A stretch of DNA of 64,000 bases from assembly GCF_000331995.1 (NCBI RefSeq), contig NC_020134.1, positions 620,001 through 684,000 of the forward strand, read 5' to 3'. A program made the position numbers and the translations under genes. The DNA comes from Thermoclostridium stercorarium subsp. stercorarium DSM 8532. Lineage in GTDB: Bacteria; Bacillota; Clostridia; DSM-8532. Each line of letters opens with the position of its first letter. Position 1 is the stretch's first letter. Below, piece after piece: positions 1-64,000 of the stretch. The notes beneath the pieces are model-generated. The model had not been told where the DNA came from and did not search any database. It saw only the letters and a program-made list of their open reading frames with translations.

Positions 1-11
1 GAGTGTGTGGC

Positions 12-1058
12 ATGGATACGGTTACTTTGGTCAAACAGCTTTGCGATTTGAATGCACCGGTTGGGAGCGAGCATCTGGCAGCAGAGAAGTTAAAGTCCCT
101 TTTCGAGCCGTATTGCGATGAAGTTTATGTGGATGATTTCTTTAACGTAACAGGATACAAAAAAGGAACTTCGGATAAACCGGGGAAAATTATCATCACC
201 GCCCATTATGATCAGATAGGAATGATCGTGTCCGGGTTTGAAAAGGGAGGATTTTTAAGGATATCCAATCTCGGAGGTGTGGATACAAAAGCCCTGCTTG
301 CCCGTGAGGTGATTGTTCACGGCAGGGAAGAAGTTTACGGTGTTATAGGCGCAAAGCCACCGCATCTTTTAAAGGATGACGAAACAAATAAAAATGTGAG
401 CATAAACGAACTTTTTATCGACACGGGCTACACGGATGATGTTATAAAGCAAAAGGTTTCGGTAGGCGATCCCGTAACGGTCGTCGCCTCGGTGGCTGAA
501 ATGAAGAACCGGTGTGTGGCCGGCAGAAGCCTTGACAACCGCGCAGGGGTGGCGGCACTTGTGTTAATCCTTAAGGAACTGAGGAATATAAAGCATCCGA
601 ATGATATATATGTAATAGCGACTGTTCAGGAAGAAACAGGGCTTTTGGGAGCGGTTGCCTCGTCGTATTCCCTGGAACCGGACCTGGCGGTGGTTATTGA
701 CGTATGCCATGGAGACATGCCCGATGCCGACAAATCCCAGTGTTTTCCCCTGAATAAAGGAGTTCCGGTGGGTGTCGGCCCTGCATTTCACAGTGAGTAT
801 ACCGTTGCCTTGTTTGAAACCGCCAGAAGGGAACGGATACCTACACAGCGCTGCATAGAGCCCGGAAACCCGGGCACCGAAGCATGGGCCATTCAGGTAT
901 CCCGGACCGGTGTTCCGACGGTTGAGGTGGGAATACCTCTGAGGTACATGCATACAACCGCCGAGCTGATTTCATTGCAGGATTTGGAAAATGCGGCCGT
1001 ACTTGTGGCAAGGTATGTTTCGGGGGATATATTGAAAAAAAGCGAAGAGTTTGAATAG
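12..1058 (+). CDS. M42 family metallopeptidase (first of three)
   Basis: Cytosolic di-metal aminopeptidase or endoglucanase-like M42 peptidase of about 348 residues, the usual family length. Metal-ligand motifs are visible in order: AHYDQIG, SLDNRAG, VQEETG, VIDVCHGD and RYMH. The His, Asp, Glu-Glu, Asp and His ligands are kept, but the usual AHMDE and LDDR wording is altered (Gln for Glu, Asn for the second Asp), so this copy diverges from the next two. The ATG at 12 is preferred over the GTG at 3. The window edge hides any upstream ribosome-binding site, so a longer start cannot be excluded. It is followed 60 bases on by two more M42 genes in the same direction, probably one operon for terminal peptide breakdown. 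Confidence 0.9.
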   Translation: MDTVTLVKQLCDLNAPVGSEHLAAEKLKSLFEPYCDEVYVDDFFNVTGYKKGTSDKPGKIIITAHYDQIGMIVSGFEKGGFLRISNLGGVDTKALLAREVIVHGREEVYGVIGAKPPHLLKDDETNKNVSINELFIDTGYTDDVIKQKVSVGDPVTVVASVAEMKNRCVAGRSLDNRAGVAALVLILKELRNIKHPNDIYVIATVQEETGLLGAVASSYSLEPDLAVVIDVCHGDMPDADKSQCFPLNKGVPVGVGPAFHSEYTVALFETARRERIPTQRCIEPGNPGTEAWAIQVSRTGVPTVEVGIPLRYMHTTAELISLQDLENAAVLVARYVSGDILKKSEEFE

Positions 1059-1118
1059 ATATCGGGTTCGCAAAACATTAAAAGCATGGAATAAGGCTAC
1101 CGGAAGGGGTATTTTGAT

Positions 1119-2150
1119 ATGAGACAAAAACTTGCCGAACTTACATGGCTTGACGGCATATCAGGAAATGAGCAGAACGTACGCAATTTTATAATACAAA
1201 ACCTTCCCGACAAATCGCTGAAGTATTATGTGGACAATATCGGAAACCTGATTGTAAAAGGCAGAAGCAATGGGAACTGCAATCTGAGGGTAATGGTTGC
1301 CGCGCATATGGACGAAGTGGGTTTTATGGTCAATTATATAACCGACGACGGAAAACTTAAATTTTCCCCCGTCGGCGGCGTGGATAGCCGTATTCTGATT
1401 GGTCAGCATGTGCGTGTGGGAAAGGATAAAATTCCGGGCGTAATCGGGTATAAGTCCATCCATTTGCAGGACAAAAGCGAAAGGGAGAGCGTCGTAAAAA
1501 TCAAAAGCCTTTATATAGACATAGCCGCAAAGGACAGGGAAAATGCGCAGGAGCTTGTCAGCACCGGCGATTACGTCGCCTTTGCCTCAGAGCCTGTTTT
1601 TTTCGGCGACGGAAAAATAAAGGCGAAGGCACTGGACGACAGAGCGGGATGCGCGGTAATTATGGAACTTCTGAAGGAAACCTGGCCGTTTGAATTGTAT
1701 GCGTGTTTTACTGTGCAGGAAGAAATAGGGCTTAGAGGGGCACTTGTCGCGGCAAACAGGGTTAAGCCCGATATCGGCATTGTGCTTGAGGGAACAACCT
1801 GTGCTGACGTCCCGAAGGTAAAGGAGCATGAAACGTCGACGGTAATGGGAAAGGGACCGTCAATAAGCTTTGCCGACAGGACTTCTCTGGCCGACAGAGA
1901 GCTTTTTAATCACTTTATAAATACCGCTGAAAAGGAAGGCATTCGATATCAGATTAAAAACACGGTGTCCGGCGGAAATGACGCTGGAAGAATACAGACA
2001 TCGGGTACGGGGGTCAGGACTTTGGTTGTATCGGTTCCGTGTCGTTATATTCATTCGCCGGTATCGGTCCTTGATTTGAATGATCTGGACAATATGCTGA
2101 AACTGGTAAGCAGGTCTTTGCATACATTGCCTGAAGCATTAGGGAGGTAG
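1119..2150 (+). CDS. M42 family metallopeptidase (second of three)
   Basis: Second M42 aminopeptidase, 343 residues. It has AHMDEVG, ALDDRAG, VQEEIGLRGA, GGNDAG and RYIH, the complete set of metal ligands and the catalytic Glu. A GGAAGGGG ribosome-binding site lies just upstream of the ATG. The gene ends in a TAG that abuts the AGGGAGG serving the third copy, so the two are almost certainly co-transcribed and translated in succession. In this family oligomeric tetrahedral (TET) particles trim short peptides, sometimes with complementary specificities between paralogues. The specificity of this copy cannot be read from sequence. Confidence 0.92.
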   Translation: MRQKLAELTWLDGISGNEQNVRNFIIQNLPDKSLKYYVDNIGNLIVKGRSNGNCNLRVMVAAHMDEVGFMVNYITDDGKLKFSPVGGVDSRILIGQHVRVGKDKIPGVIGYKSIHLQDKSERESVVKIKSLYIDIAAKDRENAQELVSTGDYVAFASEPVFFGDGKIKAKALDDRAGCAVIMELLKETWPFELYACFTVQEEIGLRGALVAANRVKPDIGIVLEGTTCADVPKVKEHETSTVMGKGPSISFADRTSLADRELFNHFINTAEKEGIRYQIKNTVSGGNDAGRIQTSGTGVRTLVVSVPCRYIHSPVSVLDLNDLDNMLKLVSRSLHTLPEALGR

Positions 2151-2156
2151 AAATGC

Positions 2157-3152
2157 ATGATATCATTGCTGAAGGAACTTACAAATGCTTACGGACCCTC
2201 AGGACGGGAAGACGAGATAAGAAATGTAATAAGGGAAAAAATATCTTCACGGGCTGATGAAGTTTATACCGATACGCTCGGAAACCTCATTGCGGTGAAA
2301 AAGGGCTCGGGAAAGGGAAAAAGGATAATGCTTGCCGCCCATATGGACGAAATCGGGCTGGTGGCTTCTTATATTGATGAAAAAGGATTTATCCGCATTT
2401 CAAACATTGGCGGGATTAACCCGTATGTGGCCGCAGGACAGCGGGTAAAATTCCATAACGGCATAACCGGGTGCGTTTGCTATGAAGAAAACATAACCGA
2501 TTTTAAAGATTTGAAGCTGGAAAGAATGTATATTGACATCGGGACAAACAAACGGGAAATTACGATGGAATGTGTCAAACCCGGTGATATGGCTGTTTTC
2601 TGCGGTGAAACTATAGAACAGAACGGAAGGTTTATATCAAAGGCGCTGGATGACAGAATAGGCTGCGCAATTCTGATTAAACTTATGGAAAAGATCGAAG
2701 ACTGCCCCAACGACATTATTTTTGTCTTCACCGTACAGGAGGAAGTGGGGCTTCGCGGCGCAGGCCCTGCCGCTTTTGCCGTTAAGCCTGACGTGGCCGT
2801 CGCCGTGGATGTCACGAATACGGGCGACACACCCGAATGCAGGCCATTGGCAATAGAACTGGGAAAGGGCCCGGCGGTGATGATAAAGGACAACAGGACC
2901 ATCTCCCATCCAAAGGTGAAAAATGCGCTGATAGAATGCGCCGAGAAAAACGGAATCCCGTACCAGCTTGAAGTTATGAGCGTCGGAGGAAACGACGCAG
3001 GAACAATTCATACCGCTGCGGGAGGAATTCCCGCAGGTGCCGTTTCAATACCCTGCAGGTATCTGCACCGGCCTTGCGAAATGGTGGACAAAAACGACGC
3101 ATTGAATGCCGTTAAACTACTGGAAGCGTTTGTTATGAATCCGGCGCTTTAG
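2157..3152 (+). CDS. M42 family metallopeptidase (third of three)
   Basis: Third M42 aminopeptidase, 331 residues, the last gene of the tandem set. It has AHMDEIG, ALDDRIG, VQEEVGLRGA, AVDVTNTGDTPE, GGNDAGTIH and RYLHRP, giving all expected metal ligands. It starts at the ATG at 2157 with AGGGAGG at 2141-2147. An out-of-frame ATG at 2153 is not used. The gene is closely spaced (6 bases) after the previous copy and is followed by a strong terminator. The three copies differ at the residues around the metal site and at the C terminus, which suggests old duplication with divergence rather than a recent repeat. Confidence 0.93.
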   Translation: MISLLKELTNAYGPSGREDEIRNVIREKISSRADEVYTDTLGNLIAVKKGSGKGKRIMLAAHMDEIGLVASYIDEKGFIRISNIGGINPYVAAGQRVKFHNGITGCVCYEENITDFKDLKLERMYIDIGTNKREITMECVKPGDMAVFCGETIEQNGRFISKALDDRIGCAILIKLMEKIEDCPNDIIFVFTVQEEVGLRGAGPAAFAVKPDVAVAVDVTNTGDTPECRPLAIELGKGPAVMIKDNRTISHPKVKNALIECAEKNGIPYQLEVMSVGGNDAGTIHTAAGGIPAGAVSIPCRYLHRPCEMVDKNDALNAVKLLEAFVMNPAL

Positions 3153-3211
3153 GTTTTTGGGTATTATCCTTTCAACTGCTTCCTGTTATTCTTTTTGCCC
3201 GCGCAAATAGT

Positions 3212-3264
3212 CTGTTTGCTTTGACAGGTTAGTCTTTTGCCTGTTGAAGCAAACAGTTTTTTTT
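3212..3264 (+). terminator. Rho-independent terminator after M42 operon
   Basis: Perfect 10-bp outer inverted repeat CTGTTTGCTT / AAGCAAACAG with further partial pairing (GACAGG/CCTGTT) inside, followed by a run of eight T. It closes the M42 operon. Confidence 0.88.
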
Positions 3265-3389
3265 AATTTGCAATGCAATATATGGAAATTGTGTGCAAAA
3301 ATAGAGTTATAGTCTTTATATCCTAATTATAAATATGATTTTTCGATCGCATAATAATTATGTATCCTTAAACTAAAAGGAGGACGGAT

Positions 3390-3821
3390 ATGAGTATTTT
3401 TGACGATGTTTTATTTGAGACCAATTCAAAGAAGAAAGGTAAAAATAAGCAAAATTCAGGCAGGAAAACCGAAAATAAAATAAAGGAGTTCAAGGAAGAA
3501 TTTTCAGAAAACATAAGTGAATATGATTATCAGCCTTACAGGAACAACGGTGTAATTTTAACCAGGCTGTCAGATCACAGCGCAAGCGTTAAATATGACG
3601 GATTGCTTGCCAAATGCGGGGCAGAGGACGTATATACCGTAGTGGGGTATGGAAGCAACAGCAACTGGGAAAACGTGCAAACAATCCGCATGAACAGGGT
3701 GGGTAACACATTCCAGGCCGACATACCTGCAATACCCGGCAAAAACATAAATATTGCGTTCAAGGACGGAGCCAATAACTGGGACAACAACAGCGGTATG
3801 AATTATACCTTTGTACAGTAA
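3390..3821 (+). CDS. Small cytosolic CBM25/53-like starch- or glycogen-binding protein
   Basis: A 143-residue protein. Residues 1-45 are highly charged and Lys-rich (KKKGKNK type) and look disordered. Residues about 55-143 form one carbohydrate-binding module of the CBM25/CBM53 type, recognisable by the VVGYG...W start, a central FQADIPAIPGKN strand and the AFKDGANNWDNNSGMNY end with the aromatic residues that bind alpha-glucans in this family. There is no signal peptide or catalytic domain, so the protein probably stays in the cytosol and binds glycogen. Its start is firm (AAAGGAGG 9 bases before the ATG). It sits alone between terminators. glgA lies 29 kb away in the same window. Role inferred, not shown. 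Confidence 0.8.
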   Translation: MSIFDDVLFETNSKKKGKNKQNSGRKTENKIKEFKEEFSENISEYDYQPYRNNGVILTRLSDHSASVKYDGLLAKCGAEDVYTVVGYGSNSNWENVQTIRMNRVGNTFQADIPAIPGKNINIAFKDGANNWDNNSGMNYTFVQ

Positions 3822-3830
3822 GTTTACAGC

Positions 3831-3854
3831 AAGTGCATCGGTTAAGATGCACTT
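3831..3854. terminator. Hairpin between convergent genes
   Basis: Perfect 9-bp stem AAGTGCATC / GATGCACTT with a 6-base loop, between the ends of two convergent genes. The T-tract on either side is weak, so it may act as a modest bidirectional terminator or an RNA 3' end stabiliser. Confidence 0.55.
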
Positions 3855-4015
3855 CATTTATGGTTTTCGTCAACAAATTCCTTTTCTATTTCCACATTCA
3901 TTTCTGACGGGATGGGTACCTTTGTTTCAGGCAATTCCTCATGCACCTCCGCTATTGCCAAAGTGCGCCATTCTTTTAACTTGTCGGGATCAAGTTTTTT
4001 CTGTTTTCTTATCAT
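3854..4015 (-). CDS. Small conserved-looking protein, 53 aa, unknown function
   Basis: Short gene reading M-I-R-K-Q-K-K-L-D-P-D-K... to ...DENHK, 53 residues, very rich in Lys and Glu with no Cys and no membrane segment. The evidence that it is real is a good ribosome-binding site (GAGGTGAACAG before the ATG on the minus strand), normal amphipathic charged composition and an end that stops exactly at the intergenic hairpin. A Trp at 16 and an EVHEELPETKVPIP stretch suggest an N-terminal helix followed by an extended tail. I do not recognise the family. It is convergent with the CBM25-like gene. Confidence 0.6.
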   Translation of the reverse strand: MIRKQKKLDPDKLKEWRTLAIAEVHEELPETKVPIPSEMNVEIEKEFVDENHK

Positions 4016-4204
4016 ACCTGTTCACCTCACGGTCATATATTTTATTTAAATCAGGTGTTATATATTTACCAAAACTTTTAAAGATTAAACATTTGTTTAT
4101 TAAATAACAGGCAAAACCAATATACCGGAATGTTGTATCATTCTTTAAGGCATTCCAAAATTTACGGATTTACAATATCACTTGCCGTGGCAGACCGTAT
4201 GTCT

Positions 4205-6244
4205 TTATGACATTAACCGGGCAAATTCGTCCAAATCCGAAACCGGCTCATTGCATGTAAAGTTTTCACATACGTAGGCGGCTGTTTTTCCCGCAGGCGC
4301 CGTATAATCCTTTATATGGGGAATTACATCTTCAAGCCGTTTATATCGGCTGCCATATAAAATTAATACGGTGAACGGGCGATAATTTTCATTTATGACA
4401 TTGATAAAAGGCATAAGCCTGCTTTCAGATTCGTCCGAAACAAGAAATACCCTTTGGTCGGGCTGGATATAGCCAAGGAAAGAAGTAAGCATGTAGACGT
4501 ATCCCAAAGGATTTTGGGAAATTTCACCGCTGAACGCGTCAATCTGGTTTTCAAAACTGTCTGAATAACTTAAGTCACCGGTGATTTGCGACAGTTTCAG
4601 AAGGTTCATTGCCATCACCGAATTGCCCGACGGCATTGCACCGTCATAGGCGTCTTTCGGCCTCGTTATTAGCCTTTCGGCATCGTTTCCGTAAAAGAAG
4701 AAGCCGCCTTTTTCGTCGTCCAGAAAAAGCCCGTTTATTTCCTCGTTTATTGACACGGCATCAATTAAATATCCGGGCTCATGGGTCGACTGATACAGTT
4801 CAATATAAGCCCACTGCAGGTAAGCGTAATCATCGAGAAATGCAGGAATGTCCGCGCTTCCGTCCCTGTAACGTGCAAGAAGCCGGCCGTCCTCACGTAC
4901 CAGTTTGGCTTTAATGAACGATACTGCTTTTTTGGCCATGTTTATGAGATTCATATCTTTAAGGATTCGGCCTCCAACGGCTAAAGAAGCAGCCATCAGT
5001 GCATTCCATGATGTTAAGATTTTGTCATCCTTAAACGGCCTTATTCTCTTTTCCCGTGTTTCGAACAGTTTTTTTCTGCATATTTCGATAAAATCGCTGT
5101 CCGAAGGATCGGCGTTAATCAGGTTCGGAATATTACGCCCTTCAAAATTACCGGAAGGAGTGATGTCAAAAATCCCGCAAAAACGCTTTCCGTCTTCGTC
5201 GCCCAGGACGGACATTACTTCTTCATAAGTCCATGTGTAAAAAAATCCTTCAACACCTTCCGAATCCGCGTCCTCGGCGGAGTAAAACGCGCCTTCAGGC
5301 GACGTCATATCTCTTTCGATGTATTTGTAAATCTCAGCTGCAATTCTGGCGTATTTGTCCTTTTTTGTTGCCTGATATGCTTCGGAATATGCCATCGCCA
5401 GCAAGGCATTGTCGTAAAGCATTTTTTCAAAATGGGGTATAAGCCATTTCCTGTCGGTGGAATAACGACAGAAACCAAAACCTATATGATCGTAGATTCC
5501 GCCTTTGTGCATCGAATCAAGGGTTTTTTCCACCATTTCCAATGCTTTTTTTTCTCCTGTCGCATACCAATATCTGAGCAGAAAAAGAAGGTTATGCGGG
5601 GCGGGAAATTTGGGTGCGTTTCCAAATCCGCCATATACGGGGTCAAAAGAGCTTTCCAGCTGTTTATAGATGTCATCAATTATGGTTTCACTTAATACTT
5701 CATGCTGATAATCATTGTCTTCCGAATAAACAGAATTTAAAATTTGTTCACCAAGTCTCTCAAGATCCTTTTTGTTTTCCTCCCAGGCTCTGTGCGCGCT
5801 TTTAAGTATTGTAACAAGGCCGGGCATACCGTGCCGGTCGTTTTTCGGAAAATACGTGCCTGCAAAGAACGGCTTTTTGTCGGGAGTCATTATTATCGTC
5901 AGCGGCCAGCCGCCGTGACCTGTGATAGCCTGGCAGAAAGTCATATAAATATGGTCAATGTCGGGCCGTTCCTCCCGATCCACTTTAATGGCCACGAAAT
6001 GTTTATTTAAAATATCGGCCACTTCTTCATCCTCAAAGCTTTCCCGTTCCATCACATGACACCAGTGGCAGGTGGAATAGCCTATTGAAAGAAATACCGG
6101 CTTATTTTCGGATTTTGCTTTATTAAAAGCCTCATCACACCATGGGAACCAGTCTACCGGATTATATGCATGCTGCAGCAGGTAGGGCGATTTTTCGTTT
6201 ATAAGTCTGTTGGCTTTTCTTAATTCTTTTTCAGGTAATGTCAT
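4205..6244 (-). CDS. yyaL: Thioredoxin-domain protein, YyaL/DUF255 family
   Basis: A 679-residue protein with the two-part build of the YyaL/SSP411 family. An N-terminal thioredoxin-like domain (about 1-165) opens with [20 protein letters not shown] and has a CHWC redox motif at 59-62. It is followed by an (alpha/alpha)6-barrel domain resembling N-acylglucosamine 2-epimerase and cellobiose epimerases (about 190-560). Full length for the family. The start is supported by GGAGGT before the ATG. The reaction is not established for the family, and annotations as a sugar epimerase or redox protein are both guesses. It is monocistronic, transcribed away from the AraC regulator on its right. Confidence 0.92.
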
Positions 6245-6501
6245 AACTAATTAAAACCTCCAAATATCGTATTTGATTATATTATTCCAATACCCGATAA
6301 AGGTATGCAGCAAACAAAAGCCTGCTGAAGAGATGATCGGACTAAGCTTAAGCAAACCTTAGCATCGCGTCCGACTGTTTCTGCCTTAAGCAGAATCACT
6401 GAAAAACCGGTGTCCGGTAAGAGATTAGACTGACGCATATCGGTGAAAAAGGTATTTTCGCTGATTATATTCCGGGATCCTGTTCTGGAAAGGTGATTGG
6501 T

Positions 6502-6810
6502 ATGCATTACCAGGTATATACCTGTCCGCCGACAATAACCATTAAGATGCCGAATAACAACGTTGTTGCCACCGCGAACTCCGCATACAGGTCTTCAAGC
6601 TCGGACGGCGGAGCATGGTATTCGGACGATACTGTGAAACCTGGAACTGAGGATACAAAATGAGCTCCTTCTTCCGAGTATACCGTGACAGCGGATGCGG
6701 GCCAGAAAGTATCTTACCGCATTCCTGAAAATGTCGATTCTAAACGCTTGGTTCCATATTATATGGTAAACGGCATAAAGGTATATGTTCCGATGAGTTC
6801 GTTTCAATAA
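6502..6810 (+). pseudogene. Possible decayed coding remnant in a 640-base gap
   Basis: The stretch 6245-6881 has no intact gene. On the plus strand one frame reads from an ATG at 6502 through a protein-like sequence (YSDDTVKPGTEDTK) to an in-frame TGA at 6661-6663, then continues in the same frame (SEYTVTADAGQKVSYRIP...) to a TAA at 6808-6810. Open reading also extends upstream of the ATG to about 6430. The downstream part looks like the C-terminal end of an extracellular or structural protein. No ribosome-binding site is clear. I read it as a remnant with a nonsense mutation, not as a working gene. Family unknown. Confidence 0.35.
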
Positions 6811-6881
6811 TAAAAATGATAAAAAACATCAAGTCTTATAAAAATATGCATGCTATAATGTTCCTGGAAGGTGCAAAGAAC

Positions 6882-7808
6882 ATGGATTATATTTCAAGAA
6901 TTAAAGCAACTATAGACTATATAGAGGAAAATATCAGAAGCCCTATTGATTTGCTGGATTTGAGCAAAAAAGCGTTCTGTTCTGTACCTCATTTTTACAG
7001 GATATTTAACAGTATTGTCGGAATGTCAGTCAAGGATTATATAAGAAAAAGACGGCTCAGTATTGCAGCCAAGGAACTTATTTCCAATCCCCGAAAAAGA
7101 ATTATTGATATAGCTTATGATTATGATTTTAACTCACAGGAGGTATTTACGCGGGCGTTCCTGAAAGAGTTTGGAATAACACCCGGGGAATACAGAAGAA
7201 AAAACGGCGAGGGTATTGTTCTGTTCGATAAGTTTGATTTTTCTGGAGGTGAAAAGAAAATGGTTGTTGGAAAGCTGAATGACGTCAGGATAGTCAGACT
7301 TGAACCGATGAAGGTTGCATACTACAGGGGATATGGCATAAACCCTGAAAGAGAAGCGTGGATACCTATTACCGAATGGCTGCTTTCAGATGCTAAAGAG
7401 CTTTATTTCAGGCAGTTCGGCAGGTATCCGGAAGTAAAGGAACTGCTTAAATGGGCGGAAGAGAATGACCTGTACAAACCGCCGAAGGGCAGAAGGTATT
7501 TCGGTTTTGACAATCCTCTTAAGACCGAAGATAAAGCTGAATACGGATATGAAGTCTGGGTAACATTAAGCGGAAGTGAAAAAGAGGATGACAAGGTGAA
7601 ATTCAAGGATTTTGAAGGCGGGTTGTATGCGGTAACCCGAGCCAAAAAGAGTTCCAAAAGCCTGATTGAAACCTGGCAGAAATTGTTTAAATGGCTTGAA
7701 ACAAGCGGGTATAAACACGGCAATCATCAATGGCTGGAAGAATACGTAACGGTCGAGGGAAAAAAAGGCTTTGTGGCATTTGACTTATATATGCCTATTT
7801 CTGAATAA
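6882..7808 (+). CDS. AraC-type regulator with GyrI-like effector domain
   Basis: A 308-residue transcription factor. Residues about 5-105 hold two AraC helix-turn-helix units (IDLLDLSKKAFCSVPHFYRIF and DIAYDYDFNSQEVFTRAF...FGITPGEYR). After a linker, residues about 125-305 form a GyrI/SOUL-type effector-binding domain (VRIVRLEPMKVAYYRGYG, EYGYEVWVTL, YAVTRAK) that in relatives binds small hydrophobic molecules. The start at 6882 is chosen because GGAAGGTG lies 9-10 bases upstream. An earlier ATG at 6816 has no such site. Ligand and targets cannot be told. There is no obvious operon partner. Confidence 0.9.
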   Translation: MDYISRIKATIDYIEENIRSPIDLLDLSKKAFCSVPHFYRIFNSIVGMSVKDYIRKRRLSIAAKELISNPRKRIIDIAYDYDFNSQEVFTRAFLKEFGITPGEYRRKNGEGIVLFDKFDFSGGEKKMVVGKLNDVRIVRLEPMKVAYYRGYGINPEREAWIPITEWLLSDAKELYFRQFGRYPEVKELLKWAEENDLYKPPKGRRYFGFDNPLKTEDKAEYGYEVWVTLSGSEKEDDKVKFKDFEGGLYAVTRAKKSSKSLIETWQKLFKWLETSGYKHGNHQWLEEYVTVEGKKGFVAFDLYMPISE

Positions 7809-7821
7809 ACCATTTTCTGCC

Positions 7822-7854
7822 TGCGCCATTCGTTCAGTAAAGGCGCATATTTTT
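7822..7854 (+). terminator. Terminator after AraC-GyrI gene
   Basis: Inverted repeat TGCGCC / GGCGCA with a 14-base loop followed by ATATTTTT, 13 bases after the stop codon. Confidence 0.6.
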
Positions 7855-7975
7855 ACAGGTTTTATAATTCATAATGATTACAAGAATGGCTGTAGAAAAC
7901 CGTTATGTTGAACACGGAACAAGCAATGCGGTAAAATAACAAAAAAGGCGATGGAAGGATCATTATATGCAGATT

Positions 7976-8736
7976 TCATTTTGTAACGGGAATGACAAAG
8001 AATACCAATACAAACTCAATAATTTGCTTAAGGAACACCAAATATATGAGGCCGTTCAAAATCAACCTTAAAGGCCGTGAGTTGATCCTGTTCAGTTTTT
8101 CCTCAAAAATGGCGTCTTTTACAGAAAAAAGACAGAATAGAATAACCATGCAAATTATTAAAATCATTTCGGTGTGCCTTGATAAAATATTATAAACAGA
8201 AACAATAACCGCTGAAATTACCGAAACCCAAATGACTATATTGCATACTATGAATGCTTTAACTGCATTTTCCGCATTCGCATTTTCCTTATCTTCATTA
8301 CTGCAAAACTCGTTTCCGGCAAGTATCGAATCTGCGCCTCTTCGGTATTTTCCATTTTCATTGCGCTTAACAGAAAAGAAAACAGCTCCCTTTTATTTAA
8401 TACGCAATCCAGGCTGAAAACCTTTTTGCCGATTTTTACAGTATCCCTGCTCAAAAATTTAATGTCGTTATTATCAAAGGTAAGGCTGCTTAAAAGGAAT
8501 CTGTCCACCAATATTTTTCCGTTTTCGTATAATGAAACTCGTTTAATTCGGTTAAGGATTAAATAGAACGAAAATACAGCCAAAATTGTTGCCAAAGCCG
8601 CAAATATGATGCTTGATAAACTGTCGCGGCAGGTAAAAAACACAAACGTATTTCCTGCCATCAAAACTGCGATGCAGCCTGTCATGATGATTATATTTTT
8701 AGCCGAATATATAACTTTTATCTGATTTTTTAACAT
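7976..8736 (-). pseudogene. Membrane protein broken by a frameshift
   Basis: The gene starts at 8736 with an excellent ribosome-binding site (AAGGAGGGG) and encodes two membrane helices (about residues 15-33 and 41-60) followed by a soluble PH-like region (VSLYENGKILVDRFLL). Near 8388-8397 the sequence T4/G3 on the coding strand (AATAAAAGGG) is a likely slip point. In the original frame the protein runs on as low-quality basic sequence to 8248. In the -1 frame it continues without a stop as KGAVFFSVKRNENGKYRRGA and then two or three clear membrane helices, ending at 7976. The second part has no ATG, GTG or TTG before position 8167, so it cannot be a separate full gene. The intact product would be about 250 residues. 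Family not recognised. Confidence 0.6.
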
Positions 8737-9089
8737 ATACCCCTCCTTACCAAATGATTACTGGCTATAATGGTATATTTTGTTACCATGAATGCCAAGT
8801 TGTTTAAATAAGCCTGTAATACGGATTTTTCTTGTAAACCGAAACCTAAAAACAGCCGAAACAAAGAGTATATGCTAAAAACAGGGGAGGGGGGCATAAT
8901 GTCTGAGTTTTTATTTTTTGACATATTCAGGAGTAAATGCTGAGTTCTGGAGTTAAGACATTTTTTTCAAATAATTCGTTTACGGAATAGAATCCGTGAA
9001 TGAATCAGAACCCGGTGAACATCGTATATTGTCTGAAATAACGTTTGTTCCCGAAAACAGACAAAACAGTGAGGAGGAAAAAGTATAAT
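8737..9089. other. Intergenic region between divergent genes
   Basis: 353 bases between the frameshifted membrane protein (minus) and the chemoreceptor (plus). It holds the ribosome-binding sites of both and a short ACGGA/TCCGT inverted repeat near 8990. No riboswitch or clear sigma-D-like chemotaxis promoter could be recognised. Confidence 0.4.
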
Positions 9090-10817
9090 ATGAAATGGTT
9101 TTACGATTTGAGATTAAGCACCAAGCTCATCTTATGCTTTGTTATTGTGGCCATAATTTCAGGAGTGGTAGGGGTTATAGGTATTTCAAACATCACGAAG
9201 ATTAACAATAATGATACCGTTTTGTATGAAAACATGACAGTTCCTCTTTCTGAAGTGGCAGATATGGCGAGATGGTTTCAGAGATCAAGGGTTAACACAA
9301 GAGACATGATACTTTATAACGAGCCTGAAGATATTCAGGAAACATATAAAAAGGTTAAGGATTTTATCAGTAATGTGGATACATATGCTGCAAGTTTTGA
9401 AAAAACCATTATTCAGGGTGAAGTTAGAGAATATTTTGAAACATGGAAAAAAGTATGGGCCGACTATAAAGAGGATGTGGAGATATTACTGGAAATGTGC
9501 CTGGAAAACAGGGATGAGGAAGCCTTTGCGTTTACAAAAGGTGAAATGCAGGAAGACGCGGACGCAGTACGCGAAGTTATTGACAAACTCATAGAATTAA
9601 AGGTCAGCGGTGCCAGAATGCAGTCAGAATCAAATAACGATGCGGCTGAAAACGCGATAGTTACAATGATCGTGGTTATAATAGTGGCAATGGTTATTGC
9701 AATTTCCCTTGGAATATTTGTCAGCCGCATAATCAGTAACCCTGTGAAAAAGTTGGCGGAAGCAGCGGACAGAATAGCTGACGGCGATTTGGATGTTCAG
9801 GTTGATATTTATACCAAGGAGGAAATTGGGCAGCTTGCCGGTGCGTTTAATAAAATGGTGGATAATCTTAATGAACTGATAGCTAGTATCAATACTGCCG
9901 CCGACCAGGTGGCCGCAGGGGCAAAACAGGTTTCCGACTCCAGTGTTGAGCTTTCCAAAGGAGCGGCGGAACAGGCTTCAACCATTGAAGAACTGACTGC
10001 GTCGCTGGAAGAGATAGCTACCCAGACAAAGCAAAATGCCGAAAATTCGAACCAGGCGAACTCTCTTGCCGAAATAGCCAGGGAAAACGCCGAACAGGGT
10101 AAGGTTCAGATGGAAGATATGTTGAAAGCCATGGAAGAAATAAATGTATCATCCACGAATATATCGAAAATTATCAAAGTTATTGACGATATTGCTTTCC
10201 AGACGAATATACTGGCTTTAAACGCAGCGGTTGAAGCGGCGAGGGCAGGCCAGTACGGAAAAGGTTTTGCCGTTGTCGCCGAAGAAGTGCGGAATCTGGC
10301 GGCAAGAAGCTCAAATGCCGCTAAAGAAACAACCGAAATGATAGAAGAATCCATCAGAAATGTGGAAAAGGGAACGGCGATCGCAAGGAAGACGTCAGAT
10401 GCGCTGAACAAAATTGTGGACGATATCTCGAAAGTTACAACACTGATTGGAAATATTGCGGTTGCTTCAAATGAACAGGCCTCAGGTATTGAACAGATAA
10501 ATCAGGGAGTTATGATGGTATCCGATGTGGTACAGAAGAATTCGGCGACTGCCGAAGAAAGCGCTTCCGCGAGCGAGGAACTGTCAGCCCAGGCAAATGC
10601 TCTTAAAGATCAGGTGGCGAAATTTAAGCTGAGAAAAAACGGGGCAATCTCATACAGGAGCCTGAAAAGTCTGGATCCCGACGTGCTCAAAATGCTGGAC
10701 GGCATGTCAGAAAACGCGAGAACAAAGGAAATTGCCGGTGATACACCAGCGGAAATTTCGGATAAAAATAAACAGAAAAAAATAATTTTAAGCGATAAGG
10801 AGTTTGGAAAATATTAA
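9090..10817 (+). CDS. Methyl-accepting chemotaxis protein
   Basis: Transmembrane chemoreceptor of about 575 residues. Order: first membrane helix ([19 protein letters not shown], about 12-33), a four-helix-bundle sensor with a WF..R.NTRD signature (34-190), second membrane helix ([20 protein letters not shown], about 188-210), HAMP linker ([21 protein letters not shown]) and a long signalling coiled coil whose tip reads [19 protein letters not shown]. No C-terminal NWETF pentapeptide is present. The start at 9090 follows GAGGAGG. A longer reading from 9045 lacks this. It signals to CheA/CheW, but no che genes are nearby, so it is a stand-alone receptor of unknown ligand. Confidence 0.94.
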
Positions 10818-10834
10818 ATGCTATGTACCGCGCG

Positions 10835-10867
10835 AGAAGGGTGGCGGAAGCCATCCTTCTTTATTTT
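10835..10867 (+). terminator. Terminator after chemoreceptor gene
   Basis: Stem AGAAGGGTGGC / GCCATCCTTCT (10 of 11 paired, plus G-T), GGAA loop, then TTATTTT, directly after the chemoreceptor stop. Confidence 0.8.
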
Positions 10868-11109
10868 ACGGCGAGCCTGCCGGAATGCGGACATAAATTG
10901 CCCTGGGCTCACAGGATATGTTTTTTGAGGTTGTTTTTCGTAACAGTGGCTTATTTCGTAAAAAAATTGCCAGGCGTTGATTTCATTCTGTTTAATGCCG
11001 AAACAACGAAGGGCTTTGTCCGAAAAAGAACTGTTTGTTACTTGACACATTTACGGTAAAATAAAAAAATAATCAGGGAATTAATACTTTAAAGAAAGGG
11101 GTCTTAAAA

Positions 11110-11730
11110 TTGAAGGTAATATTGGTTAACGGAAGTCCCCATGCTAAAGGATGTACTTATACTGCGCTGAATGAAGTTGCAAAAGTGCTTCAGAAAAACG
11201 GTATTGAAACCGAGATTATGCACCTGGGCACAAAGCCGATATCGGGATGCCTTGCCTGCGGCAAATGTTTTGAGACAGGAAAATGCATTATCGATGACTG
11301 CGTTAATGAATTCCTGGACAAAGTACCCGGCGCGGACGGGTTTGTTTTTGGCTCGCCTGTTCACTATGCCGCTCCATCAGGTCAGCTGGTTTCATTCCTT
11401 CACAGGGCGTTTTACGGGAAAAGCCACCTTTTTAAGGGCAAGGTGGGAGCTGCGGTTGTGAGCTGTCGAAGGGGAGGAGCCGCCACCGCTTTTGATCAGA
11501 TAAACAAATATTTCACAATCAGCGGAATGCCGGTGGTTTCATCCCAGTACTGGAATCAGGTACACGGCAGCACCCCTGAAGAAGTTATGAAAGATGAGGA
11601 AGGCATGCAGACAATGCGGACACTTGGCAATAACATGGCATGGCTTCTGAAATGCATAGAAGCGGGAAGGGAAAAGGGAATAGTCTTCCCAAAAGGAGAA
11701 AAGCCCATAAGAACCGATTTTATCAGGTAA
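11110..11730 (+). CDS. Flavodoxin-family NAD(P)H-dependent FMN reductase-like protein
   Basis: A 206-residue iron-sulfur-type flavodoxin/NADPH-dependent FMN reductase. The N terminus KVILVNGSPHAKGCTYTAL is the flavin phosphate-binding loop, and CxxCxxC-like spacing (GCLACGKCFETGKCIIDDC) matches the ISF-related family. GADGFVFGSPVHYAAPSG is the second flavin loop. It starts with TTG after GAAAGGGG. It probably reduces flavin or quinone-like substrates in the cytosol. It stands alone, and a TTGACA at 11042 may be its -35 box. Confidence 0.88.
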   Translation: MKVILVNGSPHAKGCTYTALNEVAKVLQKNGIETEIMHLGTKPISGCLACGKCFETGKCIIDDCVNEFLDKVPGADGFVFGSPVHYAAPSGQLVSFLHRAFYGKSHLFKGKVGAAVVSCRRGGAATAFDQINKYFTISGMPVVSSQYWNQVHGSTPEEVMKDEEGMQTMRTLGNNMAWLLKCIEAGREKGIVFPKGEKPIRTDFIR

Positions 11731-11735
11731 ACGGG

Positions 11736-11987
11736 CTACCACCTTTTTGCAGGGTCGGGACAGTATGATCTCAGCTTGGCCGCTCTTGCCCGGACGAAGC
11801 AACCGCATATTCTGCACAGCCCGTCAAAACAGTTCGGGCATTCAAAACACAGCCTAAGACGGTTGTTATAAAGTCTTTCACCGGCTTTTTCATCCGGTGA
11901 AAGACTTTCAATATATTCCTTTATGTTTTTTTCGATCTGATCTCTTTCAATACTGTTAAAAAGGCATGTTCTGCACGGTTGTTCCAT
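11736..11987 (-). CDS. Cys-rich small protein, DUF6171-like
   Basis: About 83 residues from the ATG at 11987, which has AGGAG six bases upstream. A longer reading to 12014 has no site. Cysteines are arranged as CRTC, CFECPNCFDGLCRICGCFVRARAAKLRSYCP, a pattern typical of a small zinc-binding knuckle in the DUF6171 family of clostridia. No membrane segment. It lies directly downstream of the arabinofuranosidase gene and may be read through from it, but no functional link is evident. Confidence 0.72.
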   Translation of the reverse strand: MEQPCRTCLFNSIERDQIEKNIKEYIESLSPDEKAGERLYNNRLRLCFECPNCFDGLCRICGCFVRARAAKLRSYCPDPAKRW

Positions 11988-12006
11988 ATGTCGCTCCTGC
12001 AATAAA

Positions 12007-13479
12007 TCAGTCAACCGTAATGCTGACTACGCTGACGGGTGGTATTTCAATAACAAGGCCGTTCTGTGTAACGGATATTTTGTCAAATGTCTGGGGCTTA
12101 ACTGTTTCAGGTGCGTCGAAGGTATTATGATCGTTCATCTTTCCTGTCAAAATGCGTCCGGTAACGTTTTCCGCTTTCTTTCCTATGATTTCGGTTTCTA
12201 CTCTGTAGCTTTCGCTGAGGGACAGGTTGCACAGAGTAATGTGCAGTTTTCCGTCGGCATTCACCGAAGCGGATTCATGCAGGTTCGGAACGGTATATTT
12301 GTCTGTGCCGACTTTTTCCGTTTCAATAAAGCTTTCAACCAGTTCCGCGCCCTGGTGCTCCTTATACATGTCAAACACATGGTATGTGGGTGTGAGGAGC
12401 ATTTTTTCGCCTTCGGTAAGGATCACTGCCTGAAGAACGTTAATGGTTTGAGCGAGGTTTGCCATTACAACTTTGTCGCTGTGTTTGTTAAAGATGTTAA
12501 GGTTAATCCCCGCAACAAGCGCGTCTCTCATTGTATTTTGCTGGTACAGGAATCCGGGATTTGTTCCGGGCTCAACGTCATACCATGTACCCCATTCATC
12601 CACAACCAGCCCTATGCGGTTGTCGGGGTCGTATCTTCTTATTATCGCGGTATGTTTAGTGATCAGCTCATCCATTTTGAGAGTTTTAAACAGGGTTATA
12701 TACCATTCTTCTTCGGTGAATTTCGTGGAACTGCCCTTCGAATGCCAGGTTCCCGGCACTGTGTAATAATGCAGCGAGATGGCGTCCATGAATCTGCCCG
12801 CAATTTTTACAACCGTTTCTGTCCAGTTGTAATCATCGCTGTTCGGCCCGCAGGCGATTTTGTATATCTTGTTATTCCCGTAGTTTCTTACGTAAGTCTG
12901 GTATCTTCTGTACATGTCGGCATAGAACTCAGGTCTCATGTTTCCGCCGCAGCCCCAGTTTTCGTTGCCTATGCAGAAATATTTCAACCTGTAAGGTTCT
13001 TTTCTTCCGTTTTTTGCCCTTAATTCAGACATTGGGGATATGCCGTCAAATGTCAGATACTCAATCCAGTCCTGCATTTCCTTTACAGTACCGCTTCCCA
13101 GATTGCCGTTAATATAAGGCTCGCATTCCAGCTGGCGGCAAAGTTCCATGAACTCGTCGGTCCCAAAACTGTTGTCTTCGACAACTCCGCCCCAGTGGGT
13201 ATTGATCATTTTTTTCCTCTGTTCTTTCGGGCCAATTCCGTCCATCCAGTGGTATTCATCGGCAAAACAACCGCCCGGCCAGCGAAGTACCGGAATTCTT
13301 ATCTTTTTCAGAGCTTCAACCACGTCATTTCTGATGCCTTTGGTGTTCGGAATGGGGGAATTTTCACCAACATAAAAACCGCCGTATATGCACCTGCCAA
13401 GGTGTTCCGAGAAGTGACCGTAGATTTCCCTGTTAATTTTGCTCTTCCTGTTCAGGGTGTTGATTACGTATTTGGCCAT
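12007..13479 (-). CDS. abfA: GH51 alpha-L-arabinofuranosidase
   Basis: A 490-residue intracellular GH51 enzyme that removes terminal alpha-L-arabinofuranosyl units from arabinan- or arabinoxylan-derived oligosaccharides. Family features: N-terminal [31 protein letters not shown], acid/base Glu173 in GNENW and nucleophile Glu295 in [10 protein letters not shown], followed by the C-terminal beta-sandwich. There is no signal peptide, so substrates must be imported. The start is supported by AAGGAGG. A promoter, a direct repeat and a candidate operator lie upstream, and an ArsR-type regulator gene is immediately behind it in the same direction. Confidence 0.95.
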
Positions 13480-13594
13480 AATCCTAAGCCTCCTTGAATA
13501 ATTTATAATAATCCCGGTTTATCGGGAAAAATACAAAGGACGGAATAAAAATCAGGAATAAATTAGAAAAATATTTCAGAAAAATATAAAATAA

Positions 13595-13610
13595 TTTATA
13601 TTTAACTATG
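13595..13610 (-). promoter_or_regulatory. Candidate ArsR operator at GH51 promoter
   Basis: On the minus strand CATAGTTAAATATAAA lies directly downstream of the -10 box of the GH51 gene. Its TAGTTAAA core recurs twice upstream of the adjacent ArsR-type gene. The position over the transcription start fits repression. Inferred from shared sequence only. Confidence 0.45.
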
Positions 13611-13613
13611 TGT

Positions 13614-13643
13614 ATGATAGCATTAGAAACTGAGAAATGTCAA
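13614..13643 (-). promoter_or_regulatory. Sigma-A promoter of GH51 gene
   Basis: On the minus strand TTGACA (13638-13643), an 18-base spacer and TATCAT (13614-13619), about 135 bases before the start codon. Confidence 0.65.
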
Positions 13644-13655
13644 TAATATAACTTG

Positions 13656-13674
13656 TTGAGCATATTTGAGCATA
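13656..13674 (-). promoter_or_regulatory. Direct repeat upstream of GH51 promoter
   Basis: Two exact copies of TTGAGCATA (plus-strand reading, 13656-13664 and 13666-13674) at 10-base spacing, ending about 13 bases upstream of the -35 box. One-turn spacing beside a promoter is typical of an activator site. The protein is unknown. Confidence 0.45.
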
Positions 13675-13765
13675 CCGTCAGATTCTTGGGGGCGTTTTAA
13701 CAAAACGGCAGTTGTTCGGTAATACATTAAACCGAAAAGACATATAAAGCGCGGATGAAATGAAA

Positions 13766-13794
13766 CAAAAAGCCCGGCAGTTTCTTCCGGGCTT
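13766..13794 (-). terminator. Terminator after ArsR-type regulator
   Basis: On the minus strand AAGCCCGG, a 9-base loop, CCGGGCTT and TTT: an 8-bp GC-rich stem 29 bases beyond the regulator stop codon. Confidence 0.85.
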
Positions 13795-13822
13795 AAATAC
13801 ATTATGTCATTAAAGAAAAAGC

Positions 13823-14752
13823 TTATTTTTCGGGTTCATTTATAGGGCTGTAATTTATGCGCACCTTAATATCCTGATTGTAGTTTCCGAAATTTTTGCC
13901 GTAAATGGTAAGCCCGCCGACATGTTTGGCATTGTCGGGTACCGCCAGTTTAAACCTGATGGGGCTTCTGTAATCCAGATTCAGGTCTTTCAGCGAGATA
14001 TCGGAGACCTTCAGACCGTCGATGAAGGTTCCGTTATTATTTACCATTATCAATTTTAAGATTCCGAACTGATTCCAGTTGGGGTACCACCATTTTGGAG
14101 TAAAAATACCCTTAACGCTTCCAAAATCACCCGGGCTGGTCCAGTAGCCTATACATTTGTTGTTTATATAGAAATATATGTCCGACGGCCAGACATCATT
14201 GCTGCCGGGAGCTTCCGAACCCAGTTCGGCGGAAATGGTTATCTGATCAATCTTATGCTTTGGAGGAAGCAAATTTGGAATGATATATTCCACATATCCC
14301 TTTGTAAACCAGAGAATATCACTTTTATAACGATCCGGATGGGCGAAATACCTTGGATCGTCTACTTCGCCTATCAAAGCCTCTGCAGAAGCCAGGCCGC
14401 AGGTGGGGTATACGTCGTAGTCGGAATAGTGGCCTACCTTTATATCTATTTCGAAAATGTTTTTCAAATCTTCCTGGGTATTCATTTCTATCAGAATTTT
14501 ATCCAGATGGCACGTGCATTTTTTATGATTGCCGTGGCCCGAAGATTCATTGGTTACTGTAACCAGTCCGCATTCTTCAAGTTTCTTAATATGACTCGTC
14601 AGTGCACTGTTGGAGATGTTCAGTGCGGCGGCAAGTTCATTCATGTTCATTCCGTTATTGTTTAAAAGGGTTTTAATGATTTGTATGCGAACATCGGAAC
14701 CAAGGGCTTTAAAAATCTCCAGTCCTTCGTCAAGGGTTTTTATATGAAGCAT
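13823..14752 (-). CDS. ArsR-type regulator with sugar-sensing-like C-terminal domain
   Basis: A 309-residue regulator. Residues about 8-90 form an ArsR winged helix (FKALGSDVRIQIIKTLL, MNMNELAAALNISNSALTSHIKKLEECGLV). Residues about 100-309 form a large beta-rich domain with many aromatics (PKWWYPNWNQFG, YIINNKCIGYW type) and no enzymatic motif, which looks like a jelly-roll ligand-binding domain. A CxC pair (KKCTC at about 78-82) sits in the linker. This is far longer than ordinary 100-residue metal-sensing ArsR proteins. The start is supported by CGGAGGAAG. Its position next to GH51 and the shared TAGTTAAA sites suggest it controls arabinose-polymer use. The inducer is inferred to be a sugar. 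Confidence 0.85.
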   Translation of the reverse strand: MLHIKTLDEGLEIFKALGSDVRIQIIKTLLNNNGMNMNELAAALNISNSALTSHIKKLEECGLVTVTNESSGHGNHKKCTCHLDKILIEMNTQEDLKNIFEIDIKVGHYSDYDVYPTCGLASAEALIGEVDDPRYFAHPDRYKSDILWFTKGYVEYIIPNLLPPKHKIDQITISAELGSEAPGSNDVWPSDIYFYINNKCIGYWTSPGDFGSVKGIFTPKWWYPNWNQFGILKLIMVNNNGTFIDGLKVSDISLKDLNLDYRSPIRFKLAVPDNAKHVGGLTIYGKNFGNYNQDIKVRINYSPINEPEK

Positions 14753-14766
14753 GGCTTCCTCCGTTT

Positions 14767-14821
14767 GTTTAGTTAAAATATTTTATAAAAAAAGTATAAG
14801 CTATCAGCAGAAATAAATCAA
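14767..14821 (-). promoter_or_regulatory. Promoter and proximal operator of ArsR-type gene
   Basis: On the minus strand TTGATT (14816-14821), 17-base spacer and TATACT (14793-14798). Downstream of the -10 box lies the GTTTAGTTAAAA element (plus strand, 14767-14778), placed where a bound repressor would block transcription. Confidence 0.6.
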
Positions 14822-14863
14822 GTTTCATGAGGGATTCAACACCGGCGGCGGAACAGGGATAAA

Positions 14864-14880
14864 GTTTAGTTAAATTAAAC
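14864..14880. promoter_or_regulatory. Distal TAGTTAAA palindrome
   Basis: GTTTAGTTAAATTAAAC, an inverted repeat (GTTTA / TAAAC arms) sharing the GTTTAGTTAAA core with 14767-14778. It lies between the ArsR promoter and the lyase terminator and is probably a second regulator site. Confidence 0.5.
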
Positions 14881-14885
14881 ATAAA

Positions 14886-14929
14886 ATAAAAAAAGTGGCC
14901 CCCAAATGGTCAGTCCAGTTTTGGAGGCC
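14886..14929 (-). terminator. Terminator after rhamnogalacturonan lyase gene
   Basis: On the minus strand GGCCTCCAAA, a 13-base loop, TTTGGGGGCC (9 of 10 paired) and then ACTTTTTTT. Confidence 0.8.
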
Positions 14930-14938
14930 GGCTCAGAA

Positions 14939-17900
14939 TTACTCGGAAAGAATTTGCTTTTTACACAGCATGTACAGCAACTTCGCCGCTTCAGCTCTTG
15001 TTGCCTCTTGCAAAGGTCTGATGCTGCTGTTTTGGTCTTCGGGTATTATACCCGATTTAACCAGTGAAGCGATGTCGGCCAATGCGTAGTCGGAAATATC
15101 CTCTCGGTCGGTAATGCCCGCAAGGTCTTCGGGGGTTCCTTCGTCAAGTTTTCCCGTGAGTCTTAATGCCCTTGCGGCCATAACCATCATTTCCTGCCTG
15201 GTTATCGTTTCACGGGGACTGCCCATATTGCCGCCCGTGCCTTTTACAATGCCCAGCGCTTTGGCGATGCCCATTCCGTCGTAATAATAGTCGGCAGGAT
15301 ATACATCCGAAAAATTCGAAACAATTCTTGCATTAAGGCCAAGGGCCCTTGTAAGAAGCAGCACGAAATCGGCTCTTGTAAGGTTGTCGGCGGGTTTGTA
15401 TGTAGCCGGCGAAGTCCCTTTTATAATTCCGCGGGCAGCCAAAACTTCAATTTCTTTTCTTACCCAGTCGTAGCCGTCAAGATCTTCAAATGTTTTAAAT
15501 GAGTGGGCAATGGCATACTTGCTGAAATTATCGGATTTGAATTCAACCATGCCGTTTGCCGGGTTATACCATCCCGTTGGAACGGGTTCTGCGTTTCCGG
15601 AACGGTCAATACGCAGTACAATTATGTTTTCATGCCATTTCAGCTCCTCTTCGGTCGGGACGTATGGTATTTTGACAAGGACCGAAGCGTTGGGATTGTC
15701 AAATTCTATCGGTTTATTGTTCAGATACAGACCGAGTTCCACAACAGGCCTGTTTCCAACGGCGGTTTTGATTTCACCGCTTAAATCATCGGCGGTGGAG
15801 GTGCCTATTTTAATGATAATTTCACCTGCATTGGCTGAATATGAATTAGAAAGCATGTTACCCGGCAGGACAAGGGTTGCGTAGGGTGTTTTCAGTTCAA
15901 TTCTTTCATTGGCAGCCCGTACGTTTGTCAGCACCGACGCGTCAATGCTTGCGGCGTAGGAAGTAACGCCCTCTGCCTCAGGTATTTCAACAATGACTGT
16001 TTTTACGCCTTTTTCATCAGGAATTGAATTTTCAAACGCCGTGATTATATTTTCTTTGCCAACTGTAACCAAGGCTTCACCGGTGGCTGCATTGATAACG
16101 GGCTCCGACGTTTTGACGGTCTGTTTCGGAATTATCGCCGGAGCGAGTGAGGGCGTTGGCTGCGCTTTTATGGGACGGGAACTCCCGCCTGGGCTTTTTC
16201 CGGTGGATGAATCGGTTTTTGCCGACTCGGTTCTGCCTTTAATCACGGCGGCTTCCGAGCGATTGCCGCTTATATCATATGCGTTGACCGCAAAGGTGTA
16301 TTCCGTGCCTGATGAAAGACCTGTTACCAAATAAGACAGACCCGAAGTCCTGCCATGAAGTGTACCATTTACATAAATTTCATAACCCTCAACCATTGCA
16401 TTGTCTGTTGCGGCATCCCATGCAAGAGTTACGTCGGTTCTGCCGATATTGGCAATACGGAGGTTGTTTGGCGCGGTGGGAGGTATTTTTTCGGTGTAAT
16501 ATATTTTTGGTGTATTGAGTCCTCCGGCAAGAACCCTGTCGCGAATATCCTCGCCGAGGTAGAAGCTGATATGAGGCGGCTGGTTGTATGCCACGTTCTG
16601 CCATGCAATGCCCAACCGGTAAACGGGATCGTGCATTAATGTGTAAATCCTGTATTCGGTAGGGATTGTTGTGCTGTATATCCTAAGTTCGGTGCTGTCT
16701 TCAGAAGGCATTATCACTTCCTCACGCCAATCTCCAAGTATATCGGCCTGAAGGCTCGGGGTGGCCTTTGTTCCGTTATTGCTGACACAACCGGTAAATT
16801 CAATAATTACATCGCACTTTTTGGTTATTTCATTGTATTTTGTTATATAAATGTCGTCCAGGAGCTCATGATGCAAGTCTCCGTCCCAGTACAGGGCGAA
16901 ATTTGCTGACAGGCCTAACGCCCTCCAGTCGTTTTCCACAATTTTGCCTTTTACATTATAAAGCCCCGCTCCTTTTTGAACATCCTCTAAATCGGCAGTG
17001 CCCCAGAATTCATAGCCGGGATCCGACGTAATGTTTGCGGCCACACCGCGGCCGGTGTCCTTTGACGCATAGAAAGACATTAATGTCTCGCCTGTTGCCG
17101 CGTCGCGATACTGCATGCTTGCCACAGAAGGAACCTCAAAAACGCTGAATACCTGCAGACCTTCCACATCGGGATCAAAAGCGCCGACATGCATTGCATC
17201 ACCGTGGGAGCCTTTTTCGCGGTTCATCTGCCCGTCCATGGCATATAACACGGTACCGTCATTGTCCAGTGTGAGGGCTCCTGCTATGATTTCGTCACAG
17301 CCATCGTTGTCCACGTCGGCAACCGACAGGTTGTGGTTTCCAAGCCCCATGTACTGTTTGCCGTCCTTATCGGTATCGAAAATCCATTCGGTCACCAGTT
17401 TGCCGTCCACAAGCTTATATGCGACAAAAGTGGTTCTTTCGTAATAGCCTCTCCCGAATACCGCGCTTGGGGTCTTGCCGTCGAGATATGCCACTGCCGC
17501 AAGAAAACGGTCGGAGCGGTTATAGTAGCCGTCACCCCATGCTTCCGGGTTGTAATTTACAGGGAATTCATAATCTATTGTGTCAATCACCTCTCCCGTC
17601 TCGCCGTCGAATATGGAAATATATTCGGGCCCTCCTGCAATTTTTCCGTCATCATTTACATATTTTCCGTTGTCGTCCGGGTTTCCTATGCGGCATATTA
17701 TTTTGTTTTCATCAAATATACCGTTTGTGGTGCTGTAAACCGTGGTCCCGTCTGCGGTTTTGACAAACACTTCGCTTCTTCCGTCGCCGTCAAAGTCATA
17801 TACCAGAAACTGATTATAGTGCGCTCCGGAAGTAAGATTAAGGCCCATATTCATACGCCAGAGCAATGTTCCGTCCAGCTTATACGCGTCAAAAATCGTG

Positions 17901-18133
17901 GGACCGGTTAAACCGCTCTGCGAGCTGTCAATGGCATTTGAAGGATACCATTTTACGATGATTTCGTATTCTCCGTCGCCGTCCAGGTCACCCACGCTGG
18001 CGTCATTAAGGCTGTAGGTATAAGTTTCGCCTTTTCTGTTCACTCCGTCCGCAGGCTTTTGAACCGGAACAGAAATATAGTTTTTATCGATTGCCGTTGT
18101 TTCGTCGGAACCGATTACGCTGTTCCCAAGCAA
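14939..18133 (-). CDS. PL11 rhamnogalacturonan lyase, catalytic and S-layer part (3' part of split gene)
   Basis: A 1064-residue reading beginning at a TTG that overlaps the 3' end of the next entry in another frame. Residues 1 to about 540 are the PL11 beta-propeller with many calcium-loop repeats (DLDGDGEYE, DFDGDGRSE, DVDNDGCDE). A fibronectin III domain follows (about 550-640), then a Ser/Pro/Thr linker, a beta-rich module (about 690-880) and three SLH repeats (about 890-1064) for anchoring to cell-wall polymers. It has no ribosome-binding site of its own. The missing start of the propeller is encoded in the upstream piece, so this is the second half of one secreted enzyme that cleaves the rhamnose-galacturonate backbone of pectin. 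Confidence 0.88.
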   Translation of the reverse strand: MLGNSVIGSDETTAIDKNYISVPVQKPADGVNRKGETYTYSLNDASVGDLDGDGEYEIIVKWYPSNAIDSSQSGLTGPTIFDAYKLDGTLLWRMNMGLNLTSGAHYNQFLVYDFDGDGRSEVFVKTADGTTVYSTTNGIFDENKIICRIGNPDDNGKYVNDDGKIAGGPEYISIFDGETGEVIDTIDYEFPVNYNPEAWGDGYYNRSDRFLAAVAYLDGKTPSAVFGRGYYERTTFVAYKLVDGKLVTEWIFDTDKDGKQYMGLGNHNLSVADVDNDGCDEIIAGALTLDNDGTVLYAMDGQMNREKGSHGDAMHVGAFDPDVEGLQVFSVFEVPSVASMQYRDAATGETLMSFYASKDTGRGVAANITSDPGYEFWGTADLEDVQKGAGLYNVKGKIVENDWRALGLSANFALYWDGDLHHELLDDIYITKYNEITKKCDVIIEFTGCVSNNGTKATPSLQADILGDWREEVIMPSEDSTELRIYSTTIPTEYRIYTLMHDPVYRLGIAWQNVAYNQPPHISFYLGEDIRDRVLAGGLNTPKIYYTEKIPPTAPNNLRIANIGRTDVTLAWDAATDNAMVEGYEIYVNGTLHGRTSGLSYLVTGLSSGTEYTFAVNAYDISGNRSEAAVIKGRTESAKTDSSTGKSPGGSSRPIKAQPTPSLAPAIIPKQTVKTSEPVINAATGEALVTVGKENIITAFENSIPDEKGVKTVIVEIPEAEGVTSYAASIDASVLTNVRAANERIELKTPYATLVLPGNMLSNSYSANAGEIIIKIGTSTADDLSGEIKTAVGNRPVVELGLYLNNKPIEFDNPNASVLVKIPYVPTEEELKWHENIIVLRIDRSGNAEPVPTGWYNPANGMVEFKSDNFSKYAIAHSFKTFEDLDGYDWVRKEIEVLAARGIIKGTSPATYKPADNLTRADFVLLLTRALGLNARIVSNFSDVYPADYYYDGMGIAKALGIVKGTGGNMGSPRETITRQEMMVMAARALRLTGKLDEGTPEDLAGITDREDISDYALADIASLVKSGIIPEDQNSSIRPLQEATRAEAAKLLYMLCKKQILSE

Positions 18134-19845
18134 TTATAGGTATCGCCGGCTTTTCCGTCGGTGTCGAGGTAATTTGTAACGTAAAGCGGTGTACCGTTTA
18201 ATTTGATGCCATTCCGGTAAATATTAAATTTTACGTCTTTGCCGTATTCGTCGGCACGCAGCCTCCAGCTTACAAATATGCCGTTTTCAGCCGACAGTGC
18301 AATCACTCCCCTGTCCAGCCATTCTGCCTGGCGCGTATTGTTCGGGACCGGCAGGCGATTGTATACATACAGAGTTGCGGTCCTGTTATAAGCATTATCG
18401 TATTCATCGGTTTCGGCAAGATAGCCTGTAAAGGTGTAAACTCCGGCTTCTTCCGGATTCCATTCCTTGCCCGATGCCACCCATTTGTCCACCGGTATGG
18501 TAACCCTTTCGCCGTTTACCAGAACAACCGGAACTTCCCGGGGAAGGCCAATTGATGATATATCTTCGGTGGTTTCGCCGACATAAACACGGTGGTAGCG
18601 AAGTTTTTCCACATATGCCACCCGATTGTCCGGCGGCAGAACCACGTAAATTCCGAAATTATCCAGGTATGTTGTCCATGTGATATTATTTCCCGCGGTA
18701 CGTACACCTGCAAGTTTTACGTTGTTTATGCTTCCGTCAAAGTTTATGCCTTCGAGGGAGCGCTCATAAGTTTCGGTTGTGTTTGTTTCCTTATCGGTGA
18801 TTTTGAGTATTGCTTTGTTTTCCAATATATTCAGATATATTTCAATACCATACCATTTTTCCGCATTGGTAAAAGAAGTGTATGTGGCTTCAGAATTACC
18901 GACGGAGAATTTCAGAGGCGAATTCCTTGTATTGTTTATTGTAAACACAGTATTTTTCGAACTGTCTTCAATTCTGAACTCGCCGCCGTTTTCCTGAGGA
19001 TTTGAGCCTTTGTCATTGATTGGGCCTGGATACCAGTCGAATTTCACAAGCATGATGTCCCCTTTTACCGAAGGTTCAAATATTCTCGTAGCCACTCTGC
19101 CGCCCGACTGATTTACCATCGAAAACTGAAGTTTTGGCGTGCCGTTTCCGCGGATATTGTCCGTATTGATTGACAATTGTGCATTTGACGTGGTAAATCC
19201 CCAGTTTTCGGGTGTAACCGGAACAATGTCGCCAAAGGTTGTATAGTACAGGGTTATAAAGCCTTCCATTTCAGGGGCGGGCTCACCGGATATTACTTCA
19301 ACGGTAATTGTACCCTTTATATTGTCCGGATTCGTTATACCCACAAAACTGTCCAGGTCAAATTCTGATTCGAAAGTATAAGTTCCGGGTTCCGAGCCGT
19401 TGTAATCCATGCTGTCCCATTTTACCGGAATTTCCGTTACGTTTCCGTTTTCCAGAAGTACCGTAAAGCTTGCAGGAAGGAGGGGCATTATGTCTTCTTT
19501 TAAAGAACCCGTTACCACTGTTACTGATTTTTTGTAATCGGTAAGGATTGAAACAATCTTTTTGTCCGCCGTGGCGGGCGTTTCAGGGGCGTTGTCAGGC
19601 AGCGAGGTTTCTTTGGGGATTACCGGGGAATTTTCATATACGCTTTCGGTGACGGTCATGTCCGCGCAATGGCCGGCGCTAAAATCACAAATGGCTTCAT
19701 CTTCGGTGTGGGCAACGACAGCCGGTAAATCCTTATTGGCCGCCGTATTCCCGAAACCGGCTGCAAAGTTCATGGAAACCGTCGAAAGGAAGACCGCTGC
19801 AGTCAGAAACGCCGACAGGAGTTTAGATGCTTTTTTCAGCCGCAT
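18115..19845 (-). CDS. Rhamnogalacturonan lyase, signal peptide and N-terminal modules (5' part of split gene)
   Basis: A 576-residue reading with GAAAGGGTGA before the ATG. Residues 1-30 are a signal peptide (KK...LLSAFLTAAVFLSTVSM). Next come a bacterial Ig-like (Big_4) domain (about 105-185), a laminin-G/jelly-roll-like module (about 200-400), a second Ig-like domain (about 410-490), and from about 505 the first strands of a PL11 lyase (TRQAEWLDRGVIAL, GIFVSWRL, FNIYRNG, VTNYLDTDG). The frame ends at 18115, but the match continues in the -1 frame at VIGSDETTAID. Adding one base near 18125-18140 would join both parts into a protein of about 1,630 residues. The break may be a mutation or an assembly error. 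Confidence 0.85.
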   Translation of the reverse strand: MRLKKASKLLSAFLTAAVFLSTVSMNFAAGFGNTAANKDLPAVVAHTEDEAICDFSAGHCADMTVTESVYENSPVIPKETSLPDNAPETPATADKKIVSILTDYKKSVTVVTGSLKEDIMPLLPASFTVLLENGNVTEIPVKWDSMDYNGSEPGTYTFESEFDLDSFVGITNPDNIKGTITVEVISGEPAPEMEGFITLYYTTFGDIVPVTPENWGFTTSNAQLSINTDNIRGNGTPKLQFSMVNQSGGRVATRIFEPSVKGDIMLVKFDWYPGPINDKGSNPQENGGEFRIEDSSKNTVFTINNTRNSPLKFSVGNSEATYTSFTNAEKWYGIEIYLNILENKAILKITDKETNTTETYERSLEGINFDGSINNVKLAGVRTAGNNITWTTYLDNFGIYVVLPPDNRVAYVEKLRYHRVYVGETTEDISSIGLPREVPVVLVNGERVTIPVDKWVASGKEWNPEEAGVYTFTGYLAETDEYDNAYNRTATLYVYNRLPVPNNTRQAEWLDRGVIALSAENGIFVSWRLRADEYGKDVKFNIYRNGIKLNGTPLYVTNYLDTDGKAGDTYNCLGTA

Positions 19846-20210
19846 AATTAATCACCCTTTCTTTGAAATTTTTTTCGGGAATTTAAATAGGTTATTAATG
19901 TTAAAAATGAACAAAATATTATAATAAGAAAACACTAATATGTTTGGTATTATCATAATAAACATAATAACAGCGATAAAGACTCAAAATCTGTTAAAAG
20001 GTTCATTTTTGATCTTTTGGGGATTTGCCTTCACCGAACGCAGCCGCAGGATTATGCGGAGAGGCTACAAAAATTAAAGCAGCCGAAAGAGGGAAAATTT
20101 TACACAGCTCCGGTTATTCTATAAATCGGAAAAGTGTAATCATACGGGGAAATATTCGGAAAAGTATCAAAATTGATACCTGGTGATCATATTTAATCGA
20201 AGATTTTAAA
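19846..20210 (-). promoter_or_regulatory. Upstream region of rhamnogalacturonan lyase gene
   Basis: A 365-base AT-rich gap. On the minus strand a TATAAT (19918-19923) lies about 75 bases before the lyase start, without a good -35 box, as expected for an activator-dependent promoter. A 7-bp inverted repeat GTATCAA / TTGATAC with a 2-base centre (20164-20179) is a possible operator. No gene seen. Confidence 0.4.
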
Positions 20211-20696
20211 TCAGGAGTAAATTTTTCTGTATTCAGAAGGAGTAATCCCTTCATATTTTTTAAAATAGCGTTTAAAACTCTGTATGTTGTTGTACCCAAC
20301 GCTTAGGGCAATTTTTTCAAGGTTTAGATTACTGTTTTTCAGCATGTTTTTGGCCTTTTCTATTCTGTAAGTGTTAAGATAATCGGTAATACTCATATTC
20401 AGTTCTTCGTTATAAAGTCTTCTCAGATAGGAATAACTGACACCGATTTTTTCGGCGATATTCTCAGAGCTTATATTCTCATTGTAATGCTCATGAATAT
20501 ATTCCTGAACCATGCGGACATATTTATTCTTATCGGATTTACGAATTGTCCGATATTCTATAATGGAGACAAATATATTCTTAATCCACTGCTGTATTTC
20601 GTCAAGGGTTTCAAGTGACGCGAGATGTTCATACAAGGTTTTGTCTGTGGAAAACACTTCGGCGGGCTTGAGACGCTCACTGAGCATATATTTCAC
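20211..20696 (-). CDS. AraC DNA-binding domain (3' part of split sensor-regulator)
   Basis: 161 residues with two helix-turn-helix units (ISSENIAEKIGVSYSYLRRLY and LEKIALSVGYNNIQSFKRYF) and the usual ending GITPSEYRKIY. The ATG used here has no good ribosome-binding site. Open reading in this frame extends upstream without a stop as far as a T7 tract at 20749-20755 (A7 in the coding strand), where it meets the sensor half. One additional A restores a single protein reading ...EIRKKNLSYDNILQIINQLI... into this part. It is therefore the DNA-binding end of a transmembrane AraC regulator, not an independent protein. Confidence 0.85.
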   Translation of the reverse strand: MKYMLSERLKPAEVFSTDKTLYEHLASLETLDEIQQWIKNIFVSIIEYRTIRKSDKNKYVRMVQEYIHEHYNENISSENIAEKIGVSYSYLRRLYNEELNMSITDYLNTYRIEKAKNMLKNSNLNLEKIALSVGYNNIQSFKRYFKKYEGITPSEYRKIYS

Positions 20697-20719
20697 AATA
20701 CCGCTTATTAACTGATTTA

Positions 20720-22525
20720 TTATTTGGAGTATGTTATCATACGATAGATTTTTTTCCGGATCTCCAAAAAGAAATTATCGACGGCCTTTAAAAGTTCATC
20801 AGTATTTCCAAGCTTTAAAAAATTAAACACATGTTTCTCGGCGGAATATGGGTAGTAATATGTGTCATTATGTTTATCATTAATTTCCCATGCAACTATT
20901 ATTTTATCGCTTCCGTAAATGAGCCGGTATTTTATCAGATTTTTTGCTTCTTCAAAAGCGGTTTCGGCATTTTCAGGGCCTTTGTGGCAATTGCTTACCG
21001 TGACTGTAAAAGTTCCGTCGTATACTTTGTAGGCTTTTGTTTTAATTTCGTCTATAAGGCTGACAATACCCGATTTAAAAGAGGGAACGGACTTGGCGGA
21101 TAAATTTGCAATAATTACGATAGCGTTCTTTTCATACTGAATTCCGGCGCATTTGTATGAATTCATTATTTCCAGGGAGAGTTTCAGAATTAGTTCCTTT
21201 GTATAATACCCTTCATCACCCGGAAATCTTCGGTTAAAAGAATTGAAATTATCAATTGTTATAATCACGCAGGAAAAATACTCTTCGTCAAAAGGTAAAT
21301 GCTGCATCGTATCGGGATCGGTTTTTCCCTTTATGAAGGCCAACAGGCTGTTTTCACGAAGTTTTCCGGCGTTATGTTCATATAAACGGCGCAATTGGTT
21401 GCCCTGCTTTAAAATTTCATTTAGTGCGTTTGATATTACATCCATTTCGTTATTGCTTTTTTCACCGGTGATTCCTATCTGTAAACGTAGTTTTTCCACA
21501 ATGTTCCTCACCGGATTGTACAGGCTGCGGGAAACAAAGTAACAAACAGGTATGCCTGCAACTGTCATAATGAACGAAACTATCAGAATGATACTGCGAA
21601 ACACTCTGAAATTAGTAAGAAATTGCTGAATTGAGCAGATATTCAGATAAATCCATCCGTTGTAATCCGATTTGTTATAAACGACGATATAATTTTCCTT
21701 ACCAGCCTTTGTCCGGACAAATCCGGAAACTCTACCGGATGAAATTATTTCTGAAATATAGTCCCGGTCTGAAATATTGGTTGTTGCAAGCCCTTTAACG
21801 GTGCTTAAAATAACATTGCCTGACGGACTGATAACGGTAATTTCACCTGTTGGTTGCAACACGCCGTGATTCAAAACTTTAGTGAGTTCGTCTTCCTTAA
21901 GATTAATCACCAGAAGGCCACGGAACGAAGAAGTGTATGTTACAGGATAGACCATCGTAATAACCTTGAAAGTCCCGGTAAGTCCGCTTTTCGCGGAATT
22001 TTCATTTGTTACCGGAATTCCTGCTTCTCTTGTTTCCATCCAAAAGAGAATATTTCTCTCTTTATTTTTGTATTCATCAATCCAGGCAGTGTCGTAAAAA
22101 TCGGATCTGTTAAAATATATCATATCGGATGTATAAATGATTTCATTATTGTAGTCGTACAAATAGACCGAGTGAATGTTTTTATTTGATATTCTGGCAT
22201 TATAAAGCAGATTTAGGACGCCTGAAATTACCGAGATATTTTTACCGTAATCGGAACTTTTGAAAGGCATCCTGCTTAAATTTTCAATAGCGTCGCTTAA
22301 AGCAATTTGCTTTGCATCGTTAAGCACTTCGTTCAGGGACGCCTCAACAAAGCCCTGTACCATATTAAGTTTTTCGGTTCCGGTTTTAAACAGCTCTTCG
22401 GTGAAAAATGACAGGGTATGGTAATAGTATGTGATACTTATAATTAAAACAGGTATAACCATTATTAGAACAAAAGCGGTAAAAAGTTTAAAGAACAACG
22501 GGAAGGATATGTAACGTTTCATCAT
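20720..22525 (-). CDS. Transmembrane AraC-type sensor, sensor half (5' part of split gene)
   Basis: 601 residues. First membrane helix at about 11-33 (LFFKLFTAFVLIMVIPVLIISI), an extracellular cache-like sensor (about 40-290, with YNGWIYLNICS), a second membrane helix (about 305-327) and then a cytoplasmic HAMP/GGDEF-like linker region typical of large membrane-bound AraC regulators of carbohydrate use in Firmicutes. The frame ends in eight unrelated residues after the A7 tract, and the DNA-binding domain follows in the other frame (20211-20696). It lies between a lone solute-binding lipoprotein and the rhamnogalacturonan lyase gene, so pectin fragments are a likely signal. Confidence 0.88.
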   Translation of the reverse strand: MMKRYISFPLFFKLFTAFVLIMVIPVLIISITYYYHTLSFFTEELFKTGTEKLNMVQGFVEASLNEVLNDAKQIALSDAIENLSRMPFKSSDYGKNISVISGVLNLLYNARISNKNIHSVYLYDYNNEIIYTSDMIYFNRSDFYDTAWIDEYKNKERNILFWMETREAGIPVTNENSAKSGLTGTFKVITMVYPVTYTSSFRGLLVINLKEDELTKVLNHGVLQPTGEITVISPSGNVILSTVKGLATTNISDRDYISEIISSGRVSGFVRTKAGKENYIVVYNKSDYNGWIYLNICSIQQFLTNFRVFRSIILIVSFIMTVAGIPVCYFVSRSLYNPVRNIVEKLRLQIGITGEKSNNEMDVISNALNEILKQGNQLRRLYEHNAGKLRENSLLAFIKGKTDPDTMQHLPFDEEYFSCVIITIDNFNSFNRRFPGDEGYYTKELILKLSLEIMNSYKCAGIQYEKNAIVIIANLSAKSVPSFKSGIVSLIDEIKTKAYKVYDGTFTVTVSNCHKGPENAETAFEEAKNLIKYRLIYGSDKIIVAWEINDKHNDTYYYPYSAEKHVFNFLKLGNTDELLKAVDNFFLEIRKKIYRMITYSK

Positions 22526-22537
22526 TTCAGGCTCCGT

Positions 22538-24061
22538 TTATCGTTTATTTTCCCTGTAAAGACGGTTAATTTCCCGGATATATTCCCTGCCGCCGTTTTC
22601 CAGCCATATTTCAATGATATCCTGAAACTCTGTTTCATCGATCTCACCTATTATAAATTTAATCCTGGCATTGTTTATAAGACCGTCAAGAAAATTTCCT
22701 TTTTCGTAATAGATTTCAGAGGTAAAGGTTTCCGCAGGATTGGATACCAGAATTTTTTCATTTTCGGACTGAATTTCAGCTATTTTTCTACGTAATTCAT
22801 TTGTTTCAACAGGAGTGGTAAAATCTTTCGGAATAAATGTTAACAGCATTGACAGATCGTTCCTTTCCGATTCTGATACTCCCTCAGCGGTTTGCCTTAC
22901 CACAACTCCATTCCGGATGATGTAATGCCTGCCTTCAATTCCATGGTATAATAGGTCCTGAACTTCCCGTTCATTGAGTTTATCCATGAATTGGAGTATG
23001 CGGTCAATTTCATATTCACTTTTCGTACTGTTCCCGGATATCACATAAAAACCGTTGTACCCTGAAGTTGAAAGGCTTCTTAGGCCTTTTTTGCCTGATA
23101 CCGTACCAAACAAGCCTATTTCTGCATTCACGCCAAGCCTTTCCATGCGGGAAGAAAGGGTATTTGCCCTGTCAAGAACGTCAACGATACACCCTCCCTG
23201 TCCGTTTACAAACGGATCGTTGAAAAGGGCGGGATCATAAAGCCAGAAATCCCGGTTTACCAGTTTTTCCTCATATAACTCATATAACTTTCGTAAAAAC
23301 TTAAGCGATTCGATGTATTCCTGGGTTAAATGCGCGGGTATAAGCTCACCGGCTTCATTTTCGCCCCACGCATTCGGAACGCCGAACCATGTCTGGATAA
23401 TATCAAGAGAAACGGGCGAGCTTGTAAGAATAAGGCCATATGTATCATTAAGAGTATTATTATCGGGATCGCCGTAGGTAAAAGCTTTTAGCATGTCATA
23501 AAAATCCTCTATTGTTTTGGGCTCACTCAGACCTGTGTTTATCAGCCAGTCTTTCCTGTAGACGGCGCCATACCTGCCGAGCGGGCGCATTCTCGGAATA
23601 CCGTACAGTTTATTGTCTATCAGAAGATTATTCATTACCGTCCGGTTCATTTGTCTTAAATTTTTATAATTTTGCAGTCTTGGGCCAATTTCGACGAAAG
23701 CGCCTGATCTGGCGGCATTAACCACACTGTATGACTTTGATGTAATCAGCATAACATCCGGAAGATTTACTGTGGCAAGTATTAAATTCATCTGATCTTC
23801 ATAACTGGAGTTGCTGACCCACTGAATATTCAGTTGTGTACCGGTGAATTCTTCAATTGCTTTAACTACGGGGCTGTCTCCGGTTGCAGGATTCTTCGTA
23901 AAGGAGACCGTCATAATGGTTATCGGGAACGGTTCGGTTTCATTTTTAAGAGAAGATTGGGCAGGCATGAACATATTACTCTGTAAACAGGAGGAAAACA
24001 AAATCGTTATAAAAAAATTTACAGAGAGAAAGAGCAGGTGATGATTCTTCAAACGTCTCAT
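22538..24061 (-). CDS. Lone extracellular solute-binding lipoprotein
   Basis: About 507 residues, a family-1-type (LipO-like) sugar-binding protein. The N-terminal hydrophobic stretch ends in a lipobox F-S-S-C, so it is anchored to the outer face of the membrane. The body has typical motifs (DSPVVKAIEEFTGTQLNIQW, LPDVMLI, YGIPRMRPLGRYGAVYRKDWL). The start is uncertain. The ATG at 24061 has a modest GAGAGTGG upstream; further ATGs lie at 24085 and 24106. No ABC permease or ATPase genes are adjacent. Instead the transmembrane AraC gene follows after 12 bases, so the protein may present ligand to that sensor or work with a permease encoded elsewhere. Confidence 0.85.
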   Translation of the reverse strand: MRRLKNHHLLFLSVNFFITILFSSCLQSNMFMPAQSSLKNETEPFPITIMTVSFTKNPATGDSPVVKAIEEFTGTQLNIQWVSNSSYEDQMNLILATVNLPDVMLITSKSYSVVNAARSGAFVEIGPRLQNYKNLRQMNRTVMNNLLIDNKLYGIPRMRPLGRYGAVYRKDWLINTGLSEPKTIEDFYDMLKAFTYGDPDNNTLNDTYGLILTSSPVSLDIIQTWFGVPNAWGENEAGELIPAHLTQEYIESLKFLRKLYELYEEKLVNRDFWLYDPALFNDPFVNGQGGCIVDVLDRANTLSSRMERLGVNAEIGLFGTVSGKKGLRSLSTSGYNGFYVISGNSTKSEYEIDRILQFMDKLNEREVQDLLYHGIEGRHYIIRNGVVVRQTAEGVSESERNDLSMLLTFIPKDFTTPVETNELRRKIAEIQSENEKILVSNPAETFTSEIYYEKGNFLDGLINNARIKFIIGEIDETEFQDIIEIWLENGGREYIREINRLYRENKR

Positions 24062-24200
24062 ACAAACCACTCTCTGTCTTAACATAAAAGAACTTTGCTT
24101 ATTCAATATTATAATAATTATTTTGGGTTTTTACAAATATTCCTTAAATTATTTACCGTACGCGCAATATAACACGGATTAAATTTTCGCCATGTTTTGT

Positions 24201-24230
24201 TTGACATTGGTATGATGTCTTAGGTAATAT
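24201..24230 (+). promoter_or_regulatory. Promoter of asnA
   Basis: TTGACA (24201-24206), 18-base spacer, TAATAT (24225-24230), 45 bases before the asnA start. No T-box leader is present in this short upstream region. Confidence 0.65.
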
Positions 24231-24275
24231 ATATTTTAAGTATTTTTAAAAGATAAAGGTTCGGAGGATATACCA

Positions 24276-25295
24276 ATGAAAATTGATTCGCCTCGTGTAA
24301 TAATACCGCAGGGATACAGGTCCTTATTGTCGATTATGGAGACCGAATTTGCGATAAAGCTGCTGAAGGATTTTTTTGAGGATGAACTTGCAAAAAAGCT
24401 TAACCTGGTAAGGGTTTCGGCGCCTTTGTTCGTGAGGCCGGAATCTGGGCTTAATGACAACCTTAACGGTGTGGAAAGGCCGGTTAAGTTTGAGGTAAAA
24501 CATATCGGCGCGGAGGTTGAAATAGTTCATTCGCTGGCGAAATGGAAAAGAATGGCTCTGAAAAAATACGGTTTTGAAGTCGGTCAGGGGCTGTATACCG
24601 ACATGAACGCGATAAGACGGGATGAAAGACTGGATAATCTGCATTCGGTTTACGTGGATCAGTGGGACTGGGAAAAAATTATTGAAAAAAGCGACAGAAA
24701 CAAAGAATTTTTAAAATTGACGGTAAGGCAGATTTTTGATGTGTTTAAGAGAGCCGAGGATTTTATATGCGAAAGATACCCGCAGTTGCCCCGGAAATTA
24801 CCCGATGAGATTTTCTTTATCACAACCCAGGAACTGGAAGATATGTATCCCGATCTTAATCCTGAGCGGCGTGAGTATGAGATAGCCAAAGAGAAAAAAG
24901 CGGTTTTCATTATGGAAATAGGCGATGTGTTAAGGTCAGGCAAAAAACACGACGGAAGGGCTCCGGACTATGACGACTGGCATCTTAACGGCGATATTCT
25001 GTTCTGGTATCCGCTGCTTGACAGGCCTGTGGAGATGTCGTCGATGGGAATAAGGGTGGATGAAAAAGCCCTTGCAGAACAGCTGGAGAAGGCAAACTGT
25101 GTTGAAAGGAAAGAACTGGCATTTCACAGGGACTTATTGGACGGAAAGCTTCCGTATACCATCGGCGGCGGTATAGGCCAGTCCCGTTTGTGTCTGTTTT
25201 TCCTGAACAAAGCCCATATAGGAGAGGTCCAGGCATCGGTATGGGACGACGAGACAATTGATTTGTGTGAAAAAGCGGGAATACATTTGTTGTAA
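24276..25295 (+). CDS. asnA: Aspartate-ammonia ligase
   Basis: A 339-residue AsnA-type asparagine synthetase, a class II aminoacyl-tRNA-synthetase-like fold that makes asparagine from aspartate, ammonia and ATP. Recognised by [80 protein letters not shown] and the C-terminal GGGIGQSRL motif. Full length. GGAGG precedes the ATG. Single gene flanked by its own promoter and terminator. Confidence 0.96.
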
Positions 25296-25323
25296 TAAGC
25301 AGGATAAATGACAGTTTTACAGG

Positions 25324-25355
25324 GGAAGTGAATTAGAAATTCACTTCCTTTTTTT
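25324..25355 (+). terminator. Terminator after asnA
   Basis: Perfect 11-bp stem GGAAGTGAATT / AATTCACTTCC with a 3-base loop followed by seven T. Confidence 0.92.
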
Positions 25356-25413
25356 ATAACCACAATTTGTATAATTACCAACCGCAGGGATAAGAATATT
25401 AGTGGTGATGGTT

Positions 25414-26994
25414 ATGCGGAGACGCAAAAGGGAGAGGCGTACGGTAAGAAGAATAATAAAGGCTGGTGAATTAACCGGGCTTAATAACACACCGGTAAAA
25501 GCCGAGGACAGTGAAACTATACTTACAAAATCCCTTGAAGAAAATATAAAGATACTGAAGGATAAATTTAAAGACGACAGTACCGTTATTTTCAGGAGAT
25601 TCCAAAACAGATTTGTACCGGATTTAAAATGCTGCATTGTTTTTATAGAAGGCATGATAGATTTTAAACACATAAACAGGCAAATTATCGAGCCCATAAT
25701 GGAACAGGATTTGAGAAACCTGTCAATGTCCTGCGATCTTCTGGAGGAAATAAAGGATAAAGTCCTGCCGGTGAATGACGTGGAAGAATCCGGAGATTTG
25801 GATAGAATTCTTCAGTCGATATGTTATGGTAATACCGCGTTCATGCTGGACGGATATGATACCGTATTGTTGGTCGAATCAAAGGGATGGGAAGTAAGAG
25901 CCATCACCGAACCCGAATCGGGAAAAGTTATACGCGGTCCGAGGGAAGGATTTACCGAACATGTTATTTCCAATATATCCCTTATCAGAAGGAGAATTAA
26001 AAATCCCAACCTTAAATTCAGGTTTATGCAGTTGGGAAAGCGGACCAATACGACAGTCTGCATAACATATATAGAAGGAATTGCACAAGAAAGTGTTCTG
26101 ACCGAACTGGTACGGCGCCTTAACAGTATAGACATAGACGGTATACTGGATTCAGGTTATATACAGGAACTGATTTCGGACGCACCGTTTTCCACATTCC
26201 CTACCGTGGGATATACCGAGCGGCCGGATGTGGTTGTGGCAAGGATGCTGGAGGGCAGAATAGCAGTTATTGTCGACGGAAGCCCGTTTGTATTGACAGT
26301 TCCCCATGTTCTTGTGGAAAACATCCAGGTAAACGAGGATTATTACGATCATTTCATTTTCGGAAGTTTTAACAGGTTTCTCAGAGCTGTTGCTTCAATA
26401 GCCACAATAAGCATTCCGGCCGTTTATCTGGCTTTGGTGACATATCACCAGGAAATGATCCCCACCCAGCTTTTAATTTCATTATCGGCTTCTCTTGAGG
26501 GTGTGCCGTTGCCAACGTCCTTGTCGCTCATTATTATGCTTCTGGTTTTTGATATTTTGCGTGAGGCAGGAGCAAGGATGCCAACGGCGGTAGGCCAGAC
26601 GGTTAATATTGTAGGCACGCTGGTACTCGGTCAGGCCGCCGTTGAAGCACACCTTGTAAGTGCACCTGTTATAATAGTAACGGCCATAAGCGGAATAACA
26701 ACCCTGATAGTGCCGACACTGATAGAAAGCCTTGTGCTGTTGAGGTTGTTTTTACTGATACTTGCCTCCATCCTGGGTTTGTATGGCTATTTCATCGGGA
26801 TAATTCTGATTTACCTTCACTTGATGTCCCTTCGTTCCTTTGGTGTGCCGTATATGCTTTCTGTTACAAGAATTACGGATCATGACGGACAGGACGCATG
26901 GATTCGTGCGCCGTGGTGGTCGATGACACTGAGACCCAAGATAATCGGGGCGAAAAATTTAGTAAGACAGATATCAAATCGCAACAGGGGATGA
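25414..26994 (+). CDS. Spore germination receptor subunit A (GerA/GerKA family)
   Basis: About 526 residues. A basic N terminus (MRRRKRERR) and soluble domain of about 300 residues (CCIVFIEGMID, DTVLLVESKGWEVRAITEPE, PFSTFPTVGYTERPDVVVARMLEGRIAVIVDGSPFVLTVP) are followed by five membrane segments (about 320-490) including the family motif EAGARMPTAVGQTVNIVGTLVLGQAAVEAHLVSAP. It acts in the inner spore membrane and detects germinants with the B and C subunits. Start chosen at the ATG at 25414 with GGTGAT as ribosome-binding site. ATG 25408 and GTG 25402 are alternatives. First gene of a four-gene operon. Confidence 0.93.
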   Translation: MRRRKRERRTVRRIIKAGELTGLNNTPVKAEDSETILTKSLEENIKILKDKFKDDSTVIFRRFQNRFVPDLKCCIVFIEGMIDFKHINRQIIEPIMEQDLRNLSMSCDLLEEIKDKVLPVNDVEESGDLDRILQSICYGNTAFMLDGYDTVLLVESKGWEVRAITEPESGKVIRGPREGFTEHVISNISLIRRRIKNPNLKFRFMQLGKRTNTTVCITYIEGIAQESVLTELVRRLNSIDIDGILDSGYIQELISDAPFSTFPTVGYTERPDVVVARMLEGRIAVIVDGSPFVLTVPHVLVENIQVNEDYYDHFIFGSFNRFLRAVASIATISIPAVYLALVTYHQEMIPTQLLISLSASLEGVPLPTSLSLIIMLLVFDILREAGARMPTAVGQTVNIVGTLVLGQAAVEAHLVSAPVIIVTAISGITTLIVPTLIESLVLLRLFLLILASILGLYGYFIGIILIYLHLMSLRSFGVPYMLSVTRITDHDGQDAWIRAPWWSMTLRPKIIGAKNLVRQISNRNRG

Positions 26995-27000
26995 AAAATA

Positions 27001-28134
27001 TTGCGAACAAAAGCCGTTCTATTGTCAGGGCTTATATTTACTCTGCTGGTATTAACATCGTGCTGGAATTACAGGGAAGTTAACGAAATAGCCATAGTTA
27101 TTGGTGCTGCTGTGGACAAGGGCAAAACCAGCAAATACATGCTTACAGTGGAAATTCTGGATGTAAGCCGCGGACTTCAGACACAGGTGTCTTCGAAGAT
27201 TCTGTCGGTAGAAGGCGAAACGATTTTTGACGCCGTAAGGAGGTTGATTTCTGTAGAAGGTAAACGGGGTTACTGGGGTCATGCGCATGTTGTGCTTATC
27301 GGTGAAGAACTTGCCCGTGAGAACATATCCGAGGTGATTAATTTTTTCAGACATGATGCAGAAACAAGAGGGGATCTTTACGTTATCATATCAAAAGGAT
27401 GCAGAGCGGGTGAAATTTTAAATGCAGGCATACCTTTGGGGCAGGTTTTGTCGGAAACATTGGCCAGAAGCCTGGAAAACAGCAAATTCCTTTCCGAGGT
27501 GCCGGAAACAAGGCTTTATACACTAACCCAGGATATAAAATCGGATAAAATCGCCCTTACTCTGCCTACAGTGACTTTGGAAACAGTAGAAGACAAAATC
27601 ATTCCTGTCTTCTGCGGAGCGGCTGTTTTTCAGAGAAGCAAAATGATAGACCACCTGGAAAAGGAAGAGGTTAAGGCAATGTTATTTTTAAAAAACGAAA
27701 TAAATGGCGGTGTAATTGTTACCGAAATGGGAACAGAACGTATTTCTCTCGAAATATTTGGTAATAATACCAAAATGAAAATAAGAGAAAATGAGGATCA
27801 GGTTATATTTGACGTAACCGTTGAGACCAGTGTGGTCATTGAGGAATTAACTGACAGTATTGATTACAGCGATCTTGCCGTTTTGAATGAAATTAAGGAA
27901 ATGAGCGAAGCGCAGCTTAAAGGTAAACTTCAGAGCATACTTGACAAGGCAAGGCAACTTAGGGCGGATATTTTCGGCTTTGAACAAAAACTGTATGAAG
28001 ACAATCCCGGTAAATGGGTTGAAATGTCCGAAAATTATGACACGGTTTTTAGCGGCATTCAGGTTGATTTGTCCGTCAACATAAATATATTGAATACATC
28101 GATTTTGTACAACCAGCTTAATGAGGGAAAATAA
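27001..28134 (+). CDS. Spore germination receptor lipoprotein (GerC family)
   Basis: 377 residues, starting with TTG just behind the gerA stop, with AGGGGA upstream. Signal sequence with lipobox L-T-S-C near residue 20, then the Ger(x)C family start CWNYREVNEIAIVIGAAVDK and the characteristic GHAHVVLIGEELARENI region. The protein is attached to the outside of the inner spore membrane as the C subunit of the germinant receptor. Full family length. Confidence 0.93.
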   Translation: MRTKAVLLSGLIFTLLVLTSCWNYREVNEIAIVIGAAVDKGKTSKYMLTVEILDVSRGLQTQVSSKILSVEGETIFDAVRRLISVEGKRGYWGHAHVVLIGEELARENISEVINFFRHDAETRGDLYVIISKGCRAGEILNAGIPLGQVLSETLARSLENSKFLSEVPETRLYTLTQDIKSDKIALTLPTVTLETVEDKIIPVFCGAAVFQRSKMIDHLEKEEVKAMLFLKNEINGGVIVTEMGTERISLEIFGNNTKMKIRENEDQVIFDVTVETSVVIEELTDSIDYSDLAVLNEIKEMSEAQLKGKLQSILDKARQLRADIFGFEQKLYEDNPGKWVEMSENYDTVFSGIQVDLSVNINILNTSILYNQLNEGK

Positions 28135-28135
28135 A

Positions 28136-28345
28136 ATGTTTATATTTGTTATTATAGGTTATGCCTTACTGGGAATATATGAATTTGTTCCTTTATACAA
28201 ACAAAAGAAGTGGAAGGAGTTTTATGTTAATTTGGTATTGACGCTTATTTCTTTTATTATGGCTTTTTTAATCAGCATAAATGTGAAAATTCCAAGCCCG
28301 GCGAAACTTATTGGAAAGGTTATAACCCTGCTGACGGGAAAGTAG
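28136..28345 (+). CDS. Small two-helix membrane protein in germination operon (D-subunit-like)
   Basis: 69 residues with a hydrophobic helix at about 2-17, a basic loop (YKQKKWKEFY) and a second helix at about 28-48, ending in a short tail. It starts at ATG 28136, one base after the gerC stop, with GAGGGA upstream. Size, two-helix topology and location between the C and B genes match the small D subunits reported in some germinant receptor operons of Bacillus. No sequence motif proves this. Confidence 0.78.
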   Translation: MFIFVIIGYALLGIYEFVPLYKQKKWKEFYVNLVLTLISFIMAFLISINVKIPSPAKLIGKVITLLTGK

Positions 28346-28355
28346 GACAAGAGAT

Positions 28356-29501
28356 ATGGTAAAAATAACCGACAAGGAAGCAATATGCATTTTAGTACTA
28401 TTTTTATTGGGAAGTTCCATAGTAATCGGGACCGGGACCGAAGTTGAAAATGATGCGTGGATAGCCGGTATTTTCGGGCTTGTTTTCTTTATTCCGTTTG
28501 CATTGATTTATGCAAGGATACAGGCACTTTACTACGGTAAAGATTTATTTGAGATATCCAAATTATTGTTTGGAAAAACGATCGGTACTTTTATCATTAT
28601 CTTATATACATGGTATTCACTTCATCTTGGGGCGCTGGTATTAAGAAATTTCAGCGAATTTGCAAATATAACTACATTGAATGACACGCCGCTTATTGTC
28701 GTGATGCTTAGTTTCAGCATTATCATTATTGCAGCGGCCAGGTCGGGTATTGAAGTTATAGGCAGGCTGTGTACATATGCCCTGCCACTTGTGATTTTTG
28801 TATTGTTTTTAATGGAGATGCTGTCGATAAGGCAGATGCAGTTCAACCATATAAAGCCTGTTTTCGTACATGGGTTCCCCAGAATATTAGAGGCGGGCTT
28901 TTCCGCATTTTCCTTTCCTTTCGCCGAATCGGTTGTTTTTCTCGGAGTTTTTTATGCGCTGAAAAAAAAGAACTCGGCATACAAGGTCCTTGTAATTGGA
29001 GCGGTTATATCAGGCATTATCCTTATTACACTTACCATGGTAAATATATTCATTCTGGGGGCGGTGGTAAAGGATTTTTATTTCCCGTCATATTCTTCTT
29101 TTGCACGGATACGGCTGGGAAATTTTCTCCAGAAAATGGAAGGTACGATATCGGTTTCGTATGCAATCACATGCCTTATTAAATCAAGTGTATGCCTGTT
29201 TGTTGCCTGCAAAGGCATATCGGCACTGTTCGGCCTGGAAGATTACGGATTGATTACAATACAGACAGGCCTTATAATGACATATCTGTCGTTTATAGTT
29301 TATGATAACACCGTCGAAATGCAAAACTGGGTGTCAGAAACCTATTCGTATTATGCATTCCCGTTTCAGGTTATAATCCCCGTAATAGCATGGATTTTTG
29401 CTGAAATTAAAAGCAGGTGGCGGATTTTTAAGGAAAAGTCTAAAAAGAGCGGGACAAGAAAACGAAAAAACGTAAGTACCGGTAATATGCAGTCAGATTA
29501 A
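28356..29501 (+). CDS. Spore germination permease (GerB family)
   Basis: 381 residues with about ten membrane segments, an APC-superfamily endospore germination protein. Family cues include the start KITDKEAICILVLFLLGSS, WIAGIFGLVFFIPFALIYARI and the FPFAESVVFLGVFYAL stretch. It is the B subunit that binds the germinant. A basic tail (KEKSKKSGTRKRKN) ends the protein. The order A-C-small-B is complete, so the receptor is likely functional. Confidence 0.93.
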   Translation: MVKITDKEAICILVLFLLGSSIVIGTGTEVENDAWIAGIFGLVFFIPFALIYARIQALYYGKDLFEISKLLFGKTIGTFIIILYTWYSLHLGALVLRNFSEFANITTLNDTPLIVVMLSFSIIIIAAARSGIEVIGRLCTYALPLVIFVLFLMEMLSIRQMQFNHIKPVFVHGFPRILEAGFSAFSFPFAESVVFLGVFYALKKKNSAYKVLVIGAVISGIILITLTMVNIFILGAVVKDFYFPSYSSFARIRLGNFLQKMEGTISVSYAITCLIKSSVCLFVACKGISALFGLEDYGLITIQTGLIMTYLSFIVYDNTVEMQNWVSETYSYYAFPFQVIIPVIAWIFAEIKSRWRIFKEKSKKSGTRKRKNVSTGNMQSD

Positions 29502-29505
29502 AATA

Positions 29506-29537
29506 TAAAAAGGTGTACGGTTTGAGCCGTACACCTT
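29506..29537 (-). terminator. Terminator (minus-strand mini-unit; also gerB side)
   Basis: Perfect 11-bp stem AAGGTGTACGG / CCGTACACCTT with a 6-base loop. The T-tract (TTTTTAT) exists only on the minus strand, so it primarily ends the small minus-strand transcript while also lying just past gerB. Confidence 0.85.
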
Positions 29538-29543
29538 CGGCTG

Positions 29544-29576
29544 TTAAAGGACAGCCACCTCCGTTACAGTCTTCAT
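29544..29576 (-). CDS. Ten-codon ORF in an autonomous mini-transcript
   Basis: ATG AAG ACT GTA ACG GAG GTG GCT GTC CTT TAA, giving MKTVTEVAVL. It has a strong AAAGGAG (29585-29591) eight bases upstream, a promoter 53 bases upstream and a terminator 6 bases downstream. A small hairpin GGCTGT / ACAGCC overlaps its last codons. The layout resembles an attenuator leader, but no structural gene follows on this strand (gerB is convergent). It may be a micropeptide or the coding part of a small regulatory RNA of about 115-120 nt. Function unknown. Confidence 0.45.
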   Translation of the reverse strand: MKTVTEVAVL

Positions 29577-29628
29577 GCCAACCACTCCTTTCAATAAGGA
29601 CTACAGTCCCGGAACTGCGCGCACTTTA

Positions 29629-29658
29629 ATTATATCCTTCGGGACACGGGTAAATCAA
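29629..29658 (-). promoter_or_regulatory. Promoter of the minus-strand mini-unit
   Basis: On the minus strand TTGATT (29653-29658), 18-base spacer and a perfect TATAAT (29629-29634), located just downstream of the beta-galactosidase stop. Confidence 0.6.
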
Positions 29659-29677
29659 AACACTTTTTGGTTAAAAA

Positions 29678-32797
<3,120 letters not shown>

Positions 32798-32875
32798 CTA
32801 TAGCAACCTGCGGAATTTAGCAAGTAATTAAGACACAGCGGACAAATAGAACTGTTTTCCGGGAGGTTTTTGGGA

Positions 32876-34330
32876 ATGAAAGTATGGTTTGCCGTATCCG
32901 AGGCAGCTCCGTTTGCAAAAACCGGAGGACTTGCCGATGTGGCAGGTTCGTTGCCGAAGGCTTTGAGGAAACTTGGCATTGATGTTCGTGTTGTAATACC
33001 CAAATACAGCCAAATCCCTGAAGAATACCTGAAAAAAATGAATTTTATAGGATATACCTATGTGGATTTGACATGGCGCAGGGAATACTGCGGGATTTTC
33101 AGCCTGGAGCATGAAAATGTTCCGTTTTATTTTCTGGATAACGAACGCTACTTTAAGCGTGACTGGTATTACGGGCAGCCCGATGACGGCGAAAGATTCA
33201 CTTTTTTTTGCAAGGCTGTACTGGAGGTACTTCCGGTTATAGACTTTAAACCCTATATAATTCATCTGAACGACTGGCAGACAGGGCTTGTAAGCCTTCT
33301 TCTTGACGCTCATTACAGGTATTACAGAAATAACGGATTTTATCAGTTTATGCACACAGTCATGACCATCCATAACCTTAAATATCAGGGGATTTTCCCG
33401 AAAACCATGATGGATGAGATTATAGGCCTTGACTGGAGGTATTTTCATCCCGACGGGATTGAATTTTACGACAACATTAATTTTCTGAAAGCCGGAATTG
33501 CGTATTCCACTAAAGTTACAACGGTGAGCAAAACTTATGCAGAAGAGATAAAAACCGACTTTTACGGGGAAAATCTGTCGGGAATTCTGCAAAAGCGTTC
33601 TGCGGACGTTTTGGGTATTCTGAACGGCATTGACTATGAGGAAAACAACCCGTCGACCGATACACGGATATATGTCCCATACTCGCTTAACAATATAGAA
33701 AAAAAGAGGGAGAATAAGATTTTGCTGCAGAAAGAAACCGGCCTGTGTGTAAACCCCGAAACGCCGCTTATTGGGATTGTTTCAAGGCTTGTGGCGCAGA
33801 AAGGCATGGATTTGATAGACAGAATGATAGCCGAGCTGCTGGAAATGGATCTCCAGCTGATAGTGCTCGGAACGGGCGAAAGGAAATACGAAGACATGTT
33901 TCTGTGGGCCCAGGGTGCTTTCAGCGGCAAAATGTCGGCAAATATACGATATGATCCGGTACTGGCACAAAAAATTTATGCCGGCTGTGATATGTTTCTG
34001 ATGCCGTCGCTTTTTGAGCCCTGCGGCTTGGGGCAGATTTTCAGCATGCGCTACGGCACCGTCCCGATTGTAAGGGAAACAGGAGGATTAAAGGATACCG
34101 TGATTCCGTATAACGAATATACCAATGAAGGAACGGGTTTTACCTTTGCCAATTACAACGCTCATGAGATGAAGGATGCTGTAATAAGAGCAATTCGCGT
34201 TTATAAAGACAAAGACAAATGGACGGCGCTGATGAAACGCTGCATGCAGCAGGATTTCAGCTGGGAGAGGTCTGCCCGGGAATATGTAAATCTCTATGAC
34301 CGGATATGCCGAATTACGGTAACCAAATAG
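32876..34330 (+). CDS. glgA: Glycogen synthase (ADP-glucose type)
   Basis: 484 residues, GT5 family. It transfers glucose from ADP-glucose to glycogen. N-terminal KTGGLADV at 15-22 binds the nucleotide sugar, followed by IIHLNDWQTGLVSLL, the THNLKYQG-type loop (TIHNLKYQGIF), VSKTYAEEI and the C-terminal LMPSLFEPCGLGQIFSMRYG with RETGGLKDTV. Start at ATG 32876 with GGGAGG 9 bases before. A TTG at 32870 is the alternative. Other glg genes are not adjacent. It is divergent from the beta-galactosidase gene. Confidence 0.96.
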   Translation: MKVWFAVSEAAPFAKTGGLADVAGSLPKALRKLGIDVRVVIPKYSQIPEEYLKKMNFIGYTYVDLTWRREYCGIFSLEHENVPFYFLDNERYFKRDWYYGQPDDGERFTFFCKAVLEVLPVIDFKPYIIHLNDWQTGLVSLLLDAHYRYYRNNGFYQFMHTVMTIHNLKYQGIFPKTMMDEIIGLDWRYFHPDGIEFYDNINFLKAGIAYSTKVTTVSKTYAEEIKTDFYGENLSGILQKRSADVLGILNGIDYEENNPSTDTRIYVPYSLNNIEKKRENKILLQKETGLCVNPETPLIGIVSRLVAQKGMDLIDRMIAELLEMDLQLIVLGTGERKYEDMFLWAQGAFSGKMSANIRYDPVLAQKIYAGCDMFLMPSLFEPCGLGQIFSMRYGTVPIVRETGGLKDTVIPYNEYTNEGTGFTFANYNAHEMKDAVIRAIRVYKDKDKWTALMKRCMQQDFSWERSAREYVNLYDRICRITVTK

Positions 34331-34377
34331 CTTTGTCTCGCATAGGATATAACATAAAGTATGCGAGGTGATTATAT

Positions 34378-34497
34378 ATGGGCGATTACTATGACAAGGG
34401 TTTCGGCGGCTGGGAATGGATCATTATAATTATACTTTTGATTATAATTTTCTGTCCTGATATTTTCGGTCCTAAGAGATACATTGACAAATGCTGA
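34378..34497 (+). CDS. Tiny hydrophobic protein, 39 aa, YjcZ-like
   Basis: Reads MGDYYDKGFGGWEW, then a run of Ile/Leu forming one membrane helix (about 15-26), then FCPDIFGPKRYIDKC. GAGGTGA lies 8 bases before the ATG at 34378. A Gly/Tyr-rich start followed by one helix resembles small sporulation-linked YjcZ-type proteins of Firmicutes, but the C-terminal tail is longer and carries two Cys. It sits 47 bases after glgA and is followed by a hairpin. Function unknown. Confidence 0.6.
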   Translation: MGDYYDKGFGGWEWIIIIILLIIIFCPDIFGPKRYIDKC

Positions 34498-34521
34498 TTT
34501 CCTGCCTGAAAGAATTCAAAA

Positions 34522-34544
34522 AGCCCCGCAGTCAGAGCGGGGCT
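34522..34544. terminator. Bidirectional terminator
   Basis: Stem AGCCCCGC / GCGGGGCT with a 7-base loop. On the minus strand it is followed at once by TTTTT (end of the glyoxalase gene), on the plus strand by GATCTATCATTTTTT. Confidence 0.82.
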
Positions 34545-34557
34545 GATCTATCATTTT

Positions 34558-34935
34558 TTACTTCCTGTCTTTTTTCGGAATGATTTCGATCCAATACCCG
34601 TCAGGGTCATTGATAAAATATATTCCCATTTCTTTGTTTTCATAACAGATAACGCCGTTTTTCTTGTGAAGTTCATAAGCCGCTTCCATATCGTCCACTT
34701 CAAAGGCAAGATGGAATTCATTATCACCCAAATTATAGGGTTCTTTGCGGTCGCGCAGATATGTCAGTTCAAGCTGGTGGCTTGTAACGCCGTCGCCCAT
34801 GAAAACAAGGGTAAATTCGCCATGTTCGGGCTGAATTCTTCTTGTTTCCTTAAGCCCCAGATTTTCTTCGTAAAACTTTATACTTCTTTCCAAATCAAGC
34901 ACGTTGATATTGTTGTGGTTGAAAGTAAATTTCAT
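34558..34935 (-). CDS. gloA: Lactoylglutathione lyase-like VOC protein (glyoxalase I)
   Basis: A 125-residue vicinal-oxygen-chelate protein with the glyoxalase I pattern: HNNINVLDLERSIKFYEENLG, LELTYLRD, HLAFEVDDMEAAYELHKKNG and the ending YFINDPDGYWIEIIPK. Metal ligands His, Glu, His and Glu sit at the expected places. It converts the methylglyoxal thiol adduct to the lactoyl thioester. In organisms lacking glutathione another thiol may serve. GGGAGG precedes the start. Confidence 0.9.
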   Translation of the reverse strand: MKFTFNHNNINVLDLERSIKFYEENLGLKETRRIQPEHGEFTLVFMGDGVTSHQLELTYLRDRKEPYNLGDNEFHLAFEVDDMEAAYELHKKNGVICYENKEMGIYFINDPDGYWIEIIPKKDRK

Positions 34936-35208
34936 AACAAAACCTCCCGGAATGAGTTTTTTTATTATTTTACCATGAAAAACAATGCAACAGCGTTAAA
35001 AAAACTGGCAGAAACAAAAAGAAATGCAGATTGCCCGCCATTTGCCGGGCAGTGGTTCTTTTTCTTGTGGACGGTATATAATTCTGATATAATCCATTTA
35101 TTAATAATCTTCCGTCGGGCTTTAACGGCGGACGGAAACATTTACAGCGGCGGCTGATGCGTTTTGCATTATCCGGTTTTTTCTGTTTAACGGAGGTATA
35201 TTATAATT
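34936..35208. promoter_or_regulatory. Intergenic region with promoter for HEAT-like gene
   Basis: On the plus strand TTGTGG (35065-35070), 17-base spacer, TATAAT (35088-35093). Just upstream a 6-bp GC hairpin (TGCCCG 35032-35037 / CGGGCA 35046-35051) followed by GTGGTTCTTTTTC resembles a weak terminator. No gene seen here. Confidence 0.5.
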
Positions 35209-36069
35209 ATGCTTAATCTTAATGAAATATTGACCGAAAGTTATTGCACGGCAATTCGTAAACATTTTGAGAACAGTCTGGTTTCAGAGAAAGGCGGATT
35301 TTCGGCTGGCGGACGGGAATTTGAACTGTACAGCCGGCTTGAGCAATATCATAATGAAAAAAAGAAGGTTATGAACGAATGGGCGGAAACTGCGGTTGAA
35401 CAACTGAACGGAATGACACCTTCGGTTTTAATAAACGGCATGGAAAAATTCAGCGATGTTTTTGATCTGTTTTTATACATGGCGGAGCATGCCGATGATG
35501 ACATCCCGCCCATAGTCATTCAGAAACTTAAGAGTTTTAAAAACGAAGCGATATCCGCCCTTGCAGATTTGGCAGCTTCACATCTGGAAAGCGATCCCGA
35601 CATGCTTTTCATTGCGGCGGTATCGGCGTTAGGGGAGTTTGAGCTCACAGACGCCGTGTTCCCGCTGATTGATCTCGCCTATAAAGTGAACGACAGAAAC
35701 GCGGCAATGGATTTTATCGAAGAAGCGTTAAGAAATGCAGGGACATGCGTAATTGAACCATTGCTTGAAATCCTTGAAGGAAAAGAGATAGGAACGGTTG
35801 AGGAAATGCTCCTTTATGTTCTTGCGTCTGCCGGCTCAAACTGCAGGGACGACAGAATATACAGACTGCTCAGGCAGGCATTCAGGACAATGGAGGATAA
35901 AATGCCCGCGGTCATATGTTTGAATGTATATGGCGACGGACGGGCAATTCCAATGCTTAGAGGGTACTTGGAAAGAAACAGGCAAATAGAGAAAAACTTA
36001 TTTTTTGAAATTCTTGGGACGATTGAAAAGCTTGGAGGCAGGACCGATGATTTTTCAAGACTTTTTTAA
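35209..36069 (+). CDS. HEAT-like alpha-helical repeat protein, unknown function
   Basis: 286 residues, all-helical and acidic. The middle and C-terminal parts contain repeats of about 35 residues with paired helices (FKNEAISALADLAASHLE, DPDMLFIAAVSALGEFELTDAVFPLIDLAY, DFIEEALRNAGTCVIEPLLEILEG, RAIPMLRGYLE) of the HEAT/PBS-lyase type, suggesting a protein-binding scaffold in the cytosol. No catalytic motif, signal or membrane segment. GGAGG before the ATG. Monocistronic, ahead of helD. Specific role not recognisable. Confidence 0.75.
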   Translation: MLNLNEILTESYCTAIRKHFENSLVSEKGGFSAGGREFELYSRLEQYHNEKKKVMNEWAETAVEQLNGMTPSVLINGMEKFSDVFDLFLYMAEHADDDIPPIVIQKLKSFKNEAISALADLAASHLESDPDMLFIAAVSALGEFELTDAVFPLIDLAYKVNDRNAAMDFIEEALRNAGTCVIEPLLEILEGKEIGTVEEMLLYVLASAGSNCRDDRIYRLLRQAFRTMEDKMPAVICLNVYGDGRAIPMLRGYLERNRQIEKNLFFEILGTIEKLGGRTDDFSRLF

Positions 36070-36176
36070 TATTACAGGCGGTTATAAATAAATCTGATCT
36101 TTTTTCATTATAAACCGGATCTTTCCATAAATTTAATGTAAATTATTAGTGAGATTACCATGTTTGGAGGGAAAGT

Positions 36177-38426
36177 ATGGAAGACAGGGAAAGGGCTTAT
36201 GAGGAAAAAAGACTGGCACGGACCCTTGACGAGATAGAACGCCAGCTGCGGCAGATGACTGAGATAGAACGGGCTTTTGTCAACAATATGCGCACAACCT
36301 ATAAAAACATGTGGAAAGAGGTCGTGGCGGCACCAAACGACCTGCAGGATATGGATCAGCTTGTCGCAGCAAAACTTTACCTGGACGAGATGAGAAACCT
36401 TGAGACTACTTATAAAAGCGCGCAGCAGAGAATAATTCAGCTCAGGAAAATGCTGAACAGCCCTTATTTCGCCAGAATAGATTTCGTGGAGAACGGCGAA
36501 GACAGCGCCGAGCAGATATATATCGGGATTGCAATGGTTCAGGACGAAGAATCCCTTGAGATATTTGTATATGACTGGCGTGCTCCTATATCAAGCATGT
36601 TTTATGACTATGAAAGGGGACCGGCCGGTTACAATACCCCTGCAGGGCGTGTTGAAGGGGAACTGATACTTAAAAGGCAGTTCCGGATTGAAAACGGAAA
36701 ATTGAAATTTATGTTTGACTCGGACATAAAGATTGATGATGACATATTGCAGGAAGTCCTTGGACGAAGCAGGGACGAAAAAATGAAAACCATTGTTACA
36801 ACCATTCAGCGGGAACAGAACAGGGCGATAAGGGATGAAGGGCATAGACTGCTGATTGTGGAAGGCCCTGCGGGCAGCGGTAAAACATCCATTGCGCTGC
36901 ACAGGGTTGCGTTTCTTCTGTACCGTTACAGGGACAGCATTACCAATGATAGCGTGGTTATACTTTCGCCAAACGACATTTTTAACGACTATATTTCCGA
37001 AGTATTGCCCGAACTGGGTGAGGAAAATGTAAGGCAGACCACTTTTATGGCGTTTGCGAAGGATTTCCTTAAAACAAACATGGTTGTGACCGATCTGAAC
37101 GAACAGATGGAATATATGCTGAGTGCCGGTAACAGCGAAGAATACGGTATCAGGATAAAGTCCATGAAATACAAGTCATCGGTTGAATTTTTAAGGAAGC
37201 TGCAGGATTATGTAAATCGGCTTTACGACAATCCGTGGGATTTTGAGGACTTTGAAACAAATAATACGGTCATTATTTCGGCAGAGGAGCAGAAGAAACT
37301 TTTTATAGGTGACTATACCTATCTTCCGCTTATACCCAGGCTTAAAAAGGTAAGGAACCGTGTGCTGTACCTTATCAAGCAACAAGAGTATAAGGAGATT
37401 GCCAGACTCAATGAGAAACTGAAAAAAGATCCAGTCATGATGGAGAGAAATGCCAATGAAAGAATGAAAATTGCCGTAAGAACGGTGCTGAAGCGTTTTA
37501 AACCTCTGCGTGAAAAAGCAAGGCAAATAGGGAATATTTCTCTTATCGATGCCTACAGGAGAATATTTGAAGACGCAATGGACGGGGATTTTTCCGATGT
37601 GGCGAGGTTTACCCTTGAACAGTTGGATCAGGGTATACTGCTTTATGAAGACCTGGCGCCGGTGCTTTATCTTAAAGCCAAAATGTTCGGGATACCCTCC
37701 CAGGAAAACATCAGGCATGTTGTAGTGGACGAAGCCCAGGATTATACTCCCATACAGATGGAATTTATCCGTGAAATGTTTCCTCAAAGTAATTTTACCG
37801 TCGTCGGGGATTTAAACCAGAGTATCAATCCGTATGCCAACATTGAAAACACCGATATTCTGAAAGGTTTGTTCCGGACCGACAGTATATCCCATATAAA
37901 ACTGACAAAAAGCTACCGGTCAACATGTGAAATAACCAGGTTTGCAAACTATATAGCCGGAATTGAAGGTGATGCGGGACTGGTGAACAGAACAGGGGAA
38001 TTGCCGTCGGTGAAGATTGTACGGTCGGTGGATGAGTGTGTGGACGGAATAAAGAGAGACATAAAAAACATGATTTCAGAAGGCTTCAGATCTATGGCCG
38101 TAATTACAAGGAACAGGGCCGAAGCCGAAACGATACACCGTCTTTTGTCGGAATCGGTTAAATGCAATCTTGTAACCGACCCCGAAGCTGTTTTCCCGCA
38201 CGGTATAACCGTGATACCTTCGTATCTCTCAAAGGGACTGGAATTTGACGTGGTTTTTGTATTGAATCTGGATATTCCGTACAGCGGAAAAGAAGAAAAA
38301 AGCTTGTTTTACACGATATGCAGCAGGGCACTCCACCGGCTGTTCATATATTCTCTGGGCAAACTGCCGGAGTATTTGAACGGCATGCCGGAAGACGCAT
38401 ATGTCCTGTCTGGGCCGTATTGTTGA
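36177..38426 (+). CDS. helD: HelD-like RNA polymerase-recycling helicase (UvrD superfamily 1)
   Basis: 749 residues. The N-terminal antiparallel coiled coil (about 1-95) inserts into RNA polymerase in HelD proteins. A DWRAPISSMFYDYE motif then leads to the superfamily 1 ATPase core with Walker A GPAGSGKTS near residue 230, DEAQDYTPIQ as motif II, VVGDLNQSI as motif III and KSYRSTCEI as motif IV. The enzyme uses ATP to dismantle stalled or idle RNA polymerase complexes. The usual HelD length is 680-780. GGAGGG precedes the start. Confidence 0.92.
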   Translation: MEDRERAYEEKRLARTLDEIERQLRQMTEIERAFVNNMRTTYKNMWKEVVAAPNDLQDMDQLVAAKLYLDEMRNLETTYKSAQQRIIQLRKMLNSPYFARIDFVENGEDSAEQIYIGIAMVQDEESLEIFVYDWRAPISSMFYDYERGPAGYNTPAGRVEGELILKRQFRIENGKLKFMFDSDIKIDDDILQEVLGRSRDEKMKTIVTTIQREQNRAIRDEGHRLLIVEGPAGSGKTSIALHRVAFLLYRYRDSITNDSVVILSPNDIFNDYISEVLPELGEENVRQTTFMAFAKDFLKTNMVVTDLNEQMEYMLSAGNSEEYGIRIKSMKYKSSVEFLRKLQDYVNRLYDNPWDFEDFETNNTVIISAEEQKKLFIGDYTYLPLIPRLKKVRNRVLYLIKQQEYKEIARLNEKLKKDPVMMERNANERMKIAVRTVLKRFKPLREKARQIGNISLIDAYRRIFEDAMDGDFSDVARFTLEQLDQGILLYEDLAPVLYLKAKMFGIPSQENIRHVVVDEAQDYTPIQMEFIREMFPQSNFTVVGDLNQSINPYANIENTDILKGLFRTDSISHIKLTKSYRSTCEITRFANYIAGIEGDAGLVNRTGELPSVKIVRSVDECVDGIKRDIKNMISEGFRSMAVITRNRAEAETIHRLLSESVKCNLVTDPEAVFPHGITVIPSYLSKGLEFDVVFVLNLDIPYSGKEEKSLFYTICSRALHRLFIYSLGKLPEYLNGMPEDAYVLSGPYC

Positions 38427-38538
38427 ACATTCCCTGTAAACAGGCAATAAAAAATCCCTTGAAAGCTTTTCCCATAAAGGGTATCATTAAGACATAAATA
38501 TGAATCAATGTACCATGAACAGGAGGTTATAAAATTAA

Positions 38539-38895
38539 ATGGAGTTTACCGAAATGTATGATGAGATTGTAGCCGCGCTTGAGGAGAAAAAGGCAAAGGA
38601 GTTAACTGTAATTGATATCCGGAATTTAACCACCATTGCAACTTACTTTATCATATGCAGCGGTACGTCAACAACCCACATAAAAGCACTGGCTGACGAA
38701 GTCGAGTTCAGATTAAAGGAAAAAGGAGTGTCACCGCACAGAATTGAAGGCTACAATAACGCGCGATGGATTCTTATGGATTACGGCGAAATAGTTGTTC
38801 ATATTTTCCATGAGGAGGATCGCCGGTTTTATAACCTCGAACGACTGTGGCAGGATGGCAGAGCCGTCCCGGTAAAGAATGCGGAACAGAATTAA
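38539..38895 (+). CDS. rsfS: Ribosome silencing factor
   Basis: 118 residues of the RsfS/YbeB/Iojap family. It binds ribosomal protein L14 and blocks joining of the subunits during starvation. Diagnostic stretches: DIRNLTTIATYFIICSGTSTTHIKALADEVE, GYNNARWILMDYGEIVVHIFHEEDRRFYNLERLW. AGGAGG upstream of the ATG. leuS follows after 61 bases, a common pairing in Firmicutes, although the usual upstream nadD-yqeK genes are missing here. Confidence 0.95.
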   Translation: MEFTEMYDEIVAALEEKKAKELTVIDIRNLTTIATYFIICSGTSTTHIKALADEVEFRLKEKGVSPHRIEGYNNARWILMDYGEIVVHIFHEEDRRFYNLERLWQDGRAVPVKNAEQN

Positions 38896-38956
38896 ATTTA
38901 TGCGTTTGATGCATTTATTTATACAATAGTTGCGTGTTTGACAGGAGGCGTAGAGT

Positions 38957-41401
38957 ATGGCTTATTCAATAGAAACGGACAGGAAATGGCAACAGAAATG
39001 GGAAGAGACCAAGCTTTACAAGTTCGATAGGAGTAATCTGGACAAAAAGCTTTACTGCCTGGAAATGTTTTCATACCCTTCAGGTGCGAACCTGCATGTG
39101 GGTCATTGGTATAATTTTGGTCTTACGGACTCTTGGGCAAGAATGAAACGCATGCAGGGTTACAATGTATTCCATCCGATGGGGTTTGATGCCTTTGGAT
39201 TGCCTGCCGAGAACTATGCAATAAAAACGGGTATTCATCCGAAGGATTCAACCTATAAAAATATCAGGACGATGGAAAAGCAGCTCAGGGAAATGGGAGC
39301 CACGTATGACTGGGACTATGAAGTGATAACATGTGCTCCGGAATATTACAAATGGACACAGTGGATTTTCCTGCAGCTTTACAAACACGGCCTCGCATAC
39401 AGGAAAAAAGCTCCGGTGAACTGGTGCCCAAGCTGTAAAACCGTTCTGGCAAACGAGCAGGTAATAGACGGTGCATGTGAGCGCTGCCATACCGAGGTCA
39501 CGAAAAAAGACCTGACACAATGGTTCTTCAAAATAACAGCCTATGCTCAGGAACTTCTTGATTTTCTTCCGAAACTGGACTGGCCCGAAAAGACGAAAAA
39601 AATTCAGACAAACTGGATTGGCCGTTCTGAAGGGGCGGAAATAGAATTCAAAATAGCGGGCAGTGACAAAACTCTTAAAGTATTTACAACGAGAGCCGAT
39701 ACCCTTTACGGTGTGACCTACGTTGTTCTTGCGCCTGAAAGCGAGCTTACCGACGAGGTTACAACAGACGAGTACAGAGAGCAGGTTGAGGAGTACAGGG
39801 AATTTGCAAGAAAACAGTCTGAGATAGAAAGAATGTCCACAGTTAAGGAAAAAACGGGAGTCTTCACCGGAGGTTATGCTATAAATCCGGTAAATGACGA
39901 AAAGGTGCCAATCTGGATTGCGGATTATGTACTGGCGGGATACGGTACTGGCTGTGTTATGGCAGTGCCCGCCCATGATGAAAGGGATTATGAATTCGCG
40001 AAAAAATTTAATCTCCCCATAAAGAGGGTTATCAGAAGCAAAGACGGCTCTCCGGACGAGCTGCCGTTTACAGAAGACGGAATTCTCGTGGACAGCGGCG
40101 AGTTTTCAGGCATGACTTCCGAACAGGCGCGGATCGAAATTGTGAAAAAGCTTCAAAAAGAGAACATGGCGGAATTCAAGGTAAATTACCGTCTCAGGGA
40201 CTGGCTTGTTTCCCGCCAGCGTTACTGGGGCGCGCCGATACCGATTATTTACTGTGATGACTGCGGAATAGTGCCTGTCCCGGAAGAGGATCTCCCGGTG
40301 GAACTGCCGTACAATGTGGAATTTACCCCCGACGGTGAGTCGCCTCTGGCGAAATGTGAAGAGTTTATGAATACCACATGCCCAAAGTGCGGGAAGCCTG
40401 CACGGAGAGATCCCGATACCCTCGACACTTTTGTCTGTTCATCATGGTATTTCTTAAGATATCCTGACAACCACAATGACAGGGAACCGTTCAACAGGGA
40501 ATGGATAAATAAAATGCTTCCGGTGGATAAATATGTCGGCGGGGCGGAACATGCTGCAATGCATCTGCTTTATGCCCGCTTTATCACCAAGGCGCTCAGG
40601 GACATGGGGTACCTGGATTTTGACGAACCGTTCAAGTCCCTTGTGCACCAGGGTACGATACTGGGTCCGGACGGTTCCAGAATGAGCAAATCAAAGGGAA
40701 ATACCATTTCGCCCGACGATTATATCAGAGAATACGGTTCTGATGTTTTCAGGCTTTACCTTGCTTTCGGTTTTTCGTATACCGAAGGCGGGCCGTGGAG
40801 CGACGACGGCATTAAGGCCATATCACGTTTCGTCAACCGCGTCGAAAGACTTGTGGAAAAGTTTGTTGCGGAGAAAGACGGGGAATCGTCGGATTCAATA
40901 GGCGCTGATGAAAAAGAACTTATATTTGTGCAGAACACCGCGATAAAGGGAGTAACCGAGGACGCGGAAAAATTCCAGTTCAATACGTCGGTTGCACGTA
41001 TAATGGAACTCACAAATGCCCTTTACAAATACGATGCCCTTCAGGTTAAGAACAGGAAATTAATGGAGGAGGCAATACGCAATTTGCTGCTTCTCCTTGC
41101 TCCCTTCGCGCCGCATTTCTGCGAGGAAATGTGGGAAAAGATGGGATATGAGTATTCTATATTCAATCAGAAATGGCCCACGTATGATCCAAAAGCGCTG
41201 GTCAGGGATACGATAGAAATGGCGGTACAGATTAACGGTCAGGTCAAGTACAAAATACAGGTACCTCAGGATGCGGACAATAAGGCCGTGGAGGAGGCTG
41301 CGCTGAATGATGAAAAAGCCGCGGTTTACCTCAAAGACAAGGAAATTGTGAAAATAATCGTCGTGCCGAAACGCCTCGTCAATATTGTGGTTAAGAAATG
41401 A
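38957..41401 (+). CDS. leuS: Leucyl-tRNA synthetase
   Basis: 814 residues, complete class I enzyme. HIGH-type motif HVGH in [14 protein letters not shown], editing domain ([18 protein letters not shown] type TTRADTLYG), zinc ribbons CPSCKTV...CERCH and CDDC...CPKC, KMSKS motif SRMSKSKGN and a C-terminal domain ending in [12 protein letters not shown]. It charges tRNA-Leu. AGGAGG upstream. The short gap after rsfS leaves no room for a T-box, so it likely shares the rsfS transcript. Confidence 0.98.
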
Positions 41402-41420
41402 GGAAAATGAAGACGGAAAA

Positions 41421-41449
41421 AACAGCCTTGCGTTTGCAAGGCTGTTTTT
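41421..41449 (+). terminator. Terminator after leuS
   Basis: Stem AACAGCCTTGC / GCAAGGCTGTT with a GTTT loop and T-tract. It lies between leuS and the convergent hisK. Confidence 0.9.
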
Positions 41450-41455
41450 GTATAT

Positions 41456-42280
41456 CTAAAGCAATACATTCTGCCATCTTGAGTCCAGAAGCACGCGCTG
41501 GTGAGTAAACCCGATACTTTTTAGAATTTTAACCGCTTCGGCATAGTATGCGTCAACAAGATCGGGACGGTGGGCATCGGAACTCAGAATAACTGGTATG
41601 TCCATTTCCCGAATAAGTTTAAGGATCCATTCGGATGGATACAAATCTTTGATATATCCCCGGGATATACCTCCGGTATTGATTTCGACTATAACATTAT
41701 GCTCCCTGATGACAGTCAGAACTTCTTCCACCTTATCCCGGTACCATTTGTCCGATTCGCTGAACAGGTTGTCGACATTGTTTTTCTTGATCAAATCAAG
41801 ATGACCGACAATGTCGGGCGGCTGTTTTTTTATCATTTCGCCAACGAGATTGTAATAGGTCTCCACAAAAGCTTCCACATTCCCGTCGAATACATTCGAT
41901 ATAAGCTCTCTGTATTCATCAACCGGGCCGTCCACACTAAGATACCGGCCGTTTTTTTGATCATGAATGAAATGCACCGAACCTATTGTGAAATCGACGC
42001 CGGGATGATTCCTGAAATCGGCTGAGCCCGGATAAAAATCCGTTTCGAGGCCTGTATAAATCTGTATTTGATTTTTATATTTTTTCTTCAGATCGTTTAT
42101 ATTTTCAATATATTTGTCAAGGTTTTCAGGCTTCATGGTCCAGTCGGTGCAGAACGGAACAGGAGCGTGGGATGTAAAGCCAATAGCCGAAAAACCCTTC
42201 CGGACGGCTGCCAGGACATAGTCTTCCGGCATCATTTCACCGTCGCAGAAAGCACTGTGGGTATGGTAGTTTGCAAGCAT
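41456..42280 (-). CDS. hisK: Histidinol-phosphatase, PHP family
   Basis: 274 residues, PHP-fold phosphoesterase of the HisK/HisJ type that removes phosphate from histidinol phosphate. Metal motifs: YHTHSAFCDGE, GFTSHAP, GLETDFYPG, FTIGSVHFIH, VGHLDLI, EINTGG and SSDAHRP. No other his genes lie nearby, so a broader phosphatase role is possible. It is followed 13 bases upstream (transcriptionally) by the acyl-CoA synthetase gene and probably shares its transcript. Confidence 0.9.
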   Translation of the reverse strand: MLANYHTHSAFCDGEMMPEDYVLAAVRKGFSAIGFTSHAPVPFCTDWTMKPENLDKYIENINDLKKKYKNQIQIYTGLETDFYPGSADFRNHPGVDFTIGSVHFIHDQKNGRYLSVDGPVDEYRELISNVFDGNVEAFVETYYNLVGEMIKKQPPDIVGHLDLIKKNNVDNLFSESDKWYRDKVEEVLTVIREHNVIVEINTGGISRGYIKDLYPSEWILKLIREMDIPVILSSDAHRPDLVDAYYAEAVKILKSIGFTHQRVLLDSRWQNVLL

Positions 42281-42293
42281 ATTTTCACCTGTA

Positions 42294-44057
42294 TTACTTT
42301 ATTTTCAGCCTGTTTGTTAAGTTTGAAATATTGCCCGAAAGCAATTCGACGTATCTTTTTATTTTCTTGGTTGTAGTTTTTTCAAATTCCTCTTTTCTTA
42401 TGTCAAAATGCTGAATTCTCTTGTATGAAGAGAGCTTTTTGTTTACTTTCTTGACCTCGGCAAGAATAATCTTATGAAGTTCTTCATCGGTAGGAGTTTT
42501 TCCAAGCTCTTCCTCTATTGCTTCCATTTTCGGAACAATCTGGGCGCAGACCTTGGTTTCGTCGTCTCCCGGATCGTTAACGCCATAAACAAGGGATTCC
42601 AGGATATACGGGCTTTGATTCAAATACAGTTCGATATCCTCCGGGTAAATATTTTTGCCGTTTTTTGTGACGATAACGTTTTTCTTTCGGCCAGTTATAT
42701 ACAGGAAACCGTCTTTGTCAATTCTGCCGTAATCACCGGTATAAAGCCAGCCGTCTTTTAGCACTTCGCGGGTGGCCTCTTCGTTTTTGAAGTACCCCAG
42801 CATTACGTTATCGCCCTTGACGACAATTTCGCCGACCTTATCCCTGCCGGGATTATCAATTTTTATTTCAACACCTGGTAAGGGTAAGCCCACCGAACCA
42901 TCCTTGTATTCCTTAATCCTGTTAACCGTAACAATCGGTGAACACTCGGTCAGGCCGTAACCCTGAAGGAGATTGAAACCCATTGCACGGAAGGCCTTGC
43001 TTACTTTCGGGTTCAAAGCCGACGCGCCCGAAATGATAAGCCTAAGTCTTCCGCCAAGGCTTTCATGCACTTCTTTGAACATCTTTTTCTGTATATCCTT
43101 AAATCCGAGTTTTGCAAGCAAAGGTGCGATAAACAGTCCGAACTTAAACTTAAAGTATTTGTTTTCCTTTTTTGTATTTTTTTCTATTTTGTTATATACG
43201 TTTTCAAGGATAAGCGGAACCGACATCATAATACTGGGTTTGTATTCCTGTATGTTTTTTGATATATATCTTAAGCCTTCACAGAACCCTATCGATACGC
43301 CCAGGTAGATCATGGTTAAAAATCCTGCGGTGCATTCATATGTATGGTGAAGGGGAAGAATTGACAGAATGCTGTCCCGCGTGTCCGCCGTGAGCAACTG
43401 CGATACGCCCATTATATCGGCGCATATGTTCCTGTGCGAAAGCATTACTCCCTTGGACTTGTCGGTTGTACCTGAAGTAAAAATAAGCATTCTCATTTCA
43501 TTGGGATCAATCGGGGCGTCGATGTAGTCCCTGTTGCCTGCTTCAATAAGAGTTCTGCCTTTTTCCAGCAAATCCGAAAGATATATGACGCCTTCGTTGT
43601 TTTCTTCCCCAGGCGGATCCATGCTTATAATGTATTTCAAATCAGGCAGGTTCTTTTTTATATTAATAATGTTTTGAATATAATTTGCAGACGTAACAAT
43701 TGCTGTTGCTTCCGAACGGGTGAGAAGTGAAACGACTTCATTAAGGGGAAGTTCCCTGTCCAGAGGCACTATGATCCCTACTCCGTTGACAACAGCAAGA
43801 TATGTAAGGCACCATTCGTACCTGTTTTCACTCATAACGGCTATTTTGGCGTTTTTCAACCCCAAATCAAGAAGTGCCGTTCCGAGTTCATTTAACGTTT
43901 CAAGGAATTTTTTATATGTAACCGATGTAAAATTTCCGTTGCTGTCTTTGAGGGTGAATGCGCTGCAATCGGGATACAGTTCGGCGCTTTGTCTGACCAT
44001 GTCTCTCAGATCTACTATTTTTCTGACCTCGAAATATTTTATTTTGTCTTTTTTCAT
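42294..44057 (-). CDS. AMP-dependent long-chain acyl-CoA synthetase
   Basis: 587 residues of the ANL superfamily. Phosphate loop MLIFTSGTTDKSKGVMLSH, GYGLTECSPIVTVN, DGWLYTGDYGRID and the C-terminal lysine region ITGRKKNVIVTKNGKNIYPEDIE. It activates fatty acids with ATP and CoA at the membrane. Ribosome-binding site GGTGGGG. First gene of a likely two-gene unit with hisK. The exact chain-length preference is not evident. Confidence 0.93.
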   Translation of the reverse strand: MKKDKIKYFEVRKIVDLRDMVRQSAELYPDCSAFTLKDSNGNFTSVTYKKFLETLNELGTALLDLGLKNAKIAVMSENRYEWCLTYLAVVNGVGIIVPLDRELPLNEVVSLLTRSEATAIVTSANYIQNIINIKKNLPDLKYIISMDPPGEENNEGVIYLSDLLEKGRTLIEAGNRDYIDAPIDPNEMRMLIFTSGTTDKSKGVMLSHRNICADIMGVSQLLTADTRDSILSILPLHHTYECTAGFLTMIYLGVSIGFCEGLRYISKNIQEYKPSIMMSVPLILENVYNKIEKNTKKENKYFKFKFGLFIAPLLAKLGFKDIQKKMFKEVHESLGGRLRLIISGASALNPKVSKAFRAMGFNLLQGYGLTECSPIVTVNRIKEYKDGSVGLPLPGVEIKIDNPGRDKVGEIVVKGDNVMLGYFKNEEATREVLKDGWLYTGDYGRIDKDGFLYITGRKKNVIVTKNGKNIYPEDIELYLNQSPYILESLVYGVNDPGDDETKVCAQIVPKMEAIEEELGKTPTDEELHKIILAEVKKVNKKLSSYKRIQHFDIRKEEFEKTTTKKIKRYVELLSGNISNLTNRLKIK

Positions 44058-44320
44058 AAAAAACTACCCCACCCGAAAACTTAATAAAATTAATTTAAGT
44101 ACCAGTCGGTAAATTATAAGTAATTATATTATATCGAATACATATCCGGAATACAATGAATGTTAAAAACTTAATCAGCGTTTCTAAAATTTGTTTTGTA
44201 TTAAAAATATATTTAAGCAGATTATATTAATGACCCACTTACGCTGTGATAAAGCAAAAAAGCATGATGTCCTTTACGTTAATGGACAAATTCGGAAAGT
44301 AAAGGAGGGTGTGACTGGTT
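44058..44320 (+). promoter_or_regulatory. AT-rich leader with two exclusive hairpins before DUF1540 gene
   Basis: The leader contains TCCTTTAC (44270-44277), which can pair over 8 bases with GTAAAGGA (44299-44306) and so cover the AAAGGAGGG ribosome-binding site. The overlapping TGTCC (44268-44272) can instead pair with GGACA (44284-44288), which would free it. The two structures exclude one another, as in a translational switch. No known riboswitch fold was recognised. Confidence 0.4.
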
Positions 44321-44500
44321 ATGCAAGTTCAGAAGATGGATAAACCAAATGAAGGTGTTAAATGTGTGGTAAACAGCTGTTATTACTATATGGCCGGTGA
44401 CAGATGCTCAGCAGAAAGAATAGAAGTGCAGCCCCGCAATGCTTCTTCCAGCGAAGAAACAGACTGCGCAACGTTCATACCTCAGCAGCAGAAACAATAA
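44321..44500 (+). CDS. DUF1540 Cys-rich small protein
   Basis: 59 residues with the DUF1540 signature VKCVVNSCYYYMAGDRCSAERIEVQPRNA and a further Cys in ETDCATF, a probable metal-binding or disulphide-bearing mini-domain widespread in spore-forming Firmicutes and of unknown function. AAAGGAGGG stands 10 bases before the ATG. Flanked by a possible switch in its leader and by a perfect terminator, so it is a single-gene unit. Confidence 0.85.
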   Translation: MQVQKMDKPNEGVKCVVNSCYYYMAGDRCSAERIEVQPRNASSSEETDCATFIPQQQKQ

Positions 44501-44507
44501 AGCACAC

Positions 44508-44534
44508 GGGTGGCAAATTTGCCACCCTTTGTTT
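44508..44534 (+). terminator. Terminator after DUF1540 gene
   Basis: Self-complementary GGGTGGCAAATTTGCCACCC (44508-44527) followed by TTTGTTT. Confidence 0.8.
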
Positions 44535-44680
44535 ACAAATTGAAAAATTAATGTTAAATTGTAACAAATTTTTCATAAAAATTGACATACATTGCCTCGT
44601 TTTTTGTTGAAACCAATTTCTCCTTATGATATGATAGGATAAGGAATATCCAAAACTTGTCGAAAGAAGGAAAATTCCAG

Positions 44681-46012
44681 ATGAGTGATTTGTTGAAGGT
44701 AAACGCGTGCGTATATTCACGAAAAGGTTGCGAACAGGAAGAAAACCGGGATGATTTTTACATGAACGGTAAGTTTTTGTCCGAACGTAACATTGACAAT
44801 ATCGAAGCATCGGTAGATCATCGCGGAAGCGAATTTTTCTTCGCCGTTGCCGATCACATGGAATATTCCGATGAAGAACAGAAAATGAATTTGTCGATCC
44901 TCAGGGAAATTGGCAAATTTCACGAGAAAATAACCGTGCAGGACGGAGATATTGATTATAAAACAAGGGAACTCACCACGAGGGTTACCGAAACGGCCAA
45001 ATACCTTAAAAGTTTTCATGATATGAATGATGTTCCCGAAAATTCTCCGGAACGTAAAATGGGTTTCGCCGGTCTGCTGATTAACGACGGCAAGGCAGTG
45101 GTGTTTACATACGGCAGCTGCCGTGTTTTTTACTGTCATGGCGGTGTTTTCAAACGTGTATCCACCATGCAGCAAAAGGCGCAGCCTTTAATTGAGTCCG
45201 GCGTTGTCGGTGAATACAGCGAGGAAATGGAAGACATTGATGATTTCGAAGACATCGAAGATAATTTTCGGGTAAACGACAGGGCTGACGATATTGTCGT
45301 TTCATATACAGAACCGATCGAATTATTTGAAGGGGATAAATTTCTTCTAATAAGCGACGGGATTTATGATACCCTCGGTGAGGATAATATCAGGGACATA
45401 CTTTTAATGCGCAGCGACAGCACGTACATAGCCTATAGAATGGTAAACGAGGCAATGAAAAAGGAATGCGGCGACGATATGACCGCCATGGTGGTAAGCA
45501 TTGAAAGAATTAAATCTGCTGCCGCCCCCAAAAAAGCTCCTTTGAAGTCAAAATCCCCGGAGCCGAAAAATGTACCTCCGCCGACTTATAAGTACAGGAA
45601 AAGCAGCATCAGGAAATATGAAAACATAATTTATTACGTGGCTGTATTTCTTACGGCTGTTCTGATTATTTTGATACTGTTCTTTTTTATAAAGAACCTT
45701 ATGAAAAACTTAAGTGATCCCGGAGATGAAGTCATTGAGCCTACTCCGATAGCCACATTAACGCCGACGCCTACGCCGGAGGTAACTCCTGAACCGACCG
45801 AGGAACCTACACCTACTGAAGCACCGGTGCAGGAATATACCGTCCAGCAGGGGGATACGCTGTCTTCGATAGCAAGAAAATTTTACGGCGATAATTATAT
45901 TTACGTTGAAAAACTCGGCAAATACAATAATATACCTGCGCCATACGATAAAATCATGCTTGGTCAGAAGATCAAAATTCCGCCGTTGGATGTACTGCTT
46001 GAAGTTGAATAA
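44681..46012 (+). CDS. PP2C-like phosphatase domain fused through one membrane helix to LysM
   Basis: 443 residues. About 8-280 is a PP2C/SpoIIE-like domain (GCEQEENRDDFY, EFFFAVADHMEYSDEEQ, FAGLLINDGKAVVFTYGSCRVFYCHGGVF, FLLISDGIYDTL, CGDDMTAMVVSI). The usual VADGMGG metal loop is VADHMEY, keeping the Asp but losing the glycines, so activity is uncertain. A Pro/Lys linker, one membrane helix (about 318-340), a Thr/Pro-rich spacer and a C-terminal LysM domain (about 388-436, YTVQQGDTLSSIARKFYG) follow. Predicted topology puts the phosphatase inside and LysM on peptidoglycan outside. The ATG at 44681 has GAAGGA upstream. A TTG at 44657 is weaker. Confidence 0.85.
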   Translation: MSDLLKVNACVYSRKGCEQEENRDDFYMNGKFLSERNIDNIEASVDHRGSEFFFAVADHMEYSDEEQKMNLSILREIGKFHEKITVQDGDIDYKTRELTTRVTETAKYLKSFHDMNDVPENSPERKMGFAGLLINDGKAVVFTYGSCRVFYCHGGVFKRVSTMQQKAQPLIESGVVGEYSEEMEDIDDFEDIEDNFRVNDRADDIVVSYTEPIELFEGDKFLLISDGIYDTLGEDNIRDILLMRSDSTYIAYRMVNEAMKKECGDDMTAMVVSIERIKSAAAPKKAPLKSKSPEPKNVPPPTYKYRKSSIRKYENIIYYVAVFLTAVLIILILFFFIKNLMKNLSDPGDEVIEPTPIATLTPTPTPEVTPEPTEEPTPTEAPVQEYTVQQGDTLSSIARKFYGDNYIYVEKLGKYNNIPAPYDKIMLGQKIKIPPLDVLLEVE

Positions 46013-46022
46013 ATGCAACAAA

Positions 46023-46053
46023 AGCGGTTCAGCAAACGCTGAACCGCTTTTTT
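46023..46053. terminator. Bidirectional terminator
   Basis: Perfect 11-bp stem AGCGGTTCAGC / GCTGAACCGCT with a 4-base loop, T6 on the plus side and T4 on the minus side, between convergent genes. Confidence 0.9.
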
Positions 46054-46072
46054 ATGAGTTATTTTGCAAAAT

Positions 46073-47278
46073 TCATGAATTTATTAACTTTTCAATAAGA
46101 GTATGTCCCTTTTCAACGAAAATCCCCGTCAATGCCGCGCTTTTTTCAGAATAACATTCATAATTGTTTTTCATCGGTTTATTTTTCCGGTAAAGCACAT
46201 ACGGAACAGGATCTCCCGAATGGGTTCTTGTGGAAAGCGGTGTAGGGTGGTCCGGAAGAAGCAGCAGGGAATAGTCCCATTTTGAAAGCCCCTGAAGCAA
46301 AGGCCCCAGAAGTTCGGAATCGATAAGTTCTATGGCTTTTACCTTGCTTTCAGCAAGTCCTTGATGTCCGCATTCGTCCGGCGCTTCCACATGGATGTAA
46401 ACAAAATCCCTGCCGGATTCCAGTTCTTCCAGGGCGGCCATTGCCTTACCCCTGTAATTTGTGTGGAGATTACCCGTCGCGCCTTCAACATACACGGGCT
46501 TGAGTCCTGCAAGCATTCCTATGCCGCGGACCAAATCCACTGCCGATATTACGCTTCCTGAAAGCTTAAACTTGTCATAAAAAGTCTCGAGGGACGGTTT
46601 TCTCCCCTGACCCCAGAGCCAAATGGAAGTGGCGGGGTTAAGACCTTTTCTTATACGTTCCCTGTTTATCGGATGGTTTTTAAGTATTTTTGTGCTTTCT
46701 TTCATAAGTGACAGCAAAAGCTCACCGCCCTCACCTTTTGGAAGGTAATCCCCGATTTTTTTACCGCTTATGTCATGGGGCGGAGTGAGGTTCAGGTTAA
46801 GATTCCCGTTTTTCCACACAAGGCAGTGCCTGTAGCTGATTCCGGGATAGAACGAAAACTCGTCGGAATTAAGTTTTTCGGATATTGCCTTTATCAATTC
46901 CCTGGCTTCAATGGTGGTAATTTCGCCGGCACTGTAATCAATCATCGTTTTGTCTTCATATTTTTCCTCATCGGATAGGGTAACCAGGTTACATCTTACG
47001 GCAACATCGTTCTCGCCAAGGGATACGCCCATGCTCACCGCTTCAAGGGGTGAACGGCCGGTGTAATACAGTTTGGGATTATATCCGAACACCGAAAGAT
47101 TGGCCACGTCACTGCCGGGCTGAAGACCGTCGGGAACTGTTTTGACAAGTCCCATTTCCCCGTTTTTTGCAAGATAATCCATATTAGGTTTTCTTGCGGC
47201 TTCGAGAGGAGTTCTGTTATGTAATTCGGGTACGGGATAATCTGCCATGCCGTCCCCTATAACAACAACATATTTCAT
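46073..47278 (-). CDS. apgM: Cofactor-independent phosphoglycerate mutase, archaeal/ApgM type
   Basis: About 401 residues of the ApgM branch of the alkaline phosphatase superfamily, interconverting 3- and 2-phosphoglycerate. Motifs: VVVIGDGMADYP with the first metal Asp, GSDVANLSVFGYNP with the nucleophilic Ser, YFIHVEAPDECGHQG-type (VYIHVEAPDECGHQGL) and LLLPDHPTPLSTRTHSGDPVP. Start chosen at ATG 47278 with AAGGTGG upstream. An ATG at 47296 has no site. Such proteins were formerly mis-named homoserine kinase. Confidence 0.93.
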   Translation of the reverse strand: MKYVVVIGDGMADYPVPELHNRTPLEAARKPNMDYLAKNGEMGLVKTVPDGLQPGSDVANLSVFGYNPKLYYTGRSPLEAVSMGVSLGENDVAVRCNLVTLSDEEKYEDKTMIDYSAGEITTIEARELIKAISEKLNSDEFSFYPGISYRHCLVWKNGNLNLNLTPPHDISGKKIGDYLPKGEGGELLLSLMKESTKILKNHPINRERIRKGLNPATSIWLWGQGRKPSLETFYDKFKLSGSVISAVDLVRGIGMLAGLKPVYVEGATGNLHTNYRGKAMAALEELESGRDFVYIHVEAPDECGHQGLAESKVKAIELIDSELLGPLLQGLSKWDYSLLLLPDHPTPLSTRTHSGDPVPYVLYRKNKPMKNNYECYSEKSAALTGIFVEKGHTLIEKLINS

Positions 47279-47425
47279 TCCAACCACCTTATACAACAGC
47301 CTTTCTATGCTTTATTGCATTCCACAGGGATTTTCCCCGGGCATAAGCGAATATTTTTAATTTATTATATATATATCCATCGACATTGTCTAATAATTAG
47401 CTAATTTATGGTAATATTAAGACAT

Positions 47426-47460
47426 AAAAAAAGACAAGTCAAGATGACTTGTCTTTTTTA
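47426..47460 (-). terminator. Terminator after oadB
   Basis: Perfect stem AAGACAAGTCA / TGACTTGTCTT with a 3-base loop. On the minus strand it is followed by TTTTTTAT. It is nearly symmetric, so both strands may use it. Confidence 0.88.
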
Positions 47461-47469
47461 AAATTATTT

Positions 47470-48657
47470 TTATCCAACCATCGACAGCAGAACACCTGCT
47501 GCAATAGCAGAGCCTATAACACCTGAAACATTTGGGCCCATGGCGTGCATCAGCAGGAAATTCTGCGGATTTGCTTCCTGGCCTACCTTCTGTGAAACGC
47601 GGGCTGCCATGGGAACGGCAGATACTCCTGCGGAACCTATTAAGGGATTTACTTTACCTCCGGTGGCCCAATACATGATCTTGCCAAACAGTACGCCTGC
47701 CGCGGTTCCAAAGGAGAAAGCAATCAAACCAAGTACTATAATCAGAAGTGCCTGCAATCCAAAACCCGGCTGGCTGAGCTTGTCTGCGCTTGCGGTAGCT
47801 CCAACCGTAAGGCCAAGACAAATTGTAATTATATTTATCAATGCGTTTTGGGCCGTATCGCTCAAACGTTCTACAACGCCGCATTCTCTGAAAAGGTTAC
47901 CGAGCATAAGCATTGAAATGAGCGGAGCGGCTGACGGAACAAGCAAAACCGTAAGAAGTGTAACGACAATTGGGAAGAGAATTTTTTCGGTTTTTGATAC
48001 GGGGCGAAGCTGTTTCATAACAACTTCCCGTTCTTTTTTTGTGGTAAGAGCTTTCATAATCGGCGGCTGGATTACCGGAACGAGGGCCATGTACGAATAT
48101 GCCGCCAGCGCAATCGGTCCTAAAAGTTCAGGCGCAAGTTTTGTAGTAAGCCATATTGCCGTAGGACCGTCGGCGCCTCCGATGATGGCTATTGAAGCTG
48201 CCTGTTTTTCGGTGAATTTGCCAAGAGCCATAGCTGCCGCATATGTTCCGAAAATTCCGAACTGGGCGGCGGCTCCCAATAATAAACTGCTCGGGTTCGC
48301 AATCAGCGGGCCGAAATCGGTCATTGCGCCTATTCCAAGGAAGATCAGCGGCGGGAATATTCCCAGCTTAACACCGAGGTAAAGTATATCAAACAGACCG
48401 CCTTCATGAAGTATTGCGCCATAGTCAATGGGGGTTTTATCCCACAGCTCCGGATGCATTAACCCTCCCAGAGGAAGATTTGCTGCGAGCATACCGAAAG
48501 ATATCGGAACCAGCAACAGGGGTTCGTACTTTTTCACAATGGCAAGGTACAGGAAAATGCACGCAATTACTATCATGACGAAATGAAGAGGTGTCATATT
48601 AGCAAAACCGGATTCCTGAATAAGATCGGATATTGCATTAACAAAATTCTGCCACAT
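47470..48657 (-). CDS. oadB: Sodium-pumping decarboxylase beta subunit
   Basis: 395 residues, very hydrophobic, about nine to eleven membrane segments. Family motifs: [76 protein letters not shown] and [19 protein letters not shown]. In the oxaloacetate/methylmalonyl-CoA decarboxylase complexes it couples decarboxylation to sodium export. AGAGGAG precedes the ATG. Encoded directly behind a gamma-like subunit. The carboxyltransferase alpha and biotin carrier are not in this window, so the substrate cannot be assigned. Confidence 0.94.
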
Positions 48658-48683
48658 AATAATCTCCTCTTACTGATGATTTT

Positions 48684-49049
48684 TTATAGCCTTGTAAGTA
48701 TATATTCGTTTCTTCCTGCGACATTCCATACAGGGGTTGTATGGCCGATACGCTTGATTGATCTGACTCTGAAACCGGTACCTGAGCCACCCATCGCGGC
48801 TACGACCGCAGCGGTAATCGCAGCGATGAGTTCCGGGTTTATACCCTGTGGAGATGAATTGGCTGAATTAATACCGGTGTTTTTTACAGTTTCTTTCCTG
48901 GGAACGTTATCATTGTCATTTATGTCGCTGCTGTTTTTGGTTTTACTGAATCTCGAGATTATTGAGGAATACAATTTGATAAAGAGTGTCAGCAGTACAA
49001 GTGCGCCAAAAACGACCACCATACCAACCAGAACGACGTTTAACGTCAT
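48684..49049 (-). CDS. oadG: Sodium-pumping decarboxylase gamma-family subunit
   Basis: About 121 residues. One membrane helix at 1-28 (LNVVLVGMVVVFGALVLLTLFIKLY), a polar linker and a C-terminal AAITAAVVAAMGGSGTGFRVRSIKR segment, the standard layout of OadG proteins that tie the beta and alpha subunits together. ATG 49049 has GGGGAGG 8 bases upstream. The GTG at 49058 is less suited. Forms an operon with oadB. Confidence 0.87.
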   Translation of the reverse strand: MTLNVVLVGMVVVFGALVLLTLFIKLYSSIISRFSKTKNSSDINDNDNVPRKETVKNTGINSANSSPQGINPELIAAITAAVVAAMGGSGTGFRVRSIKRIGHTTPVWNVAGRNEYILTRL

Positions 49050-49193
49050 GTTATGCACCTCCCCACAGAAGATTAGTAAAATATGCTTGTGTTAAAATTA
49101 TCACAATATTCTTTTTCAGTCAATATAACAAGAGCTTTTTAGATTAATTGTATGCTGTGCAAAAATCCGATAAAACCGGGAGAAATTTTAATA

Positions 49194-49223
49194 TTGAAGT
49201 TTATTTCGACTTTGGGGTATAAT
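49194..49223 (+). promoter_or_regulatory. Candidate promoter of DUF1858 gene
   Basis: TTGAAG (49194-49199), 18-base spacer, TATAAT (49218-49223). A second TATAAT at 49291-49296 lacks a good -35 box. The rest of the 49059-49354 gap is AT-rich with no recognised element. Confidence 0.45.
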
Positions 49224-49354
49224 AAACTTAAATTGTAAAATTAATTTTGTATTTTGGAAAATTTCTGTCCCGGCTGATGGATTCTGGGTATATAATATAT
49301 AGTATTGGCCGTTGACGGTTGATGTTAATCAAATTTAACAGGGAGGTTTATGAA

Positions 49355-49561
49355 ATGGCAAAAGTTAACGAAGATATGCTTATTAAAGATGTGCTTGAGC
49401 TGGACGAAGGCACGGCGCCGATTTTCATGAAGCACGGGATGCATTGCCTGTGGTGTCCTTCTTCTTATTTCGAAAGCATTAAGGATGCATGTGCCGTGCA
49501 TGGCATAGATCCCAGTAAACTTGTGGATGATTTGAACGAATATCTCAGCAGTAAGCAGTAA
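49355..49561 (+). CDS. DUF1858 domain protein
   Basis: 68 residues of the DUF1858 family: a helical mini-domain with D-x-L-IKDVLELDEGTAPIFMKHGMHCLWC and a second half SIKDACAVHGIDPSKLVDDLNEYL. The CxxC pair could bind iron or act as a redox switch. In related proteins this domain accompanies hybrid-cluster and ScdA-like redox proteins. ATG 49355 has GGGAGG at the right distance. An in-frame ATG further upstream does not. It has its own terminator, directly ahead of the hydrogenase-like operon. Confidence 0.85.
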   Translation: MAKVNEDMLIKDVLELDEGTAPIFMKHGMHCLWCPSSYFESIKDACAVHGIDPSKLVDDLNEYLSSKQ

Positions 49562-49563
49562 TA

Positions 49564-49594
49564 AAAAGCCGCCTTGATTTGGCGGCTTTTTATA
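49564..49594 (+). terminator. Terminator after DUF1858 gene
   Basis: AAAAAGCCGCC / GGCGGCTTTTT stem with a 7-base loop and T-tract, immediately after the stop. Confidence 0.9.
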
Positions 49595-49672
49595 AGCGAA
49601 ATTTCCGTTCGGTGATAAAATTGACGCTGTTTTGACAAAAAATATTACCGTTTTGTTTTAATGAGGTGTTGT

Positions 49673-50029
49673 ATGGTATTAAGTCAGATTAGGGATCTGC
49701 TTAATGCAGAAATTCACACATGTGCCGATAAAATGGATATCGACATCAAATCGGCGTGCGGCGCCGATTTAATGAGCGATGTAATGGCATTTTCAAAAGA
49801 AAATGCAATGCTTCTTACAGGTCTTATAAATCCTCAGGTTATTAGAACGGCCGAAATGATGGATATGCAGGTGGTTGTATTCGTCCGCGGTAAAAAGCCC
49901 ACGAGTGAGATGTGCAAATTGGCAGAAGAAAAGGGTATTGTTCTTCTGTCGACGAACTTATCCATGTTTACCGCCTGCGGAGTTTTATACAAAGCCGGAA
50001 TTGTAGGAAAAGGAAGCGAATGTGAGTAG
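49673..50029 (+). CDS. DRTGG-domain regulatory protein (first)
   Basis: 118 residues. Pattern LSQIRDLLNAEIHTC...DIDIKSACGADLMSDVMAF, AMLLTGLINPQVIRTAEMMDMQVVVFVRGKKPTSEM, GIVLLSTNLSMFTACGVLYKAGI fits the DRTGG domain found in HPr-kinase-like and phosphotransacetylase N-terminal modules, thought to bind a small ligand. ATG 49673 follows GAGGTG. The earlier ATG at 49661 lacks a site. First gene of a tightly packed five-gene operon; its end overlaps the next gene by 8 bases. Confidence 0.85.
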   Translation: MVLSQIRDLLNAEIHTCADKMDIDIKSACGADLMSDVMAFSKENAMLLTGLINPQVIRTAEMMDMQVVVFVRGKKPTSEMCKLAEEKGIVLLSTNLSMFTACGVLYKAGIVGKGSECE

Positions 50030-50447
50030 TCTTATCAGGAAAGAATACGATATTCCTGCCAATGATTTTTCACGGGCAGGGGAAGCGTCAAGTAATGTCA
50101 GAAAATTATTAACTCAGTTGGGTGTAAATCCGACTATTATTAAAAGAACATCCATTGCCATGTATGAGGCCGAACTCAACGCTGTGATACATGGGAATGG
50201 GGGAAAAGCCCGTGTTGAAATTTTTGAAGACAGGATCGAGATACTGGTTTATGACGAGGGACCCGGGATAGCGGATATTGAGCTTGCGATGCAGGAAGGT
50301 TATTCCACCGCGCCCGACTATATCAGGGAAATGGGATTTGGAGCGGGCATGGGCTTGTCAAACATCAAAAAAAATTCTGATAAATTTGTTATAGAAAGTG
50401 AACTCAATAAAGGAACAAGAGTTTATATAACAATATATCTGTATTAG
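50022..50447 (+). CDS. RsbW-like ATP-binding (anti-sigma/serine kinase type) protein
   Basis: 141 residues, a GHKL ATPase of the anti-sigma-factor kinase family. N box YEAELNAVIHGNGGKARVEI, G1 box YDEGPGIADIELAMQEGYSTA, G2 box GFGAGMGLSNIKKNSDKF and a final ELNKGTRVYITIY strand. GTG start overlapping the preceding gene. No sigma factor or anti-anti-sigma (STAS) partner is encoded here, so its protein target is elsewhere or is the hydrogenase-like protein that follows. Confidence 0.88.
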   Translation: MSSLIRKEYDIPANDFSRAGEASSNVRKLLTQLGVNPTIIKRTSIAMYEAELNAVIHGNGGKARVEIFEDRIEILVYDEGPGIADIELAMQEGYSTAPDYIREMGFGAGMGLSNIKKNSDKFVIESELNKGTRVYITIYLY

Positions 50448-50461
50448 GAAAGGGCAGTAAT

Positions 50462-51799
50462 ATGGCTGAATATTTCCATTCGGTTACACTCGAAAAGGAA
50501 AAATGCCGTGGATGCACCAACTGCATAAAACATTGCCCTACCGAAGCCATACGGGTCAGAAACGGAAAGGCCATGATTATTAATGAACGGTGTATAGACT
50601 GTGGAGAGTGCATCCGCGTATGCCCGTATCATGCCAAAAAGGCTGTTACCGATCCGCTTTCGGTAATGAACGAATATGAATTCAGGGTGGCGCTGCCGGC
50701 TCCGTCACTGTATGGTCAGTTCGGGAAGGAATATTCAAGGGAAAGAATCCTGAAAGGGCTGACGGAACTTGGCTTTGACTGGGTTTTTGAAGTGGCGCGG
50801 GCGGCTGAAATAGTGTCTGATGCGACACGACACATATTAAAATCCGGAAAAGTCAGAAAACCTCTTATATCATCCGCATGTCCCGCTGTAGTCCGTTTAA
50901 TTCAGGTACGGTTCCCGAATTTGATTAACAATATACTGAAATTGGAATCCCCGATGGAGGTTGCAGCAAGAATAGCCAAACAAACCGTTGTTTCCGAGAA
51001 AAATATTCCTGCTGAAAAAGTAGGGGTATTTTTTATATCTCCATGCGCTGCCAAGGTTACAAGCGTAAAGGCGCCGTATGAAAAAAAGGAATCTTCTGTG
51101 AACGGCGTTTTTTCAATAAAGGATATACATATTAAACTGATGGAAAAAATGAAAAACATACCACCGGATTGTGACTGTGAGCTGGTCTCATCCGGAGCTT
51201 ATGGCGTCGGATGGGCGGGCTCGGGGGGCGAGTGTGCCGCCCTTGAAAGACCCAAAACACTGGCGGTTCATGGTATTCACAATGTTATAGCCATATTTGA
51301 AGAAATAGTTGAAGAGAAACTGAAGGATGTGGATTTCGTCGAGGCGCTGTCCTGTATTGAAGGATGCCTTGGAGGTCCTTTGACTGCGGTCAATCCGTTT
51401 GTTGCAAAAACAAACCTGAAATGTCAGGTTAACAGAGCGAAAAGTAAGGATTTTTCCTCCGAAAACACAGCGGCCGATTATCAGGATTTGTTATGGACAA
51501 AGGACATGGAATACAAGCCTATATTAAAGCTTGATGAAAACGTGATGAAGGCAATGATAAAAATGCAGAAACTGGAAGAAATAAATGACGGACTTCCCGG
51601 TCTTGACTGCGGCGCCTGCGGTTCACCAAATTGCCGTGCCCTTGCCGAGGATATAGTCAGAGGGCTTGCGTTTGAAACCGACTGCATTTTCAAACTGAGG
51701 GAAAAGGTTTCTGATCTGGCCGATCAGATGAAAGCCTTTGAGCATATTTACAGAACAAAACAGGATGGTTCAGGCAGGGGGAAAACAAATGACGGTTAA
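50462..51799 (+). CDS. Sensory-type [FeFe]-hydrogenase homologue with extra Fe-S domains
   Basis: 445 residues. Two [4Fe-4S] sites at Cys15/18/21/25 and Cys44/47/50/54, an [FeFe]-hydrogenase large-subunit domain (about 72-345) and a C-terminal four-Cys Fe-S motif (Cys383, 386, 391, 408). H-cluster motifs are L1 SSACP (137-141), L2 SPCAAK (193-198) and L3 ALSCIEGCLGGP (295-306): the four cubane ligands Cys140, 195, 298 and 302 are present. Ala139 stands where catalytic enzymes have the proton-transfer Cys, a substitution known from sensory hydrogenases. Low-turnover sensing is inferred. Embedded between an anti-sigma-like ATPase and a DRTGG protein. Confidence 0.88.
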   Translation: MAEYFHSVTLEKEKCRGCTNCIKHCPTEAIRVRNGKAMIINERCIDCGECIRVCPYHAKKAVTDPLSVMNEYEFRVALPAPSLYGQFGKEYSRERILKGLTELGFDWVFEVARAAEIVSDATRHILKSGKVRKPLISSACPAVVRLIQVRFPNLINNILKLESPMEVAARIAKQTVVSEKNIPAEKVGVFFISPCAAKVTSVKAPYEKKESSVNGVFSIKDIHIKLMEKMKNIPPDCDCELVSSGAYGVGWAGSGGECAALERPKTLAVHGIHNVIAIFEEIVEEKLKDVDFVEALSCIEGCLGGPLTAVNPFVAKTNLKCQVNRAKSKDFSSENTAADYQDLLWTKDMEYKPILKLDENVMKAMIKMQKLEEINDGLPGLDCGACGSPNCRALAEDIVRGLAFETDCIFKLREKVSDLADQMKAFEHIYRTKQDGSGRGKTNDG

Positions 51800-52139
51800 G
51801 GATTTTACGGAGCAATTCGGATACGAAATATTGACATGTGCCGACAAAGCGGATAAAACAGAGATAACAGGGGTTTATATCTGCGATCTTTTAAGCATGG
51901 CGATGGCGCGCGTAAAAGACGGGAACATGTGGGTTACGGTGCATACAAACGTTAATATTGTTGCCGTGGCGTATCTTACCAATGCCGCATGCATAGTCAT
52001 TCCAGAGAATATTGAGGTTGAGGAGATTACCGTCAGCAAAGCAGCTGAAAAGGGAATAATTATAATTCGGGCTCCGCACACAAGTTATGAAATATGTGTA
52101 AATTATTATCTAAAAAGTTCGGAGTTGAGCCATGGTTAA
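51789..52139 (+). CDS. DRTGG-domain regulatory protein (second)
   Basis: 116 residues, similar in build to the first DRTGG protein of the operon (FTEQFGYEILTCADKADKTEITGVYICDLLSMAMARVKDGNMWVTVHTNVNIVAVAYLTNAACIVIPENI type). ATG 51789 lies inside the 3' end of the hydrogenase-like gene (11-base overlap) behind a GGGGG tract. The end overlaps the PHP gene by 8 bases. Overlaps on both sides point to translational coupling. Ligand unknown. Confidence 0.85.
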   Translation: MTVKDFTEQFGYEILTCADKADKTEITGVYICDLLSMAMARVKDGNMWVTVHTNVNIVAVAYLTNAACIVIPENIEVEEITVSKAAEKGIIIIRAPHTSYEICVNYYLKSSELSHG

Positions 52140-52854
52140 AGCGGCTGTGGATTTGCATATTCATTCCTGCCTTTCGCCGTGTGCGAGCAATGACATGACC
52201 CCCGGCAATATCGTAATGATGTCGAAAATAAAAGGGCTTGATATAATTTCGGTATGCGATCATAACCATACCGGAAACCTTGAAGCCGTTGCAAAAGTAG
52301 CCGGTGAAGTGGGGATTTTATTTATTCCCGGCCTTGAACTTGAAACCAGCGAAGAAATACATATCCTTTGCTATTTTCCTTCATTGGAAAGTGCTTTAAA
52401 CATGCAGGCCGCTTTAAAGGACTTCTATACCGATATAACTAACAGGGAAGATATTTTCGGAGAACAGTGGATTATGGATGAAAACGACCGGCCGGTGAGA
52501 AAGGTGGAACACCTTCTGACGGCTGCCACAAAACTTGATTTATACAAATGTGTTTCACTGGTTCGCGAAATGGGTGGGGTTCCCGTGCCCGCCCATGTGG
52601 ACAGAAATTCTTACAGTATCATATCAAATCTTGGTTCAGTACCCGAAGATTTAGGCTTTAAAACTCTGGAACTGTCAAGATATACGACAAAGACAGATTT
52701 TCTTGACAAATATCCTGAATATTCCGGGAAATTCCTTATTACGTCGTCAGACGCCCATGATCTCGGGATGATTCTTGAAAGGGAATCATTTATTGAGCTG
52801 GAACGTCTTAGCGTGTATGATGTTTTTGAAAGGCTGAAGGGTTGTGGAGGATAA
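52132..52854 (+). CDS. PHP-family metal-dependent phosphoesterase
   Basis: 240 residues, TrpH-like PHP fold. Metal ligands are in DLHIHSCLSPC, VCDHNHTGN, GLELETSEEIHILCYF, PVPAHVDRNSYSI and ITSSDAHDLG. Such enzymes hydrolyse phosphate from nucleotides or small molecules. As the last gene of the sensory hydrogenase-like operon it could turn over a signalling nucleotide or 3',5'-bisphosphate, which is only inference. pyrK follows after 2 bases. Confidence 0.85.
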   Translation: MVKAAVDLHIHSCLSPCASNDMTPGNIVMMSKIKGLDIISVCDHNHTGNLEAVAKVAGEVGILFIPGLELETSEEIHILCYFPSLESALNMQAALKDFYTDITNREDIFGEQWIMDENDRPVRKVEHLLTAATKLDLYKCVSLVREMGGVPVPAHVDRNSYSIISNLGSVPEDLGFKTLELSRYTTKTDFLDKYPEYSGKFLITSSDAHDLGMILERESFIELERLSVYDVFERLKGCGG

Positions 52855-52856
52855 TT

Positions 52857-53633
52857 ATGAATTTTAATGCTGTGGTTGTCAAAAATGAAAAACTTGCGGA
52901 GAATATTTACCTTCTCAGGCTGAAATCCGAAAAAATTTCTCATAACGCAGCCCCCGGGCAGTTTGTTAACATCAAGTGCTGTGACGGCCTGGATACATAT
53001 TTAAGGCGCCCTGTAAGTATTTTAAGGACTCATGGCCCTGAAAACACTTTTGATATTGCATTTATGGTCAGGGGAAAGGGCACGAGGATTTTGTCATGCC
53101 TGAAAGAAGGCGATGCCGTGGATTGCATCGGGCCGCTCGGCAGAGGGTTTACACTTCCTGAAAAAGGAGAAAGGATCTGTGTTGTCGGCGGGGGTATTGG
53201 GATATTTCCGCTGCTGTATTTGCTGGAAAAAAGTGCCGGTGCTTACAAAGCGGCATTCCTTGGCTTCAGGTCCGGGGGGCTGGTTGTTTTGGGAAAGGAC
53301 TTCGAAAAAGCGGCAGATCAGCTTATCATATCAACCGACGATGGAAGTTTCGGAGAAAAAGGGCCGGTGACAACGCCTTTTTTGAAATATCTTGAAAAAG
53401 AGAGACCTGACAGGGTTTATACCTGCGGGCCTGCGCCGATGATGATAAAGGTGGCCGACGCATGTAATGAAAGAGGCATATTCTGCGAAGTTTCAATGGA
53501 ACAGCGTATGGGCTGCGGAATAGGGGCATGTCTGGTATGTGTTTGCAGGATAAAACATAACGATGACTGGGCATATGAGCGTATATGCAGGGACGGGCCC
53601 GTATTCAGGGCGGAAGAAGTGATTTTTGAATAA
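52857..53633 (+). CDS. pyrK: Dihydroorotate dehydrogenase electron-transfer subunit
   Basis: 258 residues. FAD/NAD-binding ferredoxin-reductase-like protein that passes electrons from the PyrD flavin to NAD+. RRPVSILRTHG binds FAD, GGGIGIFPLLYLLE binds the nucleotide, and the C-terminal MGCGIGACLVCVC motif binds the [2Fe-2S] cluster. ATG 52857 with GGAGG upstream. It overlaps no gene but follows the PHP gene directly, so both operons may share one transcript. Confidence 0.95.
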   Translation: MNFNAVVVKNEKLAENIYLLRLKSEKISHNAAPGQFVNIKCCDGLDTYLRRPVSILRTHGPENTFDIAFMVRGKGTRILSCLKEGDAVDCIGPLGRGFTLPEKGERICVVGGGIGIFPLLYLLEKSAGAYKAAFLGFRSGGLVVLGKDFEKAADQLIISTDDGSFGEKGPVTTPFLKYLEKERPDRVYTCGPAPMMIKVADACNERGIFCEVSMEQRMGCGIGACLVCVCRIKHNDDWAYERICRDGPVFRAEEVIFE

Positions 53634-53655
53634 TGAATTTGGGGAGGAAGCATTC

Positions 53656-54561
53656 TTGGACTTAACTGTTAATATTGCCGGATTAAAACTGAAAAATCCT
53701 GTGATTGCGGCTTCAGGCACGTTCGGTTTCGGAAGGGAGTTCAGTGAATTTTTTGATTTGAATCTTTTAGGAGGTATTTCGGTGAAGGGGCTTACATTGG
53801 CTCCGCGGAAAGGAAACCCGCCGCCCAGAATAGCCGAAACCCCTGCGGGAATTCTGAACAGTGTTGGACTTCAGAATCCGGGCGTTCATGCCTTCGTCCG
53901 GGACGAAATACCCTTTTTAAGAAAGTTTGATACATGCATAATAGCAAATGTAGCAGGGAATACCGTCGAGGATTACTGTCGCATGGCGGAGATTTTGTCC
54001 GATGCTGATATTGATGCCATTGAACTCAATGTTTCCTGTCCGAACGTTAAGGAAGGCTGCCTCATATTTGGCAGCACAGCGGAGGGAATCTCCAAAGTCA
54101 CATCGGCGGTCAGGAAGGTATGTAAAAAAACACTTATCGTAAAGCTTTCCCCAAATGTAACCGATATAACCGAAATGGCAAAAGCCGCCGAATACTCAGG
54201 CGCCGACTGTGTTAGTTTAATAAACACAATTCTGGGAATGGCTATAGATATAAACTCCAGAAGGCCGGTGCTGGGGAACGTCGTGGGCGGGCTCTCAGGT
54301 CCGGCAGTGAAGCCAATTGCGGTACGGATGGTATATCAGGTGTCGAAAGCGGTAAAAATACCTGTTATCGGAATGGGCGGTATTTCAAATGCCGATGATG
54401 CAGTTGAATTCATGCTGGCGGGTGCATCTGCTGTGATGATAGGAACCGCGGGTTTTGTCAATCCTTATGTTTGGATCGAAACCATTGAAGGAATAAAACA
54501 ATACATGGAAAAGCACGGGTTTCAAAAGGTTTCGGATATTACAGGGGCGTTAATTGAATAG
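53656..54561 (+). CDS. pyrD: Dihydroorotate dehydrogenase (NAD-dependent, catalytic subunit)
   Basis: 301 residues, class 1B enzyme that oxidises dihydroorotate to orotate with FMN. Motifs: NPVIAASGTFGFG, SVKGLTLAPRKGNPPPRIAETPAGILNSVGLQNPG, NVSCPNVKEGC with the catalytic Cys, VKLSPNVTDI, GGLSGPAVKPIA and GMGGISNADDAVEFMLAGASAVMIGTA. The TTG at 53656 is chosen because GGGGAGG is 8 bases upstream. A TTG at 53626 would overlap pyrK. Works with PyrK. Confidence 0.95.
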   Translation: MDLTVNIAGLKLKNPVIAASGTFGFGREFSEFFDLNLLGGISVKGLTLAPRKGNPPPRIAETPAGILNSVGLQNPGVHAFVRDEIPFLRKFDTCIIANVAGNTVEDYCRMAEILSDADIDAIELNVSCPNVKEGCLIFGSTAEGISKVTSAVRKVCKKTLIVKLSPNVTDITEMAKAAEYSGADCVSLINTILGMAIDINSRRPVLGNVVGGLSGPAVKPIAVRMVYQVSKAVKIPVIGMGGISNADDAVEFMLAGASAVMIGTAGFVNPYVWIETIEGIKQYMEKHGFQKVSDITGALIE

Positions 54562-54612
54562 GATTGATTTTCAAGGTGCCTGATTCAAATATCCGGGGGA
54601 AAGGGTGGAGAG

Positions 54613-55293
54613 ATGAAAACGACGATGATATTTGTCCGGCATGCTGAAGCCGTCGGCAATAAAATAAGGGAGTTTCATGGCTGGACCGACGAAAGCATAA
54701 CAGAACGCGGGCACATTCAGGCCAGGCTCGTGGCGGAGCGGCTGGCAGATATGAAAATAGACGTTATATACAGCAGTGTTCTGAAAAGAACTATGGAGAC
54801 GGCTGAGTATATATCAAAAGTTAAAGGCCTTCCGATAATCCCCCGTGAAGACCTGAAGGAAATACACGGAGGGCTGTGGGAAGGCATGCGCTGGGATGAC
54901 CTTGCGAGGATATACCCCGAAGAATATAACACTTGGGAAACACAGCCCCATATCCATCAGATGCCTGAAGGCGAAAGTATGGTATCTTTCCAGCAGAGGC
55001 TCATAAAAGCCATTGAGGATATACTTTCTATTGAACGGGGGAAAAACGTCTGCATAGTGACTCACGGCACTGCAATTCGTGTTCTGTTATGCTGGTTTAA
55101 GGGGTTGCCCCTTGAGGATGTAATCACAATCCCGTGGTGTGACAATACGGCCGTGACAATAGTAACAGAGGAAAACGGTCGTTTTCATGTGGTACTGGAA
55201 GGCTGTTCATGTCATCTGAATGAGGAGACCAGTACTCTGCTGAACCAGGAATGGTTTAAAGAGTATAGGGAAAGATTTTTCGGAAGCAGGTAG
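54613..55293 (+). CDS. Histidine phosphatase family protein
   Basis: 226 residues of the phosphoglycerate mutase-like branch. FVRHAEAVGNK holds the catalytic His (RHA in place of RHG), RTMETAEYIS, LKEIHGGLWEG and VTHGTAIRVLL complete the active site. Substrate unknown: members act on phosphosugars, nucleotides or cobalamin intermediates. It lies between pyrD and an orotate phosphoribosyltransferase-like gene in one operon. Confidence 0.88.
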   Translation: MKTTMIFVRHAEAVGNKIREFHGWTDESITERGHIQARLVAERLADMKIDVIYSSVLKRTMETAEYISKVKGLPIIPREDLKEIHGGLWEGMRWDDLARIYPEEYNTWETQPHIHQMPEGESMVSFQQRLIKAIEDILSIERGKNVCIVTHGTAIRVLLCWFKGLPLEDVITIPWCDNTAVTIVTEENGRFHVVLEGCSCHLNEETSTLLNQEWFKEYRERFFGSR

Positions 55294-55309
55294 TGGAGGT
55301 ATCGGAAGT

Positions 55310-56176
55310 ATGGAAAACGTCAGGGAAAGGCTGTTAAAAGCTCTTTTTGATACCAGGGCCATACGCGTTTGCCCTGCCGGTGAGCCGTTCTGGTATACAT
55401 CCGGCAAAATCGGTCCTTACTACATAAACACCCATTTCCTTTACGGCGGTGAGGAAAAGGCAAATTCGCTGCTGAAGGTTATAGACGGGGTGAAGGATAA
55501 TAAAGAGGAATGTACCGGAGTTTTGCGTGAAATTGTGATGAAAAATTACAATGAAGACGATATTTACAGAAACACAATAGATATACTGGTAGACGCAATT
55601 AAAGACACAATACCCGATGATGATTATGACTATATATCGGGCGGTGAACGGCGGGACTGGTTTTTCTCAATAGCGGCTGCGGATTTGCTTCAAAAGCCGC
55701 ATATAACGATTTTTAAGGATTTGGATGCCTATGTTTTCCAAAACGGCAGGTCCGAAAGATTAATATCGGTTAACGGAGCAAGGGTTCTGCATATTGCCGA
55801 TTTGATAACCAGCGCGTCAAGCTATGAACGGGCGTGGATACCCGCAATAAGAAATGCGGGCGGCGTTATGAAACATTCTTTTGTAATCATAGACAGAATG
55901 CAGGGTGGAAGTGAACTTCTTGAAAAGCACGGTGTCAAATCGAATGCGCTTGTGTGCATAGATGACGGCGTATTTCGGGAAGCATGCCGGAAAAACTATA
56001 TCAACAAGGGACAGTTGGAAATGGTAAAAAAATATATCGAGAATCCAGACATGTTCATGAAAGAATTTTTTAAAAACAATCCGGATTTTATTGAAAAAGC
56101 TCTTAACAGCGGTGATGAGAAAACCGCCTCGCGGGCAAGGCTGTGTATTGAGAAGGGATATTGCAATATTTCATGA
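55310..56176 (+). CDS. Orotate phosphoribosyltransferase-like protein with altered PRPP loop
   Basis: 288 residues, longer than PyrE (about 190-215). YTSGKIGPYYINTHFLYGGE resembles the OPRT start, and DYISGGERRDWFFSIAAADLLQKPHITIFKDL resembles the middle part. The PRPP loop, normally E-D-V-I-T-T-G-G-S, reads ADLITSASS (one acidic residue and both glycines lost). A helical C-terminal extension of about 70 residues is added. Position behind pyrK-pyrD supports a pyrimidine link, but catalysis on orotate is doubtful from the motif. Confidence 0.75.
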   Translation: MENVRERLLKALFDTRAIRVCPAGEPFWYTSGKIGPYYINTHFLYGGEEKANSLLKVIDGVKDNKEECTGVLREIVMKNYNEDDIYRNTIDILVDAIKDTIPDDDYDYISGGERRDWFFSIAAADLLQKPHITIFKDLDAYVFQNGRSERLISVNGARVLHIADLITSASSYERAWIPAIRNAGGVMKHSFVIIDRMQGGSELLEKHGVKSNALVCIDDGVFREACRKNYINKGQLEMVKKYIENPDMFMKEFFKNNPDFIEKALNSGDEKTASRARLCIEKGYCNIS

Positions 56177-56309
56177 AGCAGCCTGCCGGTGTGGTTGTTT
56201 TTGATGCCAGTGGGTTATTGTCCGTTTTAAATTTTATTGACGGACAATTCTTTTAAATTTAATTTATTTTATTGTCATAATGCAAAAAGATATTGAGGAG
56301 TTTGAATTA

Positions 56310-57665
56310 ATGCGTATTCCTGCCGAGTTTGAAAATAAATTCAGAAATTTAATGGATCCCTCCGAGTTTGATGAATTTATCTCCGCCCTTAATGAAGAGC
56401 GGGTTACTGGCTTAAGGATAAACAGTCTTAAAATAGATTTAGACACATGGGAAAAAATAACTCCTTTTGAAATTCAACCCGTGCCATGGTCGAGCTGCGG
56501 TTTTTACATTGAGGACGATTCCAGGCCCGGGACCCATCCCTATTATCATGCCGGTTTATATTATATCCAGGAACCCAGCGCAATGTTCCCGGCGGAGGTA
56601 CTGGCCGTAGAACCCGGAGACAGGGTATTGGACCTTTGCGCGGCACCCGGTGGGAAAACGGTGGCGCTGGCTGCAGCTATGAAAAATCAGGGTTTTTTAC
56701 TGTCCAACGACATAAATCCCAAAAGAATTAAAGCCCTTGTTAAAAACATTGAACTGTGCGGCATAACAAATGCCGTCGTTACCAACGAAACCCCCGAAAA
56801 ACTTTCAGGATTTTACGAAGGGTTTTTCAGTAAAATTCTTTTGGACGTTCCGTGTTCGGGCGAAGGAATGTTCAGAAAAGACGCCGATGCGGTAAAAAGC
56901 TGGAATAAATATAAAGCGGAAGAACTTCAGGTGCTCCAGCGGGAGATTTTTGACTATGCCTACCGAATGCTTTCACCGGGCGGCAGGCTGGTTTACTCCA
57001 CCTGTACTTTTAACCCTGAAGAAAATGAACAGAACATTGCTTATTTTTTGAAAAATTATCCCGATTTGTACCTTGTAGACATACCGAAAAAATTTGGAAT
57101 AGAACCGGGAAGGCCGGACTGGGCCGACGGTAATCCGGAACTTTTGAAAACAGCCAGATTATGGCCTCACAGGATAAAGGGTGAAGGGCATTTCGTCGCG
57201 CTGTTCGCAAGGCAAGGCGAGTTTAAACGGGATAAGACCGGAACGGGAACCGATGAGCCTTTAAAAAGTTTCGTGGAATTCTGTGAACGTATTCTGTTAA
57301 ATCCTCCTCAGGGCATTTATCGGGTTGACCGATTCCATATAAATATAATTCCGCCTGAATTTGAATATACTGAAAAACTTAGAATTATTAAAACCGGACT
57401 TTATCTGGGAGAGGAAATTCACGGAAAATTTGAACCTTCCCAGGCGTTTGCAATGGCGCTGGATTGGAGCAATGTCAGAACAAAAAAAGGATTTTCGGCT
57501 GACGATCCTGAGCTTATACGTTATTTAAAGGGCGAAACCTTGTTTTTTGAAGGTGAAAAGGGGTATATTTTAATTGGAGTGGAGCGTTATCCTCTTGGCT
57601 GGGGGAAAATGGACGGCAGCCGTTTAAAAAACATGTACGCGAAAGGGTGGAGAAAAACAAGATAA
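56310..57665 (+). CDS. rsmF: rRNA cytosine-C5 methyltransferase, RsmF/NSUN type
   Basis: About 451 residues. SAM-binding motif LDLCAAPGGKTVALAAAM, ILLDVPCSGEGMFRKD with the catalytic-pocket Cys, LVYSTCTFNPEENE with the second Cys, then the RsmF-type C-terminal domains (GEGHFVALFARQGEF and RYPLGWGKMDGSRLKNMYAKGWR). It methylates cytosine in 16S rRNA. ATG 56310 has GAGGAG 9 bases upstream. The ATG at 56280 has none. Confidence 0.9.
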   Translation: MRIPAEFENKFRNLMDPSEFDEFISALNEERVTGLRINSLKIDLDTWEKITPFEIQPVPWSSCGFYIEDDSRPGTHPYYHAGLYYIQEPSAMFPAEVLAVEPGDRVLDLCAAPGGKTVALAAAMKNQGFLLSNDINPKRIKALVKNIELCGITNAVVTNETPEKLSGFYEGFFSKILLDVPCSGEGMFRKDADAVKSWNKYKAEELQVLQREIFDYAYRMLSPGGRLVYSTCTFNPEENEQNIAYFLKNYPDLYLVDIPKKFGIEPGRPDWADGNPELLKTARLWPHRIKGEGHFVALFARQGEFKRDKTGTGTDEPLKSFVEFCERILLNPPQGIYRVDRFHINIIPPEFEYTEKLRIIKTGLYLGEEIHGKFEPSQAFAMALDWSNVRTKKGFSADDPELIRYLKGETLFFEGEKGYILIGVERYPLGWGKMDGSRLKNMYAKGWRKTR

Positions 57666-57779
57666 GGCAAAACATCCATAGGACGGAAAAATAAATGTAA
57701 TAATTCACCTGACCGGTAAATAATAACCTGATTGACGTAAAAAATTTCGGGAAAAAATAAAAAATAAATAAATTTTTGC

Positions 57780-57808
57780 TTGACATTCGGGCGGTTCTGT
57801 CTTAAAAT
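57780..57808 (+). promoter_or_regulatory. Promoter of tRNA cluster
   Basis: TTGACA (57780-57785), 17-base spacer, TAAAAT (57803-57808), 60 bases before tRNA-His. Confidence 0.85.
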
Positions 57809-57868
57809 AAGTTTGCGTCTTTTCTGAGGGATGTAGAAAAGAACCGTAGGCTTGGGCTGTAAACTTTC

Positions 57869-57946
57869 GGTGGGTGTAGTTCAGTTGGTTAGAGCGCCAG
57901 ATTGTGGCTCTGGAGGTCGTGGGTTCAAGTCCCACCATCCACCCCA
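57869..57946 (+). tRNA. tRNA-His (GTG)
   Basis: Cloverleaf with anticodon GTG in the loop TTGTGGC, the extra G at position -1 paired to C73 typical of tRNA-His, T-loop GGTTCAAGT and an encoded CCA end. Confidence 0.97.
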
Positions 57947-58007
57947 AATGAAGTAGCAAAGAAGGCGGAAGCTGTGAAGTAATTTCCGGTTTCCGACTTC
58001 AATACGA

Positions 58008-58083
58008 TGGGATGTAGCCAAGTCGGTAAGGCACCAGACTTTGACTCTGGCATGCGTAGGTTCGAGTCCTGCCATCCCAGCCA
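58008..58083 (+). tRNA. tRNA-Gln (TTG)
   Basis: Acceptor TGGGATG / CATCCCA, anticodon TTG in loop CTTTGAC, T-loop GGTTCGAGT, encoded CCA. Confidence 0.97.
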
Positions 58084-58089
58084 GGATAA

Positions 58090-58165
58090 GACCCACTAGC
58101 TCAGGCGGCAGAGCACTTGACTTTTAATCAAGGTGTCCGGAGTTCGAGTCTCCGGTGGGTCACCA
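58090..58165 (+). tRNA. tRNA-Lys (TTT)
   Basis: Acceptor GACCCAC / GTGGGTC, anticodon TTT in loop CTTTTAA, T-loop AGTTCGAGT, encoded CCA. Last of three co-transcribed tRNAs. Confidence 0.97.
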
Positions 58166-58166
58166 A

Positions 58167-58199
58167 AACCCCTGTAACTTTGTGGTTATAGGGGTTTTT
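58167..58199 (+). terminator. Terminator of tRNA cluster
   Basis: Stem ACCCCTGTAAC / GTTATAGGGGT (10 of 11 paired), 6-base loop, then TTTTT. Confidence 0.85.
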
Positions 58200-58470
58200 A
58201 TTATTTTTTAAAAATATTTTCAGAGCACTTGATTTAACCATTACGTCCGTTTTTTTGTATGTTGTTTTGGGGCTGAAAAATGAAGTAATTCCATGATTTA
58301 TTCAGTGTGGTTTTGTTTTTAAAGTCTAATCTTTGTTTTGTCTTTACCAATCCAGTTAGGCATCAGGTAAAAAATTCTGACAGATCAACGGCTTATTGAA
58401 ACTGAAAACTGTCTGATTATTGAATTGGGGTTAAAAATGGCTTAATATATGATTATCGGGGGTATTACAA
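58200..58470. other. Gap before lipB with a short tRNA-Lys fragment
   Basis: AT-rich 271 bases with no gene. CAGAGCACTTGA at 58221-58232 repeats 12 bases of tRNA-Lys (58109-58120) exactly. No firm promoter was identified. GGGGG before the lipB TTG is its ribosome-binding site. Confidence 0.45.
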
Positions 58471-59136
58471 TTGGAAATAGATGTTGTTAATTTGGGTCTG
58501 ATGGACTATAACAAGGCACTTGAAATCCAGATCGGCAAATGGCAAAGGGTGGCGAATGAAGAGGAAAGGGACACCTTGTTTCTGGTCGAGCATCCCCCTG
58601 TTATAACCCTCGGAGTGAGAGGCAAAAAGGAAAACATACTTGTTCCGGAAGAGGAACTTGAAAAAATGGGTGTTTCGGTTGTGCAGGTCAGCCGTGGCGG
58701 GGACGTTACCTATCATGGTCCCGGCCAGATAGTGGGCTATCCTGTTATGAACCTGAAACACTTCGGCAGGGATATCCATTATTTCGTTGAAAAAATCGAG
58801 GATACTTTTATTAAGCTTTTGAAGGATGATTACGGCATAGATGCATGCCGCGGGGATAAAACATATACAGGGGTATGGGTTGGAAACGATAAGATCACCG
58901 CTATAGGAATACAGGTGAAACGCTGGACCACGATGCACGGTTTTGCCTTTAATGTCAACACCGACCTGTCCCATTTCAACTGGATAATTCCGTGCGGCCT
59001 TTCGGACCGGGGCGTAACATCTCTTCAGAAACTTACAAACCGGAAGCAGGACATGAATAAGCTCTTTAAAAGAACTGCCGAAGCGTTCTGCGAAAGTTTC
59101 GGTGTTACACCAAATTTCGTCGATTATAATGAGTAA
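58471..59136 (+). CDS. lipB: Octanoyl-[acyl carrier protein]:protein octanoyltransferase
   Basis: 221 residues. LipB transfers octanoate from acyl carrier protein to lipoyl domains. Motifs: [66 protein letters not shown] and the catalytic Cys in [13 protein letters not shown]. Starts with TTG after CGGGGG. lipA follows after 14 bases. Confidence 0.96.
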
Positions 59137-59150
59137 TCCGGGAGGAGAAT

Positions 59151-60017
59151 ATGGAAAGGGCAAGAAAGCCCGAATGGTTGCGTGTTAAGGCACATTCGGC
59201 CAAAGGACTTGAATTTGTGGAAGAAATGCTAAAGAATCTTCATCTGAATACCGTTTGTGACGAGGCTGCATGCCCGAACCGTGGCGAGTGTTTTGGCAGG
59301 AAAACTGCCACGTTCATGATATTGGGAAACGTCTGCACAAGGAATTGCACTTTTTGCAATGTATCAAAAGGCAAGGTTCAGCCGGTTGACGAAAATGAAC
59401 CCGAAAGAGTTGCAAAGGCCGTTAAGGCGCTGGGGCTTAAACATGCGGTGATTACATCGGTTACCCGGGACGATTTGCCCGACGGAGGAGCGGGGCATTT
59501 CGCCAGAGTGATTGAGGCTGTCAGAAACACCGCGCCGGGAGTCACCGTCGAAGTTTTGATCCCGGATTTTAAGGGAAACGTGGAGGCGTTGAAAAAAGTA
59601 GTAAATGCGCATCCGGAAATAATCAACCACAATGTCGAAACGGTACCGGAATTGTATTCCGAAGTACGGCCAATGGCAGATTACCGGCGTTCACTTGAGG
59701 TGCTGAAAAACGTAAAAGAGCTCGATAAATCCATTTATACTAAGTCGGGAATCATGGTTGGGCTTGGCGAAACCGAGGAACAGGTCATATCGGTAATGCA
59801 GGATTTGCGAAAGGTGGGCTGCGACTTTCTGACCATTGGACAGTACCTTGCGCCGTCAGTCATGCACCATCCTGTCGTTGAATATGTCCATCCCGACAGG
59901 TTTAAAGCCTATGAGGAAAAAGCTTACCAGATGGGTTTTCTGTATGTTGCTTCGGGTCCATTGGTAAGAAGCTCGTACATGGCCGATCAGGCTATTGATA
60001 AAATCAACCTATCCTGA
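59151..60017 (+). CDS. lipA: Lipoyl synthase
   Basis: 288 residues, radical SAM enzyme that inserts two sulphur atoms into protein-bound octanoyl groups. Auxiliary cluster Cys in [13 protein letters not shown], radical SAM cluster in [10 protein letters not shown], then [18 protein letters not shown] and the C-terminal RSSY motif ([10 protein letters not shown]) with the sulphur-cluster Ser. GGGAGGAG upstream. Forms an operon with lipB. The two provide lipoylated enzymes such as the glycine cleavage system or pyruvate/acetoin dehydrogenases. Confidence 0.97.
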
Positions 60018-60046
60018 ACTCACCTGGGTTTCCCGGTGAGTTTTTT
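60018..60046 (+). terminator. Terminator after lipA
   Basis: ACTCACC / GGTGAG(T) stem followed by TTTTTT, overlapping the lipA stop codon region. Confidence 0.75.
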
Positions 60047-60135
60047 AAGAAAAATACAACGGTAATAAATAAACTAAATTTTATATAAGCAGTTCAGGCA
60101 TGAAGCCTGCACATAGCCGACAATGTTCGGTAAGA

Positions 60136-61026
60136 TCAGCTTTTCCTGAACTCGCCGGGGGTTTTTCCGGTGAGTTTTTTAAACACTTCATAGAAGAATT
60201 TCATGTCTTTGAATCCTACCTGATGTGCTATATCCGTTACTTTCATGTCGGTGTTTTTCAGAAGGTTGCAGGCTTCGTCAATCCTTAAATTCTGAACATA
60301 GTCGGTAAAGCTGATACCTGTAACTTCTTTGAACAGCCTGCTGAAATAATTTTTGCTGATGAACGATTTCGCCGCCAGCTCATCAAGCCTGATATCCGTT
60401 TTATAATTATTTCTGAGGTATTCAACAGCCTGATAAACGAGACGCTGATTCTGCTGGGATATGTTGCTCTGTCTGTTTTTATCCATAAGCCTTAATATTT
60501 TTACAATCAGTTCGATAAGATACGCCCGGATTATCTCAATATAACCCTTGTTTCTGTTTTTGTATTCCTCATACATTTTTCGGAACAAATTGCCTATATC
60601 CTGGTATTCAGTGCCTTTGAGACTCAAATCAGCATTTTTCGGGCTTTCTTCCGGGAAAAATGATTTAAACAGAAATGATGAAAAAATATCCTGAAAATAC
60701 ATGCTTCCGATAAGTGAAGCATCAAGGAAATTGGGCATGAAAACGCAGTTATATACCACAGGTTCGGTACCGTCCGCAGGATCGGGGAAAAAGCCGTGGG
60801 GCATATCATAGTTGACTATGAAAAGATCGCCCTTGCTTGTGTTATATTTCCTGTCCCCGACTATGTGCAGGCCCTTCCCTGAAATGACGTAGGCGATTTC
60901 AATGAAATCATGCTTGTGCATGATTCCGTTGAATTCCTTAAGTTCATCCGAACGATTTACATAAACAAGCTCGTTATCCCTGAACAGGCTTTTGCCTGTC
61001 AATACCGGTACGGCATCGGTTTTCAT
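60136..61026 (-). CDS. AraC-type regulator with cupin sensor (rhamnose locus)
   Basis: About 296 residues. N-terminal cupin-like sugar-binding domain (about 20-150: HKHDFIEIAYVISGKGLHIVGDRKY, GDLFIVNYDMPHGF), C-terminal pair of helix-turn-helix units (IRLDELAAKSFISKNYFSRLF, VTDIAHQVGFKDMKFFYEVF...TGKTPGEFR). Start at ATG 61026 rather than 61110, since reading upstream is AT-rich and no ribosome-binding site precedes it. GGGCGTG before 61026 is weak. Divergent from the rhamnose operon, whose activator it is likely to be, responding to rhamnose. Confidence 0.88.
   Translation of the reverse strand: MKTDAVPVLTGKSLFRDNELVYVNRSDELKEFNGIMHKHDFIEIAYVISGKGLHIVGDRKYNTSKGDLFIVNYDMPHGFFPDPADGTEPVVYNCVFMPNFLDASLIGSMYFQDIFSSFLFKSFFPEESPKNADLSLKGTEYQDIGNLFRKMYEEYKNRNKGYIEIIRAYLIELIVKILRLMDKNRQSNISQQNQRLVYQAVEYLRNNYKTDIRLDELAAKSFISKNYFSRLFKEVTGISFTDYVQNLRIDEACNLLKNTDMKVTDIAHQVGFKDMKFFYEVFKKLTGKTPGEFRKS
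60149..60182 (+). terminator. Second terminator inside the end of araC
   Basis: AACTCGCCGG, a GGGTTTTT loop, CCGGTGAGTT and TTTT. It lies in the 3' coding end of the convergent AraC gene and can back up the lipA terminator on the plus strand. Confidence 0.5.
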
Positions 61027-61143
61027 ATGAACACGCCCAAAGTAATACGTAATATGGCTCAAGCTGTAATTATTTAAGTTATTACCTAAAAAAATAATAA
61101 CATATACCAATGATTATTAAAAGAATTTTAATTATGATATTGT

Positions 61144-61149
61144 TATAAT
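61144..61149 (+). promoter_or_regulatory. -10 box of rhamnose operon
   Basis: Perfect TATAAT 36 bases before the first gene with no -35 match at 17-18 bases, as expected for an AraC-activated promoter. The 158-base divergent region holds no clear repeated operator. Confidence 0.5.
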
Positions 61150-61184
61150 GGTAAAACTATGTTTAAAGAAAAGAGGTATGTTCT

Positions 61185-61556
61185 ATGAGCGGAAAGGCCG
61201 GTTCAAGGGTTTGGTTTATTCCGGACGGGTTTTATCCGTCAACAAGCTCAGGGAAATTAAAGAGTCATGAAGCAATCTGCGTCTTAAATCCAAACAGGGA
61301 AGATGCGCATATCTCAATAACGCTTTATTTTGAAGACAGGGAGAAAATGACGGGGTTTGAGGCTGTCTGCGGTGCCGAAAGGACAAAGCATATACGAATG
61401 GACCAGTTGAAGGACAAAAACGGAAACGGCGTGCCGATGGACGTACCCTATGCGATGATGGTGGAAAGCGACGTGGAAATCATCGTGCAGTACAGCAGGA
61501 TGGATACAACCCAGTCGGAAATGGCGCTTATGACTACCATTGCCTATCCTTTATAA
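61185..61556 (+). CDS. ASRT-like (sensory rhodopsin transducer family) protein
   Basis: 123 residues. Matches the small beta-sandwich family of the Anabaena sensory rhodopsin transducer: GSRVWFIPDGFYPS, ESHEAICVLNPNREDAHISITLYFEDREK, ERTKHIRMDQL, PYAMMVESDVEIIVQYSRMDTTQSEMALMTTIAYP. No rhodopsin is present in the window. Homologues without rhodopsins occur in carbohydrate loci and are thought to bind sugars. Here it is the first gene of the rhamnose operon, with GAGG before the ATG, so a sugar-binding or sensory role for rhamnose is a fair inference. Confidence 0.87.
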   Translation: MSGKAGSRVWFIPDGFYPSTSSGKLKSHEAICVLNPNREDAHISITLYFEDREKMTGFEAVCGAERTKHIRMDQLKDKNGNGVPMDVPYAMMVESDVEIIVQYSRMDTTQSEMALMTTIAYPL

Positions 61557-61605
61557 AAAGACCGCCAACGGCGAGATAAAAGGAAAATGGAAGAGGAGGG
61601 ATATT

Positions 61606-62883
61606 ATGTATTTATACAACAAGGACAGAATTGAGCAGGACTACAAAGCCGCAAAGGAAATATACGCAGCATATGGTGTTGATACCGACAGGGTTATGGA
61701 AGAAATGAAAACAATCCCGGTTTCAATTCACTGCTGGCAGGGCGATGACGTTGTAGGGTTTGAAAATGCGGGCGGAACGTCCAGCGGCGGAATAATGGCC
61801 ACCGGAAATTACCCCGGCAGGGCGCGTAACGGCGATGAGTTAAGACAGGACATGGACAAAGCGTTGAGTTTAATCCCCGGGAAACACAGGGTTAATATTC
61901 ATGCGATGTATGCAGAGACCGGCGGTAAAAAAGTGGATCGGGACGAAATAACCGTTGAACATTTTCAGCGCTGGATAGACTGGGCAAGGGAAAAAGGTAT
62001 CGGAATAGATTTCAATCCCACGTTTTTTGCACATCCTCTCGCCGATTCAGGTTATACTCTTTCAAATCCCGATGAAAAAATACGTAAATTCTGGATAGAA
62101 CATGCCAAACGTTCAAGAGAAATTGCCGCGGCAATAGGTAAGGCGTTAAATTCACCTTGCGTGAACAATATATGGATTCCTGACGGTTCAAAGGATTTGC
62201 CTGCCGACAGGATAACAAAACGGCAAATATTGAAAGAAGCTCTTGATGAAATACTGGATAAGAAATACGACAGAAACTTTCTTGTCGATTCAGTGGAATC
62301 AAAGCTTTTCGGCATCGGTTCCGAAAGCTATGTTGTAGGTTCCCACGAATTCTATATGGGATATGTGATGAGCCGTGACGATGTAATTCTTTGCCTTGAT
62401 GCCGGACATTTCCATCCCACCGAAACAATAGCCGACAAAATTTCTTCAATTCTGGCCTTCAAGGATGAACTGCTGCTGCATGTGAGCCGCGGGGTACGCT
62501 GGGACAGCGACCATGTGGTTATATTCAATGACGATACTTTGGCGATAGCGCAGGAGATTAAGAGATGCGACGCATACCGGAAGGTTCACATTGCCCTCGA
62601 TTTCTTTGATGCGTCAATAAACAGAATCACCGCATGGGTAACCGGAACAAGGGCAACACTGAAAGCTATTATGTATTCATTGCTTGAGCCCACACACCTG
62701 CTGGTTGAAGCGGAAAAAGACGGTAATCTCGGAAACAGGCTTGCGCTGATGGAAGAATTTAAGGCGCTGCCTTTTGGTGCGGTATGGAACAAATACTGTG
62801 CTGAAAACAATGTACCTGTTGGATCGGCATGGCTGGAAGAAGTGAGGAAATACGAGGAAGAAGTGCTGTCCTTAAGAAAGTGA
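61606..62883 (+). CDS. rhaA: L-rhamnose isomerase
   Basis: About 425 residues, TIM-barrel metalloenzyme that converts L-rhamnose to L-rhamnulose. Motifs: IPVSIHCWQGDDVVGFEN, GGIMATGNYPGRARN, VNIHAMYAE, GIDFNPTFFAHP, CVNNIWIPDGSKD, LCLDAGHFHPTETIADK and HVSRGVRWDSDHVV. ATG 61606 with GAGGAGGG upstream. An ATG at 61540 would overlap the previous gene. Second gene of the operon. Confidence 0.96.
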   Translation: MYLYNKDRIEQDYKAAKEIYAAYGVDTDRVMEEMKTIPVSIHCWQGDDVVGFENAGGTSSGGIMATGNYPGRARNGDELRQDMDKALSLIPGKHRVNIHAMYAETGGKKVDRDEITVEHFQRWIDWAREKGIGIDFNPTFFAHPLADSGYTLSNPDEKIRKFWIEHAKRSREIAAAIGKALNSPCVNNIWIPDGSKDLPADRITKRQILKEALDEILDKKYDRNFLVDSVESKLFGIGSESYVVGSHEFYMGYVMSRDDVILCLDAGHFHPTETIADKISSILAFKDELLLHVSRGVRWDSDHVVIFNDDTLAIAQEIKRCDAYRKVHIALDFFDASINRITAWVTGTRATLKAIMYSLLEPTHLLVEAEKDGNLGNRLALMEEFKALPFGAVWNKYCAENNVPVGSAWLEEVRKYEEEVLSLRK

Positions 62884-62894
62884 GGATAATGTAA

Positions 62895-63941
62895 ATGTAT
62901 AGCGAAGGGTTAAAAGACCTGGTGAGAATTTCACAGGCTGCAGGGAAGAGCCCCGATCTTGTGCAGGGCGGCGGCGGAAACACGTCGGTTAAACTTGATG
63001 ATGCGCTCATGGCGGTCAAGGCTTCGGGATACAAACTTAAGGAAATAACCACAACCGATGGTTTTGTTGTGGTAAATTATAAAAATATAAAGGAATATCA
63101 TGAAAATGTTGATTTATCGAAAAATACAGACTACGAAAAGGAAAGCGGAGAGTTTGTCCGGGCAAATGTGGTGCCGGTGGAGGGGTTAAAACCTCTGAGA
63201 CCCTCGGTTGAAGCTGGTTTTCATTCGGTTCTTTTAAAGTACGTTATTCATACCCATCCGGTGTATTCGAATATAATTTGCTGCTGCGAAAGCGGTCAGG
63301 AGCTTGCGGAAAAAATATTCGCGCACAGAAAGTACGGATTTGTCTGGATCCCATACATTAATCCCGGCTTTATGCTTACGCTTGCTATAATGAAAGAGGT
63401 TAAAAAGCATATATCAGATAAAGGATTTTTCCCGCAGGTTATTTTTATGGAAAACCACGGTCTGGTTGTGACCGCCGACACCGCTGATGAGTGCATCGGG
63501 TTGCATGAAGACGTGCTTGACACCATACGGGATTACTTCAATATTACCGAACCTTTTCCGGAAGTAGCGATAGAACCCCTTCCTGACGGAACTTTCAGAA
63601 GCAGGACCGGATACCTGCAGGAATATTTTAAGGGAAGAAACGTAAGCGCATCGTTCTTTGACGAAACCATACTTTATCCCGATCAGATGGTTTACCTTGG
63701 AGGGAATATTTCGGTTAACGGTACCGAAAATAAAATGAATATTAACACCGAAACCGGCGAAATCATATACAGAACCGGCGAAAAAGAAGCGCTTACAATG
63801 GAAGAAACCCTTATGGGTTTCATATACGTTGTCGAGAACATACGCAAAAACAATCTTAAAATTAAAACAATGGGGGAAAGGGAAGCCGATTTTATCAGGA
63901 ACTGGGAAAGCGAAAAATACAGAAAAAGTCTTCTGAAATAG
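62895..63941 (+). CDS. Class II aldolase, probable rhamnulose-1-phosphate aldolase
   Basis: 348 residues of the class II aldolase/adducin family. Zinc-site motifs: QGGGGNTSVKLDD, VIHTHPVYSN with two His, FMENHGLVV with the third His, and a C-terminal extension. It presumably splits L-rhamnulose 1-phosphate into dihydroxyacetone phosphate and lactaldehyde. It is longer than E. coli RhaD (about 275) and resembles the aldolase half of bifunctional aldolase-dehydrogenase proteins, so rhamnulose phosphate is inferred from the rhaA neighbour. No rhamnulokinase is seen before the window ends. Confidence 0.85.
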   Translation: MYSEGLKDLVRISQAAGKSPDLVQGGGGNTSVKLDDALMAVKASGYKLKEITTTDGFVVVNYKNIKEYHENVDLSKNTDYEKESGEFVRANVVPVEGLKPLRPSVEAGFHSVLLKYVIHTHPVYSNIICCCESGQELAEKIFAHRKYGFVWIPYINPGFMLTLAIMKEVKKHISDKGFFPQVIFMENHGLVVTADTADECIGLHEDVLDTIRDYFNITEPFPEVAIEPLPDGTFRSRTGYLQEYFKGRNVSASFFDETILYPDQMVYLGGNISVNGTENKMNINTETGEIIYRTGEKEALTMEETLMGFIYVVENIRKNNLKIKTMGEREADFIRNWESEKYRKSLLK

Positions 63942-63950
63942 TTTTTTTGC

Positions 63951-63980
63951 AAGCGGGGCGAAAACCCCGCTTTTGTTTTT
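63951..63980 (+). terminator. Terminator after rhamnose operon genes
   Basis: AAGCGGGG / CCCCGCTT stem, 6-base loop and T-rich tail. Confidence 0.88.
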
Positions 63981-64000
63981 TCATGAAAAAATTATTAGTA

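Follow-up and report, generated by a model that had tools for sequence, protein, structure and literature searches.

At positions 49673-52854 of the 64,000-nucleotide stretch of Thermoclostridium stercorarium DNA analysed here (the window), an earlier note had proposed a compact set of five genes encoding a DRTGG protein, an RsbW-type ATPase, an [FeFe]-hydrogenase homologue, a second DRTGG protein, and a PHP protein, and the open reading frames and domain matches bore this out. The features of the locus were as follows:

49561..49593, + strand: hairpin terminator, separating the DUF1858 gene from the cassette
49673..50029, + strand: DRTGG-fold protein 1, 118 aa (Pfam DRTGG, AlphaFold2 model, PDB match)
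50022..50447, + strand: GHKL ATPase like SpoIIAB/RsbW, 141 aa (HATPase_c, ATP-site motifs intact)
50462..51799, + strand: 445-aa [FeFe]-hydrogenase homologue of group D (M2e), a putative H2 sensor (domains, residues, tree)
51789..52139, + strand: DRTGG-fold protein 2, 116 aa, a distant paralogue of protein 1 (Pfam, profile match)
52132..52854, + strand: PHP-family metal-dependent phosphoesterase, 240 aa (AlphaFold2, PDB matches, invariant metal-site residues)
52857..53633, + strand: pyrK (NCBIfam PRK00054, 1.3e-63), outside the conserved cassette
53626..54561, + strand: pyrD, dihydroorotate dehydrogenase (NCBIfam PRK07259, 9e-133), outside the conserved cassette

The terminator consisted of a perfect inverted repeat of 13 nt with a 7-nt loop, followed by a T run. 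Within the cassette, the genes overlapped by 8, 11, and 8 bp, and the sole gap, of 14 bp, lay between the ATPase and hydrogenase genes. The ATG at 49673 was preferred over the open reading frame start at 49661 for DRTGG-fold protein 1, and protein 2 was started at 51789, a TTG start at 51738 looking too early. No clear promoter was found for the cassette (16 promoter-like sites against 12.8 expected), and no perfect Rex-type operator for it was found within the 64-kb window. Rex-type matches with two or fewer mismatches numbered nine in the window against 5.6 expected, with at least nine in 8 of 100 shuffles; one of them, at 49089-49106, lay upstream of the DUF1858 gene.

The hydrogenase homologue matched Fe_hyd_lg_C (E = 4.5e-33), FeS PF04060 (6.8e-12), and N-terminal 4Fe-4S families. 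Alignment of the window protein placed the cubane cysteines C140, C195, C298, and C302, Lys198, and Ala139 at the positions claimed previously. All 80 further loci kept these four cysteines and the PCxxK lysine, and the equivalent of Ala139 was alanine in 77. Residues A139, S193, and L296 stand where CpI has C299, M353, and M497; position 193 was serine or threonine in 80/80 loci, and position 296 was leucine in only 34 and asparagine in 35. The eight N-terminal cysteines (two 4Fe-4S motifs) and C383, C386, C391, and C408 (Cx2Cx4Cx16C) were each found in 79 or 80 of the 80 loci, and no PAS domain was among the protein's 12 Pfam matches (E ≤ 0.001).

For comparison with the group D protein TamHydS, the Thermoanaerobacter wiegelii orthologue served as a stand-in, and the group C protein of this genome took the place of the T. 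maritima group C sensor, the loci of T. mathranii and T. maritima lying outside the set. All 22 TamHydS positions taken from the papers had the same numbers in the T. wiegelii orthologue, and 19 of these 22 residues were kept in the window protein aligned to it. The window protein retained E257, E294, and S254 of the proposed TamHydS proton path E252-E289-S249-D265 and had H270 in place of D265, a position occupied by aspartate in 76 and histidine in 3 of the 80 loci and described as well conserved (PMC10407848).

In a 41-row tree, the 11 group D sequences grouped together (support 100/100) and separately from groups A, B, and C; this clade was recovered in 100% of 200 bootstrap trees, with T. 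wiegelii representing the absent TamHydS. Ala139, Ser193, Leu296, Glu257, and Glu294, the C-terminal motif, the lack of a PAS domain, and the 100/100 clade together place the protein, as judged from its sequence, in group D (M2e), the TamHydS class, as one more member of an already known and putatively sensory class. The earlier view of the protein as sensory-type and not a catalytic group A enzyme was supported in so far as it falls in the putatively sensory group D. A catalytic group A enzyme was ruled out by Ala139 in place of the proton-relay cysteine, by the pocket residues, and by the position outside clade A, and group C (M2f) was rejected since no PAS domain follows the C-terminal cluster. 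The suggestion that the C-terminal Fe-S motif replaces a PAS domain proved wrong: the motif is common to groups C and D, and group C carries an additional PAS domain behind it (PMC13104023, PMC8163306).

The ATPase matched HATPase_c (7.2e-11) and NCBIfam spIIAB (E = 1.9e-16) but scored below the curated cut-offs for both SpoIIAB (60.2 versus 135 bits) and RsbW (24.9 versus 145), and the best PDB match of its family profile was SpoIIAB 1til (8.4e-13). The protein belongs to the SpoIIAB/RsbW fold family, and the scores and the 1til match put it closer to SpoIIAB than to RsbW, which corrects the earlier description "RsbW-like". Residues E49, N53, D78, G80, G82, and G105-G111 (also F106, A108, and M110) were invariant in 32 aligned sequences, and we take E49/N53 (N-box), D78-G82, and G105-G111 to be ATP-site motifs of the SpoIIAB/RsbW type. 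No STAS protein, sigma factor, histidine kinase, or response regulator was seen in the conserved neighbourhood when families linked at blastp 1e-12 were screened by eye, a threshold at which a short divergent partner could escape; the commonest further neighbour gene family occurred in only 10/80 loci. Three STAS matches lay elsewhere in this genome. Because no STAS or sigma partner was seen in the conserved set, the classical SpoIIAB output appears to be missing.

The two DRTGG proteins of the window scored 23.7 to 24.8 bits, below the Pfam cut-off of 25.2. Protein 1 matched Pfam DRTGG at E = 4e-5, as did 30 of 33 aligned members at E ≤ 0.001, and its AlphaFold2 model (pLDDT 90), compared also with 3l2b, was most similar among PDB entries to 2ioj ("Pfam DRTGG"; E = 1.2e-7). 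For protein 2, the fold assignment derives from the Pfam match (2e-5; 32 of 36 aligned members at E ≤ 0.001) and from a profile match to protein 1 with 99.6% probability. At the likely position of the DRTGG signature (as given in PMC7226116), the sequence reads Asp-Leu-Met/Leu-Ser, and these proteins are therefore labelled "DRTGG-fold" instead of canonical DRTGG proteins; the ligand-binding role proposed for them earlier stays putative. The PHP protein of the window likewise scored below its Pfam cut-off (20.5 versus 26.4 bits), and 31 of 32 aligned members matched at E ≤ 0.001. Its AlphaFold2 model (pLDDT 97) matched EndoQ 5zb8 best (E = 4e-12) and also RNase AM 7ug9. Residues H11, D43, H44, E69, H77, H155, D207, and H209 were invariant in 32 sequences, and H9 was present in at least 90%; this His/Asp/Glu set presumably binds metal. 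The DRTGG and PHP alignments each comprised the window protein and 31 to 35 of the 73 to 75 extracted orthologues.

A neighbourhood survey, which the earlier note had called for, showed that the five genes are kept together in many anaerobes. All four partner genes flanked the hydrogenase gene in 64 of the 68 testable loci of the named set of 80, to which the conservation counts refer; a second locus set was left out of them, as it contained two group C loci (L054 and L055) and some loci repeating contigs of the named set. These counts supersede a first count (flanks of at least 2.5 kb; upstream DRTGG and ATPase each 67/70, downstream DRTGG and PHP each 61/64, all four partners 55/57, hydB 31/40), in which false N-terminal extensions of genes at high-GC loci had shifted the distances between genes. 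Among the 39 loci with long flanks, 30 had hydB near the cassette, downstream on the same strand in 27 and divergent in 3, and 9 had no hydB nearby. Of the 49 loci with hydB, 46 had a hydABC-type GHKL ATPase at most 8.5 kb away. No fusion of the hydrogenase to a partner was found among the long group D forms: by eye, L090 (804 aa) owed its length to nothing more than an open high-GC frame upstream of its likely start, and L120, L101, and L110 were longer by 60 to 154 residues on the N-terminal side of the usual start, L110 also having an odd tail. Papers of 2012 (PMC3561251) and 2020 had already placed group D genes near kinases and hydABC; a description of the whole five-gene cassette as a unit was not found in the open-access literature.

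As previously noted, no hydrogenase partner subunit or maturase was encoded inside the cluster. In the same genome, hydABC lay at 995-1010 kb and HydE, HydG, and HydF at 735-739 kb, and there were four other [FeFe]-hydrogenase homologues. Two Rex-type sites were found at hydABC, whereas the cassette had no perfect one. The pyrK gene started 2 bp past the cassette end and directly followed the cassette in six surveyed loci only (L056-L059, L062, and L070), and it is probably co-transcribed with the cassette in this lineage. In this genome the cassette no longer adjoins hydABC and leads straight into pyrKD; given this position and the lack of a perfect Rex-type site, any effect on hydABC must act in trans.

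No HydE, HydF, or HydG was detected in 16 of the 43 genomes carrying the group D gene, and 15 of these 16 keep a catalytic-type HydA gene. In the two computable pairs of maturase-lacking genomes, dN/dS of the group D gene was 0.04 and 0.06. H-cluster loading is therefore not certain in all genomes; the missing maturases are a poor guide to group D on its own because HydA also needs the 2Fe cluster.

We consider it somewhat probable that the cassette encodes an H2 or redox sensor that passes its output to the four co-encoded proteins and ultimately adjusts HydABC. TamHydS has low activity, a Km for H2 below those of groups A and C, and an H2-linked change in secondary structure (PMC8163306, PMC10407848, PMC13104023). 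By analogy, the hydrogenase homologue, with its ligands intact, would carry an H-cluster and turn over slowly, and H2 binding or reduction would change its conformation. Through a putative contact, this change could alter the activity of the neighbouring SpoIIAB-like ATPase, a probable serine kinase whose substrates would be one or both of the DRTGG-fold proteins; the PHP phosphoesterase may be the opposing or a downstream enzyme, and the output would adjust the bifurcating hydrogenase HydABC. The sequences show that the protein belongs to group D, that the active-site, ATP-site, and metal-site motifs are intact, and that the five genes form a unit usually found beside hydABC; we infer H-cluster occupancy, sensing, each protein-protein step in the order hydrogenase to ATPase to DRTGG and PHP proteins, and the target. 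The C-terminal cluster is reported not to be reduced by H2 (PMC13104023), which speaks against a signal via the redox state of that cluster. Further points against this reading are the missing SpoIIAB-type partners, the doubt over H-cluster loading in the 16 of 43 genomes, His270 in place of Asp265, the retention of Leu296 in only 34/80 loci, the 9 of 39 long-flank loci lacking hydB, and the separation of the cassette from hydABC in this genome.

A more specific version, which we hold to be unlikely, is a new kind of phospho-switch, self-contained and responding to H2, in which the hydrogenase would gate the kinase, the DRTGG pair would replace the STAS antagonist as substrates, and the PHP protein would be the phosphatase; where a group C hfs operon with a SpoIIE-type phosphatase is also present, as here, the two sensors might drive opposite arms of the switch. 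It is also doubtful that the cassette tunes HydABC post-translationally, in assembly, activation, or electron routing, rather than by a signal acting on gene expression, the ATPase then serving HydABC itself as chaperone or kinase. The by-eye screen saw no DNA-binding partner in the conserved set, the hydABC-type GHKL ATPase is close by in those 46 of 49 hydB loci, and hydABC here has its own Rex-type sites, but cassette and hydABC both persist far apart in this genome, and HydABC of other species is active when purified without cassette proteins.

The kept H-cluster ligands and N-terminal relay cysteines, and the turnover of H2 by TamHydS in both directions (PMC8163306), would also suit a hydrogenase that works, if slowly, as a redox valve carrying two clusters of the ferredoxin type, with neighbours that are ordinary regulators of its own operon. 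This seems improbable in view of Ala139 in place of the proton-relay cysteine, Ser193 and Leu296 in place of methionine, H2 evolution by TamHydS a thousand-fold lower than in group A (PMC11803613), and the four other [FeFe]-hydrogenase homologues in the genome. An Fe-S redox sensor devoid of the 2Fe subcluster and of H2 chemistry would fit the 16/43 genomes lacking maturases and the low dN/dS in the two pairs; we think it quite improbable, as 15 of those 16 genomes keep HydA, Lys198 is present in 80/80 loci, and TamHydS accepts the cofactor in vitro (PMC8163306). Least credible is a lineage-specific recruitment to pyrimidine synthesis, with redox state reported to the PyrKD dihydroorotate dehydrogenase: the 2-bp spacing and the shared gene order point that way, but this order is confined to six surveyed loci, and most other long-flank loci have hydABC near.

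Group D hydrogenases serve as in vitro models of H-cluster tuning, and a 2026 paper on TamHydS called finding its interaction partners critical (PMC13104023). The conserved cassette offers four candidates for the partners of the group D sensor. In addition, the "AraC regulator" that adjoins TamHydS according to PMC8163306 may turn out to be a DRTGG-fold protein lacking a DNA-binding domain; if so, the sensor output would have to be sought elsewhere.

Compared with known systems, the cassette ATPase shares fold family and ATP-site motifs with the anti-sigma kinases SpoIIAB and RsbW and differs in its GFGAGMGL loop and in scores far under the curated families. The group C (M2f) proteins TmHydS and HfsB share the N-terminal clusters, the H-domain, and the C-terminal Fe-S motif but have a PAS domain (PMC10055695, PMC11837493), as does the group C copy of this genome, whose hfs operon, in place of kinase, DRTGG, and PHP genes, encodes another hydrogenase and a SpoIIE-type phosphatase. 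Carere et al. (2012) listed the group D M2e proteins, Cthe_0335 among them, as sensory and as lying, in most cases, ahead of a bifurcating hydrogenase; that enzyme is trimeric, a histidine/serine kinase is often encoded in between, and the passages on these loci name just the kinase, not the DRTGG pair and PHP gene as a unit (PMC3561251). From TamHydS the window protein differs in being 53% identical to the T. wiegelii stand-in, in His270 for Asp265 and H124/S128 for E122/K126, and in a cassette that precedes pyrKD and does not adjoin hydABC. The two share the architecture, the Ala/Ser/Leu pocket, Glu257 and Glu294, the C-terminal Cx2Cx4Cx16C motif, and the lack of a PAS domain, and the same five genes are found around the T. 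wiegelii orthologue.

The 445-aa hydrogenase homolog (50462-51799), here the window protein, belongs to group D and has intact sites and conserved company. In a maximum-likelihood tree of 41 rows, the group D rows formed one clade with 100/100 support, apart from groups A, B, and C, and all 200 bootstrap trees (100%) recovered this clade; resolution was weak for group C and the HfsD type. A grouping with the catalytic group A enzymes, which an earlier note had named as an outcome against its sensor reading, was thus not found. Its active-site pocket comprises A139, S193, and L296. Among the best 80 of 593 relatives, the cubane cysteines and the lysine were kept in all 80, as were Glu294 and a Ser or Thr at the S193 position; alanine at the A139 position was found in 77 and Glu257 in 79, and Leu296 was present in only 34, with Asn in 35. 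The C-terminal motif is Cx2Cx4Cx16C, which the available portion of PMC8163306 describes for groups C and D alike; it is therefore no substitute for the PAS domain, contrary to the claim in the same note.

The earlier placement of the five cassette genes was accurate: all lie on the + strand, overlap by 8, 11, and 8 bp, and leave a single 14-bp gap. The last gene is followed after 2 bp by pyrK and then by pyrD, so in this genome transcription probably continues from the cassette into pyrKD. The variant with the cassette before pyrK was found in the window's own family (L056-L058 and L062) and at loci L059 and L070. Directly upstream of the cassette lies a gene (49355-49561) for a small DUF1858/hybrid-cluster-associated redox disulfide protein, which occupies the same place in L056, L057, L058, L062, and L070, all with the pyrK arrangement. 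One further feature separates the two:

49561-49593, hairpin with a perfect 13-nt stem and a T run, between the DUF1858 gene and the cassette

The locus survey scanned GTDB species genomes and covered the best 80 of 593 confirmed relatives, a sample biased to nearer ones; neighbor counts were made with corrected gene starts. All four partner genes flanked the hydrogenase in 64 of 68 testable loci, in line with the earlier reading of the five genes as a unit. In sufficiently long loci of this sample, upstream DRTGG and ATPase genes were found in 71 and 73 of 74, respectively, and downstream DRTGG and PHP genes each in 69 of 73. The loci without the full set were L100, L071, L096, and L090, two of them from Spirochaetota. 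At L100, unlike nearly all other loci, DRTGG and ATPase genes are set off from the group D frame, about 2.8 to 3 kb upstream. Within the same best 80, 39 loci had flanks reaching 7.5 kb each way; hydB of the bifurcating operon was nearby in 30 of them (same-strand and downstream in 27, divergent in 3) and absent in 9. Of 49 loci with hydB, 46 had an ATPase of the hydABC type no more than 8.5 kb away. The hydABC-type ATPase (L006:4328-4888 in the window's genome) is a second GHKL ATPase, distinct from that of the cassette, and appears equally unexplained.

A signaling route can be proposed in which the H-cluster would do the sensing, the ATPase would act as a kinase with DRTGG as its substrate, the PHP protein would oppose the kinase, and HydABC would be the target. 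Two tandem perfect Rex-type palindromes (consensus from the accessible part of PMC5886521) lie upstream of hydABC at L006:3757-3798 (G000:C1:998757-998798), ending 36 bp ahead of the ATG at 3834, taken as the start of the first hydABC gene; the predicted ORF begins with TTG at 3726. These are two of five perfect sites genome-wide, and the cassette has no perfect Rex-type site; the cassette and hydABC are therefore probably under separate control in this genome, with any link acting in trans.

The partner proteins were compared in alignments of 31 to 35 of the 73 to 75 orthologs extracted for each. The ATPase has ATP-site and N-box residues invariant in 32 sequences. The earlier label "RsbW-like" needs correction: by profile against PDB, the closest match was SpoIIAB (8.4e-13), ahead of RsbW (1.5e-5), and the protein scores far under both curated families. 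DRTGG1 and DRTGG2 are distant paralogs of one another (profile probability, 99.6%) and do not retain the eponymous Asp-Arg/Thr-Gly-Gly signature. Structural matches to the predicted fold of DRTGG1 (pLDDT, 90) were a DRTGG protein from an archaeon, the CBS-pyrophosphatase DRTGG domain, and the N-terminal region of HPr kinase. According to PMC7226116, the DRTGG domain is important in CBS-pyrophosphatase for the binding of diadenosine polyphosphates, so a nucleotide ligand is possible for the cassette proteins. The PHP protein retains the family His/Asp/Glu set. Its confident predicted fold is nearest to endonuclease Q, RNase AM also ranking high, which suggests that it acts on nucleic acids, nucleotides, or other phosphoesters.

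The single 2.97-Mb contig of the window's genome contains five Fe_hyd_lg_C matches, one being the window protein. The others, and the maturase genes, are as follows:

995-1010 kb, HydA of the bifurcating hydABC operon
hfs-type operon, two matches, a group C PAS-bearing HydS and a second hydrogenase, with a SpoIIE-type phosphatase
2.84 Mb, stand-alone [FeFe]-hydrogenase, which we take to be group B
735-739 kb, HydE, HydG, and HydF, grouped

The hfs operon proteins (group C HydS and HfsD; L008:7108-11753) are near-identical to those of G009 (L140), a genome of another genus in the same family, with tree branches of 0 to 0.003, whereas the group D proteins are 63% identical; recent horizontal transfer of the operon is therefore likely. 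In the A6-type, catalytic-type HydA, the first active-site motif is TSCSP in the window's genome (L006:7096-8859) and in 14 of the 15 relatives examined (L154-L168), with and without maturases, and TSCCP in one. CpI has two adjacent cysteines there, the second being a cubane ligand.

A group D gene was present at an E value of <1e-100 in 43 of 61 related genomes. In 16 of these 43 (G003, G006, G007, G010-G012, G015, G016, G019, G023, G024, G030, G042, G046, G051, and G054), HydE (E ≤ 1e-40), HydG (E ≤ 1e-60), and HydF (family cut-off) were all undetected; HydF was scored among at most 25 candidates per genome, which could miss it in some genomes, though not in G010, G015, G023, or G024. Of the 16, 15 had an A6-type HydA match (E ≤ 1e-120), in some cases partial or under the cut-off. 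Ten HydG-less genomes, including G008 and G013, both without group D, had no HydG match at E ≤ 0.001, and the PCxxK and ACPGGC motifs were kept in every A6 HydA read (nine of these ten genomes plus G044).

Either the maturases lie on an unbinned replicon, which is possible in that the 16 genomes are multi-contig assemblies, or the hydrogenases are matured or used in another way in these lineages. Among ten genomes traced from loci, HydG was present in all seven without MAG in the title and missing in two of three MAGs. Five genomes from a single genus lacked HydE-HydG next to alaS, its usual location, on contigs unbroken there (L182-L186): in G010, G019, and G023, alaS is adjoined by the gene found beyond HydE-HydG elsewhere, and in G015 and G024, other genes occupy the gap. 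For HydA, dN/dS could be computed in 8 of the 10 pairs among these five and was 0.03 to 0.05; in maturase-bearing relatives, it was 0.04 to 0.05. For group D, 2 of the 10 pairs were computable, with values of 0.04 and 0.06, and the maturase-bearing relatives yielded none. In the group D tree, these five genomes make up one clade (0.998); in the HydA tree, they stand at two weakly supported places, so the loss may have happened once or several times.

Land et al. reported, in the available part of PMC8163306, an AraC family regulator adjoining TamHydS. The Thermoanaerobacter wiegelii ortholog (L083), whose locus was read in place of that of T. mathranii, is flanked by genes for an ATPase and a DRTGG protein, and the flanking proteins had no AraC or other helix-turn-helix match; one also weakly matches the PucR N-terminal family. 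Likewise, none of 36 members of the downstream DRTGG family had such a match at E ≤ 0.001. We strongly suspect that the reported regulator is a DRTGG-fold protein. At 22 named positions drawn from the accessible portions of papers on TamHydS, TamHydS and L083 have the same residue and number throughout, and 19 are kept in the window protein as aligned to L083, the exceptions being H124, S128, and H270. Relative to the open-access literature searched, as far as its text was available, two findings are new: the constant presence of the DRTGG pair and the PHP protein, and the pyrK-preceding variant. In the portion seen of Carere et al. 2012 (PMC3561251), group D comprises sensory hydrogenases that usually lie upstream of the bifurcating enzymes and are often separated from them by a kinase, and Cthe_0335 is assigned to group D and Cthe_0340-0342 to the bifurcating enzyme, a gene numbering that agrees with the hydB spacing in the surveyed loci.
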